A stretch of DNA of 52,793 nucleotides from Levilactobacillus zymae DSM 19395 (GTDB lineage: Bacteria; Bacillota; Bacilli; Lactobacillales; Lactobacillaceae): NCBI RefSeq assembly GCF_001434115.1, contig NZ_AZDW01000039.1, positions 43,485-96,277 on the forward strand, read 5' to 3'. Shown one piece after another: positions 1 to 52,793 of this stretch. Position 1 is the stretch's first letter. Each line of letters starts with the position of its first letter. Under the pieces are notes generated by a model. It ran no database searches. It was not told the DNA's origin and worked only from the letters and a program-made list of their open reading frames with translations. Both the position numbers and the translations under genes were made by a program.

Positions 1-3000
1 GCTATCTTGTTGTGATTTGAGCGTTGACGCCAAAGCCTCTTGTGATTTCAACGTGGAAAGCGAGGCCTGTTGTGATTCCAACGTCGACGTTGACGCCGAT
101 GCTTCTTGTGACCTAAGTGTCGACAACGACTTTTCCACCGACAACGAAGCCGCACTCGCGCTGGCCTCCGCCACGGAAACCGACGCCGCGGCACTCGCTA
201 ACGAAGCCTTGCGGGCCGACAAGCTAGTGGTACTCAACGACTCATCGTTAGCCAAACTCAAGACTGAATTGGAGGCCTGTTGCTCGCTCACTACAGATAA
301 CGAAGTTAACGAAATTGATGCCACGGATTCCGCCAATGAAACACCACTCAAACTAGTTAAGACCGACGCATATTGGGACTGCGCCGTGCTCAAACTTGGC
401 TTATCCTCGGCGAGGCTATCCAACGCCGCCGACTGTGCCTGATTGAGCGTACTCAGGGACGTCAAAAAGTGTTCGACCGCACTTAATGATTGGCTGACAC
501 TCGCCAAACTCCCCGCCGAAGCGACAACTTCCGAATTTACCGTTGACGCGCTGGCCGATTGTTGAGCCAGACTAGTCAGTGATTGAGAATTTGATTGTGA
601 CTGCCCCGCCAACTCGGCCGACCGACTATTAGCCGCGGAGACGCGTTGACTTGCCATTAACGATAACGATGCAATCTCCTGACTCTGTTTAAGACTCGCC
701 GATTGAACCGCACCTGAATCTAACGAAACCGACCACTGACTCTGGTCCTGACTGATTCGTTGCGCCAAACTGGTTTCGGACGCGGAGACGCTAGCTTCTT
801 CCCGGCTAGTTTCATTAACACTCTTCGCCAAATCGACGGCCGATTGCGATGCCGCCGAAATCACTTGATTAACCGAAGCGACACTAACTTCATTGGCGCT
901 GACCGAGGCCACGCTGGCCGCCCACTGACTGTCGGCTAACGACTGCTGGTATTGAGACGTTGAGACGCTCGCCGCACTCGCACTGGTCTCGGCCGCCGTC
1001 ACGGAAGCGACCGCGTTAGCCAAAGATGCTGCCCGGGTGGCTAAACTATTCGCCCCGGTGGACACTTCGGCGGCTAAGTTCTGAACCGACTGTGACGCTT
1101 GCTGTTCGCTGACCAACGATAGGGAGACCACGGATAACGAGGTGGCCGCGGCCGCCAAGGATTGCGCACTCAAACTCGCCAGCCCGGATTGATACGCGGA
1201 CGTGGCGCTGGTCAGGCTGGCCGTTCGCAACTCGGACTGGCTCTGGAGACTGGCCAGCGACAGGGTCTGGGCCCCCGTTAGCGTTGTCGAGCTCAAGTTT
1301 AGGCTCTCGAGACTCGCCGAAGTTGCCGAAAATTCGTGAGTGACCGCCTGTGAGGTGTTTTCAAACACAGAAACGGACTTGAGTGCGGCCGAAGCCTCGC
1401 TGGTTAATTGGGTCGATTGTGACGCTAGACTGGCCGTCGAATCGGCGTAAACGGTCGACAACGACGTCTTTTGCGACGCTACCAGATTCGACAACCGCTC
1501 CGCCATAATCTCCGAAATAGACGCCGAATGCCCCGCCAGACTCTGGTCCACACTAACCGAAGCCACCGATTGCGGATCTAGGGACACGGACCATTGGCTT
1601 TGGTCTTGACTGATGCGTTGACTGAGGCTCGCTTCGGCCGTACTCAACGCAGCGGCTTGGTGTTTAGCCTGATTGAAACTAGTCTGAACACTGGCTAATT
1701 GAGCCGTCGCAACGGAATTGACCTGGTCAGCCGAGACCACCCGCGAGCTCAACGAGGCCGCACTGTCCGCCGCCAACAGGTCACTCATGCTGGCTTCGCT
1801 CGCTGAAATCATAGATAGTTGATTGGTGACTTGGCGTGAATCCCCGGATAGACTGGCTTCCAATGCGGAAACGGCGGATTCACGGCTGCCCTCCGATTGC
1901 GACCAAGCGCTAAGGCTAGCCACCGACTGAGACGTCAGTTGGGCCTGATAAGTCGCCATCAGGGATTCGGAAGCCGCTGAGATTGCGATCAACAAGTTAG
2001 CGTTCGCGATGGTGGCTGCTGAGAGTTTCCCCACCAGTTGCGACATCACAGAAAGCTGTGAATTCCCCGTGGCCGTGGTCGATTGCTCATCTTCCGTATT
2101 ACTGCTGGTGGGGTCAGCTAAGGCACTCGCCGATGCGGATAGTTCGGCCGACACTTCTGCTAACTGGTTCTGCTCACTGACGGTCGACATTGACGTGGCA
2201 CTAACACTCATGAGCGACATCGATAGGTCCTGATTGACTGAGTCGCTGGTGGAAGAATTGGCCGCACTTTGGACGGAAGCCACGGATTCCTGCTTCTCCC
2301 GCGTTGAGGCCGAGATAGCCGCGGAATCCTTCGCCAGTTGTGATTGCGACGCCGAAACGGAAGCCGATGTCGACTGTGAAATCTCCCGGGCCGACTGGCT
2401 CATTTGCGAGCGCTTTTGGTCCGTTGATTGTGAAACCGACGCATCGCTTAAGCTACTCTCCGCGGAAGACACCGCCGATTTTTGCTGGTCGGTCGCCGAA
2501 GCGTTGGCCTGGACACTCGCTTTCGCAGTCGAGATAGTCTGTAGCAGGCTTGACTGCTGAATGGCAGCCGTTGATGCCTTAGCGGTCGAGTAGGCCTGAT
2601 ACTCACTGGTATCGTCCGTCTGCCGCTGACTAACGCTCGCGGCCGTCTGGGCTCCCTTCGTGGCACTCGCTTGGTCGTCTATTGATCGTTGCGCCGTACT
2701 CCCCGAGGCGACCGACCCCTGTGAAATCGCGGTCGAGACCGACGCCGTTTCACTGGTGGTGGCTGTTGATTCCGACGTGGCCGGAATCGTCCCCTTGGTC
2801 TGCGTCGCCGCCACCTCATCAGCGTCGACCGTCCTCGCGACCCCCGCCGAGTTACTGTTGGCCGAGGCCGACATGGTCGTGGTCAGGCCCATCCCCAACA
2901 GGCCCCCGATTGCTGAAATCGCGGCGACCAACCATTTAGTCCCCGCCTTGTAAAGTTTAAAATGTGTTTTCTGGTTGCTCCGACGCAACTCAGACTGGCG

Positions 3001-3021
3001 TTTCGGCGTCAATCCCTTCAT
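1..3021 (-). CDS. Serine-rich repeat surface adhesin, N-terminal part (runs off the window)
   Basis: The frame is open from an ATG at 3021 to the window edge, giving 1007 residues with no stop; the C-terminus and any wall anchor lie outside. The N-terminus carries a KxYKxGKxW-type signal peptide (FKLYKAGTKW, about residues 22-31) followed by a hydrophobic stretch and an Ala/Ser cleavage region near residue 53. The rest is almost entirely Ser, Ala, Thr, Gln, Val and Leu, with motifs such as SxSxSxSLxS. It contains degenerate long repeats: the QRISQDQSQWSVSLD segment occurs at about 1585-1640 and again about 860 bp away near 725-780, and SVVSEQQAS-like segments recur with a similar period, so units are about 280 residues. 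The family is usually glycosylated, exported by SecA2/SecY2 and used for adhesion (family knowledge); none of the export genes are visible here. An AGGGGTGG ribosome binding site precedes the start. Confidence 0.88.
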   Translation of the reverse strand, partial: MKGLTPKRQSELRRSNQKTHFKLYKAGTKWLVAAISAIGGLLGMGLTTTMSASANSNSAGVARTVDADEVAATQTKGTIPATSESTATTSETASVSTAISQGSVASGSTAQRSIDDQASATKGAQTAASVSQRQTDDTSEYQAYSTAKASTAAIQQSSLLQTISTAKASVQANASATDQQKSAVSSAESSLSDASVSQSTDQKRSQMSQSAREISQSTSASVSASQSQLAKDSAAISASTREKQESVASVQSAANSSTSDSVNQDLSMSLMSVSATSMSTVSEQNQLAEVSAELSASASALADPTSSNTEDEQSTTATGNSQLSVMSQLVGKLSAATIANANLLIAISAASESLMATYQAQLTSQSVASLSAWSQSEGSRESAVSALEASLSGDSRQVTNQLSMISASEASMSDLLAADSAASLSSRVVSADQVNSVATAQLASVQTSFNQAKHQAAALSTAEASLSQRISQDQSQWSVSLDPQSVASVSVDQSLAGHSASISEIMAERLSNLVASQKTSLSTVYADSTASLASQSTQLTSEASAALKSVSVFENTSQAVTHEFSATSASLESLNLSSTTLTGAQTLSLASLQSQSELRTASLTSATSAYQSGLASLSAQSLAAAATSLSVVSLSLVSEQQASQSVQNLAAEVSTGANSLATRAASLANAVASVTAAETSASAASVSTSQYQQSLADSQWAASVASVSANEVSVASVNQVISAASQSAVDLAKSVNETSREEASVSASETSLAQRISQDQSQWSVSLDSGAVQSASLKQSQEIASLSLMASQRVSAANSRSAELAGQSQSNSQSLTSLAQQSASASTVNSEVVASAGSLASVSQSLSAVEHFLTSLSTLNQAQSAALDSLAEDKPSLSTAQSQYASVLTSLSGVSLAESVASISLTSLSVVSEQQASNSVLSLANDESLSTTSLSARKASLASAAASVSVAEASASAASLSVEKSLSTLRSQEASASTSTLESQQASLSTLKSQEALASTLKSQQDS

Positions 3022-3150
3022 CCTCAACCACCCCTATCCAGATGTCCTAAAAAAACAGATTCTATTCACCTTTCAGTTTAGCACATAGTATGTCTATAAA
3101 ATTATTTAAATAACGATTAATTTCCCATCAAAACAGTTTTTGCAAACACG

Positions 3151-3190
3151 AAAATAGGCACCCCCATTTACCAAAGGGTGTCTATTTTTA
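3151..3190 (-). terminator. Rho-independent terminator after the Rrf2 gene
   Basis: A 12-13 bp stem (AAAATAGGCACCC at 3151-3163 against GGGTGTCTATTTT at 3176-3188) ends in a U tract on the minus strand. The A-rich left flank means it could also act on the other strand. The rest of the 187-bp gap to the adhesin start (3022-3208) shows no gene. Confidence 0.85.
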
Positions 3191-3208
3191 GGGTTGCGAC
3201 TTAATCGC

Positions 3209-3664
3209 CTATTCCGTTGGTTTAGCGGCCTCCCGTTGCCGTTGGCGGGTCCAAATCTGGGTAATCAGGTCCGCCAGTGTAATCTGGGCCATCTGGGTCT
3301 CCGCCGCGTGCTGCACCTGCTGGTAGGCCTCGCGGAGGGTCTCTTGAATGTTGCCCCCCACGATGCACAACGGGTTGGTCTTGTCGTCGACGTGCAGGAG
3401 GTTGCCGTCATCCGTCACGGCCTGGTATACATCTAACAGGGTGATGTCCTTGGTCGCCCGGGTCAAACGTGGCTGGGCGGTTCCCTGTTGGGTGGTCAAC
3501 AGGTCGGCACGACGCAGGGCTACCATCAACCGGCGGACTAATGCCGGGTTGGATTCCACGCTCGCCGCGATGGCCGTACTGGCCAGGCTTTGATCGTGAT
3601 AGATGTCGATGTAGGCCAGGATGTGGACCGCATCGCTTAGTTTATGAGAATAACGCACCGTCAC
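3209..3664 (-). CDS. Rrf2 family transcriptional regulator
   Basis: A 151-residue Rrf2-type winged-helix protein (MTVRYSHKLSDAVHILAYI start; recognition region ASVESNPALVRRLMVALRRADLLTT; LLDVYQAV signature in the dimerisation part). It has a single cysteine (in NPLCIVGG), so it lacks the three-Cys cluster of IscR/NsrR-type sensors and resembles the YwnA/Rrf2 regulators that control neighbouring quinone/NAD(P)-reductases (family knowledge). The start is GTG at 3664, directly abutting the TGA (3665-3667) of the upstream NmrA-like reductase. The ribosome binding site AAAGGAG lies in the last codons of that gene, so translation is probably coupled and the regulator likely controls its own operon (inferred). 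Confidence 0.85.
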   Translation of the reverse strand: MTVRYSHKLSDAVHILAYIDIYHDQSLASTAIAASVESNPALVRRLMVALRRADLLTTQQGTAQPRLTRATKDITLLDVYQAVTDDGNLLHVDDKTNPLCIVGGNIQETLREAYQQVQHAAETQMAQITLADLITQIWTRQRQREAAKPTE

Positions 3665-4522
3665 TCACTCCTTTAACGCGGCCGTCAAGAAATCGGGGAG
3701 ACTCTGGGCCGGCCGTCCCATGATTTTGCGGTAGTCGTCGGTCACCGTGGCCAACAACCCCTGGGCACCCCCGGCGTACATGGACGCCAGCATGTGACCC
3801 TCGTTGCCCTGGTTATAGAGCGTGGCAAATTGGCTGAGGGTCACCGGCGCGTAACCGATGGCCTGACCGCTTACGGCACTGAGGACCCGGGCCAACGCCG
3901 GCATGGTGTATGACCGTTCCTGGGTCAGCGTGTAGGTGGTTTGGCGCCACAGTGCCGGGGTCACCGCGACCTTGGCGAACGCCGCGGCGCTTTCCTCCAG
4001 GCTAATGAAGCTCAGCGAGGCATCCCCCATGGGATAAATCACGTTGTGCCGTTCGATGAGTTCGGGCAGGTACGGCACCAGCGGATCGGCGTACAGCGCG
4101 TTACGCAGAATCGTGTACGACAGATTCGTTTGGGCCAAGCGCCGCGGCACGTAGCCGTAAAAGGCGGACAACGCAAACGGATTATCCGCTTGGTCGGCGA
4201 TAAAGCCCATCACAATTAGATGGCCCACGTTAGCCCGTTCCACGGCCGTCAAGACGTGTTCGAACTCGGTCACCCGACTAAAGCTATCGTGGCTCTTGCT
4301 GGGGATGTAAATCGCCACGTCGGCATCCTGTAACACCGCCTGGACGGTGGCTGGTCGTTGGTAATCTAAGGCCTTGACCGTCATCCCCTGCGCGGCAAAC
4401 TCGGCGGCCTTCGCCGGGGTGTGGACCCCCAGGACGACTTCTTGAGGATCTACTAACTTCACGAGGTGGCGGACCACCGTTTGGCCTAAATGGCCCGTTG
4501 CTCCCGTAATCACGTAACGCAT
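3665..4522 (-). CDS. NmrA-like NAD(P)H-binding reductase (QorB-type atypical SDR)
   Basis: About 285 residues. The N-terminus MRYVITGATGHLGQTVV contains the TGATGxLG nucleotide-binding loop of the NmrA/QOR2 group, followed by a Rossmann fold and a C-terminal substrate lobe. There is no YxxxK catalytic pair, as expected for this atypical SDR class. Members reduce quinones or act as redox-sensing NAD(P) binders; the exact substrate cannot be read from the sequence. I chose the ATG at 4522 because GAAGGGAAG is correctly spaced before it; a TTG two codons upstream (4528) sits too close to that site. It is first in a two-gene operon with the Rrf2 regulator, which suggests electrophile or quinone stress control (inferred). 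Confidence 0.82.
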   Translation of the reverse strand: MRYVITGATGHLGQTVVRHLVKLVDPQEVVLGVHTPAKAAEFAAQGMTVKALDYQRPATVQAVLQDADVAIYIPSKSHDSFSRVTEFEHVLTAVERANVGHLIVMGFIADQADNPFALSAFYGYVPRRLAQTNLSYTILRNALYADPLVPYLPELIERHNVIYPMGDASLSFISLEESAAAFAKVAVTPALWRQTTYTLTQERSYTMPALARVLSAVSGQAIGYAPVTLSQFATLYNQGNEGHMLASMYAGGAQGLLATVTDDYRKIMGRPAQSLPDFLTAALKE

Positions 4523-4750
4523 CGGCAAAACTTCCCTTCGTTAATTCTTAATTGTTACTCGTATTGTTACATCATTTGGGAAATCTGTCAATTTTCTGGC
4601 CTGGTAATCGCCAATATAATCGACGTTTTTTAAGATTAACCATCGATTAGTGCAACTATGAGCATTTTTAATTTTCTTCTTAGACCCGCCTTAGCGCATT
4701 CTTAGGACGATATGGTTCAATGGAAGTGAATAAATAAGGGAGTGATTTCT
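4523..4750. other. Divergent promoter region
   Basis: AT-rich gap between the NmrA-like gene (minus) and the SDR gene (plus). It must carry both promoters. I see the AAGGGAGTG ribosome binding site for the plus gene at 4736-4744 but no clear operator palindrome. Confidence 0.5.
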
Positions 4751-5497
4751 ATGGGTCAACAACTTGCAAATCAGGTCATGCTTATCACGGGAGCCGGGTC
4801 AACTATCGGGCGACAAACCGCCCAACTGCTCGCTCAAGCCGGCGCCAGAATCGTGGCCGCCGACCGACCGGGCTTGGCACTCACCAACACGGTCAGTGAC
4901 TTGACGGCCGCCGGGTTCACCGCTATCGCGATCCCCACGCCAGCCAGTTCCACCCCAGCCGCCACGGCAGAAGCCTTGATCACCACCGCCACCCGGCATT
5001 TCGGTCGACTGGACGGCGTCATCACTCACGCGGGGACGATGAGCCAGTTGATTGCCCCAGAAACCTGCGGCGATAAGTTGTGGGATCAGGTCACCGCGAC
5101 CACGACGGCGAACCTGACGGCCATCAGTCAAGCGGTCATGCCGTACTTCACTCAACAGCATCACGGTATCCTCGTCAACGTAGCCACGGTGGGCAAGCTG
5201 GCCGGTGCTCAGGCGGAAACGGCCTACGCGGCGGCTAAGCGCGCCACGACGACCCTGACCAAACGCCTGGCCGCACACGCCACTACTGGCATTCGCATCA
5301 ACGCCATCACGCCGGGCAACATCCAGGCCGACATCGTTGAACCCTTACGCGTTCGGCAAGCCCAAATCGCCGGGGGCTTAAAGGTCATCACCCGCACCAG
5401 CGACGAAATCGCGCAAACCGCCCGTTTCTTAGCTTCGGCACAGGCCGACGACGTCAACGGCGTCATCGTGTCCGTGGACCGGGGCTGGACGTTCTAA
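4751..5497 (+). CDS. Short-chain dehydrogenase/reductase
   Basis: A 248-residue classical SDR. Visible features are the TGAGSTIG cofactor loop near residue 12, a central Asn region (TTANLTAISQAV), the YAAAK catalytic Tyr/Lys, and the INAITPGNIQADIV segment. The residue 13 before the catalytic Tyr, normally Ser, is Thr (NVATVGK), a conservative but uncommon change. The closing VDRGWTF replaces the usual VDGG. The start is ATG at 4751 behind AAGGGAGTG; an in-frame GTG at 4742 overlaps that site. The substrate is unknown. It is divergent from the NmrA/Rrf2 pair, so it may belong to the same stress response (inferred). Confidence 0.82.
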   Translation: MGQQLANQVMLITGAGSTIGRQTAQLLAQAGARIVAADRPGLALTNTVSDLTAAGFTAIAIPTPASSTPAATAEALITTATRHFGRLDGVITHAGTMSQLIAPETCGDKLWDQVTATTTANLTAISQAVMPYFTQQHHGILVNVATVGKLAGAQAETAYAAAKRATTTLTKRLAAHATTGIRINAITPGNIQADIVEPLRVRQAQIAGGLKVITRTSDEIAQTARFLASAQADDVNGVIVSVDRGWTF

Positions 5498-5516
5498 AAC
5501 TCAATCATTAACCACT

Positions 5517-5560
5517 AGTGGGACCCGAGCCTTAACTTCACTCGCGTCCCACTTTTTATT
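5517..5560 (+). terminator. Terminator after the SDR gene
   Basis: AGTGGGAC (5517-5524) pairs with GTCCCACT (5546-5553), followed by TTTTTATTTC. It ends the plus-strand SDR transcript just before the convergent SDR. Confidence 0.85.
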
Positions 5561-5585
5561 TCTATGACGTTAGCCGGTATTTCGC

Positions 5586-6305
5586 CTACAGGTCCACGCC
5601 GCCATCGACCGCCAGGACTTGGCCCGTTACGTAGGCGTTTTGCATCAGGTACAGGTAGGCCGACGCCACCTCACCGACCGTGGCGACCCGCTGGAGCGGT
5701 ACCCCCGCGCTAAACGCCGTTTCCTGTTCCTTTTCCTGTTGGGCGTTTAGGTTGCGCCACAAGCCCGTCGGCGTCCAGGTCGGTGCGACCGCGTTGACCC
5801 GGTAAGTCGGGGCCATTTCCACGGCCAGTCCCGCTACCAGGGTATTGATAGCCTGGTTACCCACGATAGCGCCCGACGCATCATAGGGGTGACCACCTGC
5901 CCCGGACGTCAAAGTCAGGCTCCCGTGGTCGTTTAAATGCGTCGCAACCACCTGGGCCAACTGCAGGTTGGTGAAGAACTTGTCCTCAATGGCCTGGCGA
6001 ATGGCGGCGACCGAATTGTCCAAAAAACCGCCACCCATGGCACCCCCTAAGAACGATAGGACGTGGTCAAAGGCCGGTTGGGCCGCAAAGAAGTCGCGCA
6101 ACGCCTGGGGGTCCTGCGCGTTCAACGCCGTGCCCTGAACCGCGGGACCGGCCGCGGCCAACCGCGTCAAAGCTGCCTGAACTCGCTCGGGTCGGTGCCC
6201 GATCAGGTGGACCTGCGCCCCGGCCGCCAACGCCTGCTGCGCGACCTCGAAACCGAAGCCGGAAGTTCCCCCGACGATCAAAACGCGTTGCTGTGAAAGT
6301 GTCAT
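5586..6305 (-). CDS. SDR-fold protein lacking the catalytic Tyr and Lys
   Basis: A 239-residue protein with an SDR Rossmann core: GGTSGFGFEV cofactor loop at residue 12, an HVLSFLGGAMGG segment, TLTSGAG (Ser retained) and a C-terminal GQVLAVDGGVDL. Counting 13 and 17 residues from the Ser, where the catalytic Tyr and Lys belong, gives Ile and Gln (GAIVGNQAIN), and the PG turn reads APTW. It therefore probably binds NAD(P) but does not use the standard SDR chemistry, or is a divergent subfamily (inferred). The start is ATG at 6305 with TAGGAGG upstream. Single gene, with a cre-like site about 80 bp upstream. Confidence 0.78.
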   Translation of the reverse strand: MTLSQQRVLIVGGTSGFGFEVAQQALAAGAQVHLIGHRPERVQAALTRLAAAGPAVQGTALNAQDPQALRDFFAAQPAFDHVLSFLGGAMGGGFLDNSVAAIRQAIEDKFFTNLQLAQVVATHLNDHGSLTLTSGAGGHPYDASGAIVGNQAINTLVAGLAVEMAPTYRVNAVAPTWTPTGLWRNLNAQQEKEQETAFSAGVPLQRVATVGEVASAYLYLMQNAYVTGQVLAVDGGVDL

Positions 6306-6345
6306 AAAAATTGCCTCCTAGTTATGATTAACGCCTATTTTAGAC

Positions 6346-6382
6346 TAAAAACGGCCTTCCAACTAAGGAAAGTCGTTCTTTT
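6346..6382 (-). terminator. Terminator after the dicarboxylate transporter
   Basis: On the minus strand AACGACTTTCC, a 6-nt loop, GGAAGGCCGTT and TTTTAG form a near-perfect hairpin with a U tail, placed between the transporter stop and the SDR start. Confidence 0.7.
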
Positions 6383-6396
6383 CTAAAGCGCTTTCA
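6383..6396 (-). promoter_or_regulatory. cre-like CcpA site
   Basis: The minus strand reads TGAAAGCGCTTTAG, close to the consensus TGWAANCGNTNWCA, with a perfect AAAGCGCTTT core. It lies between the transporter stop and its terminator, upstream of the SDR gene, so which gene it controls is unclear. Confidence 0.5.
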
Positions 6397-6404
6397 TTTC
6401 GAGT

Positions 6405-7823
6405 TTACCACAGGCCGATCACTTTCATCCATAAACTCCCGATGCCACCCCAAACCACGAGGTAGAACAGGCCCAAGACGAAGTCCATCCGCCACCAGTC
6501 GCGCTGGGTCACGTACCCCGGGCCGAACATGATCGATGACGGCCCGTTGGCATAGTGGGTGGTCGAACTGAAGATGGCGCCGTCAAAGCCTAAGAGCAAG
6601 GCAGCCAACATCGGCGGCGCCCCGGCGGAAATGGCGACCCCCAGGAAGGCCCCGTACATCGCCGACACGTGCGCCGTGGCCCCCGCGAACAGGTAGTGCG
6701 CGTAGAAGTAGACTAGCAACAAGACCAATAACACGATACTCCAATGAACGCCGTGCAGGCTGTGACCGATACTTTGCGATAGCCAGGGAATAAAGCCCAG
6801 ACTATTGAGTTTGCCGGCCATCAAAATCAGAATCGAGAACCACAACAGCGTGTTCCAGGCCCCAGTCTCGTGGAGGATGTCCTGGAGCGACAAGACCCCG
6901 GTGAACAGCAACAACGATACGGCCAGAAAGGCGACCAGCGTGGCGTCCAACCCGATAAAGCTCGAGAGCATCCACAGGACTAACGCCAAGAGGAAGATGG
7001 CCCCCATCAGCTTCTCGGGCAACGACAATTTACCCATCTTGGCCAGCTCACCGTCGGCCCAAGCCCGTGCATTGGGCGTATCCTTGACCTCCGGCGGGTA
7101 CATCTTGTAAATCAGGTACGGCACGCAGACCAGACAAATCAGGCCCGGCACACTACCGGCCAAGAACCACCCCATCCAGGTAATCTGCACGTGCATCGAC
7201 TTGGCCAACGCCACGGCAATCAGGTTGGGCGCCATCGCGGTCATGAACAGCCCACTGGTGGCGATGTTGCCGTGAAAGGCCGAGTAGATCAGAAACGACC
7301 CGACCTTGCGTTCCGTGCCATCCTTGGGCGTCGACCCGTACGCACCGGCCAGCGATTCGATGATGGGGAAGACGATACCCCCCGCCCGCGCGGTGTTACT
7401 GGGCGTCGCCGGGGACGTGACCAGGTCCACGCCAATCAACGAATAGGCCAGGCCCAGCGTTTTCTTCCCAAAAAGGCGCACGAAGATTAGAGCGACCCGC
7501 CGCCCCAATCCCGTGTTGACGAAGCCGCGCGACAGGAAGTAGGCCATGGCAATCATCCAGACCGTGCTGTCGCCGAAGCCGTCGATTGCATCGTCGACCG
7601 GAATCACGCCCAGCAATGCCGCCAGTGTCAACATGATGATGGCGACGCCCCCGATGGGTAACGGTTGGGTGATACAGCCAATAATCGTGGCGACGAAGAT
7701 GGCCAGCATGTGCCAGGCAATCAGGGAGAGTCCGACCGGCCGTAACGGTGCCGTGAACCAGATCAAGAGGCCAATCACCACCGGCCAAAGCATCTTTTTG
7801 TAATGAACCCGATGTAACGTCAT
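6405..7823 (-). CDS. DASS-family dicarboxylate/tartrate transporter (CitT/TtdT type)
   Basis: A 472-residue multi-pass membrane protein of the divalent anion:Na+ symporter family. The SNT signature is clear in SPATPSNTARAGGIVFPI near residue 140, and the second half has the matching GATAHVSAMYGAF helix-hairpin region; about 11-12 hydrophobic segments are visible. In this branch the proteins often exchange citrate, tartrate or malate for succinate (family knowledge). Placement just downstream of the tartrate dehydratase/fumarase genes on the same strand supports a TtdT-like role (inferred). I prefer ATG 7823, nine bases after CGGAGG, over an in-frame TTG at 7829. A terminator separates it from ttdB, so it may have its own promoter or depend on read-through. 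Confidence 0.85.
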   Translation of the reverse strand: MTLHRVHYKKMLWPVVIGLLIWFTAPLRPVGLSLIAWHMLAIFVATIIGCITQPLPIGGVAIIMLTLAALLGVIPVDDAIDGFGDSTVWMIAMAYFLSRGFVNTGLGRRVALIFVRLFGKKTLGLAYSLIGVDLVTSPATPSNTARAGGIVFPIIESLAGAYGSTPKDGTERKVGSFLIYSAFHGNIATSGLFMTAMAPNLIAVALAKSMHVQITWMGWFLAGSVPGLICLVCVPYLIYKMYPPEVKDTPNARAWADGELAKMGKLSLPEKLMGAIFLLALVLWMLSSFIGLDATLVAFLAVSLLLFTGVLSLQDILHETGAWNTLLWFSILILMAGKLNSLGFIPWLSQSIGHSLHGVHWSIVLLVLLLVYFYAHYLFAGATAHVSAMYGAFLGVAISAGAPPMLAALLLGFDGAIFSSTTHYANGPSSIMFGPGYVTQRDWWRMDFVLGLFYLVVWGGIGSLWMKVIGLW

Positions 7824-7872
7824 CTGCAAAACCTCCGTTTAAGTTGTGACTCAGTGAACAAGTTAGTCCAGC

Positions 7873-7921
7873 AAAAAGCACCTCAGCGCAGAACCCCAAT
7901 TGGCCCTGGTCTGAGGTGCTC
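7873..7921 (-). terminator. Terminator between ttdB and the transporter
   Basis: AGCACCTCAG (7877-7886) is perfectly complementary to CTGAGGTGCT (7911-7920), and on the minus strand the stem is followed by TTTTTGC. It would end or attenuate the ttdAB transcript before the transporter gene. Confidence 0.8.
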
Positions 7922-8036
7922 TTTCGTGGGTGCCATCCGGGCTGGCCCTTGGGACTGGGGTGTGGGGCACCTCATCGCCGGTTCGCGTTGGCGACGTTTC
8001 CGTCCCCGTCAAGCGGCTAGTTTTCCGGATAGCACG

Positions 8037-8648
8037 TTACTTGATAAATTTAACTTGGGCGTCGATCTTCTTGATCTCGGCTTCCTTGCGTTTGTTAAAT
8101 TCAATCTTGTTCTTTTCAAACAGATTGTCACCGTTGGTATCGATGGAAACAATCAGTGGTCCAAAGTCCTTCACTTGGCAAGACCATAGGGTTTCGGGCA
8201 TCCCCAGGTCTTTCCACTGCGCGTCCACGATCTTCTCGACGTGCAGGGCCGCGTAGACCGCGTTGCCAGCCGGGTAGACCAGGTGTAAGGCCTTGTACTT
8301 CTTGCAGGCCGCCTGGGTACCGGGCCCCATGCCGCCCTTACCGATGATCAACTTGACGTTGGTCTCCTTGACGAAGTCCTCTTCGAATTTCTCCATCCGC
8401 ATACTGGTCGTCGGCCCGACCGCGACCATTTCGTAGGTGCCGTCGTCGTTGGCCTTGATGATTGGCCCGGCGTGCAGGATGGCCTTCCGGGAAACGTCGA
8501 TTGGCAACGGCCGGTGTTCTTCGACCAACCGCCGGTGCGCCACGTCACGACAGGTGGTCATCGACCCGTTCAGATAAACAATGTCCCCGATGCGAATGTC
8601 CTTGATATCCTCATCGGCGATCGGTGTGGTTAAATGCCAGGTTTTCAT
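8037..8648 (-). CDS. ttdB: L(+)-tartrate dehydratase / class I fumarase beta subunit
   Basis: 203 residues, matching the short beta (swivelling) subunit of two-component iron-sulfur hydro-lyases. Recognisable stretches are the N-terminal DIKDIRIGDIVYLNGSM, ARKAILHAGPI-like segment, GPTTSMRMEKFE, IIGKGGMGPGT and LHVEKIVDAQWKDLGMPE. With the alpha subunit it dehydrates L-tartrate to oxaloacetate, or hydrates fumarate to malate; sequence alone does not separate these. Its ATG overlaps the last base of the ttdA stop (TAATG), so the subunits are translationally coupled. The adjacent dicarboxylate exchanger favours tartrate (inferred). Confidence 0.85.
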   Translation of the reverse strand: MKTWHLTTPIADEDIKDIRIGDIVYLNGSMTTCRDVAHRRLVEEHRPLPIDVSRKAILHAGPIIKANDDGTYEMVAVGPTTSMRMEKFEEDFVKETNVKLIIGKGGMGPGTQAACKKYKALHLVYPAGNAVYAALHVEKIVDAQWKDLGMPETLWSCQVKDFGPLIVSIDTNGDNLFEKNKIEFNKRKEAEIKKIDAQVKFIK

Positions 8649-9577
8649 TAGAGTTCAACCCCCTCGTTCAGTGGTAAATCGTAGTTCAAATCGCTATCGA
8701 AGTTGATTTTGCCGCGCCGGTGAGACCAGCAACCGGTCGAGACGCCGACCCCGATGGCGGATGGGTGCCGGGCCGTGTTGATCACGTTGACACCCATCAC
8801 GGAAGCCTTCCCGCCAAAGCCTTGCGGGCCTAAGCCGATATGGTTGATGCCGTCTTCTAACAGGTGTTCGAGCTTGGCAGCGTTCTTGTTCGGGCTGACA
8901 CTGTCCACGCGCCGCATCAAGGCCAGCTTCGAGTTCAAGGCCGCCGTTTCCGCGGAGGTCCCCACGCCGACGCCGACCAACAATGGTGGGCAGGCGTTGA
9001 TGCCGTAGCTGGTCATCCGGTCCATCACGAACCGAACGACCCCTTCGTACCCTTCACCAGGCATCAGAACTTTGGCTTCGCCGGGTAACGTACAGCCCCC
9101 GCCGGCCATGTAGACGTACATTTCGATGTCGGCGCTGTCGTCAACGATCTGCATGAAGACGGACGGAATCCCGTCCCCGATGTTCATGCCGGTGTTGAAT
9201 TCGTCGAAGGTCTGGACCGCGTTATGCCGTAACGGTGCTTGCTTGGTGGCCCGGTAAACCGCGTCCTTCAAGATGGCGTTGAGTTCGCTCAAGAGCGGGA
9301 ATTTAGCCCCACATTTGATGAAGAACTGTAAGGCCCCCGTGTCTTGGCAACTTGGCCGCTTCAACTTCCCCGCCAACATCTGATTTTCCATCATGGTGTC
9401 GTAGATTAGGCGTTGTAACGGATCGACTTCGATTTTAGATAATTCGACTAATTTTTTGGTGACGTCATCGGGCAAGCGGTGACTCACAACGGTGATGTAA
9501 TCGGCCAAGATGTCGCGCATCTTCTGGCCCTTGGGTGATAGCACCGGTTCGGTGTAATCATATGTCATGGTATCCAT
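8648..9577 (-). CDS. ttdA: L(+)-tartrate dehydratase / class I fumarase alpha subunit
   Basis: 309 residues, the usual length of TtdA. Cys77 in RPSCQDTG, the Cys in INACPPLLVGVG and the Cys in STGCWSHRRG match the three [4Fe-4S] ligands of this hydro-lyase family; GGGCTLPGEAK and GTSAETAALNSKLAL are also family signatures. The enzyme is cytoplasmic and oxygen-sensitive (family knowledge). The start is ATG 9577 behind AAGGAGG. It lies after a terminator that separates it from the AraC regulator gene, so its own promoter must lie in 9578-9712, where a repeated regulator-site-like module is seen. Confidence 0.87.
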   Translation of the reverse strand: MDTMTYDYTEPVLSPKGQKMRDILADYITVVSHRLPDDVTKKLVELSKIEVDPLQRLIYDTMMENQMLAGKLKRPSCQDTGALQFFIKCGAKFPLLSELNAILKDAVYRATKQAPLRHNAVQTFDEFNTGMNIGDGIPSVFMQIVDDSADIEMYVYMAGGGCTLPGEAKVLMPGEGYEGVVRFVMDRMTSYGINACPPLLVGVGVGTSAETAALNSKLALMRRVDSVSPNKNAAKLEHLLEDGINHIGLGPQGFGGKASVMGVNVINTARHPSAIGVGVSTGCWSHRRGKINFDSDLNYDLPLNEGVEL

Positions 9578-9634
9578 AAGTTTCGCCCTCCTTATTTACA
9601 AGTCCTAGCTTACCCGGAAACCGCTGCCAAAACT

Positions 9635-9829
9635 AACCGTTAAGTACGGTCCTGGTTCGGTGACCGGTGCCCCGCTAAAATCACAAGAATCGTCCAGTTG
9701 ATTTTTGGGCATAAAAAAAGGGACCCGACTTAGCCAGCTAAAATGCTGGTAAATCAAGGTTCCTTAAGTTAACCGTTAACCAGTTACCCGCAAATGACCG
9801 GTGACGCCATCACAAAAATCGGGTAACTG
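9635..9829. promoter_or_regulatory. Repeated module and hairpins between araC-type regulator and ttdA
   Basis: AACCGTTAA (9635-9643) followed by TGACCGGTG (9661-9669) recurs as AACCGTTAA (9771-9779) and TGACCGGTG (9795-9803), 26 and 24 bases apart respectively. The copies flank the terminator at 9713-9765. Next to the second copy is a perfect 10-bp inverted repeat, CAGTTACCCG (9781-9790) with CGGGTAACTG (9820-9829), directly after the regulator stop. The modules are plausible binding sites for the AraC protein (inferred). Confidence 0.45.
9713..9765 (-). terminator. Terminator after the AraC regulator
   Basis: On the minus strand AAGGAACC pairs with GGGTCCCTT (one mismatch), closing over an inner CCAGC...GCTGG hairpin, followed by a seven-U tail (9713-9719). 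Confidence 0.7.
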
Positions 9830-9833
9830 AATT

Positions 9834-10880
9834 CTAATGATTGAGCACACTTTTTAATTGGTCGACCTTCGCCTTTAAGTCCTGATAGTCGCGCTCGTGT
9901 AACCGGTAAACACAAGACTCACACGGGCTGACCAGGTTGCCACGTTGGGCGGTCGCCACCTGCGTCAACCGGTCGTGCACCTCTCGCGACTGGGCGGGCG
10001 TCAACGCCCGTTTGAAGTGGTCGTTTTGACCCCGTACCGTAGGCGACAACTGTTGCCGGTAGGTCGAGGGCGTCTGGCCAAAGTGCTTCTTGAACATCAG
10101 GTTGAACGACTTGATCTCCTTGAACCCGTTGGCCAGCGCGATGTCCCCGATTTTATCGGTGGTCTCGCTGAGGTCCAACACGGCGTGCTGTAAGCGGCAG
10201 CGTACCAGGTACTCGTAGAAGTTGATGCCCAATTCTTCCTTAAAAATCCGCGACAAATACGACGGTGAATAGTTGCCAATCTGCGCGGCAGTTTCCAGCG
10301 TCACGTCCTGAGCGTAGGCGTTGTTCAAATACGTCATCACGTTTTCGATCGACCCCTGCCGGCGTTGGGGCAGGTGCCGGGTCGGTGCCGCGGCGTTAAA
10401 GAAGCCCCGCCACAAAAGGGCCGTGACTTGGTAGATTAACGCGTTACGTTCAAACGCACTGGTCGTCTGTTGGGGCGCCAAGGCCAATTGGGCCAAGGCT
10501 TGGCGCAACGGCGCATAGTTCACGTTGAGTTTTAAAGCGGCGCTGTTCAGTTCGAACTGGCCGTGGCTCAGATCGAGGCCCTGGCGGGTGAAGAACGCCG
10601 GGTCGAGGTGGAGCCGCAGCGCAATGCAGTTGCTAGCCAACGCAAAGGTGGCGTGGCCGCAATTCGAATTGATGGCCAGTAGGTCGTTTTGGTGCAGGAC
10701 GTGCCGGGTCCCATCGACGTTGACCTCGACATCCCCCGCCAACAACCAGAATATTTCGATTTGGTGGTGCCAATTGTAATGATAGCTCCCGACCGTGTAC
10801 ACCAACAGGTCGTAGTCCACCTGGACGTGATCCAGGTACTGTTCGTGCGGGGCCAGAGGGGCTGGGGCTAGGTTTTCCAT
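9834..10880 (-). CDS. AraC family regulator with cupin domain and CxxC tail
   Basis: 348 residues from the ATG at 10880. Residues 1-130 form a cupin-like sensor (HHQIEIFWLLAGDVEVNVDG), and about 175-275 hold two AraC helix-turn-helix motifs (VTLETAAQIGNYSPSYLSRIFKEELG and IGDIALANGFKEIKSFNLMFKKHFG). A 65-residue extension follows, with PCESC, a CxxC pair, and a charged coiled-coil-like end; such a tail is not standard for AraC proteins and might bind metal or sense redox. An upstream in-frame ATG at 10922 would add 14 residues, but a TAGAAT -10-like box overlaps it and AAGAAGTGA sits before 10880. It probably activates ttdAB in response to the substrate (inferred from position). Confidence 0.82.
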   Translation of the reverse strand: MENLAPAPLAPHEQYLDHVQVDYDLLVYTVGSYHYNWHHQIEIFWLLAGDVEVNVDGTRHVLHQNDLLAINSNCGHATFALASNCIALRLHLDPAFFTRQGLDLSHGQFELNSAALKLNVNYAPLRQALAQLALAPQQTTSAFERNALIYQVTALLWRGFFNAAAPTRHLPQRRQGSIENVMTYLNNAYAQDVTLETAAQIGNYSPSYLSRIFKEELGINFYEYLVRCRLQHAVLDLSETTDKIGDIALANGFKEIKSFNLMFKKHFGQTPSTYRQQLSPTVRGQNDHFKRALTPAQSREVHDRLTQVATAQRGNLVSPCESCVYRLHERDYQDLKAKVDQLKSVLNH

Positions 10881-10954
10881 TTCAGTCACTTCTTTGGTCT
10901 TCTCTCCATGTCGTGGCTTCATTCTACCATAAATTCATGACGGGTCACGGTACC

Positions 10955-10988
10955 AAAAAAGGCGACGAACATCGTGCTCGTCGCCTTT
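10955..10988 (-). terminator. Terminator after the choice-of-anchor A surface protein
   Basis: GGCGACGA (10961-10968) pairs with TCGTCGCC (10978-10985); the minus strand continues with TTTTTTGG. Confidence 0.88.
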
Positions 10989-11012
10989 CATGATGCTTTC
11001 GGGCTAAACCGC

Positions 11013-13112
11013 TTAGTTTTGACGCTTCCGCCGAACTAACCAGCCACCTAACAGGCTACCCGCTAAGGACAACCCGAGTAGTTGGGCCCAGCTACTGTGG
11101 GCTTCACCGGTTTGTGGTAACCCGGTGCCCACGCCGGTACTCCGGCCCATGGCAACCAAGAGTTGTTGTTCAACGGCCTCCAATTGAGCGACCAACGTGG
11201 TGTCGTGTGCCGCCTTAGCTTCGGCAATGGCCGTTTCCAGCTTTTCCAACGTGACTTCCCGTTGGGCTTCGGTGGTATCGGCCGCAATCTCTTCTTCAAA
11301 CTCTTCCACGATCTCATCGTCTTGGTGATGGTGCGCGTACGAGTTTTCTTCCTCAACGTCGGGTTCTTCGGTTACCGGCGTTTCGGGTTCGGGAGATTCT
11401 GGTTCTGGAGATTCCGTTCCGGGCGTCTCCGGTTCTGGTGTCTCTGGTTCTGGAGATTCTGGTTCGGGTTCTGGCTCCGGTTCTGGTGTTTCCGGTTCGG
11501 GATTTTCAGGTTCTGGTTCCGGCTCTGGTTCGGGCGTTTCCGGTTCTGGGGCTTCTGGTTCGGGTTCTGGCTCCGGTTCCGGCGTTTCGGGTTCAGGTTC
11601 TGGTTCGGGCTCTGGTTTAGGATTCTTGTTATCTTGCAGGTCCCACCGGTGAGTTTCGGCATTTACAATCACTTTATCGGCGATGATGTTCCCGTCAATA
11701 TTAGATTTAGCGATTATTGTAGCAGATGGGGCTAACATGCTCCCCTGGAACCGCCGTTCCACGTGAATGGTCCCGGTGTACTGTTGGTCGGTAGCCGAAC
11801 GGTCGACAAAGTTCCAGAGTAAATGGTTATCCCCGAAGTCTTCGGTTTCGTGATTATTCCGGTCGGTCCCGTCACTATAGATGACCTTAATCTCTGAATT
11901 GATAGTGTAGTCGGGATCACTCCCCGTATCCACGTTAATGATCACGGTGTTCCCGTCGGCGTCTGGCGATAAACCCTTAATGGTCAGTGGCGTATTGCCT
12001 TGAAGTACTTCCGGCGATAAGTTAAGCACGATACGCCCGTTTTCGTCCGGTGTCATATCCGTAACGTCGATGACCCGGTTGTTCTGATCATCGAAGTCCG
12101 CCGCCGTGTAGTCCCGCACGCTGTCGGCCGCCGCAAAGTTCACATTCTTATTCCGAAGCTTTTCGAATTCCTTATCGAAGTCTATGTAGGTCTGGCCGTT
12201 CTGGTCCTGGTACACTTCGGAAGCAACCAAATGATCTATATCGATACCGTTAACTTTTGGTCGATTAGGGTTACTTACATCAACGGTAATGCCCTCACCA
12301 AAAATCACTTTATTTTCCCGCGTGTCCCCCGCAGAAACAAAGGAACTGTTGGCAATTTTCGTAATATTTTGAATGTAAGAAATATCCTTATCTAGTAGTT
12401 CTTCAATGATGTTGGTCCCAAAGTTAACGTTCCCTGTCAGATTCTGTACGGCTACGTTCCCGTTAGTATGGGCGTTCAATTCCGCATCCCGAGCAAAGAT
12501 GTGAAAGGCCGATGAGATCCCTAACAAATTATCATCTTCAAGCGTTGGGTAGTCGTCATAAACGCTGCCTCCGGATGGAACGGTCGACTTAGCCGCACGG
12601 GAGACGTTTTGGGCAGTTTGCGCAAACTGTTTTGCTTGTTGGTTTGACTGGTTTGGTTGCGTTGAATTCGAGTTCGCATCCGTCTTTTGGTCGGGCTGGG
12701 ATGCCTGATTCTGCTGCGACTGCGACGAATCCGTTACAGCTGACGAATCGGTTGTATCGGTTAGCTTAGTCGATTCGACAACCGCGTTCGTATTAGCATT
12801 GTCTTTACCATTTTCGGTGTCGCCTGACGTCGTCATTTTAGTCGCTCCCGACGTTTGGGTCGTGGTGCCCTCAGTGGTGTCCGACTTTGCGCCGTCATTA
12901 GCGGTCGATGACGTAGACGTATTTTGGCTGGAAGTCGACGAGTTACTCCCCATGGCGACCTGTGACGTTGCGGATTGGTCACTAGAATTGTTGGCCTGAC
13001 TGTCCGCGTGAGCCACCGTTGTGCCGCCACCTAAGGCCAACACCACGGCACAAGCGAAGACCCACTTGCGACCATCTTTATACATCTTAAAATGCGTTCG
13101 TTTAGTTTCCAT
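11013..13112 (-). CDS. LPQTG-anchored surface protein with KxYKxGKxW signal and choice-of-anchor A domain
   Basis: 699 residues. Order: KxYKxGKxW-type signal (FKMYKDGRKW, residues 8-17) with cleavage after AHA near 36; a Ser/Thr/Gln-rich low-complexity region to about 175; a choice-of-anchor A type domain (LLGISSAFHIFARDAELN at its start, GNIIADKVIVNAETHRWDL at its end, about 195-495); a Pro/Glu repeat stalk (PEPEPE, about 500-580); an acidic His-containing helix; then LPQTGE at about 665, a hydrophobic helix and RRKRQN. LPQTxE is the form of sorting signal known from Lactiplantibacillus sortase substrates. It is a wall-attached protein on the cell exterior; ligand unknown. Single gene with its own terminator. 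Confidence 0.85.
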   Translation of the reverse strand: METKRTHFKMYKDGRKWVFACAVVLALGGGTTVAHADSQANNSSDQSATSQVAMGSNSSTSSQNTSTSSTANDGAKSDTTEGTTTQTSGATKMTTSGDTENGKDNANTNAVVESTKLTDTTDSSAVTDSSQSQQNQASQPDQKTDANSNSTQPNQSNQQAKQFAQTAQNVSRAAKSTVPSGGSVYDDYPTLEDDNLLGISSAFHIFARDAELNAHTNGNVAVQNLTGNVNFGTNIIEELLDKDISYIQNITKIANSSFVSAGDTRENKVIFGEGITVDVSNPNRPKVNGIDIDHLVASEVYQDQNGQTYIDFDKEFEKLRNKNVNFAAADSVRDYTAADFDDQNNRVIDVTDMTPDENGRIVLNLSPEVLQGNTPLTIKGLSPDADGNTVIINVDTGSDPDYTINSEIKVIYSDGTDRNNHETEDFGDNHLLWNFVDRSATDQQYTGTIHVERRFQGSMLAPSATIIAKSNIDGNIIADKVIVNAETHRWDLQDNKNPKPEPEPEPEPETPEPEPEPEPEAPEPETPEPEPEPEPENPEPETPEPEPEPEPESPEPETPEPETPGTESPEPESPEPETPVTEEPDVEEENSYAHHHQDDEIVEEFEEEIAADTTEAQREVTLEKLETAIAEAKAAHDTTLVAQLEAVEQQLLVAMGRSTGVGTGLPQTGEAHSSWAQLLGLSLAGSLLGGWLVRRKRQN

Positions 13113-13266
13113 ACTAAGCTATCCCTACCTTCCTCAAGTTAATCCTCCTCCATTTTGGGCCTAGTTTCGGCAACAATCAATATAAATAATAAAATTATTT
13201 TAAATAAAAAATTATAACCAATTGATTAATTAGCAGCTAAGACAGTTTTTGAAATTTGTCAACACC

Positions 13267-13297
13267 AAAAAGGGCCAATTATCCCAAATTGGCCCTC
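13267..13297 (-). terminator. Terminator after the LRR/MucBP protein
   Basis: AGGGCCAATT (13271-13280) pairs with AATTGGCCCT (13287-13296), and the minus strand ends in TTTTTGG. Between this and the next gene upstream (13113-13266) only AT-rich promoter-like sequence is seen. Confidence 0.88.
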
Positions 13298-13308
13298 AAA
13301 TTTACAAT

Positions 13309-15753
13309 TTATTTTTGCCGCGAGCGGCGACTAAACCAAGTCAACCCCACCGTAGCCAGGAGCGCGGCCCCCAACCAAGCGCCGAGGCGCCCGCGTTGCT
13401 CGTTGGTCTGCGGCAGATCTCCATCAATCGTGGTTGTACCCTGCGTCGGAAAAACGGTTGGCGTCAGGTCGTTTTCAAACGAACTGGTGCCCCCCGTCGA
13501 ACCGCCGGGTTGATTCGAATCCAAACCGCCTTCAAACGGGCCGGCCGGACCAATCGTCCCCGGACCACCCGTGACATCGTCGTCCTGCTCGTCGGTTACG
13601 GGCGCTGTGGGCTGGTCGGAACCCGAATCAGTATGCGAACTAGAACCAGAACCGGTGGAAGAACTGGAACTGGAACTGGAGCTAGAACTCGAGCTAGTGT
13701 CTGAACTAGAACTGGAACTAGAACTGGAACCAGAACTCGAGTCGCTTCCCGAGTCGGTCCCTAAACCAGGATTAGTCGGTGGCGTGGGCGTGCTTGGCGT
13801 TGAACTCGAACTAGAACTGGAATTGGAGCTGGAACTCGAACTGGAATCCGAGTTAGAACTTGAGTTTGAACTGGAACTCGAGCTGGAACTCGAACTGGAA
13901 TCCGGGTTAGAACTTGAGTTTGAACTGGAACTCGAGTTGGAACTTGAATTTGAGCTGGAGTCCGAACTGGAATTCGAATCGGTGCTGGAACTGGAGTCCG
14001 TGCTAGAACTGGAATTGGAGCTAGAATCTGAGCTGGCGTCCGAACTTGAGTCAGAACTCGAATCGGTGCTGGAACTACTAGAAGAACTAGAATTTCCTCC
14101 GTTGTCGCCCCCGTCCGAACCGTTGCCACTACCACCGTCACCTTCGATTGGCGTATAAATCATGGTGATGGTGTGGGCTTGGTCGCCAAACGTCCCCTTC
14201 TCGTCGCCTTCCGCCTTAGTCCATTCGTACCCCGGAATATCCAACCGTTCGGCCTCGTACGGGGCACCGGTGTCGCCGTTCAAGGTCACGTCCGGCGCAA
14301 TTTCTTCACCGGTGGTCGAGACGTATTTCACCGTGATGGGTTTGCCGGCCTCGCGGTCCTTGGTATACACGTAGGTCACCGTCTGGGCCTGGTCGCCGAG
14401 TTTCCCTTGCGGCTCACCCTTGATCTCTTTAAACGTGTACCCCGGCAGCGTCAAACGTTCCGTGGTGTAATCGTCCCCCACGTTCCCGTTCAAGACGATG
14501 TCGTCTCGCAGACTCTTGCCGTTTTCATCCTGATACTTGACCGTGACCGCCTGGGCCTTGACCGGGTCCTTGGTGTACACGTAAGTCACCGTCTGGGCTT
14601 GGTCGCTAAATTCGCCCTGCGCGGCGCCCTTAACTTCCTTAATGGTGTGGCCGGGAAGTTCCAGTTGTTCCGTGATGTAATGATCCCCCACGACCCCTTC
14701 AAGCACGATGTCATCGTGCAGGGATTTTCCGTCCTGGTCCTGGTACTTGACCGTCACCGGCTTGGCTTCGGCCGCCAATTTATAGGGTTGGGCGACCTTG
14801 AAGATGCCGTCCTTATCCTTCCCTAACAGGTAAAACTTATCCGGTAACGGCGTCACGTTTTGACCGGGCAACTCGGTCGGGCCGGGTTCCTGGTCCACAA
14901 TATCGGTAAACTTCAAGCCCCCCTGACCGTCCGGGGTTCCCGTTCCCCCGTTAAAGTAGTACGACCGAAAAATCTTATCATCGGGCGTCCAATCCGATAA
15001 CCGGGCGTAACTACTGGGCGCCTCCAATTCGACCGGCGTACTGGATTTAAACTTCAACGCCACTTTCAGGTGAGCCGAACGGGACTTGGCGCTAATGTTG
15101 ACGGTCGGCCGTTCGATGAACTGATCGGTGTAGGTAAATTGCTCGTACTGGCTAATTGGCAACATCGAAAAGTCTTCGATGTAGTTCCAGCCCAATGACA
15201 TCTGGGTAACGTTCTTGAGCCCCGCCAACGGGGAAACGTCCTTCAACCGGTTATATTGCAGGTTCAGCACTTTTAAGCTCTGCAAATCCTTTAACGGCGT
15301 GACGTCCACGATGTCGGCGTTCAGCCGGACCGGGTGATAGTTCAAGTCGCCGCCCAAGGTCAACCGTTCCAGGTTCGTCGCGTACTGCAGGCCCTCCAGT
15401 GAATATTCCGTTTTCCCGTCAATGTAAACGTGCTGGGTATCGTGTAAACTCTTCAAGAGTTGCATGTCGTCCTTGGTGATCTCACTGACGCTCTGCCACT
15501 CCTTATTCGGATTGTCGTCCTTTAAATCCTTCAGCACGGTCTCTTGCAGCCGCTTGTTTGGCATCCAACTATCGATAGATTCGTCGGCTTTAGGCTTGGA
15601 CTTGGTCGTAGTAGTTGCCGCCCGGTCCGTCGTGGTCGTGGTGCCGGCCACCGCCGTCAGCGGGCCCCCAGTTAAGCAGACCGCGGTCAAGCTCACGACC
15701 GTCAGGCTTTGGGACCACCAGCGCGTGGTCGACCGTTTCGTTACGTGTGTCAT
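13309..15753 (-). CDS. LPQTN-anchored surface protein with LRR, three MucBP repeats and Ser-rich stalk
   Basis: 814 residues. A signal peptide ends near residue 36 (TAVAG). Residues about 80-200 form leucine-rich repeats (LERLTLGG, LKVLNLQYNRLKDVSPL, VTQMSLGWNYI) with the internalin-like cap before them. Three MucBP domains follow at about 331-396, 402-466 and 471-536 (VTVKYQDxxGKSL ... AQTVTYVYT). Residues about 541-715 are a Ser/Asp/Asn stalk. The C-terminus has LPQTNE at about 780, a hydrophobic helix and RRSRQK; the Asn in place of Gly fits the LPQTxE rule of lactobacilli. Role: probably mucus or host/plant-surface adhesion (family knowledge plus inference). GGGGGAG precedes ATG 15753. 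Confidence 0.87.
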   Translation of the reverse strand: MTHVTKRSTTRWWSQSLTVVSLTAVCLTGGPLTAVAGTTTTTDRAATTTTKSKPKADESIDSWMPNKRLQETVLKDLKDDNPNKEWQSVSEITKDDMQLLKSLHDTQHVYIDGKTEYSLEGLQYATNLERLTLGGDLNYHPVRLNADIVDVTPLKDLQSLKVLNLQYNRLKDVSPLAGLKNVTQMSLGWNYIEDFSMLPISQYEQFTYTDQFIERPTVNISAKSRSAHLKVALKFKSSTPVELEAPSSYARLSDWTPDDKIFRSYYFNGGTGTPDGQGGLKFTDIVDQEPGPTELPGQNVTPLPDKFYLLGKDKDGIFKVAQPYKLAAEAKPVTVKYQDQDGKSLHDDIVLEGVVGDHYITEQLELPGHTIKEVKGAAQGEFSDQAQTVTYVYTKDPVKAQAVTVKYQDENGKSLRDDIVLNGNVGDDYTTERLTLPGYTFKEIKGEPQGKLGDQAQTVTYVYTKDREAGKPITVKYVSTTGEEIAPDVTLNGDTGAPYEAERLDIPGYEWTKAEGDEKGTFGDQAHTITMIYTPIEGDGGSGNGSDGGDNGGNSSSSSSSSTDSSSDSSSDASSDSSSNSSSSTDSSSSTDSNSSSDSSSNSSSNSSSSSNSSSNPDSSSSSSSSSSSNSSSNSDSSSSSSSNSSSSSSSTPSTPTPPTNPGLGTDSGSDSSSGSSSSSSSSSDTSSSSSSSSSSSSSTGSGSSSHTDSGSDQPTAPVTDEQDDDVTGGPGTIGPAGPFEGGLDSNQPGGSTGGTSSFENDLTPTVFPTQGTTTIDGDLPQTNEQRGRLGAWLGAALLATVGLTWFSRRSRQK

Positions 15754-16240
15754 GTTGACTCCCCCTGTATCTGAATGCGTTTGATTTTGTCATAATTTGC
15801 GAATAGCTCTAATAAAAGATAGCTAATACTCTAGCATTCAGGCTCCACCAGCGTCCATGCTTTCCCCGCCAAATTCTCACTAAATTCTGCATATTAAAAA
15901 AGTGGGCAACCGCTGATTAGGGGCTATTTCCCAGAAGAATCAACGTTATGCCCACTTTTAATTTAGTTGTATATTCCGTAAATTTATGCAATTCGCGGGG
16001 ATTATGATGGCAATTATGAAAACGATACCTTCAGAAATTGGGGTTGTTCGGACCCACCAAGTTGTTTGCCCACCCTGCCTAATTTTTCACAGCTTAACGT
16101 CAGCTTAAAATATGACGGCCCCGCATCAAAGCGTAACCGCAATGATATTTGACCGCAACTCGGCTGTAAAACCGCTGGACTATCTTAGAGAGTGTACTCA
16201 ACCAAAACACTAAACTTTTACATACGAGGGATGGATAATT
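15754..16240. other. Intergenic region with an orphan long hairpin
   Basis: 487 bp between divergent surface genes. AAAAGTGGGCA (15898-15908) is perfectly complementary to TGCCCACTTTT (15949-15959) across a 40-nt loop, with A and T runs outside, so it resembles a bidirectional terminator although no gene ends here. The remainder should hold the two divergent promoters; I see no open reading frame with a ribosome binding site. Confidence 0.5.
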
Positions 16241-17014
16241 TTGAAAATCAAACAGCTCAGTCTAACGGTGGCCGCCGCTGCGGCATTCTTACCCGTCTGG
16301 GGCCTCACCACCACGGCTTCGGCCAACACCACGAACACCATTAACAGCACCAGCAGCATGCCCGATACCCAGTACGTTCGCAAGAGCGCGACCGGCTGGA
16401 CCTACAACCTGGGGGGCACGGCCAGCAACATGACCTTCGGCAAAAAGACCCACTACCTAAAAAATTACCCTAACACCACCTGGCACGCCACACAGAAACG
16501 GTACATCACCAAGAAAAACGGCGTGAAGTACCTCTACTATTACGTGACTAACGGCAAGAAGACCGCATCCGGTTGGATCTGGCACGGCTACCTTCAAAAG
16601 AAGAGCTACAGCCACACCACCTCGACCACTTCCACCAAAGGGACCGGGACTTACGCATCGGTCTTGAAAGCCGCCCAAGCCCAACTGGGGAAGCCTTACG
16701 TTTACGGTGGTAACGGCCCAAGCTCCTTTGACTGTTCCGGCTTTACCAAGTACGTCTTCAAACAAGCCATCGGCCAAACGTTGCCCCGGACGGCCCAAGC
16801 CCAATACAACGCTTACGACCACGTTAGCGCCAGCAACGCCAAACCCGGCGACTTGATTTTCTTTGGGACCAGCACCAGTAACATCACCCACTGTGGCATC
16901 TACCTGGGGAACCACAAGATGATCGACGCGCAACTCCGCGGCGTCGTCACCGAAGCTACCAACGTTTCCTGGTGGCACACAGTCGGTTACGCTCGGCCCG
17001 CCACATTAAGTTAA
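16241..17014 (+). CDS. Secreted NlpC/P60 cell-wall endopeptidase
   Basis: 257 residues, TTG start at 16241 placed after CGAGGGATGG (16225-16234). A signal peptide ends near residue 28 (ASA). Residues 45-130 form an SH3-like wall-binding region rich in Tyr, Trp and Lys (YVRKSATGWTYNLGG ... GWIWHGYLQKK), then a short Ser/Thr linker. The C-terminal NlpC/P60 domain has the catalytic Cys in FDCSGF, the His in NITHCGIYLG and the typical AKPGDLIFF strand. It should cleave D-Glu-diamino acid bonds in peptidoglycan stems during growth or separation (family knowledge). It is a single gene with a strong terminator. Confidence 0.88.
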   Translation: MKIKQLSLTVAAAAAFLPVWGLTTTASANTTNTINSTSSMPDTQYVRKSATGWTYNLGGTASNMTFGKKTHYLKNYPNTTWHATQKRYITKKNGVKYLYYYVTNGKKTASGWIWHGYLQKKSYSHTTSTTSTKGTGTYASVLKAAQAQLGKPYVYGGNGPSSFDCSGFTKYVFKQAIGQTLPRTAQAQYNAYDHVSASNAKPGDLIFFGTSTSNITHCGIYLGNHKMIDAQLRGVVTEATNVSWWHTVGYARPATLS

Positions 17015-17024
17015 TCGGATTCAC

Positions 17025-17060
17025 AAAAAGGCGGTCACCCGCAATAGGTGACCGCTTTTT
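17025..17060. terminator. Bidirectional terminator between the NlpC/P60 gene and the spx-like gene
   Basis: AAAAAGGCGGTCAC (17025-17038) pairs with GTGACCGCTTTTT (17048-17060). The A and T runs give U tails on both strands, serving the two convergent genes. Confidence 0.92.
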
Positions 17061-17069
17061 CGTTCTATT

Positions 17070-17498
17070 CTATGCTGGTGAAACGTTCAGAGACTTCTTG
17101 GTCCCGTTTAAAATCTTGAAGAAATTAGCCAATTCCTTCTTCCGGTATGAGGCCGGCACAAATTCCCGAATGGTTTCCAGATCGAAACCGGTGGCTAACT
17201 TGTTGCGGTCCACCACGATTGGATTCTTTAAGATGCCGGGATTGGTCTGTAATAATTCGACCAATTCGTTCATCCCCATGTCTTGGACCGAATTCGGTAA
17301 GGCCTTGTAGGCTTTAGAACGGGTTGAAATCAAGTCGTCCGTGCCGTCTTCCGTTAACGATAACATGTACAGGATTTCATCCCGGGTTAAAGGTTGTTTT
17401 TTAATGTCCCGTGCCGTAAAGATGGCATCGTGATTTGCTAGCCACTTCATTGCTTTCGTGACAGCGGTTGTTTTAGCGTGAAAGTACATTTTAATCAT
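17070..17498 (-). CDS. Spx paralogue lacking the CxxC redox centre
   Basis: 142 residues. It aligns along its length with Spx: SLTEDGTDDLISTRSKAYKAL, NPGILKNPIVVDRNKLATGF and EIREFVP-like segments match the ArsC/Spx fold, and the Gly of TEDGTD, needed by Spx to contact the RNA polymerase alpha C-terminal domain, is present. The N-terminal redox motif is gone: where Spx has SCTSC this protein has KTTAV, so no disulfide can form. It may act as a redox-independent RNA polymerase modulator (inferred). The start is ATG 17498, preceded by TTGGAGGGCG; an upstream in-frame TTG overlaps that site. The promoter is overlapped by a CIRCE element, suggesting heat-shock control by HrcA. Confidence 0.85.
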   Translation of the reverse strand: MIKMYFHAKTTAVTKAMKWLANHDAIFTARDIKKQPLTRDEILYMLSLTEDGTDDLISTRSKAYKALPNSVQDMGMNELVELLQTNPGILKNPIVVDRNKLATGFDLETIREFVPASYRKKELANFFKILNGTKKSLNVSPA

Positions 17499-17540
17499 AG
17501 AATCGCCCTCCAATGATGTGCTTGTCGATGAGGTACCTGA

Positions 17541-17570
17541 GATTTTAGCACTCTTCTGTTTGAGTGCTAA
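17541..17570 (-). promoter_or_regulatory. Promoter of the spx-like gene
   Basis: On the minus strand TTAGCA, 17 bases, TAAAAT. Both hexamers are partly made of the CIRCE arms, which is the usual arrangement for HrcA repression. Confidence 0.6.
17545..17570 (-). promoter_or_regulatory. CIRCE (HrcA operator) with 8-nt spacer
   Basis: TTAGCACTC (17545-17553) and GAGTGCTAA (17562-17570) are perfect CIRCE half-sites, separated by 8 rather than the canonical 9 bases. It lies about 50 bp upstream of the spx-like start and overlaps the promoter, so binding would block it. Confidence 0.85.
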
Positions 17571-17913
17571 TTTATGTTAATAATTGTACACCACAATCGG
17601 CAATGATGAAACCCATTAGTCTTAACTTACTGACCTTTTAACCTTTTCTCAATTTTTAATTGAAAAAATCGGGTTTCTCAAGGCTATACCCCCACTTTAG
17701 CAGGCGAATCAGAGGACTTTTTGCCGGAAACGTGAAGTTTTCTTGAAGATGCGCTCAATTGAAAGCCAGTCCGCCAATGACTTGCCTCACCCCTTCGTTT
17801 CCGCCGTGGTGACAAAACCTAGTATACCGGTAAAACCCCGGTTTAAAATTGATCAATATCAAGTTGGGACCAAAGAATCAAATCTTGAGGAGAACGCCGT
17901 TAAAATCAAAGTC
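17571..17913. other. Intergenic region between the CRISPR terminator and CIRCE
   Basis: About 340 bp. An open frame at 17743-17997 has no ribosome binding site and runs into the last CRISPR repeat, so I do not call it. No cas gene fragment or repeat remnant was recognised here. Confidence 0.4.
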
Positions 17914-17944
17914 AAAAAAATCCAATTCGTAAATGAATTGGATC
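17914..17944 (-). terminator. Terminator at the distal end of the CRISPR array
   Basis: ATCCAATTC (17920-17928) pairs with GAATTGGAT (17935-17943), followed on the minus strand by seven U. It lies 50 bp beyond the degenerate last repeat and supports minus-strand transcription of the array. Confidence 0.85.
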
Positions 17945-17993
17945 CTCATAATAGTCCTCATCAACACCGATTGACAAGAAGCCATTTTTTCAA

Positions 17994-20341
17994 TTAAGGC
18001 CCCCACACATGTGGGGAATACAAAGTATACGTTGCCGGCTAGCCGGTGGTCGGAGGAATCACCCCCACACATGTGGGGAATACTTGGTGAAGTTCCGGGA
18101 GAACCGGAAGTTGCCAGAATCACCCCCACACATGTGGGGAATACTTTAGCGTGGTTAATGGGAAGCTTTGCATTTGGGAATCACCCCCACACATGTGGGG
18201 AATACGACAATGAAGCGGGTCTATAATCAGCGAATCCGGAATCACCCCCACACATGTGGGGAATACGCTATCATGAGAGAAGTAATTATTCAAAAGTCGG
18301 AATCACCCCCACACATGTGGGGAATACAGATTTCCTTGCCATTCTGATCAGTGGCAAAGAGAATCACCCCCACACATGTGGGGAATACCGTGACCGCTGC
18401 GGCGAGCTGCGTGATTCGGTAGAATCACCCCCACACATGTGGGGAATACCGAGAAGGTACTCCGCAATTGCTCACCGTGGCGAGAATCACCCCCACACAT
18501 GTGGGGAATACCAAACCCTTTACCGTGGTGTACTGGTCTTGGAGGAATCACCCCCACACATGTGGGGAATACACACCCCGTGGCTGACTGCCGTGTAGTC
18601 CCCGGGAATCACCCCCACACATGTGGGGAATACGCGCTTTACCAAAATTCATAATGTTTCCTCCTAGAATCACCCCCACACATGTGGGGAATACCCTTGG
18701 CCGCCGGAACTCTTACGCCGGAATTTAGAATCACCCCCACACATGTGGGGAATACAATGCAAAAAGGCCCTGCCCGTCATATCAACGGGAATCACCCCCA
18801 CACATGTGGGGAATACCTTCTATCAATCCTAATAAAGAGAGGTTAATTAGAATCACCCCCACACATGTGGGGAATACGTTGGACTGGCACACGCGCTTCA
18901 CAGCATTCTGGAATCACCCCCACACATGTGGGGAATACAGTGATTGAAATATCACCTAAAGTGATGTATTAGAATCACCCCCACACATGTGGGGAATACG
19001 TTCAATAGTTACCTTGGCGTTCGGCGGGGTGAGAATCACCCCCACACATGTGGGGAATACCTTTCGCACCAAATTCACCCATAATTGCTTCTGGAATCAC
19101 CCCCACACATGTGGGGAATACGATTTCGGGGCGCGATGCCATCAACATTTCGAAGAATCACCCCCACACATGTGGGGAATACGGTGAGAAAATTCAATCT
19201 AGTGGGTATAAGCCGGAATCACCCCCACACATGTGGGGAATACTCCAAGTCGATTTACAAAAATCATGACAGAAAGGAATCACCCCCACACATGTGGGGA
19301 ATACACATTTCGCATATCGAGGATTTCGTCATCATTAGAATCACCCCCACACATGTGGGGAATACATGCCATACAGCCGATTGCGCGAAACCACATCAGA
19401 ATCACCCCCACACATGTGGGGAATACGCCGCCAATGCGACTTATTCATGTCCCGATAAAGAATCACCCCCACACATGTGGGGAATACACTTTGATAGAAG
19501 GTGAAACGATTGCTAATTCGGAATCACCCCCACACATGTGGGGAATACTTCAATTCTACTAGCTGCTTTTTGACGCCTTCAGAATCACCCCCACACATGT
19601 GGGGAATACATGAAGGACATGGCGGACGTCAAAGCCAATAAAGAATCACCCCCACACATGTGGGGAATACCAGATACTGGCAAACCGATGTATACGACTC
19701 ATGGAATCACCCCCACACATGTGGGGAATACTACCAAGCGACTTTACCAAGACTACTACCAGCGGAATCACCCCCACACATGTGGGGAATACACCGAGGT
19801 GGGTGGCTCTTTTTTTGTACAGTTAGAATCACCCCCACACATGTGGGGAATACGAATCCTTGTCGTTCGCCCACTTAGGGGTTTGAGAATCACCCCCACA
19901 CATGTGGGGAATACATTATCTTCAAAGGCTTAAAGATGAGCATCTTAGAATCACCCCCACACATGTGGGGAATACTTCAGCGTCACTAACGCACAGCCAA
20001 CTGACCTAGAATCACCCCCACACATGTGGGGAATACGGGCTGACCAGGACGTGTTGCATGAGTTGTTTAGAATCACCCCCACACATGTGGGGAATACAGG
20101 GAGAGGCCTTAATCAAGGCCATTGAAACGGGAATCACCCCCACACATGTGGGGAATACCCCAACAAGTAATCTACAGAAACGCCAAGAGCAGAATCACCC
20201 CCACACATGTGGGGAATACAAAATACGTGGATCTAGCCACCAATTCAGCACGGAATCACCCCCACACATGTGGGGAATACCGAGAACCAACACGGGGCCA
20301 AACCAGCGAAATAGAATCACCCCCACACATGTGGGGAATAC
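17994..20341 (-). CRISPR. Type I-E CRISPR array, 39 repeats and 38 spacers
   Basis: Perfect 28-nt repeats (core CCCCACATGTGTGGGG on the minus strand, starting GTATTCC and ending GGGTGATTC) recur every 61 bp. Only two intervals, the first and the eighth, are 62. Repeat starts run 18056, 18117, 18178 ... 20314; the lowest copy (17994-18021) keeps the 22-nt core but has lost the outer six bases, marking it as the oldest, trailing repeat. The G-TTCCCC start, the short internal palindrome (CCCCACA / TGTGGGG) and the 61-bp unit are type I-E traits, and place transcription on the minus strand. Every spacer ends with A or G on the plus strand (22 A, 16 G), so each starts with T or C in the transcript; the real repeat is best described as 29 nt ending in Y with 32-nt spacers. 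No cas genes occur within the window. Confidence 0.98.
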
Positions 20342-20562
20342 ACTAAACAAATCCCGGCATCAAGCCATTTGAAAACGAACTAGTTACGTATTTTCATTAA
20401 CTTGCTTTTAATATATATGATTCCGGTACTTATTTTATCAATAGTTGTTAACGATTTCAATAAATCCATCTACAGCATAATCTCGGTTTAAGTCGCATTA
20501 ATTTTGACCATCAAGCGCCCAGCCACTTAGCCTATTTTTTAATCCTAATCACCACGACAAAA
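20342..20562 (-). promoter_or_regulatory. CRISPR leader with promoter
   Basis: AT-rich region upstream of the first (leader-proximal) repeat. On the minus strand TTGAAA (20455-20460), 17 bases, TAAAAT (20432-20437) make a near-consensus promoter firing toward the array, leaving an untranslated leader of roughly 85 nt. No gene is seen in it. Confidence 0.7.
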
Positions 20563-20595
20563 AGGTGTCGCTGGCTCAACACCAACGACACCTAA
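20556..20595 (-). terminator. Terminator after the beta-helix protein
   Basis: AGGTGTCG (20563-20570) pairs with CGACACCT (20586-20593), and the minus strand continues TTTTTGTCG. It insulates the CRISPR leader from the upstream gene. Confidence 0.88.
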
Positions 20596-20639
20596 TCATG
20601 ATTTAGAGTCGCAGTTTATAGCGGCTCAATCGCTTTATA

Positions 20640-22469
20640 TTAGCTATTCAAATCAAACGCACTGGCCCGCGTCCACAGTCCGTTTTCCATCTGGTAATAA
20701 ACCGTCTGGTGACCGTTGGAATCGATCCGGTAGGCCCGGTGGGTGATGGTTACCCGCCGGTCACTGATGTCGGCCGTGGTGCCCTTTTGCTTGGCTAAGG
20801 CCGAATCGTTAAAGACGTTGTTGTAAACCGGGTAGATCTTCATCAAGGTTAATTCCTTACTGTATTCGCTGATGGTAATCTTATCGAATTGTAAGGCACC
20901 CTTACGGATCCAGTACTTCGTGGTGGCGTTCTTGGACAACCGAATCCGGTACCACTGACCGCTGTCGGCCGTTGCCCGCATATCCAGGTAAACCCGCTTG
21001 TTCTTCAACTTCTTCCAGTCATACTTCATGATGTTCCAGTTTTTGTGACCGCGAATGTGGTTGTATAACGAATAAGTCTTGTAGTTACTCTTCAACTGCG
21101 CGTGTTGCGTGCTCAGCCCACTCACGTAAGTTTCCTTCTTGTTGGTCTGCGGCCGTTTCTTGAGCTTTTGACCCTTCTTGTTCGGCTTGACCGTCGTTTG
21201 CGTGATGGTTGGCGTGGCAACCGTCGTGGCTACCGGCTTAGCAACCTTGATCTTGTTGTTGCTAATCTGGATACCATTTCCGCTCCCCGTCAGTGGGAAG
21301 TTACTTTGGACGAACGGCACACCCTTCTTTTGCGTCGTGACGTTGTTGTTCTTGATCGTCACATCAGTCATCGGGTTATCCGTGGTCCCGCTATCCAAGT
21401 AAACGTACTGTTTAGTTGGGTTAACGTTGGTGAAGGTGTTGTTGGTGATGTTCAGGTTCGACATCTGGTAGTTAGGTTGCGAGTTGTACAGGTAAATGTA
21501 GTTTCCGGAACCCAGCACGTGTTGGTTGATAAATTTGTTCCCCGTGATGTAGAGGTCCGAGACACACTTAAAGTGAATCGTGGCGACCCCGTCATCGAGT
21601 AACGGCTTGGGATCAACCACCGTGTTATTGGTAAAGTAGACGTTGTGGATGATTCCGGCTTGGCCCTTGTTGTAAACCGCGTGTTCCCCGATTGGGTTTG
21701 GCGCGTAGGATTGGACCTGGCCCGACTTCCGCGAAACCGGCAGGAATTGGTTATGATCCACCGTCACGTTATAGGATGGCAGATTATCGTACTGGTCGCC
21801 AGCCAGCTTGTAGGACATGGCCTTCTTGTTCGAATAGTCGACCTGAATGGCTTCCTTGTAGTCCATCGATCCGTTGAACCCGGTAAAGACCGAGTTCTTG
21901 ACGGTAACGTCGTGGCTCCCATCAATATCGATGTAGTGTCCGGTTGGTGATTCGGCGTTATCGAAGACACAGTTGTTGAACGTTACGTCTTGGGCGTGAT
22001 GAATACTTTGCACGAAGACACTTTGACCGGCCGCCGTGTTGTCCCCCTGGAACGTGGCACCGTTCCAAGTAACGTTGGAAATTCCGCCATCATAACCGGC
22101 TTGCGGACTCGGGTAGGCAATGTTCAACCGTTGCCCGTTGGTAATCCGGAACACCGCCCCCTTGTCAAAGTTAAACGTGATATTACTGTGCAGCACCACG
22201 TGACCCGCGTTAAAGACGTAGGTCCCCTTCGGTACGTGCACCGTCACGCCGTCGCTATTGTTAAACTTATCGATCATCGCTTGAAATGCATCATTGTTAA
22301 CGGTCTTAGCGTCACCGGTCATGCCTTGGTGAACTGCGTTAATTGTCGTTGCCGCGTGCGCAACGACCGTCGTTGACGGTGTGAGATTGGCACCACCAGC
22401 GGTAAATCCCAGCAGCGTTACCCCCAATGTAACGGCTGCAAGCAGATATTGCTTACCCCTCAATTTCAA
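20640..22469 (-). CDS. Secreted right-handed beta-helix (pectate-lyase-like) protein
   Basis: 609 residues from TTG 22469, chosen because GGAGGGG lies 7-8 bases upstream; an ATG at 22493 would place that site inside the gene. A signal peptide ends near AHA (about residue 39). Residues 45-410 form parallel beta-helix coils (VTVHVPKGTYVF, SNITFNFDKGAVF, DVTFNNCVFDNA, VTVKNSVFTGF, VTIKNNNVTTQ) typical of pectate-lyase/GH28-related proteins. A Lys/Thr/Gln linker follows, then a basic C-terminal region (YKTYSLYNHIRG ... YYQMENGLWTRASAF) resembling GW/SH3-type wall-binding repeats. Polysaccharide binding or cleavage at the cell surface is likely; the substrate is not evident. Confidence 0.8.
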   Translation of the reverse strand: MKLRGKQYLLAAVTLGVTLLGFTAGGANLTPSTTVVAHAATTINAVHQGMTGDAKTVNNDAFQAMIDKFNNSDGVTVHVPKGTYVFNAGHVVLHSNITFNFDKGAVFRITNGQRLNIAYPSPQAGYDGGISNVTWNGATFQGDNTAAGQSVFVQSIHHAQDVTFNNCVFDNAESPTGHYIDIDGSHDVTVKNSVFTGFNGSMDYKEAIQVDYSNKKAMSYKLAGDQYDNLPSYNVTVDHNQFLPVSRKSGQVQSYAPNPIGEHAVYNKGQAGIIHNVYFTNNTVVDPKPLLDDGVATIHFKCVSDLYITGNKFINQHVLGSGNYIYLYNSQPNYQMSNLNITNNTFTNVNPTKQYVYLDSGTTDNPMTDVTIKNNNVTTQKKGVPFVQSNFPLTGSGNGIQISNNKIKVAKPVATTVATPTITQTTVKPNKKGQKLKKRPQTNKKETYVSGLSTQHAQLKSNYKTYSLYNHIRGHKNWNIMKYDWKKLKNKRVYLDMRATADSGQWYRIRLSKNATTKYWIRKGALQFDKITISEYSKELTLMKIYPVYNNVFNDSALAKQKGTTADISDRRVTITHRAYRIDSNGHQTVYYQMENGLWTRASAFDLNS

Positions 22470-22636
22470 AAAAGCCCCTCCATTCATTTCCAAAAATCTT
22501 TCAACACTTTCATTATAACTAAGACAAGAAAGCGTTGGGTCAACTTAACCCAATTGTTACACGATTGAAAGATTTTGGCGAAGGAGAGGCCTTTAATCAA
22601 TTGTTGTCTATTAAGTTAACTAGTTTAATCGTCCGA

Positions 22637-23020
22637 CTACATCATCTTGGAAATGTCGTCGTGCAGTTGGTTCAAGCGATCGACCACTTGGCCGCGAACT
22701 TGCGTGTAAACCTTGACGCCTTCCGGGGTCAGCTTCAGGTTGTGTTGCCGCCGGTCAACCTTGGAGGCAATACTTTCGATCAGGCCCGCCCGCAGTAACC
22801 GCGAGATTTGGCCCGAAATCATGGATTTAGACACCCCGATTTGGTTGGCAAATTTCGTTGGCGTGAAGTCGTCCCGTTGATCCGTGATGGCGTGCAACAA
22901 GTTGAATTGTTCCAAAGAAATCGTAATTTCGTCAGTTTTGATGGTCGTTACCGGCCGCATAATTTTTTGTAATTGGGAAAACCATTCTAAAGATTGACTC
23001 AGCTCGTTCGTTTGCGTCAT
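22637..23020 (-). CDS. MarR family transcriptional regulator
   Basis: 127 residues from ATG 23020, preceded by AAAGGAAG. The winged helix is clear: LEQFNLLHAITD, PTKFANQIGVSKSMISGQISRLLRAGLIES (recognition helix) and the DRRQHNLKLTPEG wing. It has no cysteine redox pair. It stands alone, divergent from the HAD hydrolase gene, so it may control that gene or itself; the ligand is unknown. Confidence 0.85.
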   Translation of the reverse strand: MTQTNELSQSLEWFSQLQKIMRPVTTIKTDEITISLEQFNLLHAITDQRDDFTPTKFANQIGVSKSMISGQISRLLRAGLIESIASKVDRRQHNLKLTPEGVKVYTQVRGQVVDRLNQLHDDISKMM

Positions 23021-23209
23021 AGATACTATTCTTCCTTTCAAATATGTTGTTTCAGCTCTTAAGATGTTACTATTGTGACCCACTAATCATTCATTATAAC
23101 CGTTATTTTCAGCATTTATGTTACCGTTTGATTAATAGTTTATAGCATTGCGAATGGAAACACTAGTCATTCGTCCGAATTTAACGGGGATTTAACGATT
23201 TCTGCGTCG

Positions 23210-23238
23210 TTGAAATCTGTCTGTAAACTTCGTATGAT
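23210..23238 (+). promoter_or_regulatory. Promoter of the HAD hydrolase gene
   Basis: TTGAAA (23210-23215), 17 bases, TATGAT (23233-23238), about 35 bp before the ATG. The rest of 23021-23274 is AT-rich with no further feature I can support. Confidence 0.65.
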
Positions 23239-23274
23239 GAAACTAGTAAATTCTAACCAACTAAGGAGTCCCCT

Positions 23275-24093
23275 ATGACAAAAATCAAAATGATTGCAAC
23301 GGACGTCGATGGCACCTTCTTGAACCAGCAACGACAATACGATCACGACCGGTTTGCTCAGCAACTACAACGGTTGCAGGCCGCGGATATTCGCTTTGTC
23401 GTCGCCAGTGGCAACCACCTGGGGCACTTACACCAGGTCTTCGCCCCGACGCCCGCCGTCCAGACCTTCGTGGCGGAAAACGGGAGCCTGATTGTGGATC
23501 ACGGTCAGACACTGTTTCAAACCACGATTCCCCTCCCCGTGGTCCGCGAAGTCGTCGCCGCGATTTTAGCCGACGACACCATCCGGCCCCAAGTTTTACG
23601 CCTGTCGGGGCAACATGGCACCTACATCAACCGCGCCGATCACTCGAACGACCCGGCCTCGCAAGCTTACTACTTCAACAACGTGGTCTTGGTCGACGAC
23701 CTGACCGCCGTGGACGACACCATCTACAAGATCAACGGGGAGTGGCCCAACCAGACGATTCAGTCCCTCGCGGCGAAACTCAACGCGAAGTTCCCGCACC
23801 AGATTCACGCGGCCGCCAGTGGCTTCGGGAGTATCGACATCATCGCGCCCCACATGAACAAGGCCATCGGTGTCACTCAGCTCGCCCAAGCCTGGAACAT
23901 CGCCCCCAGCGAAATTGCCGCCTTTGGGGACAACGATAACGACTTGGAAATGTTACGCCACGTGGGTTTCGGGGTGGCGATGTGCAACGGGACGGACACC
24001 GTCAAACAGGTCGCTAACCTGATTACCCCCACGGATAACGACCACGACGGCGTGCTCAACGTCATCGACGCCATTCTAGACCAAAAGGTTTAA
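23275..24093 (+). CDS. Cof-type HAD-IIB sugar phosphatase
   Basis: 272 residues. Motif I is ATDVDGTFLN (nucleophile Asp 10 and Asp 12), motif II is VVASGN, and the motif III/IV region is FGDNDNDLEML with a Lys just upstream (MNKAIGV). The C2 cap lies between them, as in Cof/YxeH-type cytosolic phosphatases that dephosphorylate sugar phosphates, flavin or pyridoxal phosphate. AAGGAG precedes the ATG. The gene is monocistronic with its own promoter and terminator. Confidence 0.87.
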   Translation: MTKIKMIATDVDGTFLNQQRQYDHDRFAQQLQRLQAADIRFVVASGNHLGHLHQVFAPTPAVQTFVAENGSLIVDHGQTLFQTTIPLPVVREVVAAILADDTIRPQVLRLSGQHGTYINRADHSNDPASQAYYFNNVVLVDDLTAVDDTIYKINGEWPNQTIQSLAAKLNAKFPHQIHAAASGFGSIDIIAPHMNKAIGVTQLAQAWNIAPSEIAAFGDNDNDLEMLRHVGFGVAMCNGTDTVKQVANLITPTDNDHDGVLNVIDAILDQKV

Positions 24094-24110
24094 AATTAGC
24101 TAAACCCACC

Positions 24111-24144
24111 GGACGATTAACCAACTTGGTTAATCGTCCTTTTT
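24111..24144 (+). terminator. Terminator overlapping the end of the convergent DUF915 gene
   Basis: GGACGATTAACC (24111-24122) pairs perfectly with GGTTAATCGTCC (24128-24139), followed by TTTTT. The right arm and U tract are also the last five codons and stop of the minus-strand gene. Confidence 0.9.
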
Positions 24145-24945
24145 AACCCAAAGGAGTTGCGCAATCAACTGCCACATTTTTAACGCGGAGTGTAAGCGCC
24201 CGTGGCCTAAGCCCGGAATCGGGTGTTCGGTATAGTGAATCGGGCTTTGCGCGACCACTTCCCGGAGCGCCGTGGCCTGCCAGACGGGGACTTGCCCGTC
24301 CGTGGCGTGTCCCGCCAAGCGACCGTACACGTTATGGATTTCGGCGCCCGCGTTGGCCCACAAATTCTGCCGTAACGTGAGGAGGCGTTGGTAAGCGGGG
24401 TCCGGTTGGTCGGTCTGACTTTCATCGACCGGCGTCCCCAGCAAAATTAGCCGGCGCAAGCGGGGCAGCGACGGGTCGGCCCCATCCTGGACCAAGCTTT
24501 GGACCATCGCACTGCCGCCCCAGGAATGGGCGACCGCGTTGTAGCTGGTCACCCCGTAGCGACGGTGCAACGCGCGCAGAATCTGCGTGACCCAGCGCGT
24601 TTGTTGGCGATAGTCTAACGTGAGGTTACGGTCAAAGAGCACTTGGATCGTCGGATTGTCCGCTTGGCCGGTCCAAGTTCCCCGAAAATGCAGGTGATTC
24701 CGGTAATCAACGCGCACCGTGAGTACCTTGGCGGCGTACCCCTGACGGGCAAACCATCGCAGCATCCCGTTATAGGTCCACGCGTTACCGCCCCATCCCG
24801 GAATAAATACGGTTGGCGTTGGGGTAGCTTGACTGTCGGGCCGAGCCGCTTTAGGCAGCGGACGCCCGGTACGCCGACTGAGCCAGTGATAGCCTAACCA
24901 GCCACCTCCCAGGACTACCGGTAACCAACGCCATTTATTTTCCAT
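24130..24945 (-). CDS. DUF915 alpha/beta hydrolase, membrane-anchored
   Basis: 271 residues. A short hydrophobic N-terminus (WLPVVLGGGWLGYHWL) suggests a signal anchor. The hydrolase fold shows TVFIPGWGGNAWTYNGML, the nucleophile elbow AHSWGG (Ser) and a C-terminal GLGHGRLH (catalytic His), matching the DUF915 lipase-like family common in lactobacilli. Substrate unknown. It is paralogous to the gene at 50406-51299. AGGAGGGG precedes ATG 24945. The gene is monocistronic. Confidence 0.82.
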   Translation of the reverse strand: MENKWRWLPVVLGGGWLGYHWLSRRTGRPLPKAARPDSQATPTPTVFIPGWGGNAWTYNGMLRWFARQGYAAKVLTVRVDYRNHLHFRGTWTGQADNPTIQVLFDRNLTLDYRQQTRWVTQILRALHRRYGVTSYNAVAHSWGGSAMVQSLVQDGADPSLPRLRRLILLGTPVDESQTDQPDPAYQRLLTLRQNLWANAGAEIHNVYGRLAGHATDGQVPVWQATALREVVAQSPIHYTEHPIPGLGHGRLHSALKMWQLIAQLLWVKKDD

Positions 24946-25149
24946 ACCGTACCCCTCCTAAACTAATCCATTATGCCAGTTTTTTAGATTGTGCACAAGG
25001 TAAATTTCGTTATTTGAATATTTATGCTGCGAAAAGTCTGGTCGTCAATAATTTATCTGTATAAATTTATAATCAATCAAAATCCTATTATATCAAGAAC
25101 TAGGATTCGTTCAACCCCGCTTAAGTGCCGAAATAGGGCCGAAAACAAT
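24946..25149. other. AT-rich divergent intergenic region
   Basis: Between the DUF915 gene and the galM promoter. An open frame at 25024-25206 lacks a ribosome binding site and is rejected. I see nothing else beyond expected promoters. Confidence 0.4.
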
Positions 25150-25203
25150 TTGACAATTATCCGGACAAAAAATAAAATAGATATTATAATGAAAACGCTT
25201 TAT
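25150..25203 (+). promoter_or_regulatory. galM promoter with downstream cre site
   Basis: TTGACA (25150-25155), 17 bases, TAAAAT (25173-25178), then TGAAAACGCTTTAT (25190-25203), a good cre match just after the transcription start. CcpA bound there would act as a roadblock, giving glucose repression of galM (inferred). Confidence 0.65.
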
Positions 25204-25236
25204 TGAACTAATTATAAAAGAATCGAGGAACGGCTT

Positions 25237-26268
25237 ATGCAAACGACAGCAACGAAATGGGACACTTACCAAAACCAACCCGTCACCCAATACGAAATTG
25301 AAAATGACAATGGTGTTAAATTAGGTGTTTTAAGCTGGGGGGCTACGCTTCACAAGCTCATGGTCCCTGGTAACCATGGTGAACATAACATGGTGTTATC
25401 TTACCATAAAATGACTAATTATCTCGACAATCCGTTCTACGTTTGCATGGGCATCGGCCGGACCGGTGGCCGGATTACCCGGGGCACCGTGACCGTTGAC
25501 GGGCAGACCTACCACCTGGCCACCAACGAAGGGAAAAACACCCTGCACGGTGGCCCTAACGGCTTTAACACCGTCAACTGGGACGGGACCATCGACGATA
25601 GTAACCCGGATATCGCCAAAATCATCCTGACCCACACGTTCAAGAGCACCGACGACTCCTACCCCGGTGATTTGACCGCTAAGATCATCTGGACGCTGGA
25701 CAACCACGACCAAGTCACGTTGACCTTCGAAGGGACCGCAACGGCTACGACCTTGTTCAACCCAACGTCTCACCTGTACTTCAACTTGAGTGACGACCCA
25801 TTGATCGTTGGCGAAACGCTCCAGGTCAACAGTCACGAACACCTCGACTTAAACGACGAGAAGTTACCAACCGGGAAGATGATTCCAGTGGCCGACACGC
25901 CATACGACTTCTCCAAGGGCCAAAACTTAGGTGAAGCCATCGACGCCTTACAAGGCATCCCCGAAAAAGGCTTTGACGACGTCTTCCACTTGGACCCAGC
26001 CGCAGACGGCACCATCGCCAAATTGAGCGATCCGAAGTCCAAGCGCTCCGTCACCATGAAGTCCGACCGGAACGCCTTAGTGGTCTTCACGGCCAACTCC
26101 TTCGACAAATCGTTGAAGTTAACCACCGGTGACGGCCAACCTTACATGGGGGTCGCCCTCGAACCTCAAAATCTGCCGGATTCCATGAATCACGATGGGT
26201 TTGGGGACATCACCTTGCCCGCCGGCAAGACCCAGACCTACCACGTGTCCTACGATTTAACTTACTAA
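25237..26268 (+). CDS. galM: Galactose mutarotase (aldose 1-epimerase)
   Basis: 343 residues, usual length for GalM. The catalytic His is in NPTSHLYFNLS and the catalytic Glu in GVALEPQNLPDS; GRTGGRI and LHGGPNGFN are family signatures. It interconverts alpha and beta anomers of galactose, glucose and maltose in the cytoplasm. This fits the nearby maltose operon, whose phosphorylase releases beta-glucose 1-phosphate and glucose, although galM is transcribed separately. GAGGAACGG precedes the ATG. It is followed by a strong terminator. Confidence 0.93.
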   Translation: MQTTATKWDTYQNQPVTQYEIENDNGVKLGVLSWGATLHKLMVPGNHGEHNMVLSYHKMTNYLDNPFYVCMGIGRTGGRITRGTVTVDGQTYHLATNEGKNTLHGGPNGFNTVNWDGTIDDSNPDIAKIILTHTFKSTDDSYPGDLTAKIIWTLDNHDQVTLTFEGTATATTLFNPTSHLYFNLSDDPLIVGETLQVNSHEHLDLNDEKLPTGKMIPVADTPYDFSKGQNLGEAIDALQGIPEKGFDDVFHLDPAADGTIAKLSDPKSKRSVTMKSDRNALVVFTANSFDKSLKLTTGDGQPYMGVALEPQNLPDSMNHDGFGDITLPAGKTQTYHVSYDLTY

Positions 26269-26282
26269 AGTCCCCTCTTGCG

Positions 26283-26310
26283 ACGCCACCGCTTTTTGGT
26301 GGCGTTTTAT
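26283..26310 (+). terminator. Terminator after galM
   Basis: ACGCCACC (26283-26290) pairs with GGTGGCGT (26298-26305), followed by TTTTAT; the loop also contains a T run. Confidence 0.85.
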
Positions 26311-26323
26311 AATGGCGTAAAAG

Positions 26324-26373
26324 TTGACAGAAAATACCCCCCATGGTAATCTGGTAAAGCGTAATAATTATCA
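26324..26373 (+). promoter_or_regulatory. rpsN promoter with Zur-like box
   Basis: TTGACA (26324-26329) is followed after 17 bases by a weak TAATCT with an upstream TG. The sequence GCGTAATAATTATCA (26359-26373) matches the Gram-positive Zur box TCGTAATNATTACGA at 11 of 14 defined positions, at the expected transcription start. Confidence 0.6.
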
Positions 26374-26396
26374 TTTATTTGAAAGGAGCTTTACGC

Positions 26397-26666
26397 ATGG
26401 CAAAAAAGTCTAAGATTGCAAAGGAAAAGAAAATCGAGGCCACGGTCGCCAAATACGCGACTAAGCGTGCGGAATTGAAGGCAGCGGGCGATTACGCCGG
26501 ACTGGCCCTCTTACCCCGGGATGCTTCCCCAGTGCGGATGCACCACCGCGATCATTTAGATGGTCGGCCTCACGCCTACATGCGGAAATTCGGGTTATCC
26601 CGGTTAAACTTCCGCGACTTAGCGCACAAGGGCCAAATCCCTGGCGTCAAGAAGGCTAGCTGGTAA
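26397..26666 (+). CDS. rpsN: 30S ribosomal protein S14, zinc-free paralogue
   Basis: 89 residues from ATG 26397, behind GAAAGGAG. Sequence [19 protein letters not shown] at the start and [33 protein letters not shown] at the end identify S14. The zinc-ribbon CxxC pairs of the C+ form are absent and the protein has the longer C- layout, so it needs no zinc. Such copies replace the zinc form under zinc starvation and are repressed by Zur (family knowledge), which agrees with the Zur-like box upstream. ATG at 26379 in the same frame lies before the ribosome binding site and is not used. Confidence 0.93.
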
Positions 26667-26692
26667 TGACCCCAGCTAGCTGATTCACAATT

Positions 26693-26837
26693 GACGCGTC
26701 TCGCCGGTATCTCACCCAGACGCGTCGATTCGGTGATGGACCGTTGCCCGGTGTTGTCGCGCGGTCATCACCCGGGGAGTCTCTCCCCCACCTAACCCAA
26801 ACCTAACCTGGTCTCGTCCTTGTGGCGGGACCTTTTT
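26693..26837 (+). ncRNA. Candidate structured RNA ending in a terminator
   Basis: Four consecutive helices: GACGCGTCT (26693-26701) with AGACGCGTC (26718-26726); GGTGATGGACCG (26732-26743) with CGGTCATCACC (26762-26772), one bulge; GGGGAG/CTCCCC (26774-26788); and a terminator, GGTCTCG (26810-26816) with CGGGACC (26826-26832) and TTTTT. It is either the rpsN 3' region, a small RNA, or a remnant of a leader. No T-box AGGGTGG motif is present, and the next gene has its own promoter after the terminator. Confidence 0.5.
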
Positions 26838-26840
26838 CGT

Positions 26841-26869
26841 TTGACAGGCTCCCCCGCCTTTCGTAGACT
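26841..26869 (+). promoter_or_regulatory. Promoter of the hypothetical gene at 26904
   Basis: TTGACA (26841-26846), 17 bases, TAGACT (26864-26869), immediately after the upstream terminator. Confidence 0.6.
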
Positions 26870-26903
26870 GGACACTAGACTATTTTCTCAAAGGAGATTC
26901 CCT

Positions 26904-27416
26904 ATGCCAGTTGAATCCATTGGGTGGGAATTTGACGTCTTACAAGCCAACTCGTTTGACGATAACTACCCCCGCCTCGAAGCCGTTTTCGTGGGCATCA
27001 CCCCCGCGGTAGCTTACGATGCGCAAAACCAACCTAAATTTAAACGCAACATCGAACGGCGCTTACGCGACCTCGAAAAACAATTACGGCGCGACCACCA
27101 AGCGGACCTCTCCGCGCTGGGTAGTGCCGATTTAGCCCACAACGCGACCATTATTCAAAATTTAGTGGCGGACTACCACACCCAGATTACCCAACAAATC
27201 TTGATTGCCGGGCAACTCGAGCTCGAAAGTCTGACCCTCGCCGGCGAATGGCCCCTCTTCTGGAACCAAACGTCGACGCTGGTCCAACAAAAAGACCACG
27301 AACGCGAACCCATGCCGTTCAGCGAGCCAACGCCGGCCCCGGATTCCGGCCCAACGACTGACAACGCGGACGACACAGACGACTCGGGTACGGACAATCC
27401 GTATACGCCCGTTTAA
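26904..27416 (+). CDS. Hypothetical protein, 170 residues
   Basis: ATG 26904 follows CAAAGGAG (spacing about 7). I do not recognise the family. Residues 1-125 are mixed alpha/beta with a helical basic stretch (FKRNIERRLRDLEKQLRRDHQ) and a second helix (IIQNLVADYHTQITQQILIAG); there is no signal peptide or membrane segment, so it is cytoplasmic. The last 40 residues are Pro/Asp/Thr-rich and disordered. It has its own promoter and terminator. A longer frame opens at 26820 but starts inside the upstream terminator. Confidence 0.7.
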   Translation: MPVESIGWEFDVLQANSFDDNYPRLEAVFVGITPAVAYDAQNQPKFKRNIERRLRDLEKQLRRDHQADLSALGSADLAHNATIIQNLVADYHTQITQQILIAGQLELESLTLAGEWPLFWNQTSTLVQQKDHEREPMPFSEPTPAPDSGPTTDNADDTDDSGTDNPYTPV

Positions 27417-27420
27417 CCAC

Positions 27421-27465
27421 AAAAAATCGACTGACCCCCTCACTGGAGAGTCAGTCGATTTTTTT
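27421..27465. terminator. Bidirectional terminator, hypothetical gene / maltose phosphorylase
   Basis: AAAAAATCGACTGA (27421-27434) pairs with TCAGTCGATTTTTT (27451-27464), giving U tails on both strands for the two convergent genes. Confidence 0.92.
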
Positions 27466-27474
27466 AATTAATGT

Positions 27475-29748
27475 CTATTCAACCACCGTGTCTGGCTGTA
27501 ACGAAACCGTCTTGCCTGCCACGTCGATGTCCAGTGGGTCGCCACTCAATAACTTGAAGTGTGCGCCAGCTTGGTCGACGATGACTTCGATCAGGCGGCC
27601 CCGGAAGACCTGCCGGAAGGAGAAGCTGTTCCACTTCTTCGGTAAGAATGGCGCGTAGTGCAACTGACCGTTGCGAACCCGCATGCCGGCAAAGCCTTGA
27701 ACCACGGCAATCCAACCACCCGTCATGGCCGTAATGTGCAGTCCGTCGGTCGTGTCATTGTTGTAGTTGTCCAGGTCCAACCGGGCCGTGCGTTCGTAAA
27801 GCTCTACGGCCTTGTCTTCGTAGTGTAAGTCCGCCGCTAAGACCGAGTGAATGGCCGGTGAAAGACTGGATTCGTGCACCGTCAGGGGTTCGTAGAAGTC
27901 AAAGTTAGCCTTCTTCTGTTCCGGCGTGTAGTCGTCGATGAAGTCCCAGATTCCTTGTAAGACGTCCCCTTGCTTGATGTACGGTGAACGCAGGATCTTG
28001 TCCCAAGACCAGTGTTGGTTGATTGGGCGTTGGTCGGCAGGAATGGCGCTGACCGGTTCGATATCTTTGTCCAAGAACCCGTCGTGTTGGACGAAGATGT
28101 TCAAGTCCTTGTCGTATGGCAGGTACATCCGGTCCACGATATCTTGCCAGTGGGCCTTTTCATCGTCAGATACGTCGAGGCGTTTTGCCACGTCGGCGTC
28201 CACCTTACCCAGGATTTCCAACGTGTACTTCAACGTCCATTGTGCCAGCATGTTGGTGTCCCAGTTGTTGTCGACGTTGTTTTCGTACTCGTCGGCCCCG
28301 GTGACCCCGTGGATCATGTACTGGTTATTACGCTTGCTGAAGTGGACCCGGTCGGCCCAGAAACGGGAAATCTCAGTTAAGACCTTGGCCCCTTGATGCA
28401 GGACATAGGAGTCGTCACCGGTGTAACGGGTGTAGTTGTAAATCGCAAACGCGATGTCCCCGTTACGGTGAATTTCTTCAAACGTGATTTCCCATTCGTT
28501 GTGGCATTCGATCCCGTCAAAGGTCACCATTGGGAACAACGCACCCTTTAAGCCCTGTTCCTTGGCGTTGATGTAAGCACCCGGTAATTGATTGTAGCGG
28601 TACATCAACAGGTTGCGGGTGACCTTAGGATCCGTGATTCCCAGGTAGACTGGGAAGGCAAAGGCTTCGGTGTCCCAGTAAGTGGCGCCACCGTACTTTT
28701 CACCGGTAAAGCCTTTCGGGCCAATGTTCAAGCGTGAATCTTCACCGTAGTAGGTCGAGAACAACTGGAACAGGTTAAACCGAATCCCCTGTTGCGATTC
28801 GTCGTCGCCGATGATTTCAACGTCGGACTTTTCCCACCGTTGAGCCCAGACTTGGGTGTGGGCGGCCAATAAGTCGGCGTAGCTTTCCTTAGCGACCTGA
28901 TCACTCAGTTGGTGCATAGCCGTGGTGAGGTCAGCTTGGGTCTTGTAGTCACGCGACGTGACCACGATGACCCGCTTTTCTAAGGTCGTCGCCGTTTGGG
29001 GTGCCAACGTGCCTTGGTAGGCCGTGGCCACTTCCTTGTCGTTCGGTTGGTCGATGGCCACGTTGTCTAAGTCGCTGACCATCCGCATTTCCATACCAGA
29101 GGTAAATTGGGGCGTGCCAAACGGGTTCGGCGTGGTCTTAGCAATCACACTCCCGCGGTCGGCTTGTTGGTCCGTCGCCAGGACGTCCCAGAACCGTTCG
29201 TCGTAGTTAGCTTCTTCGTTCATCACGTCGGCGTCGATGGCGGGCAGTAACTTCACGTCCACGTTCGTTGCGCTTAAGTTCTTGACCGTGACTTTTTGAA
29301 CGGAGAGTTCCTTTTGGGCCACACTCAAGAAGCGTTCGAAGGTCAAGGCGACCTTGACGTCCCCGCGCTTCAGCGTGAACGACCGGGTCAAAACGGCCGT
29401 GTGTAAGTCGAGGTCCAGGGTAAAGTCACTGATCTGGTCCTTGGCTAAGTCGACGCGTTGACCGTTGATTTCAATCGGTAATTTGATGAAGTTGACGGCG
29501 TTGACCACCTTCCCGAAGTACTTCGGGTAACCGTTCTTCCACCAGCCGACCCGGGTCTTATCGGGGTACCAGACCCCACCCAAGTAAATGCCTTGCAGTG
29601 AATCGCCGCTGTAACCTTCTTCAAAGTCACCGCGCATGCCCATGTAGCCGTTCCCTAAGCTGGTCATGGATTCTTGGAGCCGCTTATCTTTAGGGTCAAA
29701 GGTGTGGGTCACGACGTTCCAAGGTTGCACATCGAAGATACGTTTCAT
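27475..29748 (-). CDS. mapA: Maltose phosphorylase (GH65)
   Basis: 757 residues, full length for family GH65. The N-terminal beta-sandwich runs to about 270, followed by the (alpha/alpha)6 barrel with WDTEAFAFPVYLGITDP, HNEWEITFEEIHRN and the catalytic acid Glu in GADEYENNVDNN. It splits maltose with phosphate into beta-glucose 1-phosphate and glucose in the cytoplasm. Kojibiose, nigerose or trehalose phosphorylase cannot be fully excluded by eye, but linkage to a maltose-type permease supports maltose. ATG 29748 follows AAAGGGAG; the frame extends 12 codons upstream without a better start. No beta-phosphoglucomutase gene is adjacent, which is unusual for the pathway. Confidence 0.92.
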   Translation of the reverse strand: MKRIFDVQPWNVVTHTFDPKDKRLQESMTSLGNGYMGMRGDFEEGYSGDSLQGIYLGGVWYPDKTRVGWWKNGYPKYFGKVVNAVNFIKLPIEINGQRVDLAKDQISDFTLDLDLHTAVLTRSFTLKRGDVKVALTFERFLSVAQKELSVQKVTVKNLSATNVDVKLLPAIDADVMNEEANYDERFWDVLATDQQADRGSVIAKTTPNPFGTPQFTSGMEMRMVSDLDNVAIDQPNDKEVATAYQGTLAPQTATTLEKRVIVVTSRDYKTQADLTTAMHQLSDQVAKESYADLLAAHTQVWAQRWEKSDVEIIGDDESQQGIRFNLFQLFSTYYGEDSRLNIGPKGFTGEKYGGATYWDTEAFAFPVYLGITDPKVTRNLLMYRYNQLPGAYINAKEQGLKGALFPMVTFDGIECHNEWEITFEEIHRNGDIAFAIYNYTRYTGDDSYVLHQGAKVLTEISRFWADRVHFSKRNNQYMIHGVTGADEYENNVDNNWDTNMLAQWTLKYTLEILGKVDADVAKRLDVSDDEKAHWQDIVDRMYLPYDKDLNIFVQHDGFLDKDIEPVSAIPADQRPINQHWSWDKILRSPYIKQGDVLQGIWDFIDDYTPEQKKANFDFYEPLTVHESSLSPAIHSVLAADLHYEDKAVELYERTARLDLDNYNNDTTDGLHITAMTGGWIAVVQGFAGMRVRNGQLHYAPFLPKKWNSFSFRQVFRGRLIEVIVDQAGAHFKLLSGDPLDIDVAGKTVSLQPDTVVE

Positions 29749-29817
29749 CGTTGAAAACTCCCTTTCTATGGATAGTTCCGTCAATCGTTGTTCAAAATTT
29801 TATGCGGATTTGAATGA

Positions 29818-29856
29818 CTAATCCACAACGACCCAAATATCAGCGTTGTGGATTAG
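29818..29856 (-). other. Intercistronic hairpin between malT and mapA
   Basis: CTAATCCACAACG (29818-29830) is perfectly complementary to CGTTGTGGATTAG (29844-29856). There is no U tract, so it probably stabilises or processes the transcript rather than ending it (inferred). Confidence 0.65.
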
Positions 29857-29875
29857 CGAGTTAACGTTTAAATGA

Positions 29876-31246
29876 TTAAGCCTTGTAAGTTTCCTTGATG
29901 GTGAAGACGGATAATGCCCCGATCGCCATGATGATACCGGCTAACAAGAACATGTTGGCTTGGGCACCACCCAATAATGGGAACAGTGCGAAGCTGGCCA
30001 GTGAAGCTACGATTTGTGGTAAGCAAATCGAGCCGTTGAACAAGCCTAAGTAAGTCCCCATGTGGGCTCCAGATAAGGCGTTGGTGACCATGGTCAGTGG
30101 GTACGTGTTCATCGCAGCCCAAGCAATTCCGACTAAGATGAAGGAAACGATCAAAGCGTATTGGTTGTGGATGAAGAACACGGAGATAAACCCAACGGCC
30201 CCTAAGCCTAAACTACCGGCGTAGCCCAACTTGTGGACGCTGTTTGGCAACTTAGCTAAGACGTAGGACCAAACCACGGCGGCAATGGATTGCACGGCGG
30301 CTAAGACCCCGTACCAGTTCCCGGCAGCTTGGTAGCCAGCGGAAGCGGCGTTGGTGGTGTTCCAAACGTTGGAGGCAATGGCCCCAGCGGAGTAAGTCCA
30401 GAGGTACTGGAAGGCGACCCAGCAGAAGAATTGAACTAAGGTAACGGTCCAGAAGACCTTCGGTGCGGACTTCAGTAACGTCCACCAGTTCCCACCGGTC
30501 GTGTTATCTTCCTTACTGATACCATGGTACTTGGCGTACGTTTCGGGATCGTATTCGTGAACCCGGAAGATGGTGAACAGACTCGTGATGACCAATAAGA
30601 TGGCGCCGACGTAGAAGGCAACCTTCACGGTGTCGGGCACGACCCCTTTAACGGCCACGTTCTTCAAGCCGAAGTAGGCGAACAAGAACGGTAAGATGGC
30701 GGCTAAAACGGCCCCGGTGTTCGATAAGAAACTTTGAATCCCGTAAGCATAACTCTTCTGATCATCATTGACCATGTCCCCGACCATCATCTTGAACGGT
30801 TGCATCGCAATGTTCGATGACAAGTCCAGGAAGGCCACGGTGATGGCCCCGAAAAGTAACGCGGCGAGTGACGCGTACCCGAAGCCCATACTACCGGAGT
30901 TCGGTAACAGACACATGACGATGACCGCCACGATGGTTCCTAATGCTAAGTAAGGCAACCGCCGGCCACCTAATCTCGGTGCCCAGGTTCTATCGGAATA
31001 ATAACCGACGATGGGTTGGACGATCAACCCAGCCAGTGGTGGTAAAATGAAGAACCACCCTAAACTGTTGGGGTCGGCCCCAATGGTTTGGAAAATCCGA
31101 CTCATTTGCGAACTTTGTAACGTAAAGGCCGTTTGAACCCCCAGGAAACCAAAGTTAATCATCCAAATGGTGCTGGCTGATAAGTTTGGTAACCCCGTTT
31201 TGGGATTATCGACCGTGGTCGTATCTTTAGAGACAACATCTGCCAT
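29876..31246 (-). CDS. malT: Maltose MFS permease (SLC45/GPH-like)
   Basis: 456 residues with about 12 hydrophobic segments. MINFGFLGVQTAFTLQSSQMSRIFQTIG, the loop motif GYYSDRTWAPRLGGRRLPY and LDLSSNIAMQPFKMMVGDMVN are characteristic of the sucrose/maltose:H+ symporters of the SLC45-like MFS group. It should import maltose by proton symport. ATG 31246 follows AAGGAGG. It is the first gene of the malT-mapA operon, and its promoter is covered by a LacI-type operator and a cre site. Confidence 0.87.
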   Translation of the reverse strand: MADVVSKDTTTVDNPKTGLPNLSASTIWMINFGFLGVQTAFTLQSSQMSRIFQTIGADPNSLGWFFILPPLAGLIVQPIVGYYSDRTWAPRLGGRRLPYLALGTIVAVIVMCLLPNSGSMGFGYASLAALLFGAITVAFLDLSSNIAMQPFKMMVGDMVNDDQKSYAYGIQSFLSNTGAVLAAILPFLFAYFGLKNVAVKGVVPDTVKVAFYVGAILLVITSLFTIFRVHEYDPETYAKYHGISKEDNTTGGNWWTLLKSAPKVFWTVTLVQFFCWVAFQYLWTYSAGAIASNVWNTTNAASAGYQAAGNWYGVLAAVQSIAAVVWSYVLAKLPNSVHKLGYAGSLGLGAVGFISVFFIHNQYALIVSFILVGIAWAAMNTYPLTMVTNALSGAHMGTYLGLFNGSICLPQIVASLASFALFPLLGGAQANMFLLAGIIMAIGALSVFTIKETYKA

Positions 31247-31331
31247 GACACAAAACCTCCTTAAACCAACTTTAACCTTAAATAATTGCTAAAACGTTGT
31301 GCCGTATCAAGCGCAACCGATTACATAAGTT

Positions 31332-31368
31332 ATTATGGCACCGCTTTCATTTTAATGCAACCGTTTGC
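31332..31368 (-). promoter_or_regulatory. malT-mapA promoter with LacI-type operator and cre
   Basis: On the minus strand TTGCAT (31355-31360), 17 bases, CATAAT (31332-31337) form the promoter. GCAACCGTTTGC (31357-31368), one mismatch from the perfect LacI-family palindrome, overlaps the -35. The cre site, minus strand TGAAAGCGGTGCCA (31336-31349), fills the spacer. Repression by MalR and by CcpA would be mutually overlapping. Confidence 0.72.
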
Positions 31369-31427
31369 GCAAACTTTTTTATTAAAACTTTGGACCATTC
31401 CAATTGTTAATTGGGTGGGCTGACAAT

Positions 31428-31477
31428 TAAAACCACCAGTCCGGTAGGCGTGAGCCAAAATCGAGCTGGTGGTTTTC
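31428..31477. repeat. Inverted repeat / stem-loop
   Basis: AAAACCACCAG (31428-31438) pairs with CTGGTGGTTTT near 31465-31475, with A and T runs on the outer sides, so it could terminate transcription on either strand. Its loop contains CCAGTCCGGTAG, also seen at about 40872. Confidence 0.5.
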
Positions 31478-31599
31478 TAGGATTAAATTTTTTTAGGCTT
31501 AACCTTGACGGGGGACACAGTATGCAACAATGGTTCAAACCAATTTTGGGGGTTAGGCAGTATCATCAGCTGCTCGTTACCGCAGCAGACTTACTGGAG

Positions 31600-31785
31600 C
31601 AACGGGTTCCGCACCCTACCGCCACACTTGCCGAAACGTGCTTTCAGGGACAGCCCACTCCGCTTAACCCCGCTAGGTACTGGCCACCGAATCGGGCTTT
31701 CAGGGGGCAACGGGTTCCGCGCCCCACTGCCACACTTGCCGAAACGTGCTTTCAGGGACAGCCCACTCCGCTTAACCCCGCTAGG
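31600..31785. repeat. Two direct copies of a 78-bp sequence
   Basis: Copy 1 is 31600-31677, copy 2 is 31708-31785 (108-bp period), with only a few substitutions. Both run from CAACGGGTTCCGC to CTTAACCCCGCTAGG and share ACACTTGCCGAAACGTGC. They lie between malR and malT; frames through them have no ribosome binding site. A hairpin follows (CGCTAGG ... CCCTAGCG, to about 31823). Confidence 0.8.
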
Positions 31786-31856
31786 ATAAAAATCCAAGAC
31801 CGGGATTTTCACCCTAGCGACGTTAATGCTCGTGGGCTAACCGTCCCTGACGCACT

Positions 31857-32822
31857 CTAATTTATAGCATACGGAATCCGGATCTGTCCCGGCGTTGGGG
31901 TGTCGATCGGTTCTCGGTCACTGAACAATAACTTCGCGGCCGCCGAGCCCATCTTTTCTGGGAATAAATCGACCGAATGTAAATCCGCGTCCGTTAGCCC
32001 CTCCGGTAACGAATGGTTAAAACTCACCACGGGGAACTTGCTGACCCCGTATTTCTCGCGGAATAACCGGTAAAATTCGATACCGTTAAAGTCGTCGGTC
32101 GCCATGATGCCGTCGATTTCCGGATGCTGGTCGATAAACGCCCGCACCCGGGTCGCATCCCCCAGCTTGCAGACCAACGGCTCGACGTTGAAGCGCGCCG
32201 CCACGCGGTCGTAACCCTCTTGTCGCTGCTGCTCGTAGGCCCAGTGGTGCCCCGACTCGACAAAGACTGGATGCTTGACGTGCAATTGGTCGAACAGGAA
32301 GGTCGCCCCGCCAATCCCGGCCTGCAAATTGTCGTTGTCGACAAAGAAGTCGTTGTGGTGTTGGTCGGGTTGCCCGATCGTGACGAACCGCAAGTGCTGT
32401 TGCCGCAGATAATCGGCAATCGGGTCATCTTGGTGCGCGTAAAACAGGATGAACCGTTTGATTTTCCCCTGAGCGACCATCGATTTCACGTTCGCCAGCA
32501 ATTCTTCGGCCGTGGAACTGATGGCGACCGATAGCACGTAGTGGCGCTGGACCAATTGGGCGTTGATTCCCCGTAACAGATCAATATAGAAGGGATTTTC
32601 GGACAGGACCCGTTCCGTGTTGGGGAAGACGACCCCCACCGCGTTGGCTTCGCCCGCCGTTAAATTTTTAGCGTTGTAATTAGGTAAATAGCCCTCAGCG
32701 GCGGCCAATTTTTGAATCCGATCCCGGGTCGCCTGACTGATTCGTGGATTGTTATTTAGCGCGCGTGACGCGGTCGAGACTGAGACCCCGGCCTTAGCGG
32801 CAATATCACGGATAGTTAACAT
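31857..32822 (-). CDS. malR: LacI family maltose operon regulator
   Basis: 321 residues. The N-terminal helix-turn-helix TIRDIAAKAGVSVSTASRALNNNP and hinge NAKNLTAGEANAVGVVFP are classic LacI; the remaining periplasmic-binding-like core (FILFYAHQDDPIADYL, GIMATDDFNGIEFYRLF, VVSFNHS) binds the inducer. It lies upstream of malT-mapA on the same strand, and a GCAACCGTTTGC operator occurs in that operon's promoter, so maltose-responsive repression or activation is likely (inferred). ATG 32822. Confidence 0.87.
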   Translation of the reverse strand: MLTIRDIAAKAGVSVSTASRALNNNPRISQATRDRIQKLAAAEGYLPNYNAKNLTAGEANAVGVVFPNTERVLSENPFYIDLLRGINAQLVQRHYVLSVAISSTAEELLANVKSMVAQGKIKRFILFYAHQDDPIADYLRQQHLRFVTIGQPDQHHNDFFVDNDNLQAGIGGATFLFDQLHVKHPVFVESGHHWAYEQQRQEGYDRVAARFNVEPLVCKLGDATRVRAFIDQHPEIDGIMATDDFNGIEFYRLFREKYGVSKFPVVSFNHSLPEGLTDADLHSVDLFPEKMGSAAAKLLFSDREPIDTPTPGQIRIPYAIN

Positions 32823-32912
32823 GTGTGTGCTCCTTATACCTGTACCAATTTCGTTTAGACTTAATGAACAAAGCTTACCATATTAAAATATTTCTGCAAA
32901 CTGTTCTCGACC

Positions 32913-32943
32913 AAAAAAGGCTCAGCTGTTAATGGCTGAGCCT
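32913..32943 (-). terminator. Terminator after the histidine kinase
   Basis: GGCTCAGC pairs with GCTGAGCC across TGTTAATG; the minus strand continues with six U. Confidence 0.88.
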
Positions 32944-32947
32944 GGGG

Positions 32948-34258
32948 TTACTTTTTCGTTTCGTGGTGCCCGTTTTTCGGCGGGTTCACCGGTAACGTGG
33001 TCACAAATTGGCTGCCCTTGGGGTGGTTGTCCCGAACCGCGATGGTGCCGTGATGCAGGTCCACGATCCAGTGGGCGATAGACAGTCCCAACCCGTTGCC
33101 CCCAGTCTGACGCGAACGGGAGGTGTCGACCCGGTAGAACCGGTCGAAAATGCGGGCGCGGTCTCTGCCCGTCACCCCGATGCCTTGGTCGGCCACGATC
33201 AGTTGCCACTTGCGGCCCAGCGGTTGAGCCGTCACGGTAATGGTACTGCCCTGCGGCGAATACTTGAGGGCGTTATCGATCAGGATATTCATCAATTGGT
33301 GAATCAGGTCCTGGTCCAGCACGGCCTTAAAGGCGGGCACCGGTGCCAAGACTAACTGTTTCCCCTGACTGGCCGCGATTTCGGTGTAGGGTTCCACCGT
33401 GTGCTGCAAGAAAGCGGCGACCGCGGTCGCTTCGAAGTTCGTTTGGATGGTGTTGGAATCCGAACGCGCCAACGCTAATAGGTCGTGAGTCAGCTTCTGC
33501 AGGCGCTGACTTTCGCTATTGGCAATCGCGATGTTGGCCGCCTGGTCGATGATCTTATCGTTAGGCTTGGTCAGCAGAAATTCGAGCTTGTTTTGGATGA
33601 TGGTCAGTGGCGTCCGTAATTCGTGCGCGGCGTTGCCCACGAATTCGGTCTGCCGACCCCACGACTTTAAAATCGGCCGCATGGTCAGCCGCGACATCCA
33701 GACGCTCATCAGAATCGACAACAGCCAGAAAATTCCCATGGTGATCAACATGACCCGGGTAAAGTTGCGCATGGCTGCCTTTTGGGGGTCGATGTTCTCC
33801 ATGATCAACAGGTACTTGCCCGCCACCGATTTATCGTTGGTGGTCTTAGGTGCCTTAATCAATAGGGTTCGGAAATTATACTTGCCGTTGACCTTAATGG
33901 TCTTGAGTTGCCCCACTTGCGAACGGTGTAACTTAATGTTCTTCAGCGTGTCGTACCGCGACCCCAGCTGCAGTTTATTGGTAATCTTGCCCTTTTGATC
34001 ATACACCAGCGTGGTGGTCATGAACGGGTGTTGGTTCTGGACGTTTCCCTGAAACTTAGTTTTGCGCTGAAACGGCTTCGGCGGGCCTTGCAGGCGGGCC
34101 GACTCTTCAACACGCAACGCCTGGTCGGTACTGGTCAGCATGGCCCGACTGAACAGGACGAAGACGATTACCCCTAAGAGGATAAAGATCAACGAAAAAC
34201 CGATCAAATTACTGAGAAATAACCGCCGACGTTGCGCGCGGTTAACTTTATTGCTCAT
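32948..34258 (-). CDS. ciaH: CiaH-like sensor histidine kinase
   Basis: 436 residues from ATG 34258 behind TGGAGG. TM1 is at about 15-37 (LIGFSLIFILLGVIVFVLF), an extracellular sensor of about 130 residues follows, then TM2 (VMLITMGIFWLLSILMSVWM). The HisKA box is NAAHELRTPLTIIQNKLEF with the phospho-accepting His; the ATPase has ILIDNALKYS (N box), DQGIGV (G1) and GLGLSIAHWIV (G2). It overlaps the response regulator gene by 11 bp, so the two are translated together. The partner is strikingly CiaR-like, which is why I name it CiaH; the sensor domain itself is not diagnostic. Confidence 0.82.
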   Translation of the reverse strand: MSNKVNRAQRRRLFLSNLIGFSLIFILLGVIVFVLFSRAMLTSTDQALRVEESARLQGPPKPFQRKTKFQGNVQNQHPFMTTTLVYDQKGKITNKLQLGSRYDTLKNIKLHRSQVGQLKTIKVNGKYNFRTLLIKAPKTTNDKSVAGKYLLIMENIDPQKAAMRNFTRVMLITMGIFWLLSILMSVWMSRLTMRPILKSWGRQTEFVGNAAHELRTPLTIIQNKLEFLLTKPNDKIIDQAANIAIANSESQRLQKLTHDLLALARSDSNTIQTNFEATAVAAFLQHTVEPYTEIAASQGKQLVLAPVPAFKAVLDQDLIHQLMNILIDNALKYSPQGSTITVTAQPLGRKWQLIVADQGIGVTGRDRARIFDRFYRVDTSRSRQTGGNGLGLSIAHWIVDLHHGTIAVRDNHPKGSQFVTTLPVNPPKNGHHETKK

Positions 34259-34940
34259 CGGGGGCCTCCACAATGTACCCGGCGTTACGAATGGTCCGCA
34301 CGGACAGGTCGCTACCCGCGCGCTTCAATTCCTTACGGAGATTACTCATATAGACTTCCACCACGGACAGGCTGGTCTCGGAATCGAAGCCCCAGAGACG
34401 GTTAAAAATCTGTTCCTTGGTGATGATGGTTCCCGGATTGGCCGCCAAATAGGCCAGTAAATCAAACTCCCGCCCCTTCAGCGTCAACGGGCCACCGTTA
34501 AAGGTCGCTAAATGCTTGCTGGTGTTGATTTCCAGTTGGCCTAACCGAATAACATCACTGCTGTTCAAATGGCCGGTACGCTTCAATAACGCCTTCATCC
34601 GGGCCAGGAGTTCCTCGCGGTGGAACGGCTTGGTCACGTAATCGTCGGCCCCGTCGTTGAATCCGCGCAGCTTATCGGCAATCGTGTCCTTGGCCGTCAG
34701 AATCAAGACCGGGGTCGACACCCCCTGGCTCCGGATGTGCATTAGGAGATCCAACCCGCTTTCTCCCGGCAACATCAGATCCAAAATGATGGCATCAAAG
34801 ACGCCTTGGCTGGCTAGAAATTCTCCCTGCTCACCGTCATAGGCCACCGTCGGTTCACAAATCGGCTTGATCAATTCGACGATGTCCGCGGCTAATTCCC
34901 GTTCATCTTCCACGACTAATACTTGGGCTGTTGCACTCAC
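34248..34940 (-). CDS. ciaR: CiaR-like OmpR family response regulator
   Basis: 230 residues, GTG start at 34940 eight bases after AAAGGAGG. The receiver has the acidic pair in VVEDE, the phospho-Asp in AIILDLMLPGESG, Thr in LILTAKD and Lys in VTKPF. The winged-helix domain (LTLKGREFDLLAYLAANPGTIITKEQIF) is followed by NRLWGFDSETSLSVVEVYMSNLRKEL, almost the same as streptococcal CiaR at that place. CiaRH systems govern envelope stress and antibiotic tolerance (family knowledge). First gene of the operon. Confidence 0.85.
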   Translation of the reverse strand: MSATAQVLVVEDERELAADIVELIKPICEPTVAYDGEQGEFLASQGVFDAIILDLMLPGESGLDLLMHIRSQGVSTPVLILTAKDTIADKLRGFNDGADDYVTKPFHREELLARMKALLKRTGHLNSSDVIRLGQLEINTSKHLATFNGGPLTLKGREFDLLAYLAANPGTIITKEQIFNRLWGFDSETSLSVVEVYMSNLRKELKRAGSDLSVRTIRNAGYIVEAPDEQ

Positions 34941-35011
34941 CAGACATTCCTCCTTTAATAATTCAACAATTAGGTGTTGGGTTAAGGGTTGCCTTAATAG
35001 GCTTATCTATG

Positions 35012-35172
35012 CGCCTCCGGGCCAGTCAGAAACGGGCTGGAACGGGGTGGGCACGGCTTCAAGCCCCCAAAACCGGGTCTTGAAGACCGACCTTTGTCTA
35101 GGCCGGCAAGAAACACCGGCCAACACTAGCCCATTTCCCCCCTGAGCCCATTTCTGACTGGCCCTCCAGCTT
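35012..35172 (+). repeat. Dispersed repeat with terminal inverted repeats, copy A
   Basis: Ends are GGGCCAGTCAGAAA (35019-35032) and its exact complement TTTCTGACTGGCCC (35151-35164); extending inward gives 18 of 19 paired bases. The interior holds GGTCTTGAAGACC and a GCCGG...CCGGC stem. The reverse complement of 49318-49486 matches it over the whole length. MITE-like; no coding capacity. Confidence 0.82.
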
Positions 35173-35651
35173 ACACTGGTCATCATAGCAACTTTAATGT
35201 TTTTTAGGCAATCACCAAATCATGTTTAGCAATTCATACCATCGTTATTTCAAACTACCATTGTATATCCCGGAAACATCAACTCTAACCCAACGTATAA
35301 ATATTTCCTTTATATTGACTTTTTTCGCGACTAGCGGCGTTAGCGTTGCGCGCTTCCCCGGTTTGGGGGCATTTCTCACGCTAATTGCCCGGGACCCGCT
35401 TCGATTCAATGCACCGAACGGTTCCCGTCAGCGGTCATTTCTGCGTTCCTTCCCCGGCGCCATGGCGGTTGTGCGACACTAGGTTTACGTTTCCGCTAGT
35501 TTAATCGCTGAACCGGCTAGTCATTTAAAATTATAGTCTATCTGATTAAGAATAACGGCACCTTAAGTTAATTTTGTTGTCAAAGCGCTAAGTTTCCGTG
35601 AAGATTCGGACATTGTTCAGCCCCCTACCCAAAAAGAGGGGTAAACTTTGT

Positions 35652-35745
35652 GCAACGTTAGTGACGTGTTATCCTAGATAGTAAACAGACAACGACCTGT
35701 GGAACCCGTTGCATTTACTCTGATTCGTCACGTAATGACCGTTGC
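35652..35745 (+). promoter_or_regulatory. Structured 5' leader upstream of the YfhO-family gene
   Basis: Nested helices: GCAACG (35652-35657) with CGTTGC (35740-35745), GTGACG (35661-35666) with CGTCAC (35726-35731), GTAAA (35681-35685) with TTTAC (about 35714-35718) and CAACG (35690-35694) with CGTTG (35707-35711). It lies 100 bp before the ribosome binding site. It matches no riboswitch class I recognise. Confidence 0.4.
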
Positions 35746-35843
35746 GTCGTGAGGGCGACCAACACTTACCTGCTTTTTGAGCGCAACTAGGCCACGAGTT
35801 TAGAATTTAACGCCTATTATTTGCTAACTACGGAGGGGTTGTA

Positions 35844-38564
35844 ATGAAACAGCATCGAGATACCCTTACGGCGCTGAGAGTCAGCCGCTGGGTATATGGG
35901 GGAGCTTTTTTGATTCCGTTCGCCATCATGGTCTTGGTCTTTTGGCACCTCAAGATCACGCCGTTTGGCCAGCGCAATCTGTTATTCAGCGACATGGGCG
36001 CCCAGTACGTGCCCATCTTGGAATACCTGCGCACAACCATTTTGAGCGGCCACTTCCACCTGTTCTCCCTGTCTCTAGGGACCGGTAGTGGCCTGATACC
36101 ACTATTGACGTACTACGTGATTAGTCCGTTCAACTTATTAATCTTTTTGTTTCCAGCCGCGAAAATCACCACGGCTTTGACCTGGATCATCATCTTAAAA
36201 ATCAGTACGATTGGCTTTTCCATGGCCGTCTTCCTGCGCCACGCATTTCTCAAGACGGGTTGGTCGCTGTTACTCTTCTCGACGGCCTTTAGCCTGTGTG
36301 GCTTCGTCACCATGTACTTCTATGACATGATGTGGCTGGACGCCCTAATTTGGTTGCCCATCGTGGCGTTGGGGCTGCACCGACTGGTCCACCATCACCA
36401 CTTCGGCCTGTACACGGTCAGTTTGACCATCACCATCCTGTCGAACTATTATATGGGCTACATGACCTGCCTGTTCTCGGTCTTGTACTTCGTGTACCTA
36501 ATCATCGAACATCAAACGACGCCCACGCCGTTCAAGACGGTCTGGCAAATGCATTGGCCGGCCATTCGCCAATTTATGATTGGGTCCGTGCTAGCCGGTG
36601 GGATGACTACAATCGTTTTACTGCCCACCGCTCTGGGAATGTTATTGACGGGCAAGAACAGCGTCATCACCCAAAACTACGCCCTGTCGCCGCTCTTTGG
36701 GCCGGAAGTCTTAGCGCAATTTGGCCCGGCCGGCAGCACCTACAGCGGACACCTGTACCACACGCCATCGGTCTTCATGGGGACGCTAATGTTCCTGCTA
36801 CTGATCGTCTACTTCGTGTCGCCACGTATCCTGGCGGTGGAGAAGAAACGAACGATGTGGTTGTTACTGGCCATGGGACTCGGCCTACTGATCACGGTAC
36901 TCAACACCGCTTGGCACATGTTCCAACAACCCGCCGGTTTCCCGTTTCGTAACGTCTACTTCTTCACGTTTCTGGCGATCGTCACGGCCTACCGGGCCTG
37001 GCAGACCCATCCCGCCCAGACCATGAACGACCCGCAAAAGGTCCTGGCGTTGGTCTGGGGCGCGGGGTTACTGACCATCGGGTTCGTGGCCGTCAAGATT
37101 TTACCCAAGCTTTACTATAAAATGGAACCCACCTATAACAATTCGTTGTACTTCCATAGTCAACCGGCCTTCCACCTGCTCTGGCTAGCGTTGGGCCTGC
37201 TGCTCCTCAACACCATGTTGCTGTTCATTAGTGAATGGCGGCCCGTGCGAATCGGCCTGATGGCGGTGATCATCTTTGCCGAATTAGGCGGAAGCTTCCT
37301 GGTCGGCACCCGGGGCATCGGCTTCGGGTCCCAGACCGCCTTCACCAAGGCTTACCGGGCCGATACCGGCTTGCTTAAACAGGTCGGCGCTACGAAGCCC
37401 AAACCCAATTTACACCGGGTCGAATTCTTGCATTCGACCATTAGCGAGGCCTATAAAGGCGCTTATAACCACTACAATGATCCCCTACTGTTTAACTACA
37501 ACGGGATCAGCTCCTACTCGTCAACGCTGGAGGAACAGGCGCGGGTCTTCCAACACGATTTGGGCTACCTGAGTCCTAACGTGCGGCGAATCAGCCCGCA
37601 AGGCTACACCCACGTCACGGATACCCTGCTGGGCGTCAAATACCGGCTCAATTCCTACAAAACGCCGCCAATCACGCCGCTGACCACTTACGCGGGCTTC
37701 GGGTTCGCCGTGCCGGAACGGTTGGGCCGGGTCCAGCTTTACGACCAAGACGCCTTAAACAACCAGCGGAAGGTCCTGGATGCTTTGGGCGCACCGGCCA
37801 ATACCCTGGCGGCCGCTTCGATCCTCAACACCACCCAACGGCGGGCCACCAAAGCCGATGCCGCTAGCATCCCCGATGGGACTAAGGCAAAGCCGGCCGG
37901 CGACTACTACTTGCAGACCATCACCCTGCGCGTCAACGCCACGGGCCTGCTCCACGGGTATTCACCAGCCGATAACATCGTGTACTCCAGCCTGAAGGTC
38001 AACGGTCAGAAGGCTAAGCCCCTGACCAACGCCGACGGGTATCGGTATATCATGAACTTCGGGCAACGCACCAAGGGCACCGTGCTGAAGATCAGTTACG
38101 TCACCGATGACCCGCGGGCCCCACAACAAAACCAGTTTGCGTCGCTCAACCAAGCCGTTTACCGAAAATTCACTAAAAAATTGGCCCAACAACGCTTCAA
38201 GTTAGGCCCAACCAGCGGCGTCTCCTGGATCTCCGGGACCGTCACGGGGACTGCTAAACGCCAATTACTTTACGTTCCGATTCCGATGACGCCCGGTTGG
38301 ACGGCCAAGGTCAACGGCAAACCGGTGAAGATTCAATCCGCGATGCACGCCAAATCCCTGGTACCGGTCATCAAAAACTATCCGGGCATGATTGGGATTC
38401 CGCTTCAACGGGGTGAAAACAAGGTCACCCTGACGTACCAGACGCCTGGTTTGAAACTGGGGGCGCTGATCAGTCTGGCTAGTCTGGCCCTCTTCTTCGT
38501 TCTTTGGTTCATGTCGGAATGGCTGCGGCCATTGGAAGCCCGGCACGCCAAGCCTAAAGATTGA
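35844..38564 (+). CDS. YfhO family membrane protein (GT-C-like)
   Basis: 906 residues. The first ~500 hold about 12 membrane segments with the early acidic motif LLFSDMGAQYVPILEYL and the loop FHLFSLSLGTGSGLIPLLTYY, typical of YfhO proteins; the remaining outer domain (about 520-870) is soluble, and a last membrane helix (LGALISLASLALFFVLWFM) precedes a basic tail. YfhO-type proteins are lipid-linked glycosyltransferases that decorate teichoic acids or glycolipids (family knowledge). ATG follows CGGAGGGG. It is monocistronic, with a long structured leader and a strong terminator. Confidence 0.88.
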   Translation: MKQHRDTLTALRVSRWVYGGAFLIPFAIMVLVFWHLKITPFGQRNLLFSDMGAQYVPILEYLRTTILSGHFHLFSLSLGTGSGLIPLLTYYVISPFNLLIFLFPAAKITTALTWIIILKISTIGFSMAVFLRHAFLKTGWSLLLFSTAFSLCGFVTMYFYDMMWLDALIWLPIVALGLHRLVHHHHFGLYTVSLTITILSNYYMGYMTCLFSVLYFVYLIIEHQTTPTPFKTVWQMHWPAIRQFMIGSVLAGGMTTIVLLPTALGMLLTGKNSVITQNYALSPLFGPEVLAQFGPAGSTYSGHLYHTPSVFMGTLMFLLLIVYFVSPRILAVEKKRTMWLLLAMGLGLLITVLNTAWHMFQQPAGFPFRNVYFFTFLAIVTAYRAWQTHPAQTMNDPQKVLALVWGAGLLTIGFVAVKILPKLYYKMEPTYNNSLYFHSQPAFHLLWLALGLLLLNTMLLFISEWRPVRIGLMAVIIFAELGGSFLVGTRGIGFGSQTAFTKAYRADTGLLKQVGATKPKPNLHRVEFLHSTISEAYKGAYNHYNDPLLFNYNGISSYSSTLEEQARVFQHDLGYLSPNVRRISPQGYTHVTDTLLGVKYRLNSYKTPPITPLTTYAGFGFAVPERLGRVQLYDQDALNNQRKVLDALGAPANTLAAASILNTTQRRATKADAASIPDGTKAKPAGDYYLQTITLRVNATGLLHGYSPADNIVYSSLKVNGQKAKPLTNADGYRYIMNFGQRTKGTVLKISYVTDDPRAPQQNQFASLNQAVYRKFTKKLAQQRFKLGPTSGVSWISGTVTGTAKRQLLYVPIPMTPGWTAKVNGKPVKIQSAMHAKSLVPVIKNYPGMIGIPLQRGENKVTLTYQTPGLKLGALISLASLALFFVLWFMSEWLRPLEARHAKPKD

Positions 38565-38631
38565 TGGGACCCGGCGCTTCTGGGCTGCACATTAACGGTT
38601 CAAAATTTACTGATTAACTAGCAAATCCAAT

Positions 38632-38683
38632 AAAAAAAGCCTCACCCGCAACGTTGTTTCCAACGTGACGGGTGAGGTTTTTT
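38632..38683. terminator. Bidirectional terminator after yfhO
   Basis: AAAAAAGCCTCACCCG pairs with CGGGTGAGGTTTTTT, with an additional inner CAACGTTG...CAACGTG hairpin. It serves both convergent genes and reaches the stop codon of the minus-strand small gene. Confidence 0.9.
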
Positions 38684-38861
38684 AAGGTCGCCCCAGCGGG
38701 TAAAACAGGCCGATAGCCACCCACATCAGGCCAATCATGACCCCCAGCGGGTCACTCAACAGACCCGCGAAGAGCCGTAAGCAGCCATCCCCAACCAGCA
38801 AGGCGATGCCGACCCAGAAGGGCCAATTCCGGTAAAATTTATGGTTAAAACTCACTCGCAT
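38682..38861 (-). CDS. Small membrane protein, 59 residues
   Basis: From ATG 38861, with AGTAGGGG upstream: MRVSFNHKFYRNWPFWVGIALL, then a second hydrophobic segment (PLGVMIGLMWVAIGLFYPL). Two membrane helices with a short loop. No family recognised; a longer frame to 38963 exists but lacks a ribosome binding site and adds only a basic, low-quality stretch. Confidence 0.6.
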   Translation of the reverse strand: MRVSFNHKFYRNWPFWVGIALLVGDGCLRLFAGLLSDPLGVMIGLMWVAIGLFYPLGRP

Positions 38862-39041
38862 AACGCGTTCCCCTACTTCCCCTTTCGGCCAACGCCCCAC
38901 GATTCCGCCACTGGTGCGGGTGAGTCGTCGGCCACTAGTTCCCCGCTTAATGGTCAACATCATTGACAGGCTTATTCTACCACTTCTGCCCGCCAGACTG
39001 GTGGCTCACGACACGGCCACCCCAACTTTTCGCGGCCAACG

Positions 39042-39072
39042 AAAAAAGGCCCCGCGCACTGGCGAGACCCCG
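39042..39072 (-). terminator. Terminator after the CPA2 antiporter
   Basis: On the minus strand a GC-rich stem containing G-U pairs (GGTCTCGCC against GCGCGGGGCC) is followed by TTTTTTCG. Confidence 0.65.
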
Positions 39073-39080
39073 GTCAATTC

Positions 39081-40274
39081 CTAATCGTTTAATGGCCGGA
39101 CCTTCGAGCGATCCTTTTGGCCCTTGGTAACTTGGTTCATGGTCAACCGTAACAGGAACGGGGCGACCAACGTGGCCAGGATGATGGCCGCCACGATGGC
39201 CGAATAGCGGACCGGTGACATCAGCTTGGCCTGGTACCCGATCTGGGCAATGATCAACGCCATTTCGCCCCGCGAGACCATTCCGGCCCCGACCGCCGTG
39301 GAACTGAGCCACGAAAAACCGGCCAACTTGGCGCCCCCACCGGCCCCGACCAGCTTGGAGACCACGGCCACGACCGTCAGGACCAGGATAAAGCCGAGTT
39401 GCTTCCCCAGCCCGTTAAAGTCCATGTTCAAGCCGATGCTGACGAAGAAGACGGGGATAAACACCGCGTAGCCCACCGGTTCGATGTGCCGGTCGACCGT
39501 CGATTTCACGGACGTTTGGGAGATGGCGATTCCGGCGAAGAAGGCCCCCACCACGTCGCTTAGACCCACCAATTCGGCCACGTAGGCCATCCCAAAACAC
39601 AGGATGATGGCCATCAGGGTCTCGCCCATCGGAATCATCAGGCGTTTACCCATCTTGGCCATGTACGGTGCCAGCCACTTGACCACGAAGTAGATGGCCG
39701 CGAAGTACACGACCTGCATCAGCGTGGTCACCAGCAAGTTACCGGAGGTGTGCCCGCCGACCGCGGTGCCGGTGGTCGAGACCAACACACTCAAGATGAT
39801 TACGGCCAACACGTCGTCGACCACGGCGGCCCCCAAAATGGTGGTCCCCTCCCGGCTATTCAGCGCGTTCATTTCCTTTAAAACTTCCACCGAGATGGAC
39901 ACCGACGTAGCCGCAAAAATTACGCCCAGAAAAAGGCTTTCCGTCAACGGTAAATGGTACAATTCCGCGACCCAAAACGTTCCCAAGACCGGGACGATGA
40001 CGCCTAAAATGGCAACGAACACACTGGGCTTCAGATAGCGTTTCAACAGCTGCAGGTCACTTTCCAGTCCCGCGATAAACATCAAGACGATGACCCCGAT
40101 TTCGGCGAAGCCCTCTAAGTTGTGCGTCAGGTGTAACCAGCCCAACATGGCCGGCCCCAAGACGATGCCCACTAATAATTGGCCAATCACTGCTGGAATC
40201 CCAATGCGCGTACTAAAGTGTCCGACAATGGTGGTTGCCAGTAAAATCAAGGTTAAATTTCCTAATAGTTCCAT
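39081..40274 (-). CDS. CPA2 family cation:proton antiporter (NapA/Kef type)
   Basis: 397 residues from ATG 40274 behind AAGGAGGG; an upstream in-frame extension lacks a suitable start. About 12 membrane helices. IGQLLVGIVLGPAMLG, the GLESDLQLLKRYL loop and SDVVGAFFAGIAIS fit the membrane core of CPA2 proteins, with an Asp in the ion-binding region. There is no RCK/TrkA-N domain, so it is closer to NapA/YjbQ than to full-length KefB. It should exchange Na+ or K+ for H+ for pH and ion balance. Single gene. Confidence 0.85.
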   Translation of the reverse strand: MELLGNLTLILLATTIVGHFSTRIGIPAVIGQLLVGIVLGPAMLGWLHLTHNLEGFAEIGVIVLMFIAGLESDLQLLKRYLKPSVFVAILGVIVPVLGTFWVAELYHLPLTESLFLGVIFAATSVSISVEVLKEMNALNSREGTTILGAAVVDDVLAVIILSVLVSTTGTAVGGHTSGNLLVTTLMQVVYFAAIYFVVKWLAPYMAKMGKRLMIPMGETLMAIILCFGMAYVAELVGLSDVVGAFFAGIAISQTSVKSTVDRHIEPVGYAVFIPVFFVSIGLNMDFNGLGKQLGFILVLTVVAVVSKLVGAGGGAKLAGFSWLSSTAVGAGMVSRGEMALIIAQIGYQAKLMSPVRYSAIVAAIILATLVAPFLLRLTMNQVTKGQKDRSKVRPLND

Positions 40275-40528
40275 ATTGGCCCTCCTTTTGGACACAAAAA
40301 AAGCGTCCACTTCTCCCGTGGTCGCCCAACCCAAGGCTAACCCCATTCTTGAAAAGCAGTCGCTTCAACCCGTTTATAATATTCTAGTAAGTATATCTGG
40401 TTTACTGGGTGAACGCAACCCCCGCGACTCCGCTAAGAAAATTAGCCGTGCGAACTAAATCTTAACTACCGATTAACGACCAATCGTGTTAAACTAATAA
40501 CGATTAACGAGATTGTGAGGTGACGCGG

Positions 40529-40729
40529 ATGAAGTGGCTCGAAGCGAATATTGTCGTCATTATTTGGTCTGTCATTTTCGGTGAAGTGATCGGGTACGTG
40601 GGTCAATCATTGGAACAGATGCCTTATAAGCCTATGCAATTAGGCGTGACGATGGCCATCGTTGCCCTTATCGCGGTCAATGGGATCGCGTTACTGGCAC
40701 GTAGCGATAAGAAGTCTGCGAAGAACTAG
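40529..40729 (+). CDS. DUF2929 family small membrane protein
   Basis: 66 residues, ATG 40529 after TGTGAGGTGACG. Two hydrophobic helices (IVVIIWSVIFGEVIGYVGQ and GVTMAIVALIAVNGIALLA) and the GEVIGYVG motif fit DUF2929 (YjzD-like), a short two-helix family of Firmicutes. Function unknown. Divergent from the antiporter, with its own terminator. Confidence 0.8.
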   Translation: MKWLEANIVVIIWSVIFGEVIGYVGQSLEQMPYKPMQLGVTMAIVALIAVNGIALLARSDKKSAKN

Positions 40730-40776
40730 AGCAATTCGCCGCTGCTCAACTTTAGGGTTGAGGAACTCCGGATAAC

Positions 40777-40816
40777 TAAAAACGACCGCAAAGCCCGCCG
40801 GTTTTGCGGTCGTTTT
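40777..40816 (+). terminator. Terminator after the DUF2929 gene
   Basis: AAAACGACCGCAAA pairs with TTTTGCGGTCGTTTT across GCCCGCCGG. It can work on both strands. Confidence 0.9.
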
Positions 40817-40947
40817 GTGTTGACCCGAGCTTTACAGTCGCCCGCTTCGAATCGGCTCGTTGCTGACGGCGCCAGTCCGGTAGCGTTTAAACCAGGCTGA
40901 CCCGAATTATTCCTATAAAAATACGTTTCACGGAAGGAAGTTTCTTT

Positions 40948-41862
40948 GTGCAACTTGGTCAATTAACCGCTCAAATTATCCTGATGTTTGGCCTGATGCT
41001 GATTGGGGTGCTGATCAACAAGTGTCACTTCATGCACGCCCAAACCGCCAACGACCTGACCAACATCTTACTCTACGTGGTCTCCCCTTGCCTGATTATC
41101 GGGGCCTTCGAACAGCCCTTTTCGGGATCGCGGATGCACCAATTTCTCCTAGCCGCCGCGGGCACCTTCATCTGGTACGTCGTGGTCACCCTGCTGGCCT
41201 GGTTGATCTTTGGCCACCTCAGTGACCCCAACCTGCGACGCATCACCCAGTACGGCAGCATCTATTCCAACGCCGGCTTCATGGGGATTCCCCTCATCAG
41301 TGCCTTATTCGGCAGTACCGGGGTCTTCTACGCCGTGGTCGCCCTCGCCGGTTTCAACCTGTTCAGTTGGACGCTGGGCGTGCGTTTATTTCACGCGCCG
41401 GCCGACCACCAGTACCGCCAAGTCCTGTTAAATCCCAACATCATCGCCATCGTGGTCGGCCTGTTACTCTTTGTCAGCGGCTGGCACCTGCCCGGGACGC
41501 TGAACCATATCGTGACGGCGGTCGGGTCGGTCAACACCCCGTTGTCGATGATCGTGATTGGCAATAGCCTGGCCCAGATTACTCTCAGCCGCCAGATGCT
41601 CAATCCCTGGTTAGGCTTAACGTTACTGTTGCGCAACCTGATTTTTCCGTTGGTGGGCGCCGGCATTCTGACGCTACTTGGCGTTAGTGGCATTGCCTAC
41701 ACCACCACGTTGATCATGATTGCCTGCCCGGTCGCCGGCATCGTGGTCCTCTTCACCCTACAGATTCACGCCGACGCCGCGCCGGCCATCGCCGTGATGA
41801 GTCTCTCGACGATTCTCAGCCTCCTGACCATCCCCCTGGTGGTCGCACTGGGTGGACACTAA
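40948..41862 (+). CDS. AEC family transporter (malate/auxin efflux carrier type)
   Basis: 304 residues, GTG start after GGAAGGAAG. About ten membrane helices in two inverted halves, with the crossover motifs LLYVVSPCLIIGAF and SIYSNAGFMGIPLISALFG in the first half and IVIGNSLAQ and IACPVAGIVVLF in the second. The family exports or imports carboxylates such as malate; the actual substrate is unknown. It lies alone between terminators. Confidence 0.88.
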   Translation: MQLGQLTAQIILMFGLMLIGVLINKCHFMHAQTANDLTNILLYVVSPCLIIGAFEQPFSGSRMHQFLLAAAGTFIWYVVVTLLAWLIFGHLSDPNLRRITQYGSIYSNAGFMGIPLISALFGSTGVFYAVVALAGFNLFSWTLGVRLFHAPADHQYRQVLLNPNIIAIVVGLLLFVSGWHLPGTLNHIVTAVGSVNTPLSMIVIGNSLAQITLSRQMLNPWLGLTLLLRNLIFPLVGAGILTLLGVSGIAYTTTLIMIACPVAGIVVLFTLQIHADAAPAIAVMSLSTILSLLTIPLVVALGGH

Positions 41863-41873
41863 TGATTAACGTC

Positions 41874-41912
41874 AATTCCCCCGCTACCCTAAGAGGTGGC
41901 GGGGGAATTTTG
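41874..41912. terminator. Bidirectional terminator between AEC transporter and GntR gene
   Basis: AATTCCCCCGC pairs with GCGGGGGAATT, followed by TTTTG; it sits between convergent genes. Confidence 0.85.
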
Positions 41913-41916
41913 TGAT

Positions 41917-42606
41917 CTAGCGGCGTAAAAGCTCGGTCAGACTAAACGCGATATTTTCAGTGTTTTGCTGAATCGCCGTTACAATCTGGTGCTGAGCTAA
42001 CGCGGTGACTAACCGCTGTAACCGCCGTTCTAACTCCGGCCCACACCCCGCCTGCACCAGCCAGGTCCCCAGCGTGAGATAGATTGACCGGAAGTTAAGA
42101 ATCATCAGGGGATATACCGAATTTTGTGAGAGTGCCGCCAGTTCGTGATAGAATTCAAACGTTTTTAGGGCCTTAGCGGTCGGCGTCTCCGCCAGTTGAA
42201 TCTGGGCAAACCGACGTTCCAGCGCCCGAAACGACGTGACTGGCGCACACTGGCGCAACATGTCGTTTTCGATCAGTTGGCGGACGCGGAAAATGGATTT
42301 TAACATGGCGGGATGGTAGTTGCCCCCGTCAAAGTTGATGATGACGTTCAAGGTCTCCAGGTTCCCGTTGCGTTCATAGTCGGCCACAAAATTACCCTGT
42401 CGCGGTCGAACTTCGATAAACCCTAGGCGCATCAACTCCTGTAATCCCCGGTTCACGACCGAACGACTGACCTGTAAAGTGGTCGCTAGGTCCCGCTCGC
42501 TGGGTAATTTTTCATGAACGGCGAGTTGGCCGGTCAAAATCAGCCGTTCGACTTGCTGCACCAGCTGCTCCGTCTCCGTGACCGCTTGAATGGCTTCAAA
42601 TTTCAT
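41917..42606 (-). CDS. GntR family regulator (FadR-type)
   Basis: 229 residues from ATG 42606, behind AAAGGAGACGA. The winged helix is KLPSERDLATTLQVSRSVVNRGLQELMRLGFIEVRPRQGNFVADY; the C-terminal all-helical domain (FRVRQLIENDMLRQCAP ... FHELAALSQNSVYPLMIL) is FCD/FadR-like, a class that usually binds an organic acid, often with a metal. It is divergent from the flavoprotein/reductase operon and most likely controls it (inferred). Its leader contains a 29-bp perfect palindrome just before the ribosome binding site, suggesting autoregulation. Confidence 0.87.
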   Translation of the reverse strand: MKFEAIQAVTETEQLVQQVERLILTGQLAVHEKLPSERDLATTLQVSRSVVNRGLQELMRLGFIEVRPRQGNFVADYERNGNLETLNVIINFDGGNYHPAMLKSIFRVRQLIENDMLRQCAPVTSFRALERRFAQIQLAETPTAKALKTFEFYHELAALSQNSVYPLMILNFRSIYLTLGTWLVQAGCGPELERRLQRLVTALAQHQIVTAIQQNTENIAFSLTELLRR

Positions 42607-42623
42607 CGTGTCGTCTCCTTTAG

Positions 42624-42652
42624 CGTGGACTCTGGTTGAACCAGAGTCCACG
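42624..42652. promoter_or_regulatory. 29-bp perfect palindrome, likely GntR operator
   Basis: Fourteen bases (CGTGGACTCTGGTT, 42624-42637) are followed by one G and then the exact complement (AACCAGAGTCCACG, 42639-42652). It lies directly upstream of the gntR ribosome binding site and about 120 bp from the flavoprotein start. It could bind the regulator as DNA or fold into a hairpin in the gntR mRNA. Confidence 0.75.
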
Positions 42653-42768
42653 ACCCAATTAGTCGGTTAAGTCGAGTATACACGTTGTGAATGCGTTTAC
42701 AAAGTTGGCCTTAGCCGAAATAATGAAGGTGTTCCGCAAATGCTATTACCGTTTAAGGAGGTCATCTT

Positions 42769-44298
42769 TTGAAAACAGACTACGATGTCATCGTGATTGG
42801 TGCCGGTAACGGTGGGCTGGCCGCGGCCGTCACCGCTGCTAAGCTCAACCACAAAGTACTATTGGTCGAACGCCACAACTTGCCGGGCGGTGCCGCAACG
42901 AGTTTTACCAGGGGCCGATTTGAATTTGAACCGTCCCTCCACGAACTCGCGGGTTACGGTCCTCAAGACAATCCCGGCAATATTCGCCAATTCTTTGACT
43001 GGGCCGGCATCGACGTTCAATTTCACGCCGTGCCCGACGCCTACCGCATGATCAATACCGGCAAAGATAAGCTAGATATCCGCATGCCGACCGGAATTCA
43101 GAATTTCATGACCACGCTAATTCAAGCCGTTCCGGGCAGCCAGGCTAGTGTGCAAGCATTTTTCAAAATCGCTATTGAAAATGCTCAGGTATTCGCTCAA
43201 CTTTCGGCCCACCCCGAGGCCCTTGACCCGGCCACGTTAGCCACCCAGCATCCCCTGTTCGCCAAGTACGGCCACCAGCCCTACCAACGGGTGCTCCAGG
43301 CCCTCGACATGCCAGCCAAGGCCCAAGAGATCTTGCTCGCCTACTGGTGCTACATCGGAATTCCTAGTGACGAGTTCGAGTTCGCCTACTTCGCTTCCAT
43401 GCTGGTCTCATACGTCACCTATTCCGCCTACATTCCCCAAAACCGGTCCCACGAAATTTCCAGTGCTCTGGTCCAAGCGTTGCAGGCTAACGGCGGAACG
43501 GCCTGGTTCAATACCGAGGTCACGCAACTCTTGACCGCCGAAGGGGCCGTTGTCGGCGTTCAAATCGGCGACCGAAAGCTCTACGCCCACGAGGTGATTG
43601 CCGACCTCTTACCGGATACCGTCTACAGTCACCTGCTGCCCGCCGAAATGGTGCCGACCACGGAACTCAAAAAAGCCAACGCTCGTGAGCTCGGGACCAG
43701 TGGTTTTCTGGTCTATCTTGGCCTGAACCGCTCCGCGACCGAACTAGGCATCCACGATTACAGTACCTTCATCGCCCGCGATTGGGATACGCGACACCAG
43801 TTCGCCGGGATGCACCAATTGCACGGCAACGATTTCATGATCATGAACTGCCTCAACGTTGCTAACCCGACTTGTTCCCCCGCCGGAACTTCCATTCTAT
43901 ACGCCACGCAACTCTTCTTTGGCGATAGTTGGGACCAGGTCCGCCCCCAAGACTATCCGCACTTGAAGACCCAGTTGGCACGGGATGTCATTACCCGCTA
44001 CGAACAGGCGACCGGCGTGCACATCCAGGACAGCATTGAAGAAATCGAAGTCGCCACGCCCGTGACCTTTGCGCGCTACCTCCGCGCTCCGGAAGGCGAT
44101 ATTTACGGTTATTACGGTCAGCCCTGGGATCAAATGGTCGCCCGGTCACTAACGGCGGCCCAAGAAGACGAACCCCTGCCCCACCTGCATTTCTGTGGCG
44201 GCGCGGGCCACATGCTTGACGGCTACAGTTCCGCCTACGCTTCCGGCCAGTTTGCGGCGCGTCAAGCCAGTCACAATCTACAAAAGGAGGTCCTTTAA
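42769..44298 (+). CDS. CrtI/RetSat-like FAD-dependent oxidoreductase
   Basis: 509 residues, TTG start seven bases after AAGGAGG. The FAD-binding motif is VIVIGAGNGGLAAAVTAAKLNHKVLLVERHNLPGGAATS at residues 7-45, and the C-terminal CGGAGHMLDGYSSAYASGQFAARQ closes the FAD site, as in phytoene desaturase-like proteins (CrtI, RetSat). No carotenoid genes are present, so desaturation of phytoene is unlikely. A partner reductase follows without a gap, so the protein probably reduces or isomerises an unsaturated organic compound using electrons from it (inferred). No signal peptide or membrane segment; cytoplasmic. Confidence 0.82.
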   Translation: MKTDYDVIVIGAGNGGLAAAVTAAKLNHKVLLVERHNLPGGAATSFTRGRFEFEPSLHELAGYGPQDNPGNIRQFFDWAGIDVQFHAVPDAYRMINTGKDKLDIRMPTGIQNFMTTLIQAVPGSQASVQAFFKIAIENAQVFAQLSAHPEALDPATLATQHPLFAKYGHQPYQRVLQALDMPAKAQEILLAYWCYIGIPSDEFEFAYFASMLVSYVTYSAYIPQNRSHEISSALVQALQANGGTAWFNTEVTQLLTAEGAVVGVQIGDRKLYAHEVIADLLPDTVYSHLLPAEMVPTTELKKANARELGTSGFLVYLGLNRSATELGIHDYSTFIARDWDTRHQFAGMHQLHGNDFMIMNCLNVANPTCSPAGTSILYATQLFFGDSWDQVRPQDYPHLKTQLARDVITRYEQATGVHIQDSIEEIEVATPVTFARYLRAPEGDIYGYYGQPWDQMVARSLTAAQEDEPLPHLHFCGGAGHMLDGYSSAYASGQFAARQASHNLQKEVL

Positions 44299-45501
44299 AT
44301 GGCTCAAGATACGTTAGAACAACTACTCATCGACCGACAACGCCACATCGCTGCTGGCGCCACCACCCCACTACCGACCCAGTATCCGGTCAATCAACTG
44401 GCGGCGGCCCTGCATCCGGAAACCCAATACTTAAAAATCACCAAGGTCGTCACCCACGACGCCACCGCGCGTAGCTTTTACCTGGCACCCGACCCCACCA
44501 AGGGGACTCAGCACCTCGCCTATTTTCAGGCCGGTCAATACCTCTCGGTGCGCATCACCATTGACGGCAGCGTCGTGACCCGGCCCTACGCCATTCGTTC
44601 CGCCCCGCAATCGGCCCTCAACGACGAATACATCCTGACGATCAAACGCGTTCCGCAGGGCTTCGTGACGCCCTACATCTTCAACCATTGGCGGGTCGGG
44701 ACCACCGTTACCGCCTCGGCACCCATGGGCACCCTGACCATTAATCCGCTCCGCGATCAATCCCATATCGTCGCGATTGCCGGCGGAAGTGGCATCACGC
44801 CATTTTACGCCATGGCCAGCGCCATTCTGGACGGGACCGAAGACGCCGATTTGACCATCCTCTACGGGAGTCGGGACCATCACCACATCTTATTGGGCGA
44901 CGAACTCAACGCGATTAGCACCCAGACGGACCGGGTCCACCTGGTCAACGTTTTAAGTGACGAAGACTATCCCGGTTACGAAACGGGCTTCATTACCGCC
45001 GACGTGATTCGCCGTCACCTGCCTGCGGGGCCCGTTTCAGTCTTCATTTGTGGACCCGATGCCCTGTACCAATTCGCTCAAAAAGAACTCACGGCGTTCA
45101 ACCTGCCTGCCGGGCGGATTCGCCACGAACTCAGCGGTAATTACGGCGACCCGCGGCAGGCCCCCGACTACCCTGACTCCCCCGCCAACGCGTCGGTTCA
45201 GACCTTCCGCCTCACCGTCAGTGTTCGGGGCCAAACGCAAACCATCCCCGCTCGTGCCGATGAATCCGTCTTAACGGCCATGGAACGGGCGGGCATTCAC
45301 GCCCCTTCGGCTTGTCGGAGCGGCGAATGTGGCGTCTGCCGGGCGCGCGTGGTCAGTGGCCAACTGTTCGTCCCTAACCAAGATGATCACCGACGGCTGG
45401 CCGACAAAACCTACGGGTACGTGCATACCTGTCTGGCCTTTCCACTTAGTGACTGCGAACTCGATGTTCCGGTCCACGCCCTCGCCAATCAGTTTGGCTA
45501 G
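44299..45501 (+). CDS. FAD/NAD(P)H reductase with C-terminal 2Fe-2S ferredoxin domain
   Basis: 400 residues. After a 40-residue N-terminal part, an FNR-like domain has RPYAIRSAP (FAD binding), GTLTI and IVAIAGGSGITPFYAMA (NAD(P)-binding GGxGxxP), CGPDALYQFA near the end, and a plant-type ferredoxin domain (about 310-400) with Cys ligands in CRSGECGVCRA and HTCLAFP. This is the layout of Hcr or oxygenase-reductase type proteins, which move electrons from NAD(P)H to a partner. Its ATG follows directly after the flavoprotein stop (TAAATG) with AAAGGAGG inside that gene, so the two form a coupled pair. Confidence 0.87.
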   Translation: MAQDTLEQLLIDRQRHIAAGATTPLPTQYPVNQLAAALHPETQYLKITKVVTHDATARSFYLAPDPTKGTQHLAYFQAGQYLSVRITIDGSVVTRPYAIRSAPQSALNDEYILTIKRVPQGFVTPYIFNHWRVGTTVTASAPMGTLTINPLRDQSHIVAIAGGSGITPFYAMASAILDGTEDADLTILYGSRDHHHILLGDELNAISTQTDRVHLVNVLSDEDYPGYETGFITADVIRRHLPAGPVSVFICGPDALYQFAQKELTAFNLPAGRIRHELSGNYGDPRQAPDYPDSPANASVQTFRLTVSVRGQTQTIPARADESVLTAMERAGIHAPSACRSGECGVCRARVVSGQLFVPNQDDHRRLADKTYGYVHTCLAFPLSDCELDVPVHALANQFG

Positions 45502-45512
45502 GTTAGTGTTTC

Positions 45513-45553
45513 AAAAAGAAGCTGTCGAAAATGACTATCGACAGCTTCTTTTT
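45513..45553. terminator. Bidirectional terminator between the reductase and relQ genes
   Basis: AAAAAGAAGCTGTCG pairs with CGACAGCTTCTTTTT, a 15-bp perfect stem with A and U runs on both sides between convergent genes. Confidence 0.93.
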
Positions 45554-45564
45554 ACTAACTTATT

Positions 45565-46257
45565 TTAAATGGTTTTAGGCCCTTCCGGCCGCTCGTTATT
45601 GCGAATCTGATTCTTGATGGCGTTCATGTCGTGGTCCAACTCGTGAACCAGCTTAGCCTTCTCCAGTAACTCTTGTTTGAGTTCCGCTTGGTGGGAAATC
45701 TGCTTTTTATAGTTTAATTCGTGTTCGAGTGACGCCCAGAAATTCATGGCAATCGTGCGAATTTGGACCTCCACTTTGACCTGAATCGTCCCCGCCGCCA
45801 GAAAGACCGGCACCGCTAAAATCAGGTGCAGGCTGCGGTAACCGTTGGGTTTGGGGTGGGTAATGTAATCCTTACGCCGCAAAATTCGGATATCCGGCTG
45901 ACAAGCTAACCGCTGCTCCATGGCCTGGATATCGTCTTCGAAACGCACGATGATCCGAATTCCGGCGATGTCGTGCATGTCGTTGGGCAGGGTATTCAAA
46001 TTAAAGTCGAAGTGCTTACGTTGGACCTTTTCCAGGATACTTTCGGGCGACTTGATCCGCGATTGCAGGCTATCGACCAGGCTATGGCCGTTTTGAATCT
46101 GGTATTCCTGGTCGAGGTAGCGAATCTTGGTGCGCATCACCTGAATGGCGCTCCGGTAGTTCAACATCAGTTGCCGAAATTGATCGATGGCCTGTAACGA
46201 CGTGGGGTCGTTGACGAAGGCCGCGGGTAAATTTTCTTTGGGTGTTTCCTCAGTCAT
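45565..46257 (-). CDS. relQ: Small alarmone synthetase (RelQ type)
   Basis: 230 residues. RelA/SpoT nucleotidyltransferase motifs: DIAGIRIIVRFEDDI, HPKPNGYRSLHLIL and VKVEVQIRTIAMNFWASLEHELNYK. There is no HD hydrolase or regulatory TGS/ACT domain, so it is a stand-alone (p)ppGpp synthetase. It starts 11 bp after the efflux pump gene and should be cotranscribed with it. Length and motifs also allow the RelP type; RelQ is favoured by overall sequence. Confidence 0.85.
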   Translation of the reverse strand: MTEETPKENLPAAFVNDPTSLQAIDQFRQLMLNYRSAIQVMRTKIRYLDQEYQIQNGHSLVDSLQSRIKSPESILEKVQRKHFDFNLNTLPNDMHDIAGIRIIVRFEDDIQAMEQRLACQPDIRILRRKDYITHPKPNGYRSLHLILAVPVFLAAGTIQVKVEVQIRTIAMNFWASLEHELNYKKQISHQAELKQELLEKAKLVHELDHDMNAIKNQIRNNERPEGPKTI

Positions 46258-46268
46258 GACTTAATCTC

Positions 46269-47486
46269 CTAAGCCCGTTGCCGCCAATGGCGAATTTCGG
46301 GAACCAGCCACCACAGCAACAGAAAGTTTAATAGTAAGGTTAGCGCGGTAAAGGTAAAGACGCCGCTGTAATTGAACCAGTTGGCAATCACCCCACCCAG
46401 CAGGGAACCCAGCATGCTCCCCAGGGCCTGAAACGACTGATTCCAACTAAAGACGGTTCCCGTCAGCTCCTGCGGCGAGTTCTTGGTCAACATGGTCTGC
46501 ACCACCGGGAACAGTGCCCCGTCGGAAATCCCGATCATGAACCGAAAGACCCCCAGCAACCAAACGCTGGTAATGAACCCCTGCGGAAAGTACATCAAGA
46601 CCGCGAACACGTACCCGAAGATCAGCACGCGCTGGGTCCCCCGCCGGTCGCCGTATTCCCCCAACTTCGGGGCGGAGAGCAGCGTCGAAATCCCGGGTAA
46701 CGCCGCGATGATCCCGGCGACCACGGTCACCGGTCCGGCGTCGTGCATCAACTGCCGCACATACAGACTGATAATCGGGGTAATCGAATTATTCCCCATC
46801 TGGATAATCATGGTCGACGTCAGCAGGACCAGGATCAACGTCGGGTTCTTAAAGGACTTTAGCACAGGACCGCGTTGGGCTTGCTGGTCGCGGGTGACGG
46901 GTTGGAAATGCTCGTGGACCATCGTGGCACTCAGGGTGAACACGATCAGTAACAGAATCCCGGTCAGCACGAAGGTCCAGCGAATCGTAAAGACCTGGGC
47001 GAGAATCCCACCTAGAACCGGGCCAATCAAGTTACCACTGACGTACCCCGTGGTCAGGACCCCCAGCGCTCGGCCACTCTGTTTGCGCGGCGTTTCCGCG
47101 GCGACCAGCGCACTGGCGTTGGGGATGTACCCGGCAAAGAGGCCCTGCAAGAATCGCAGCCCAATCAGTTGCCAGACGTTGGTGACGAACCCCATGGCGC
47201 CAATCACCACGGCCATCCCCAGCGACGACCGCAGCAGCATGAGTTTGCGCCCTTTACGGTCCGCTAACCGCCCCCAGACGGGTGAGATGAGGGCAATCAC
47301 TAAGAAGGTGACCGCGTACGTCACCCCGCTGTACATGGTCAGCTGGCCCTTGGTAAAGGTCCCCAAATCATCCACGTACAACGACAAAAACGGCATAATT
47401 TCACTGAAGCCCATGCCGGCAATAAAAGTTCCCAACCACAATACGGCCAGGTTGCGTCGCCAGGCTTCCTGTTGATGCATTCCCAC
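46269..47486 (-). CDS. MFS multidrug efflux transporter (MdtG/PmrA-like)
   Basis: 405 residues with 12 hydrophobic segments. Motif A is GRLADRKGRKLMLL, and the drug/H+ antiporter motif C region is LTTGYVSGNLIGPVLGGILAQ in helix 5; this pattern matches MdtG/PmrA. The frame begins GTG GGA ATG at 47486; ATG 47480 is an alternative. It heads the operon with relQ and has an ACTAAT-N4-ATTAGT inverted repeat upstream, possibly an operator. Confidence 0.83.
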   Translation of the reverse strand: MGMHQQEAWRRNLAVLWLGTFIAGMGFSEIMPFLSLYVDDLGTFTKGQLTMYSGVTYAVTFLVIALISPVWGRLADRKGRKLMLLRSSLGMAVVIGAMGFVTNVWQLIGLRFLQGLFAGYIPNASALVAAETPRKQSGRALGVLTTGYVSGNLIGPVLGGILAQVFTIRWTFVLTGILLLIVFTLSATMVHEHFQPVTRDQQAQRGPVLKSFKNPTLILVLLTSTMIIQMGNNSITPIISLYVRQLMHDAGPVTVVAGIIAALPGISTLLSAPKLGEYGDRRGTQRVLIFGYVFAVLMYFPQGFITSVWLLGVFRFMIGISDGALFPVVQTMLTKNSPQELTGTVFSWNQSFQALGSMLGSLLGGVIANWFNYSGVFTFTALTLLLNFLLLWWLVPEIRHWRQRA

Positions 47487-47578
47487 GAGCGTCCTCGTCC
47501 TCCTTCTCTATCCTACAAGGCCGCCGCCTGACTTGTAAACTAATTTAACAGGTCTGTGAGCGGTCGTTTCATAAAATC

Positions 47579-47594
47579 ACTAATAATGATTAGT
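47579..47594. promoter_or_regulatory. Inverted repeat upstream of the efflux pump
   Basis: ACTAATAATGATTAGT: 6-bp arms with a 4-base centre, about 95 bp before the efflux start. Candidate operator for an unlinked MarR/TetR-type regulator (inferred). Confidence 0.4.
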
Positions 47595-47619
47595 GTAGCA
47601 TAGTCCCCAATCCACCGGT

Positions 47620-47653
47620 CAAAAAAAGGGCCTCCGACCAGCGTCGCAGACCC
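47620..47653 (-). terminator. Terminator after the DUF1634 gene
   Basis: On the minus strand GGGTCTGCGAC pairs with GTCGGAGGCCC (one mismatch, one G-U), followed by seven U. Confidence 0.8.
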
Positions 47654-47664
47654 GTTGTTCCTAA

Positions 47665-48042
47665 TTATTTTCCGTAGACCCCAATCACCAGCGCGATAAT
47701 CAAAATGATGAGCACCGTGGTGGTAATGGCCACGTAGAGGTGATCCTTTTCCTTATAAAAGGCGTAGATCGACACGATCACCCGTAAGACCGGCGTCAAA
47801 ATCAGACAATAGACGCCCAGCATCATGATGGCAAAGGGTTTCAGTTGCCAGGTGCCCAGTAGAATGGCCCCCATGTGTAACGGCATCGTGGACCCCGGGT
47901 AACCGGAGTGTCCGGTCGCCAAAAACATGACTAACCCGATGGCCATGACTACCGCCGAGAAGATCACCCCGACCTGTAAGATCCGGCCAATAATCGTTTC
48001 AACTTGCGCCATTTCCCGCGCCGTCGTTGGTTTATCTGCCAT
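47665..48042 (-). CDS. DUF1634 membrane protein
   Basis: 125 residues with three hydrophobic segments (VGVIFSAVVMAIGLVMFL; MMLGVYCLILTPVLRVIVSIYAF; ITTTVLIILIIALVIGVYG). DUF1634 proteins are nearly always encoded next to TauE/SafE exporters, as here. The ATG at 48042 overlaps the exporter stop by a base, so it is probably an accessory subunit or stabiliser of that exporter (inferred). Confidence 0.85.
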   Translation of the reverse strand: MADKPTTAREMAQVETIIGRILQVGVIFSAVVMAIGLVMFLATGHSGYPGSTMPLHMGAILLGTWQLKPFAIMMLGVYCLILTPVLRVIVSIYAFYKEKDHLYVAITTTVLIILIIALVIGVYGK

Positions 48043-48887
48043 TAGAAGTGAACCCCCAATCCCTTAAACACCATCTGACCGCCAATGTAGAGCAGAATCG
48101 GAATAAACGCGATACGAATCCACCGCGACGGCAGAATCTGCATGATTCGCGATCCCACCACGGCCCCGACTAGAATTCCCAACGCCATCGGCACCGCAAT
48201 GGTGGGTAAAATCGACCCGTTGAAGAAGTAGACCGTGGCACTGGCCGCCGCGGTGACCCCCATCATCAGGTTCGACGTTGAACTCGACGGCTTTAACGGC
48301 ATCTTCATGAAGGTATCCATCGCCATGACCTTAAAGGCCCCGGACCCAATACCCAACAGGCCACTGGCGACACCGGCCCCGAACATCACGGAGAACCCGG
48401 CCGGGACGTTTTCGACCTGATAGTCGACATCCTTCATTTCGGCCTTGTCATAGTACGAGCCGTTTAATTTAAGCTTGGTCGCGATTTTATCCGGTTCGAC
48501 CCGCTGTAAGACTTCCTGACCGCGTCGGAGCTTGCGGTACATGTTCCAACTTGAAAATACCAGCAGGCAACCAAACAATAAATACAGGTACTTGGGGTCC
48601 AACACGCCGGTCAGTAGCGCCCCGACGATGGCCCCGATGGTGGTCGCAATTTCCAAGAACATGGCCACCCGTAAGTTCAGGACATTGTCGCGCAGATACG
48701 CAATGGTCGAGCCCGAACTGGTCGCAATAACGGCGATGATGCTGGCCCCGATGGCGTATTTGATATTTAACCCCATTCCCAGGGTAAGGATGGGGGTGAT
48801 GATCATCCCGCCACCGATTCCCAGAATCGCCCCGGCAATCCCGGCGAAAATTCCGACCCCTAACATGATTAAGGCAGTTTGTCCCAT
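48042..48887 (-). CDS. TauE/SafE (TSUP) sulfite/organosulfonate exporter family protein
   Basis: 281 residues from ATG 48887, behind GAGGAGG. About eight membrane helices; the two copies of the family motif are GAILGIGGGMIITPIL in the N-terminal half and GAGVASGLLGIGSGAFKVMAMD in the second half. A cytosolic loop of about 60 residues lies between. Members move sulfite, sulfoacetate or related anions across the membrane; the substrate is unassigned. Confidence 0.87.
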   Translation of the reverse strand: MGQTALIMLGVGIFAGIAGAILGIGGGMIITPILTLGMGLNIKYAIGASIIAVIATSSGSTIAYLRDNVLNLRVAMFLEIATTIGAIVGALLTGVLDPKYLYLLFGCLLVFSSWNMYRKLRRGQEVLQRVEPDKIATKLKLNGSYYDKAEMKDVDYQVENVPAGFSVMFGAGVASGLLGIGSGAFKVMAMDTFMKMPLKPSSSTSNLMMGVTAAASATVYFFNGSILPTIAVPMALGILVGAVVGSRIMQILPSRWIRIAFIPILLYIGGQMVFKGLGVHF

Positions 48888-49150
48888 GAGTTGATCCTCC
48901 TCGATTCGTTTCTTAACAACTTTGATTATCAACTTTTCCGGAGTTGGGGGCAAGCCGGACTACTCGCACTAAGGCGGTCAACTTGTTTAAGTTACACAAA
49001 GTAAAGCGTTGATTTTATCGCATCGGTTAGTGTCAAATGCACTGCATGTGAATTAAAGATTAAACTATTACTTTTCGTTCAAGCCATTGCCGTCCCCCCG
49101 TTTTCCGTTCAAGAATCCCACCAGGTTCCCCAAGTAACCGATTCCACCTC

Positions 49151-49191
49151 AAAACGGCATTGCCATACTTAAAAAATATGGCAATGCCGTT
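49151..49191. terminator. Strong hairpin, probably terminator for the LysR operon
   Basis: AAACGGCATTGCCATA (49151-49166) is perfectly complementary to TATGGCAATGCCGTTT (49176-49191). No gene ends immediately beside it; the nearest candidate is the LysR gene, about 345 bp upstream on the minus strand, from which it seems separated by the inserted repeats. U tracts are weak on both sides. Confidence 0.6.
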
Positions 49192-49219
49192 TAATTTGTA
49201 TTTAGCATATAGAATTCAA

Positions 49220-49525
49220 CTAGGGCCTGTCTTAAAACTCAATCACCGATTTAACCGACCACCCATTACCCTTTGCCGAAAAGAACCCAGTTTAGTTATT
49301 GTTATAACTCATGTGAGCTGGAGGACCCGTCAGAAATGGGCTCAGGGGGGAAATGGGCTAGTGTTGGCCGGTGTTCTTTGCCGGCTCGAACCTCAGACAC
49401 AGGTCGGTCTTCAAGACCTGCCCTGTAGGCTTGAAGCCGTGCCCACCCAAAACCCGTTTCCGCCCATTTCTGACTGGCCCGGAGGCACTGAATACTCTAA
49501 ATTAGTCTTTTAAGACAGACTCTAG
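49220..49525. mobile_element. 306-bp element with terminal inverted repeats (MITE-like)
   Basis: Left end CTAGGGCCTGTCTTAAAA (49220-49237); the reverse complement of the right end (49508-49525) reads CTAGAGTCTGTCTTAAAA, matching 16 of 18 bases. There is no transposase frame. The outer CTAG may be part of the repeat or a target duplication. The dispersed repeat copy B lies inside. It ends 11 bp short of the LysR stop codon. Confidence 0.6.
49318..49486 (-). repeat. Dispersed repeat with terminal inverted repeats, copy B
   Basis: Reverse complement of copy A (35012-35172): the order GCCTCCGGGCCAGTCAGAAA, GTGGGCACGGCTTCAAGCC, GGTCTTGAAGACCGACCT, ACACCGGCCAACACTAGCCC is shared. The end with TTTCTGACTGGCCC (about 49467-49480) is intact, while the opposite end has CCCGTCAGAAA (changed). 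Confidence 0.82.
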
Positions 49526-49535
49526 GCCAGACGCC

Positions 49536-50393
49536 CTAGTAACTGTCGATAAACCGTTGGAGCAGCGGACTAGGCGTCACCTGTTCCGGCCAGACCAATT
49601 TCAGCGTCGTGCGCCAAGGGCGGTACCGAATCGGCCGAATGCTGGTTTGGACCCCACTCCCCTGGTCCGCCACGGACTGGGGCACGATGGCCACGCCCAT
49701 TTGCGCGTCGGCCCACTGGACCGCGGTCCGCGCGTCGTCACAGGTGCACGCGATAAACGGCGCGATACCCTTCTGCTGAAACGTCGTCTGAAACAGGTTC
49801 TCGAACCGGCGGTAGATGATCAGGGGTACCGTCGCCAGGTCTTCGACTTGGATGGTCGCCCCCGCAAAATGATCGTACTTGTGTGGCACCACGGCCACCA
49901 TGGCCTCGGACTTCAATTCCTTACTGGCCAAGTGCGGACCGGTAAAGGGCGTGCGCACAATGGCCACGTCGATCAACTGCTTTTCCAAGCGGTCGATCAG
50001 GCCGTAGGTGTTGTCCTCAAATAACCGAATCTGCACCTTGGGATAGTGGCGCGTGAGGGTCCGTAACTTCGCGTTCGGCGTGGCGCCAATCGACGACGAG
50101 ATCACGCCGACCGATAGGACCCCCGCCAGTCCCTGTCCCAACGAGCGTACCTGGCTGTCCGCACGGTTCCGCAGGTCGATCAGTTGTTGCGCATAGTCGC
50201 GTAACAATTGACCGGCCGGCGTCAGACTGGTGCCGCTAGACGTGCGGTGCAGGAGTTGGACCCCCAGGTCGGCCTCCAATTGTTTGAGTTGGTAACTTAA
50301 GGGCGGCTGGGCCATGTGGAGCTGTTGGGCGGCCGCCGTGATTTGCCCCGCGTTCGCCACGGCTAAAAAGTATTCGAGTTGCCGAAAATTCAC
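49536..50393 (-). CDS. LysR family transcriptional regulator
   Basis: 285 residues, GTG start at 50393 after AAGGAGG. N-terminal helix-turn-helix MNFRQLEYFLAVANAGQITAAAQQLHMAQPPLSYQLKQLEADLGVQLLHR, then the two-lobed effector domain (VLSVGVISSSIGATPN, IDVAIVRTP, VPLIIYRRFE, GVAIVPQSV). It is the third gene on the strand after the EIIC-like and DUF915 genes, 12 bp downstream of the latter, so probably in one operon; regulators at operon ends often control that operon (inferred). Confidence 0.87.
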   Translation of the reverse strand: MNFRQLEYFLAVANAGQITAAAQQLHMAQPPLSYQLKQLEADLGVQLLHRTSSGTSLTPAGQLLRDYAQQLIDLRNRADSQVRSLGQGLAGVLSVGVISSSIGATPNAKLRTLTRHYPKVQIRLFEDNTYGLIDRLEKQLIDVAIVRTPFTGPHLASKELKSEAMVAVVPHKYDHFAGATIQVEDLATVPLIIYRRFENLFQTTFQQKGIAPFIACTCDDARTAVQWADAQMGVAIVPQSVADQGSGVQTSIRPIRYRPWRTTLKLVWPEQVTPSPLLQRFIDSY

Positions 50394-50405
50394 GAAATGA
50401 CCTCC

Positions 50406-51299
50406 TTACTGTAGACCAGCGTCACGGGCATCAGCGGCCTGGCTGACCCGCCGACGCTTCTTGGTCGGAGATTTTTCGGGGACGTTTTCTTGCAGGAGAT
50501 ACTGCCGAATCAACAGAACAATCTGCTTATTTTGTGGCAGATCCGAGTGGGTGGTATCGTCCCCCGTCACGGTGATCTGGGTGTAGTGCGCCACGTGATG
50601 CTGGAACACGTACTTCCCCTGGTTGACACTGTTGGCGGGCACGGTCCCGTCGCTGGAATAGTTTTCGGTCCCGGCCACCGAGTACACCGTCAGCTTCTTG
50701 GGGAGCTTGCTGCGCCCGGCAATCAGTTCCTTTAACATGTCGGTGCGCGTGGTGGTGCTATCGGATTCCATGTTGTAGGGCGTGGCGATGGTCATCAACC
50801 GGTCGATCGTCACGTTGGGCGTTTGGGCGAAGTATTTTTCCAGGAAGAGACTTAAAATCAGGCCCCCGTTGGAATGTCCCAGCGCCGAGAAATGGTTGAA
50901 GTGGTAGGTCTTGACCAGCGCTTTAAACGCCACGTTCAACCACTGCGCCTGCTTATTAATGTTCGAATAACCGTCGTGATTATTTTCAAAAGCAATCACG
51001 ATAAACGGTTGGTTGTCCCCTCGCCGAATACTCCCGGTGTAGGACAACTGACCGTTGGTAGCGACCTTGACCTTCAACACGCTGTGCGCGGTCTTGGTTT
51101 CCTCACGCAGCTGGGTAATCAGGGTATCGAAACGGTCCTGACTGGCACTAGACCCCGGCACCATGATGGTGGGATCTAGCGGTGTCCGATAATTCGTTTT
51201 ATAGTGGGCGACCCGTTGGTGCAGCCACAGCACGCTGGGAATGAAGATGGCTAAAACCAAGACGATGGCCAGGCCCCCGAGGGTTAGTTTACGCCGCAT
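50406..51299 (-). CDS. DUF915 alpha/beta hydrolase, membrane-anchored
   Basis: 297 residues. An N-terminal membrane anchor (LGGLAIVLVLAIFIPSVLWL) is followed by IMVPGSSASQDRFDTLI, the nucleophile elbow ALGHSNGG (Ser) and GDDTTHSDLPQN carrying the likely catalytic His. A basic tail ends the protein. The ATG overlaps the end of the EIIC-like gene by 11 bp, so translation is coupled. Substrate unknown; paralogue of 24130-24945, with little sequence identity outside the motifs. Confidence 0.83.
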   Translation of the reverse strand: MRRKLTLGGLAIVLVLAIFIPSVLWLHQRVAHYKTNYRTPLDPTIMVPGSSASQDRFDTLITQLREETKTAHSVLKVKVATNGQLSYTGSIRRGDNQPFIVIAFENNHDGYSNINKQAQWLNVAFKALVKTYHFNHFSALGHSNGGLILSLFLEKYFAQTPNVTIDRLMTIATPYNMESDSTTTRTDMLKELIAGRSKLPKKLTVYSVAGTENYSSDGTVPANSVNQGKYVFQHHVAHYTQITVTGDDTTHSDLPQNKQIVLLIRQYLLQENVPEKSPTKKRRRVSQAADARDAGLQ

Positions 51300-52578
51300 C
51301 GTCGGTCGCCTCCTGATCGGTTTGATTTAAGAGTTTGACGAACGGCAAATAGATCAGCACGGAAACCGTCAAACACACCAGACTCAAGATTAACGCGCGC
51401 CAATCGCCGCCGGTCCCCAGGTAGGCCATCAACGGCCCCGGCGTGGTTCGCGGCATCGGGTAGGCCATCGGCGGCACCAGTTTCCAGGTAATGGCGCACC
51501 AGGCCAGCATGATGTTCACGGCCGGCGCCACCAGAAACGGAATCAACAAAATGGGATTATAGAGTACCGGTAACCCCAGCAGTGTTGCGTTATTGAGGTT
51601 TACCAAGTTCGGTAAAAACGTCTGCGTGGCGATACGCCGGTAATGGACCTGTCGCGACCCCAGCCAAATGGCGATGATCAACGCCAGGGTCATGCCGGCA
51701 CCCCCGAAGTTGGCGTAGGCGTCGCCCAAAGTATGCAGGGTCACCGGATACGGCGCGTGCCAGACGGAGCCGTGTTGCACCGCGGCCGCCAGGTTCTGCA
51801 GCGAGCGCACCGAATTGTTCCCGGCTAAGCCCACCGGCCCAATCAGGCCCAACCACCACATCAGGTTGTTAAAGGTGGTCACGGCCAGAATCATGATGCC
51901 GTAATGCCCTGGATTGGTGATCAGGGCGTTGGTCCCTAGATAGACTAGGCCGTTCAGCCCACCTTCCGATAGCCAGCTCAGGCCGTAGCCAATCATGACG
52001 TTGATGACCAGCACGACCACTAGCGCCCACGCCACCCGACCGGTCAGGGTCAGGCGTTCGAACCAACGCCATCTGGTAGTTTTCGCCAACAACTTGCTGA
52101 CGAACCAGCCAACGCTCAGTCCCACGATGATGGCCAGGAAGATGCCTTGGGGGCCCAAATTATTCTCCATGAATTGGGCGCCCTGTTCCCCGGCTCGTTT
52201 GGTCTGGTCAAGCGCCTCGTAATTGACGTTCAACGTCAAAAAGGCCAACGCACTCACTAACCCCACGGCTAGCCCACTGCGTTTATAGGTCAAGGCCAGA
52301 AAGTATCCGGTCGCAAACGCCACGATCACCGCGACCACGTTGTTGACCACTAGGCCCATGACCTGAAAGGCCCCCTGCCACAGGTCGAGCCCGGGGAGCC
52401 ATTTACCAATGTGATAGATTTGAAAGAAAAAGCCGTTGGTCGTTAAGCAACTTTGCCCAATGGCACTGATTAAAGTCATCACTAAAATAAACGGGTACGT
52501 CACCCGCAAGGCTTGCTTAATCACCCGCATCGCCCGCCAGTGACCGACTCGTTGGTTAAAACGCCAGAGTGCTTGCAT
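51289..52578 (-). CDS. PTS EIIC-like membrane protein without the canonical His/Glu
   Basis: 429 residues from ATG 52578, preceded by GTAGGGGG. It has about ten membrane segments and the EIIC layout of the lactose/cellobiose family (YANFGGAGMTLALII, LLGLPVLYNPILLIPFLVAP). Two hallmark residues are changed: the WFFGIHG-type loop reads WWLGLIG (His to Ile), and the NEPVxFGLP element reads NNATLLGLP (Glu missing). No EIIA or EIIB is nearby. It may therefore not be a sugar phosphotransferase channel but a repurposed transporter working with the DUF915 hydrolase (inferred). Confidence 0.78.
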   Translation of the reverse strand: MQALWRFNQRVGHWRAMRVIKQALRVTYPFILVMTLISAIGQSCLTTNGFFFQIYHIGKWLPGLDLWQGAFQVMGLVVNNVVAVIVAFATGYFLALTYKRSGLAVGLVSALAFLTLNVNYEALDQTKRAGEQGAQFMENNLGPQGIFLAIIVGLSVGWFVSKLLAKTTRWRWFERLTLTGRVAWALVVVLVINVMIGYGLSWLSEGGLNGLVYLGTNALITNPGHYGIMILAVTTFNNLMWWLGLIGPVGLAGNNSVRSLQNLAAAVQHGSVWHAPYPVTLHTLGDAYANFGGAGMTLALIIAIWLGSRQVHYRRIATQTFLPNLVNLNNATLLGLPVLYNPILLIPFLVAPAVNIMLAWCAITWKLVPPMAYPMPRTTPGPLMAYLGTGGDWRALILSLVCLTVSVLIYLPFVKLLNQTDQEATDDAA

Positions 52579-52793
52579 CGAATTCCCCCTACTTCCGTCT
52601 TCAAATTCATTATACGTGCTTGACCGCCAGCTAGGGATTAAACGCCTCATAAATTTATTTATACTTTAAGGAATCTAGCTCTAGTTAGACTCGTCGTCCG
52701 GTACTCAGGGGCTCAACGCTGGGCCTTATGGCAAACTAAAAAGAGTTTGGGACATAAGTCCCTAAATTCCAGTAGTTAAAAATTGGTCCTAGA
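52579..52793. other. Right-edge intergenic region
   Basis: Promoter region of the EIIC-like operon. GGGAC (52749-52753) and GTCCC (52758-52762) form a short hairpin within GAGTTTGGGACATAAGTCCC, a motif that may be the edge of a repeat cut off by the window end. Confidence 0.4.

Follow-up and report, generated by a model that had tools for sequence, protein, structure and literature searches.

A variable pyrimidine at the repeat-spacer border of a Levilactobacillus type I-E CRISPR array very probably derives from the AAY PAM of the invader

INTRODUCTION

Does the base at the border between a CRISPR repeat and its spacer belong to the repeat, to the spacer or to the invader? The question is raised by a 52,793-nt stretch of the genome of Levilactobacillus zymae DSM 19395 (the window; all coordinates count from its first base unless a contig is named), in which every spacer of a type I-E array opens with a pyrimidine (Y). 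A sequence-only reading had proposed that this Y is a 29th repeat base derived from the PAM, and had predicted that the protospacers would be preceded by NNT or NNC, probably AAT or AAC. We recounted the array, followed the Y through related genomes and compared it with the base adjoining the matched protospacers.

RESULTS

Layout of the array

The features of the locus are the following.

18000..20341, minus strand: type I-E CRISPR array of 39 repeats and 38 spacers, leader at the right
20342..20355, minus strand: leader end GGGATTTGTTTAGT, identical in alignment to the leader adjoining cas2 in congener G034
20314..20341, minus strand: leader-proximal 28-nt repeat GTATTCCCCACATGTGTGGGGGTGATTC, followed by the putatively PAM-derived T at 20313
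18022..20313, minus strand: the 38 spacers; first transcript base (29th repeat base) T in 22 and C in 16
18000..18021, minus strand: leader-distal terminal repeat, degenerate at its spacer-side end

Repeat cores number 39 between 18000 and 20341, and the full 28-nt repeat (GAATCACCCCCACACATGTGGGGAATAC on the plus strand, GTATTCCCCACATGTGTGGGGGTGATTC on the minus strand) is present in 38 of them. The unit length is 61 nt, made up of 28 repeat bases, the Y and 32 further bases, which agrees with the sequence-only reading except for two spacers that are one base longer: with the Y included, 36 spacers measure 33 nt and two measure 34 nt (18022-18055 and 18450-18483). Such a unit, with a 28/29-nt hairpin repeat whose palindrome was judged by eye, is characteristic of type I-E. 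The AAY motif of the matched protospacers lies on the Y side of the spacers, which fits transcription of the array from the minus strand with the leader at the right; the opposite orientation was rejected on the same ground. Levilactobacillus acidifarinae (DSM 19394) likewise has GTTTAGT followed by the repeat, in five stretches.

Upstream of the leader, positions 20342-20410 weakly resemble the 3' end of the G034 cas2 gene, and the orphan array looks as if it had been copied along with the end of cas2. Elsewhere in the window, two large LPXTG-type surface proteins (11013-13112 and 13309-15753) stand beside tartrate dehydratase genes; one carries a KxYKxGKxW signal and the other has internalin-like profile matches below cut-off.

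A pyrimidine at every border in the window and the genome

The plus-strand base before each full repeat is A in 22 cases and G in 16, that is T or C in the transcript in 38 of 38, exactly the numbers first reported for this array. The remaining 1218 spacer bases have a pyrimidine fraction of 0.503, and against this background the chance probability of 38 Y in 38 is about 5e-12, where about 1 in 2 to the 38th had been estimated. At any other spacer position of the window, Y reaches at most 25 of 38. T and C switch from spacer to spacer, and the leader-near and leader-far ends alike consist entirely of Y.

The rule extends to the rest of the genome (2.70 Mb in 59 contigs), in which CCCCACANNTGTGGGG has 68 matches with at most one mismatch on at least 7 contigs. 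All 24 junctions at six repeat loci outside the window carry Y, and counting the whole genome with a general repeat pattern gave 59 Y and no purine (R).

Extent of the rule among relatives

With the same general pattern, which also counts isolated and terminal repeats, 301 sampled genomes of the family yielded 1450 Y (in 52 of the 301 genomes) and 27 R (in 21 of the 301). Another fixed base in a relative had been named beforehand as an outcome that would speak against a PAM origin, and by this pattern none of the 301 genomes has one. Two genomes, G251 and G294, have nearly all T (12 of 13 among the places listed for each), which still fits Y. Across the array units read in the genus, Y occupies 489 of 496 borders (T 269, C 220, A 5, G 2). 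The last window spacer, spacer 38, adjoins the degenerate repeat and is absent from this set, from the set of 472 spacers used below and from the comparison with targets.

One may ask whether acquisition is looser than the arrays suggest, with Y spacers alone surviving since interference or crRNA processing needs Y. True exceptions exist: in 18 of the 27 R cases a further repeat comes next, showing that units without Y can enter an array. Selection after capture is still compatible with the arrays, but the window array has no decay gradient towards its leader-far end, and we consider this explanation very unlikely.

The two pyrimidines occur in similar proportions in the window (T:C 58:42, from 22:16) and in 472 genus spacers (55:44). 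These values are close to the ratio of AAT to AAC in two phages, 58:42 in LBR48 and 57:43 in phage Lb (30 kb each), and unlike the 44:56 of the window DNA outside the array, which points to capture with little preference between the two.

The border base matches the base adjoining the protospacer

Convincing targets were found for three of the 38 window spacers.

18267..18299, minus strand: spacer 34, with C at 18299; 33/33 match with an AAC flank, in three congeneric genomes and in phage LBR48, where the 33 matched bases begin with the C and follow AA
19610..19642, minus strand: spacer 12, with T at 19642; 30/32 match preceded by AAT, in one congeneric genome
18573..18605, minus strand: spacer 29, with C at 18605; 29/32 and 28/32 matches preceded by ATC, in two congeneric genomes

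Spacer 34 is also matched in phage JNU_P2, where the flank is AGC, and the ATC flank of spacer 29 might be AAT displaced by one base. Arrays of congeners add 23 spacers with targets, 19 from one array of G034 and four from G001, bringing the total to 26 distinct spacers. Counting the best target of each, the flanks are AAT in 13, AAC in nine, and ATC, AGC, GAT and CCT in one each. AAY thus stands directly 5' of the protospacer for 22 of the 26 spacers, and all 26 flanks end in Y, as the sequence-only reading had predicted.

The array base is identical to the base adjoining the protospacer (position -1 of the target) in 24 of the 26 spacers, as a PAM-derived 29th base would require: 13 pair T with T, 11 pair C with C and two pair an array C with a target T (Fisher p = 2e-5). 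One of these last two also has an AAC target. When all 48 targets are read, both bases are T in 18, both are C in 24 and they differ in six (42 agree), and the target base is Y in 48 of 48. These 48 were taken among the matches listed: 6 of 6 entries for window spacers, 32 of 54 and 8 of 15 spacer-sized entries for congeners, and two phage matches. When they were compared with 118 spacers, to which the window contributed 37 of its 38, all of them passed the 84% line. Entries covering repeats or whole arrays had been set aside by eye. BLAST matches of 33 bases are slightly biased towards targets that agree at the first base. The AAY flank and the identity of T or C with the -1 base together lead us to conclude, with high confidence, that the border base is copied from an invader carrying an AAY PAM.

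The same numbers bear on the possibility that the repeat itself is polymorphic for T/C, the base being handed from repeat to repeat independently of the invader. The equivalent position in E. coli, a constant G, was once counted as repeat (according to the accessible text of PMC10011333), and this genome does have variant repeats in other places. A polymorphism would, however, agree with the target about half the time, whereas agreement is 24 of 26 with T and C switching spacer by spacer, and the T:C ratio of the array follows the AAT:AAC ratio of two phages. We find this explanation scarcely credible.

It is harder to set aside the reading in which the true PAM is the dinucleotide AA and Y is only the preferred first protospacer base, chosen by Cas1-Cas2 or Cascade and perhaps paired with the target. 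In the text available to us, the authors of the Gardnerella study gave an AA motif and left it open whether C/T is spacer or repeat, and the Megasphaera Cas1-Cas2/DEDDh integrase is said to recognise TT at the PAM position. Yet the restriction to Y (489 of 496) is as strong as that of a PAM position, and the equivalent base of E. coli is described as PAM-derived. The difference between an AA PAM followed by Y and an AAY PAM is partly one of naming; as a distinct explanation we judge the former unlikely, and the Y is treated below as the last base of an AAY PAM.

Several further matches stand outside these counts. Phage Lb was rejected as a target of spacer 28 (E = 9), since the ungapped match is only 22/32 and resembles a ribosome-binding-site/start region; its -1 base is A, so that it would have counted against identity. 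Citrobacter phage Tr1 gave a 21-base match with E = 9. Phage JNU_P4 and a second LBR48 record repeat JNU_P2 and LBR48. The single phage record for array L088 of G001 was an array-like match and was rejected, and array L091 of G003 had seven phage records, including weak LBR48/JNU matches (E = 0.5) and two enterobacterial phages (E = 0.1). A plasmid search with E up to 10 returned 382 records, one at 99% identity or more and one at 90-95%, with no match recognisable as a protospacer among the 60 records listed, which looked array-like; with E up to 0.01 it returned eight records of 60-80% identity and no spacer-length match. In viral_contigs, exact 20-base seeds of six window spacers (spacers 1, 2, 4, 5, 10 and 12) found no match.

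Two congeneric spacers match their own genomes. The 34-nt spacer 6 of array L086 (G001) matches its own chromosome over 34/34 bases at L171 (G001, contig C28, 424326-424361) next to CCT, which is not AAY; the listing has similar sites in another ten genomes of the genus, that of the window included (L178), and the spacer is probably a tolerated self-derived one. In G034, one spacer has a 33/33 match with a full AAT PAM on a 38.8-kb contig of its own genome (L140; contig C4, 28135-28168), a self-target whose element is of phage or plasmid size.

A weak preference at the two bases after the pyrimidine

The neighbouring base had been described as free of bias. This holds for the window alone and fails across the genus, where 472 distinct 33-nt spacers favour A weakly at both of the next two bases (0.38 and 0.40, or more exactly 0.377 at +1 and 0.405 at +2). 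At other spacer positions A ranges from 0.22 to 0.32, and after AAY in two phages, a thin control, it is 0.23-0.25 at +1 and 0.30 at +2. Binomial tests gave p = 4e-4 for a purine at +1 against a chosen null of 0.55 and p = 1e-5 for A at +2 against a null of 0.31. Broken down by source, A occupies +2 in 17/47 spacers of this genome, 51/100 of G001, 12/43 of G003, 69/169 of G034 and 42/114 of the others, so that G003 has no excess. The acquisition signal may extend past AAY, with A or G and then A favoured, in which case the integrase would read about five bases; we put this a little short of an even call. On this reading, with each spacer keeping its own Y, the proportion of T to C in an array would estimate the AAT:AAC make-up of the invaders that were met.

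The cas genes and the state of the genome

Contig C43 of this genome carries the six type I-E operon genes cas3, cse1, cse2, cas7, cas5e and cas6e, cse1 being called by PF09481 above cut-off while its NCBIfam score is below cut-off. The window array is thus remote from its cas genes. In this draft genome no Cas1e, the member of the cas1e/cas2e pair that the search covered, scored above cut-off; Cas1e exceeds the cut-off in 18 of 35 genus genomes, this one being among the 35. Behind cas6e come about 177 bases that end like the end of cas2 with the leader, then a repeat and the end of the contig. The order at this contig end (L002, 14324-14581) is cas6e, directly followed by the stretch resembling a cas2 3' end, the leader and a variant repeat. 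In G034, by comparison, the order is cas6e-cas1e-cas2, with a Cas2 fused to a DEDDh-type exonuclease and adjoining a leader whose last 14 bases are identical.

As far as a draft assembly allows, this genome seems to have lost cas1e-cas2e from its type I-E locus by deletion. No cas1e having been found, the array can probably be regarded as a frozen record, a claim to which the same limit of the assembly applies. A type II-A locus (cas9, cas1, cas2, csn2) is present on contig C17 (L092, 183-6297), and its cas1 frame contains an in-frame TAG. Both adaptation modules, type I-E and type II-A, may be inactive.

DISCUSSION

A model of capture

The counts and the target flanks indicate a true repeat of 28 nt, the 29th base being, very probably, the last base of the AAY PAM (AAT or AAC) that enters with every spacer. 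In the model that we propose for its capture, a Cas1-Cas2 integrase with a Cas2-DEDDh fusion, as in G034, would hold the complement of AAY on the prespacer; the complement of AA would be trimmed off and the base opposite Y kept. The resulting 33-nt piece would be joined to the duplicated 28-nt repeat, each spacer thereby retaining its own PAM base. This machinery is modelled on relatives, no cas1e having been found in this genome, and growth of the array would have ended once cas1e-cas2e were lost. For the Megasphaera Cas1-Cas2/DEDDh integrase, it is reported that Cas1 shields the PAM until half-integration and that DEDDh then trims to a ruler length (PMC10284694, in the text available); a ruler that left one PAM base would give an array such as the one seen here. 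The crRNA handle would then end in a variable Y, and self would be told from non-self by the two preceding bases, UC in the repeat and AA in the target.

For AAY-type I-E systems, the last PAM base can accordingly be read from the array alone, with no protospacer match needed, and a border set after 28 bases counts a PAM base as spacer.

Comparison with known systems

The array is a clear case of something already suspected and not a new system. The E. coli type I-E system shares the 28-nt core repeat, the 61-nt unit and a last repeat base that comes from the PAM, as set out in the accessible text of PMC10011333. That base is the G of AAG and was first read as repeat; here the PAM ends in Y, so that T or C varies per spacer and can be seen as a record. 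The sequence-only reading was right to contrast a Y-ending PAM with the fixed G of E. coli, and the phenomenon itself had already been described in Gardnerella. For the type I-E arrays of Gardnerella vaginalis, a 2012 study reported C or T as the opening base of 97.5% of spacers, with AA upstream, and discussed AAT/AAC (PMC3559282, in the part available to us). Gardnerella belongs to the Bifidobacteriaceae, and the origin of its C/T was left open in that text, whereas the T/C identity in 24 of 26 spacers here points to the invader. For Lactobacillaceae, our result bears on the 2012 question: the border C/T comes, very probably, from the invader. A search of the open-access literature brought up no paper that we recognised on this base in Lactobacillaceae, which does not imply that none exists.

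Closer relatives show the same motif. The Lactobacillus casei type I-E system (Ldbu1 repeats) has a similar repeat (22/28 by eye) and AAY upstream of its protospacers; the repeat is given as 29 nt ending in C, and C/T is not handled per spacer in the accessible part of that paper (PMC3496567). A PAM catalogue lists AAT for Lactobacillus type I-E (PMC8482600), the same PAM as here. The catalogue ties agreement between PAM and repeat at -1 to AAG (I-E) and TTC (I-C), as far as its available text goes, and such a count would miss a variable Y that had been assigned to the spacer. In Ligilactobacillus salivarius, AAT was functional in a cell-free assay and AAC is present at a self-target site (PMC11288051, from the portion available). 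For L. brevis, the accessible text of PMC9204096 predicts TTTYRNNN and CCN as type I-E PAMs. These disagree with AAY, although L. brevis is not a known source of any array analysed here; the disagreement matters for the repurposing of native systems.
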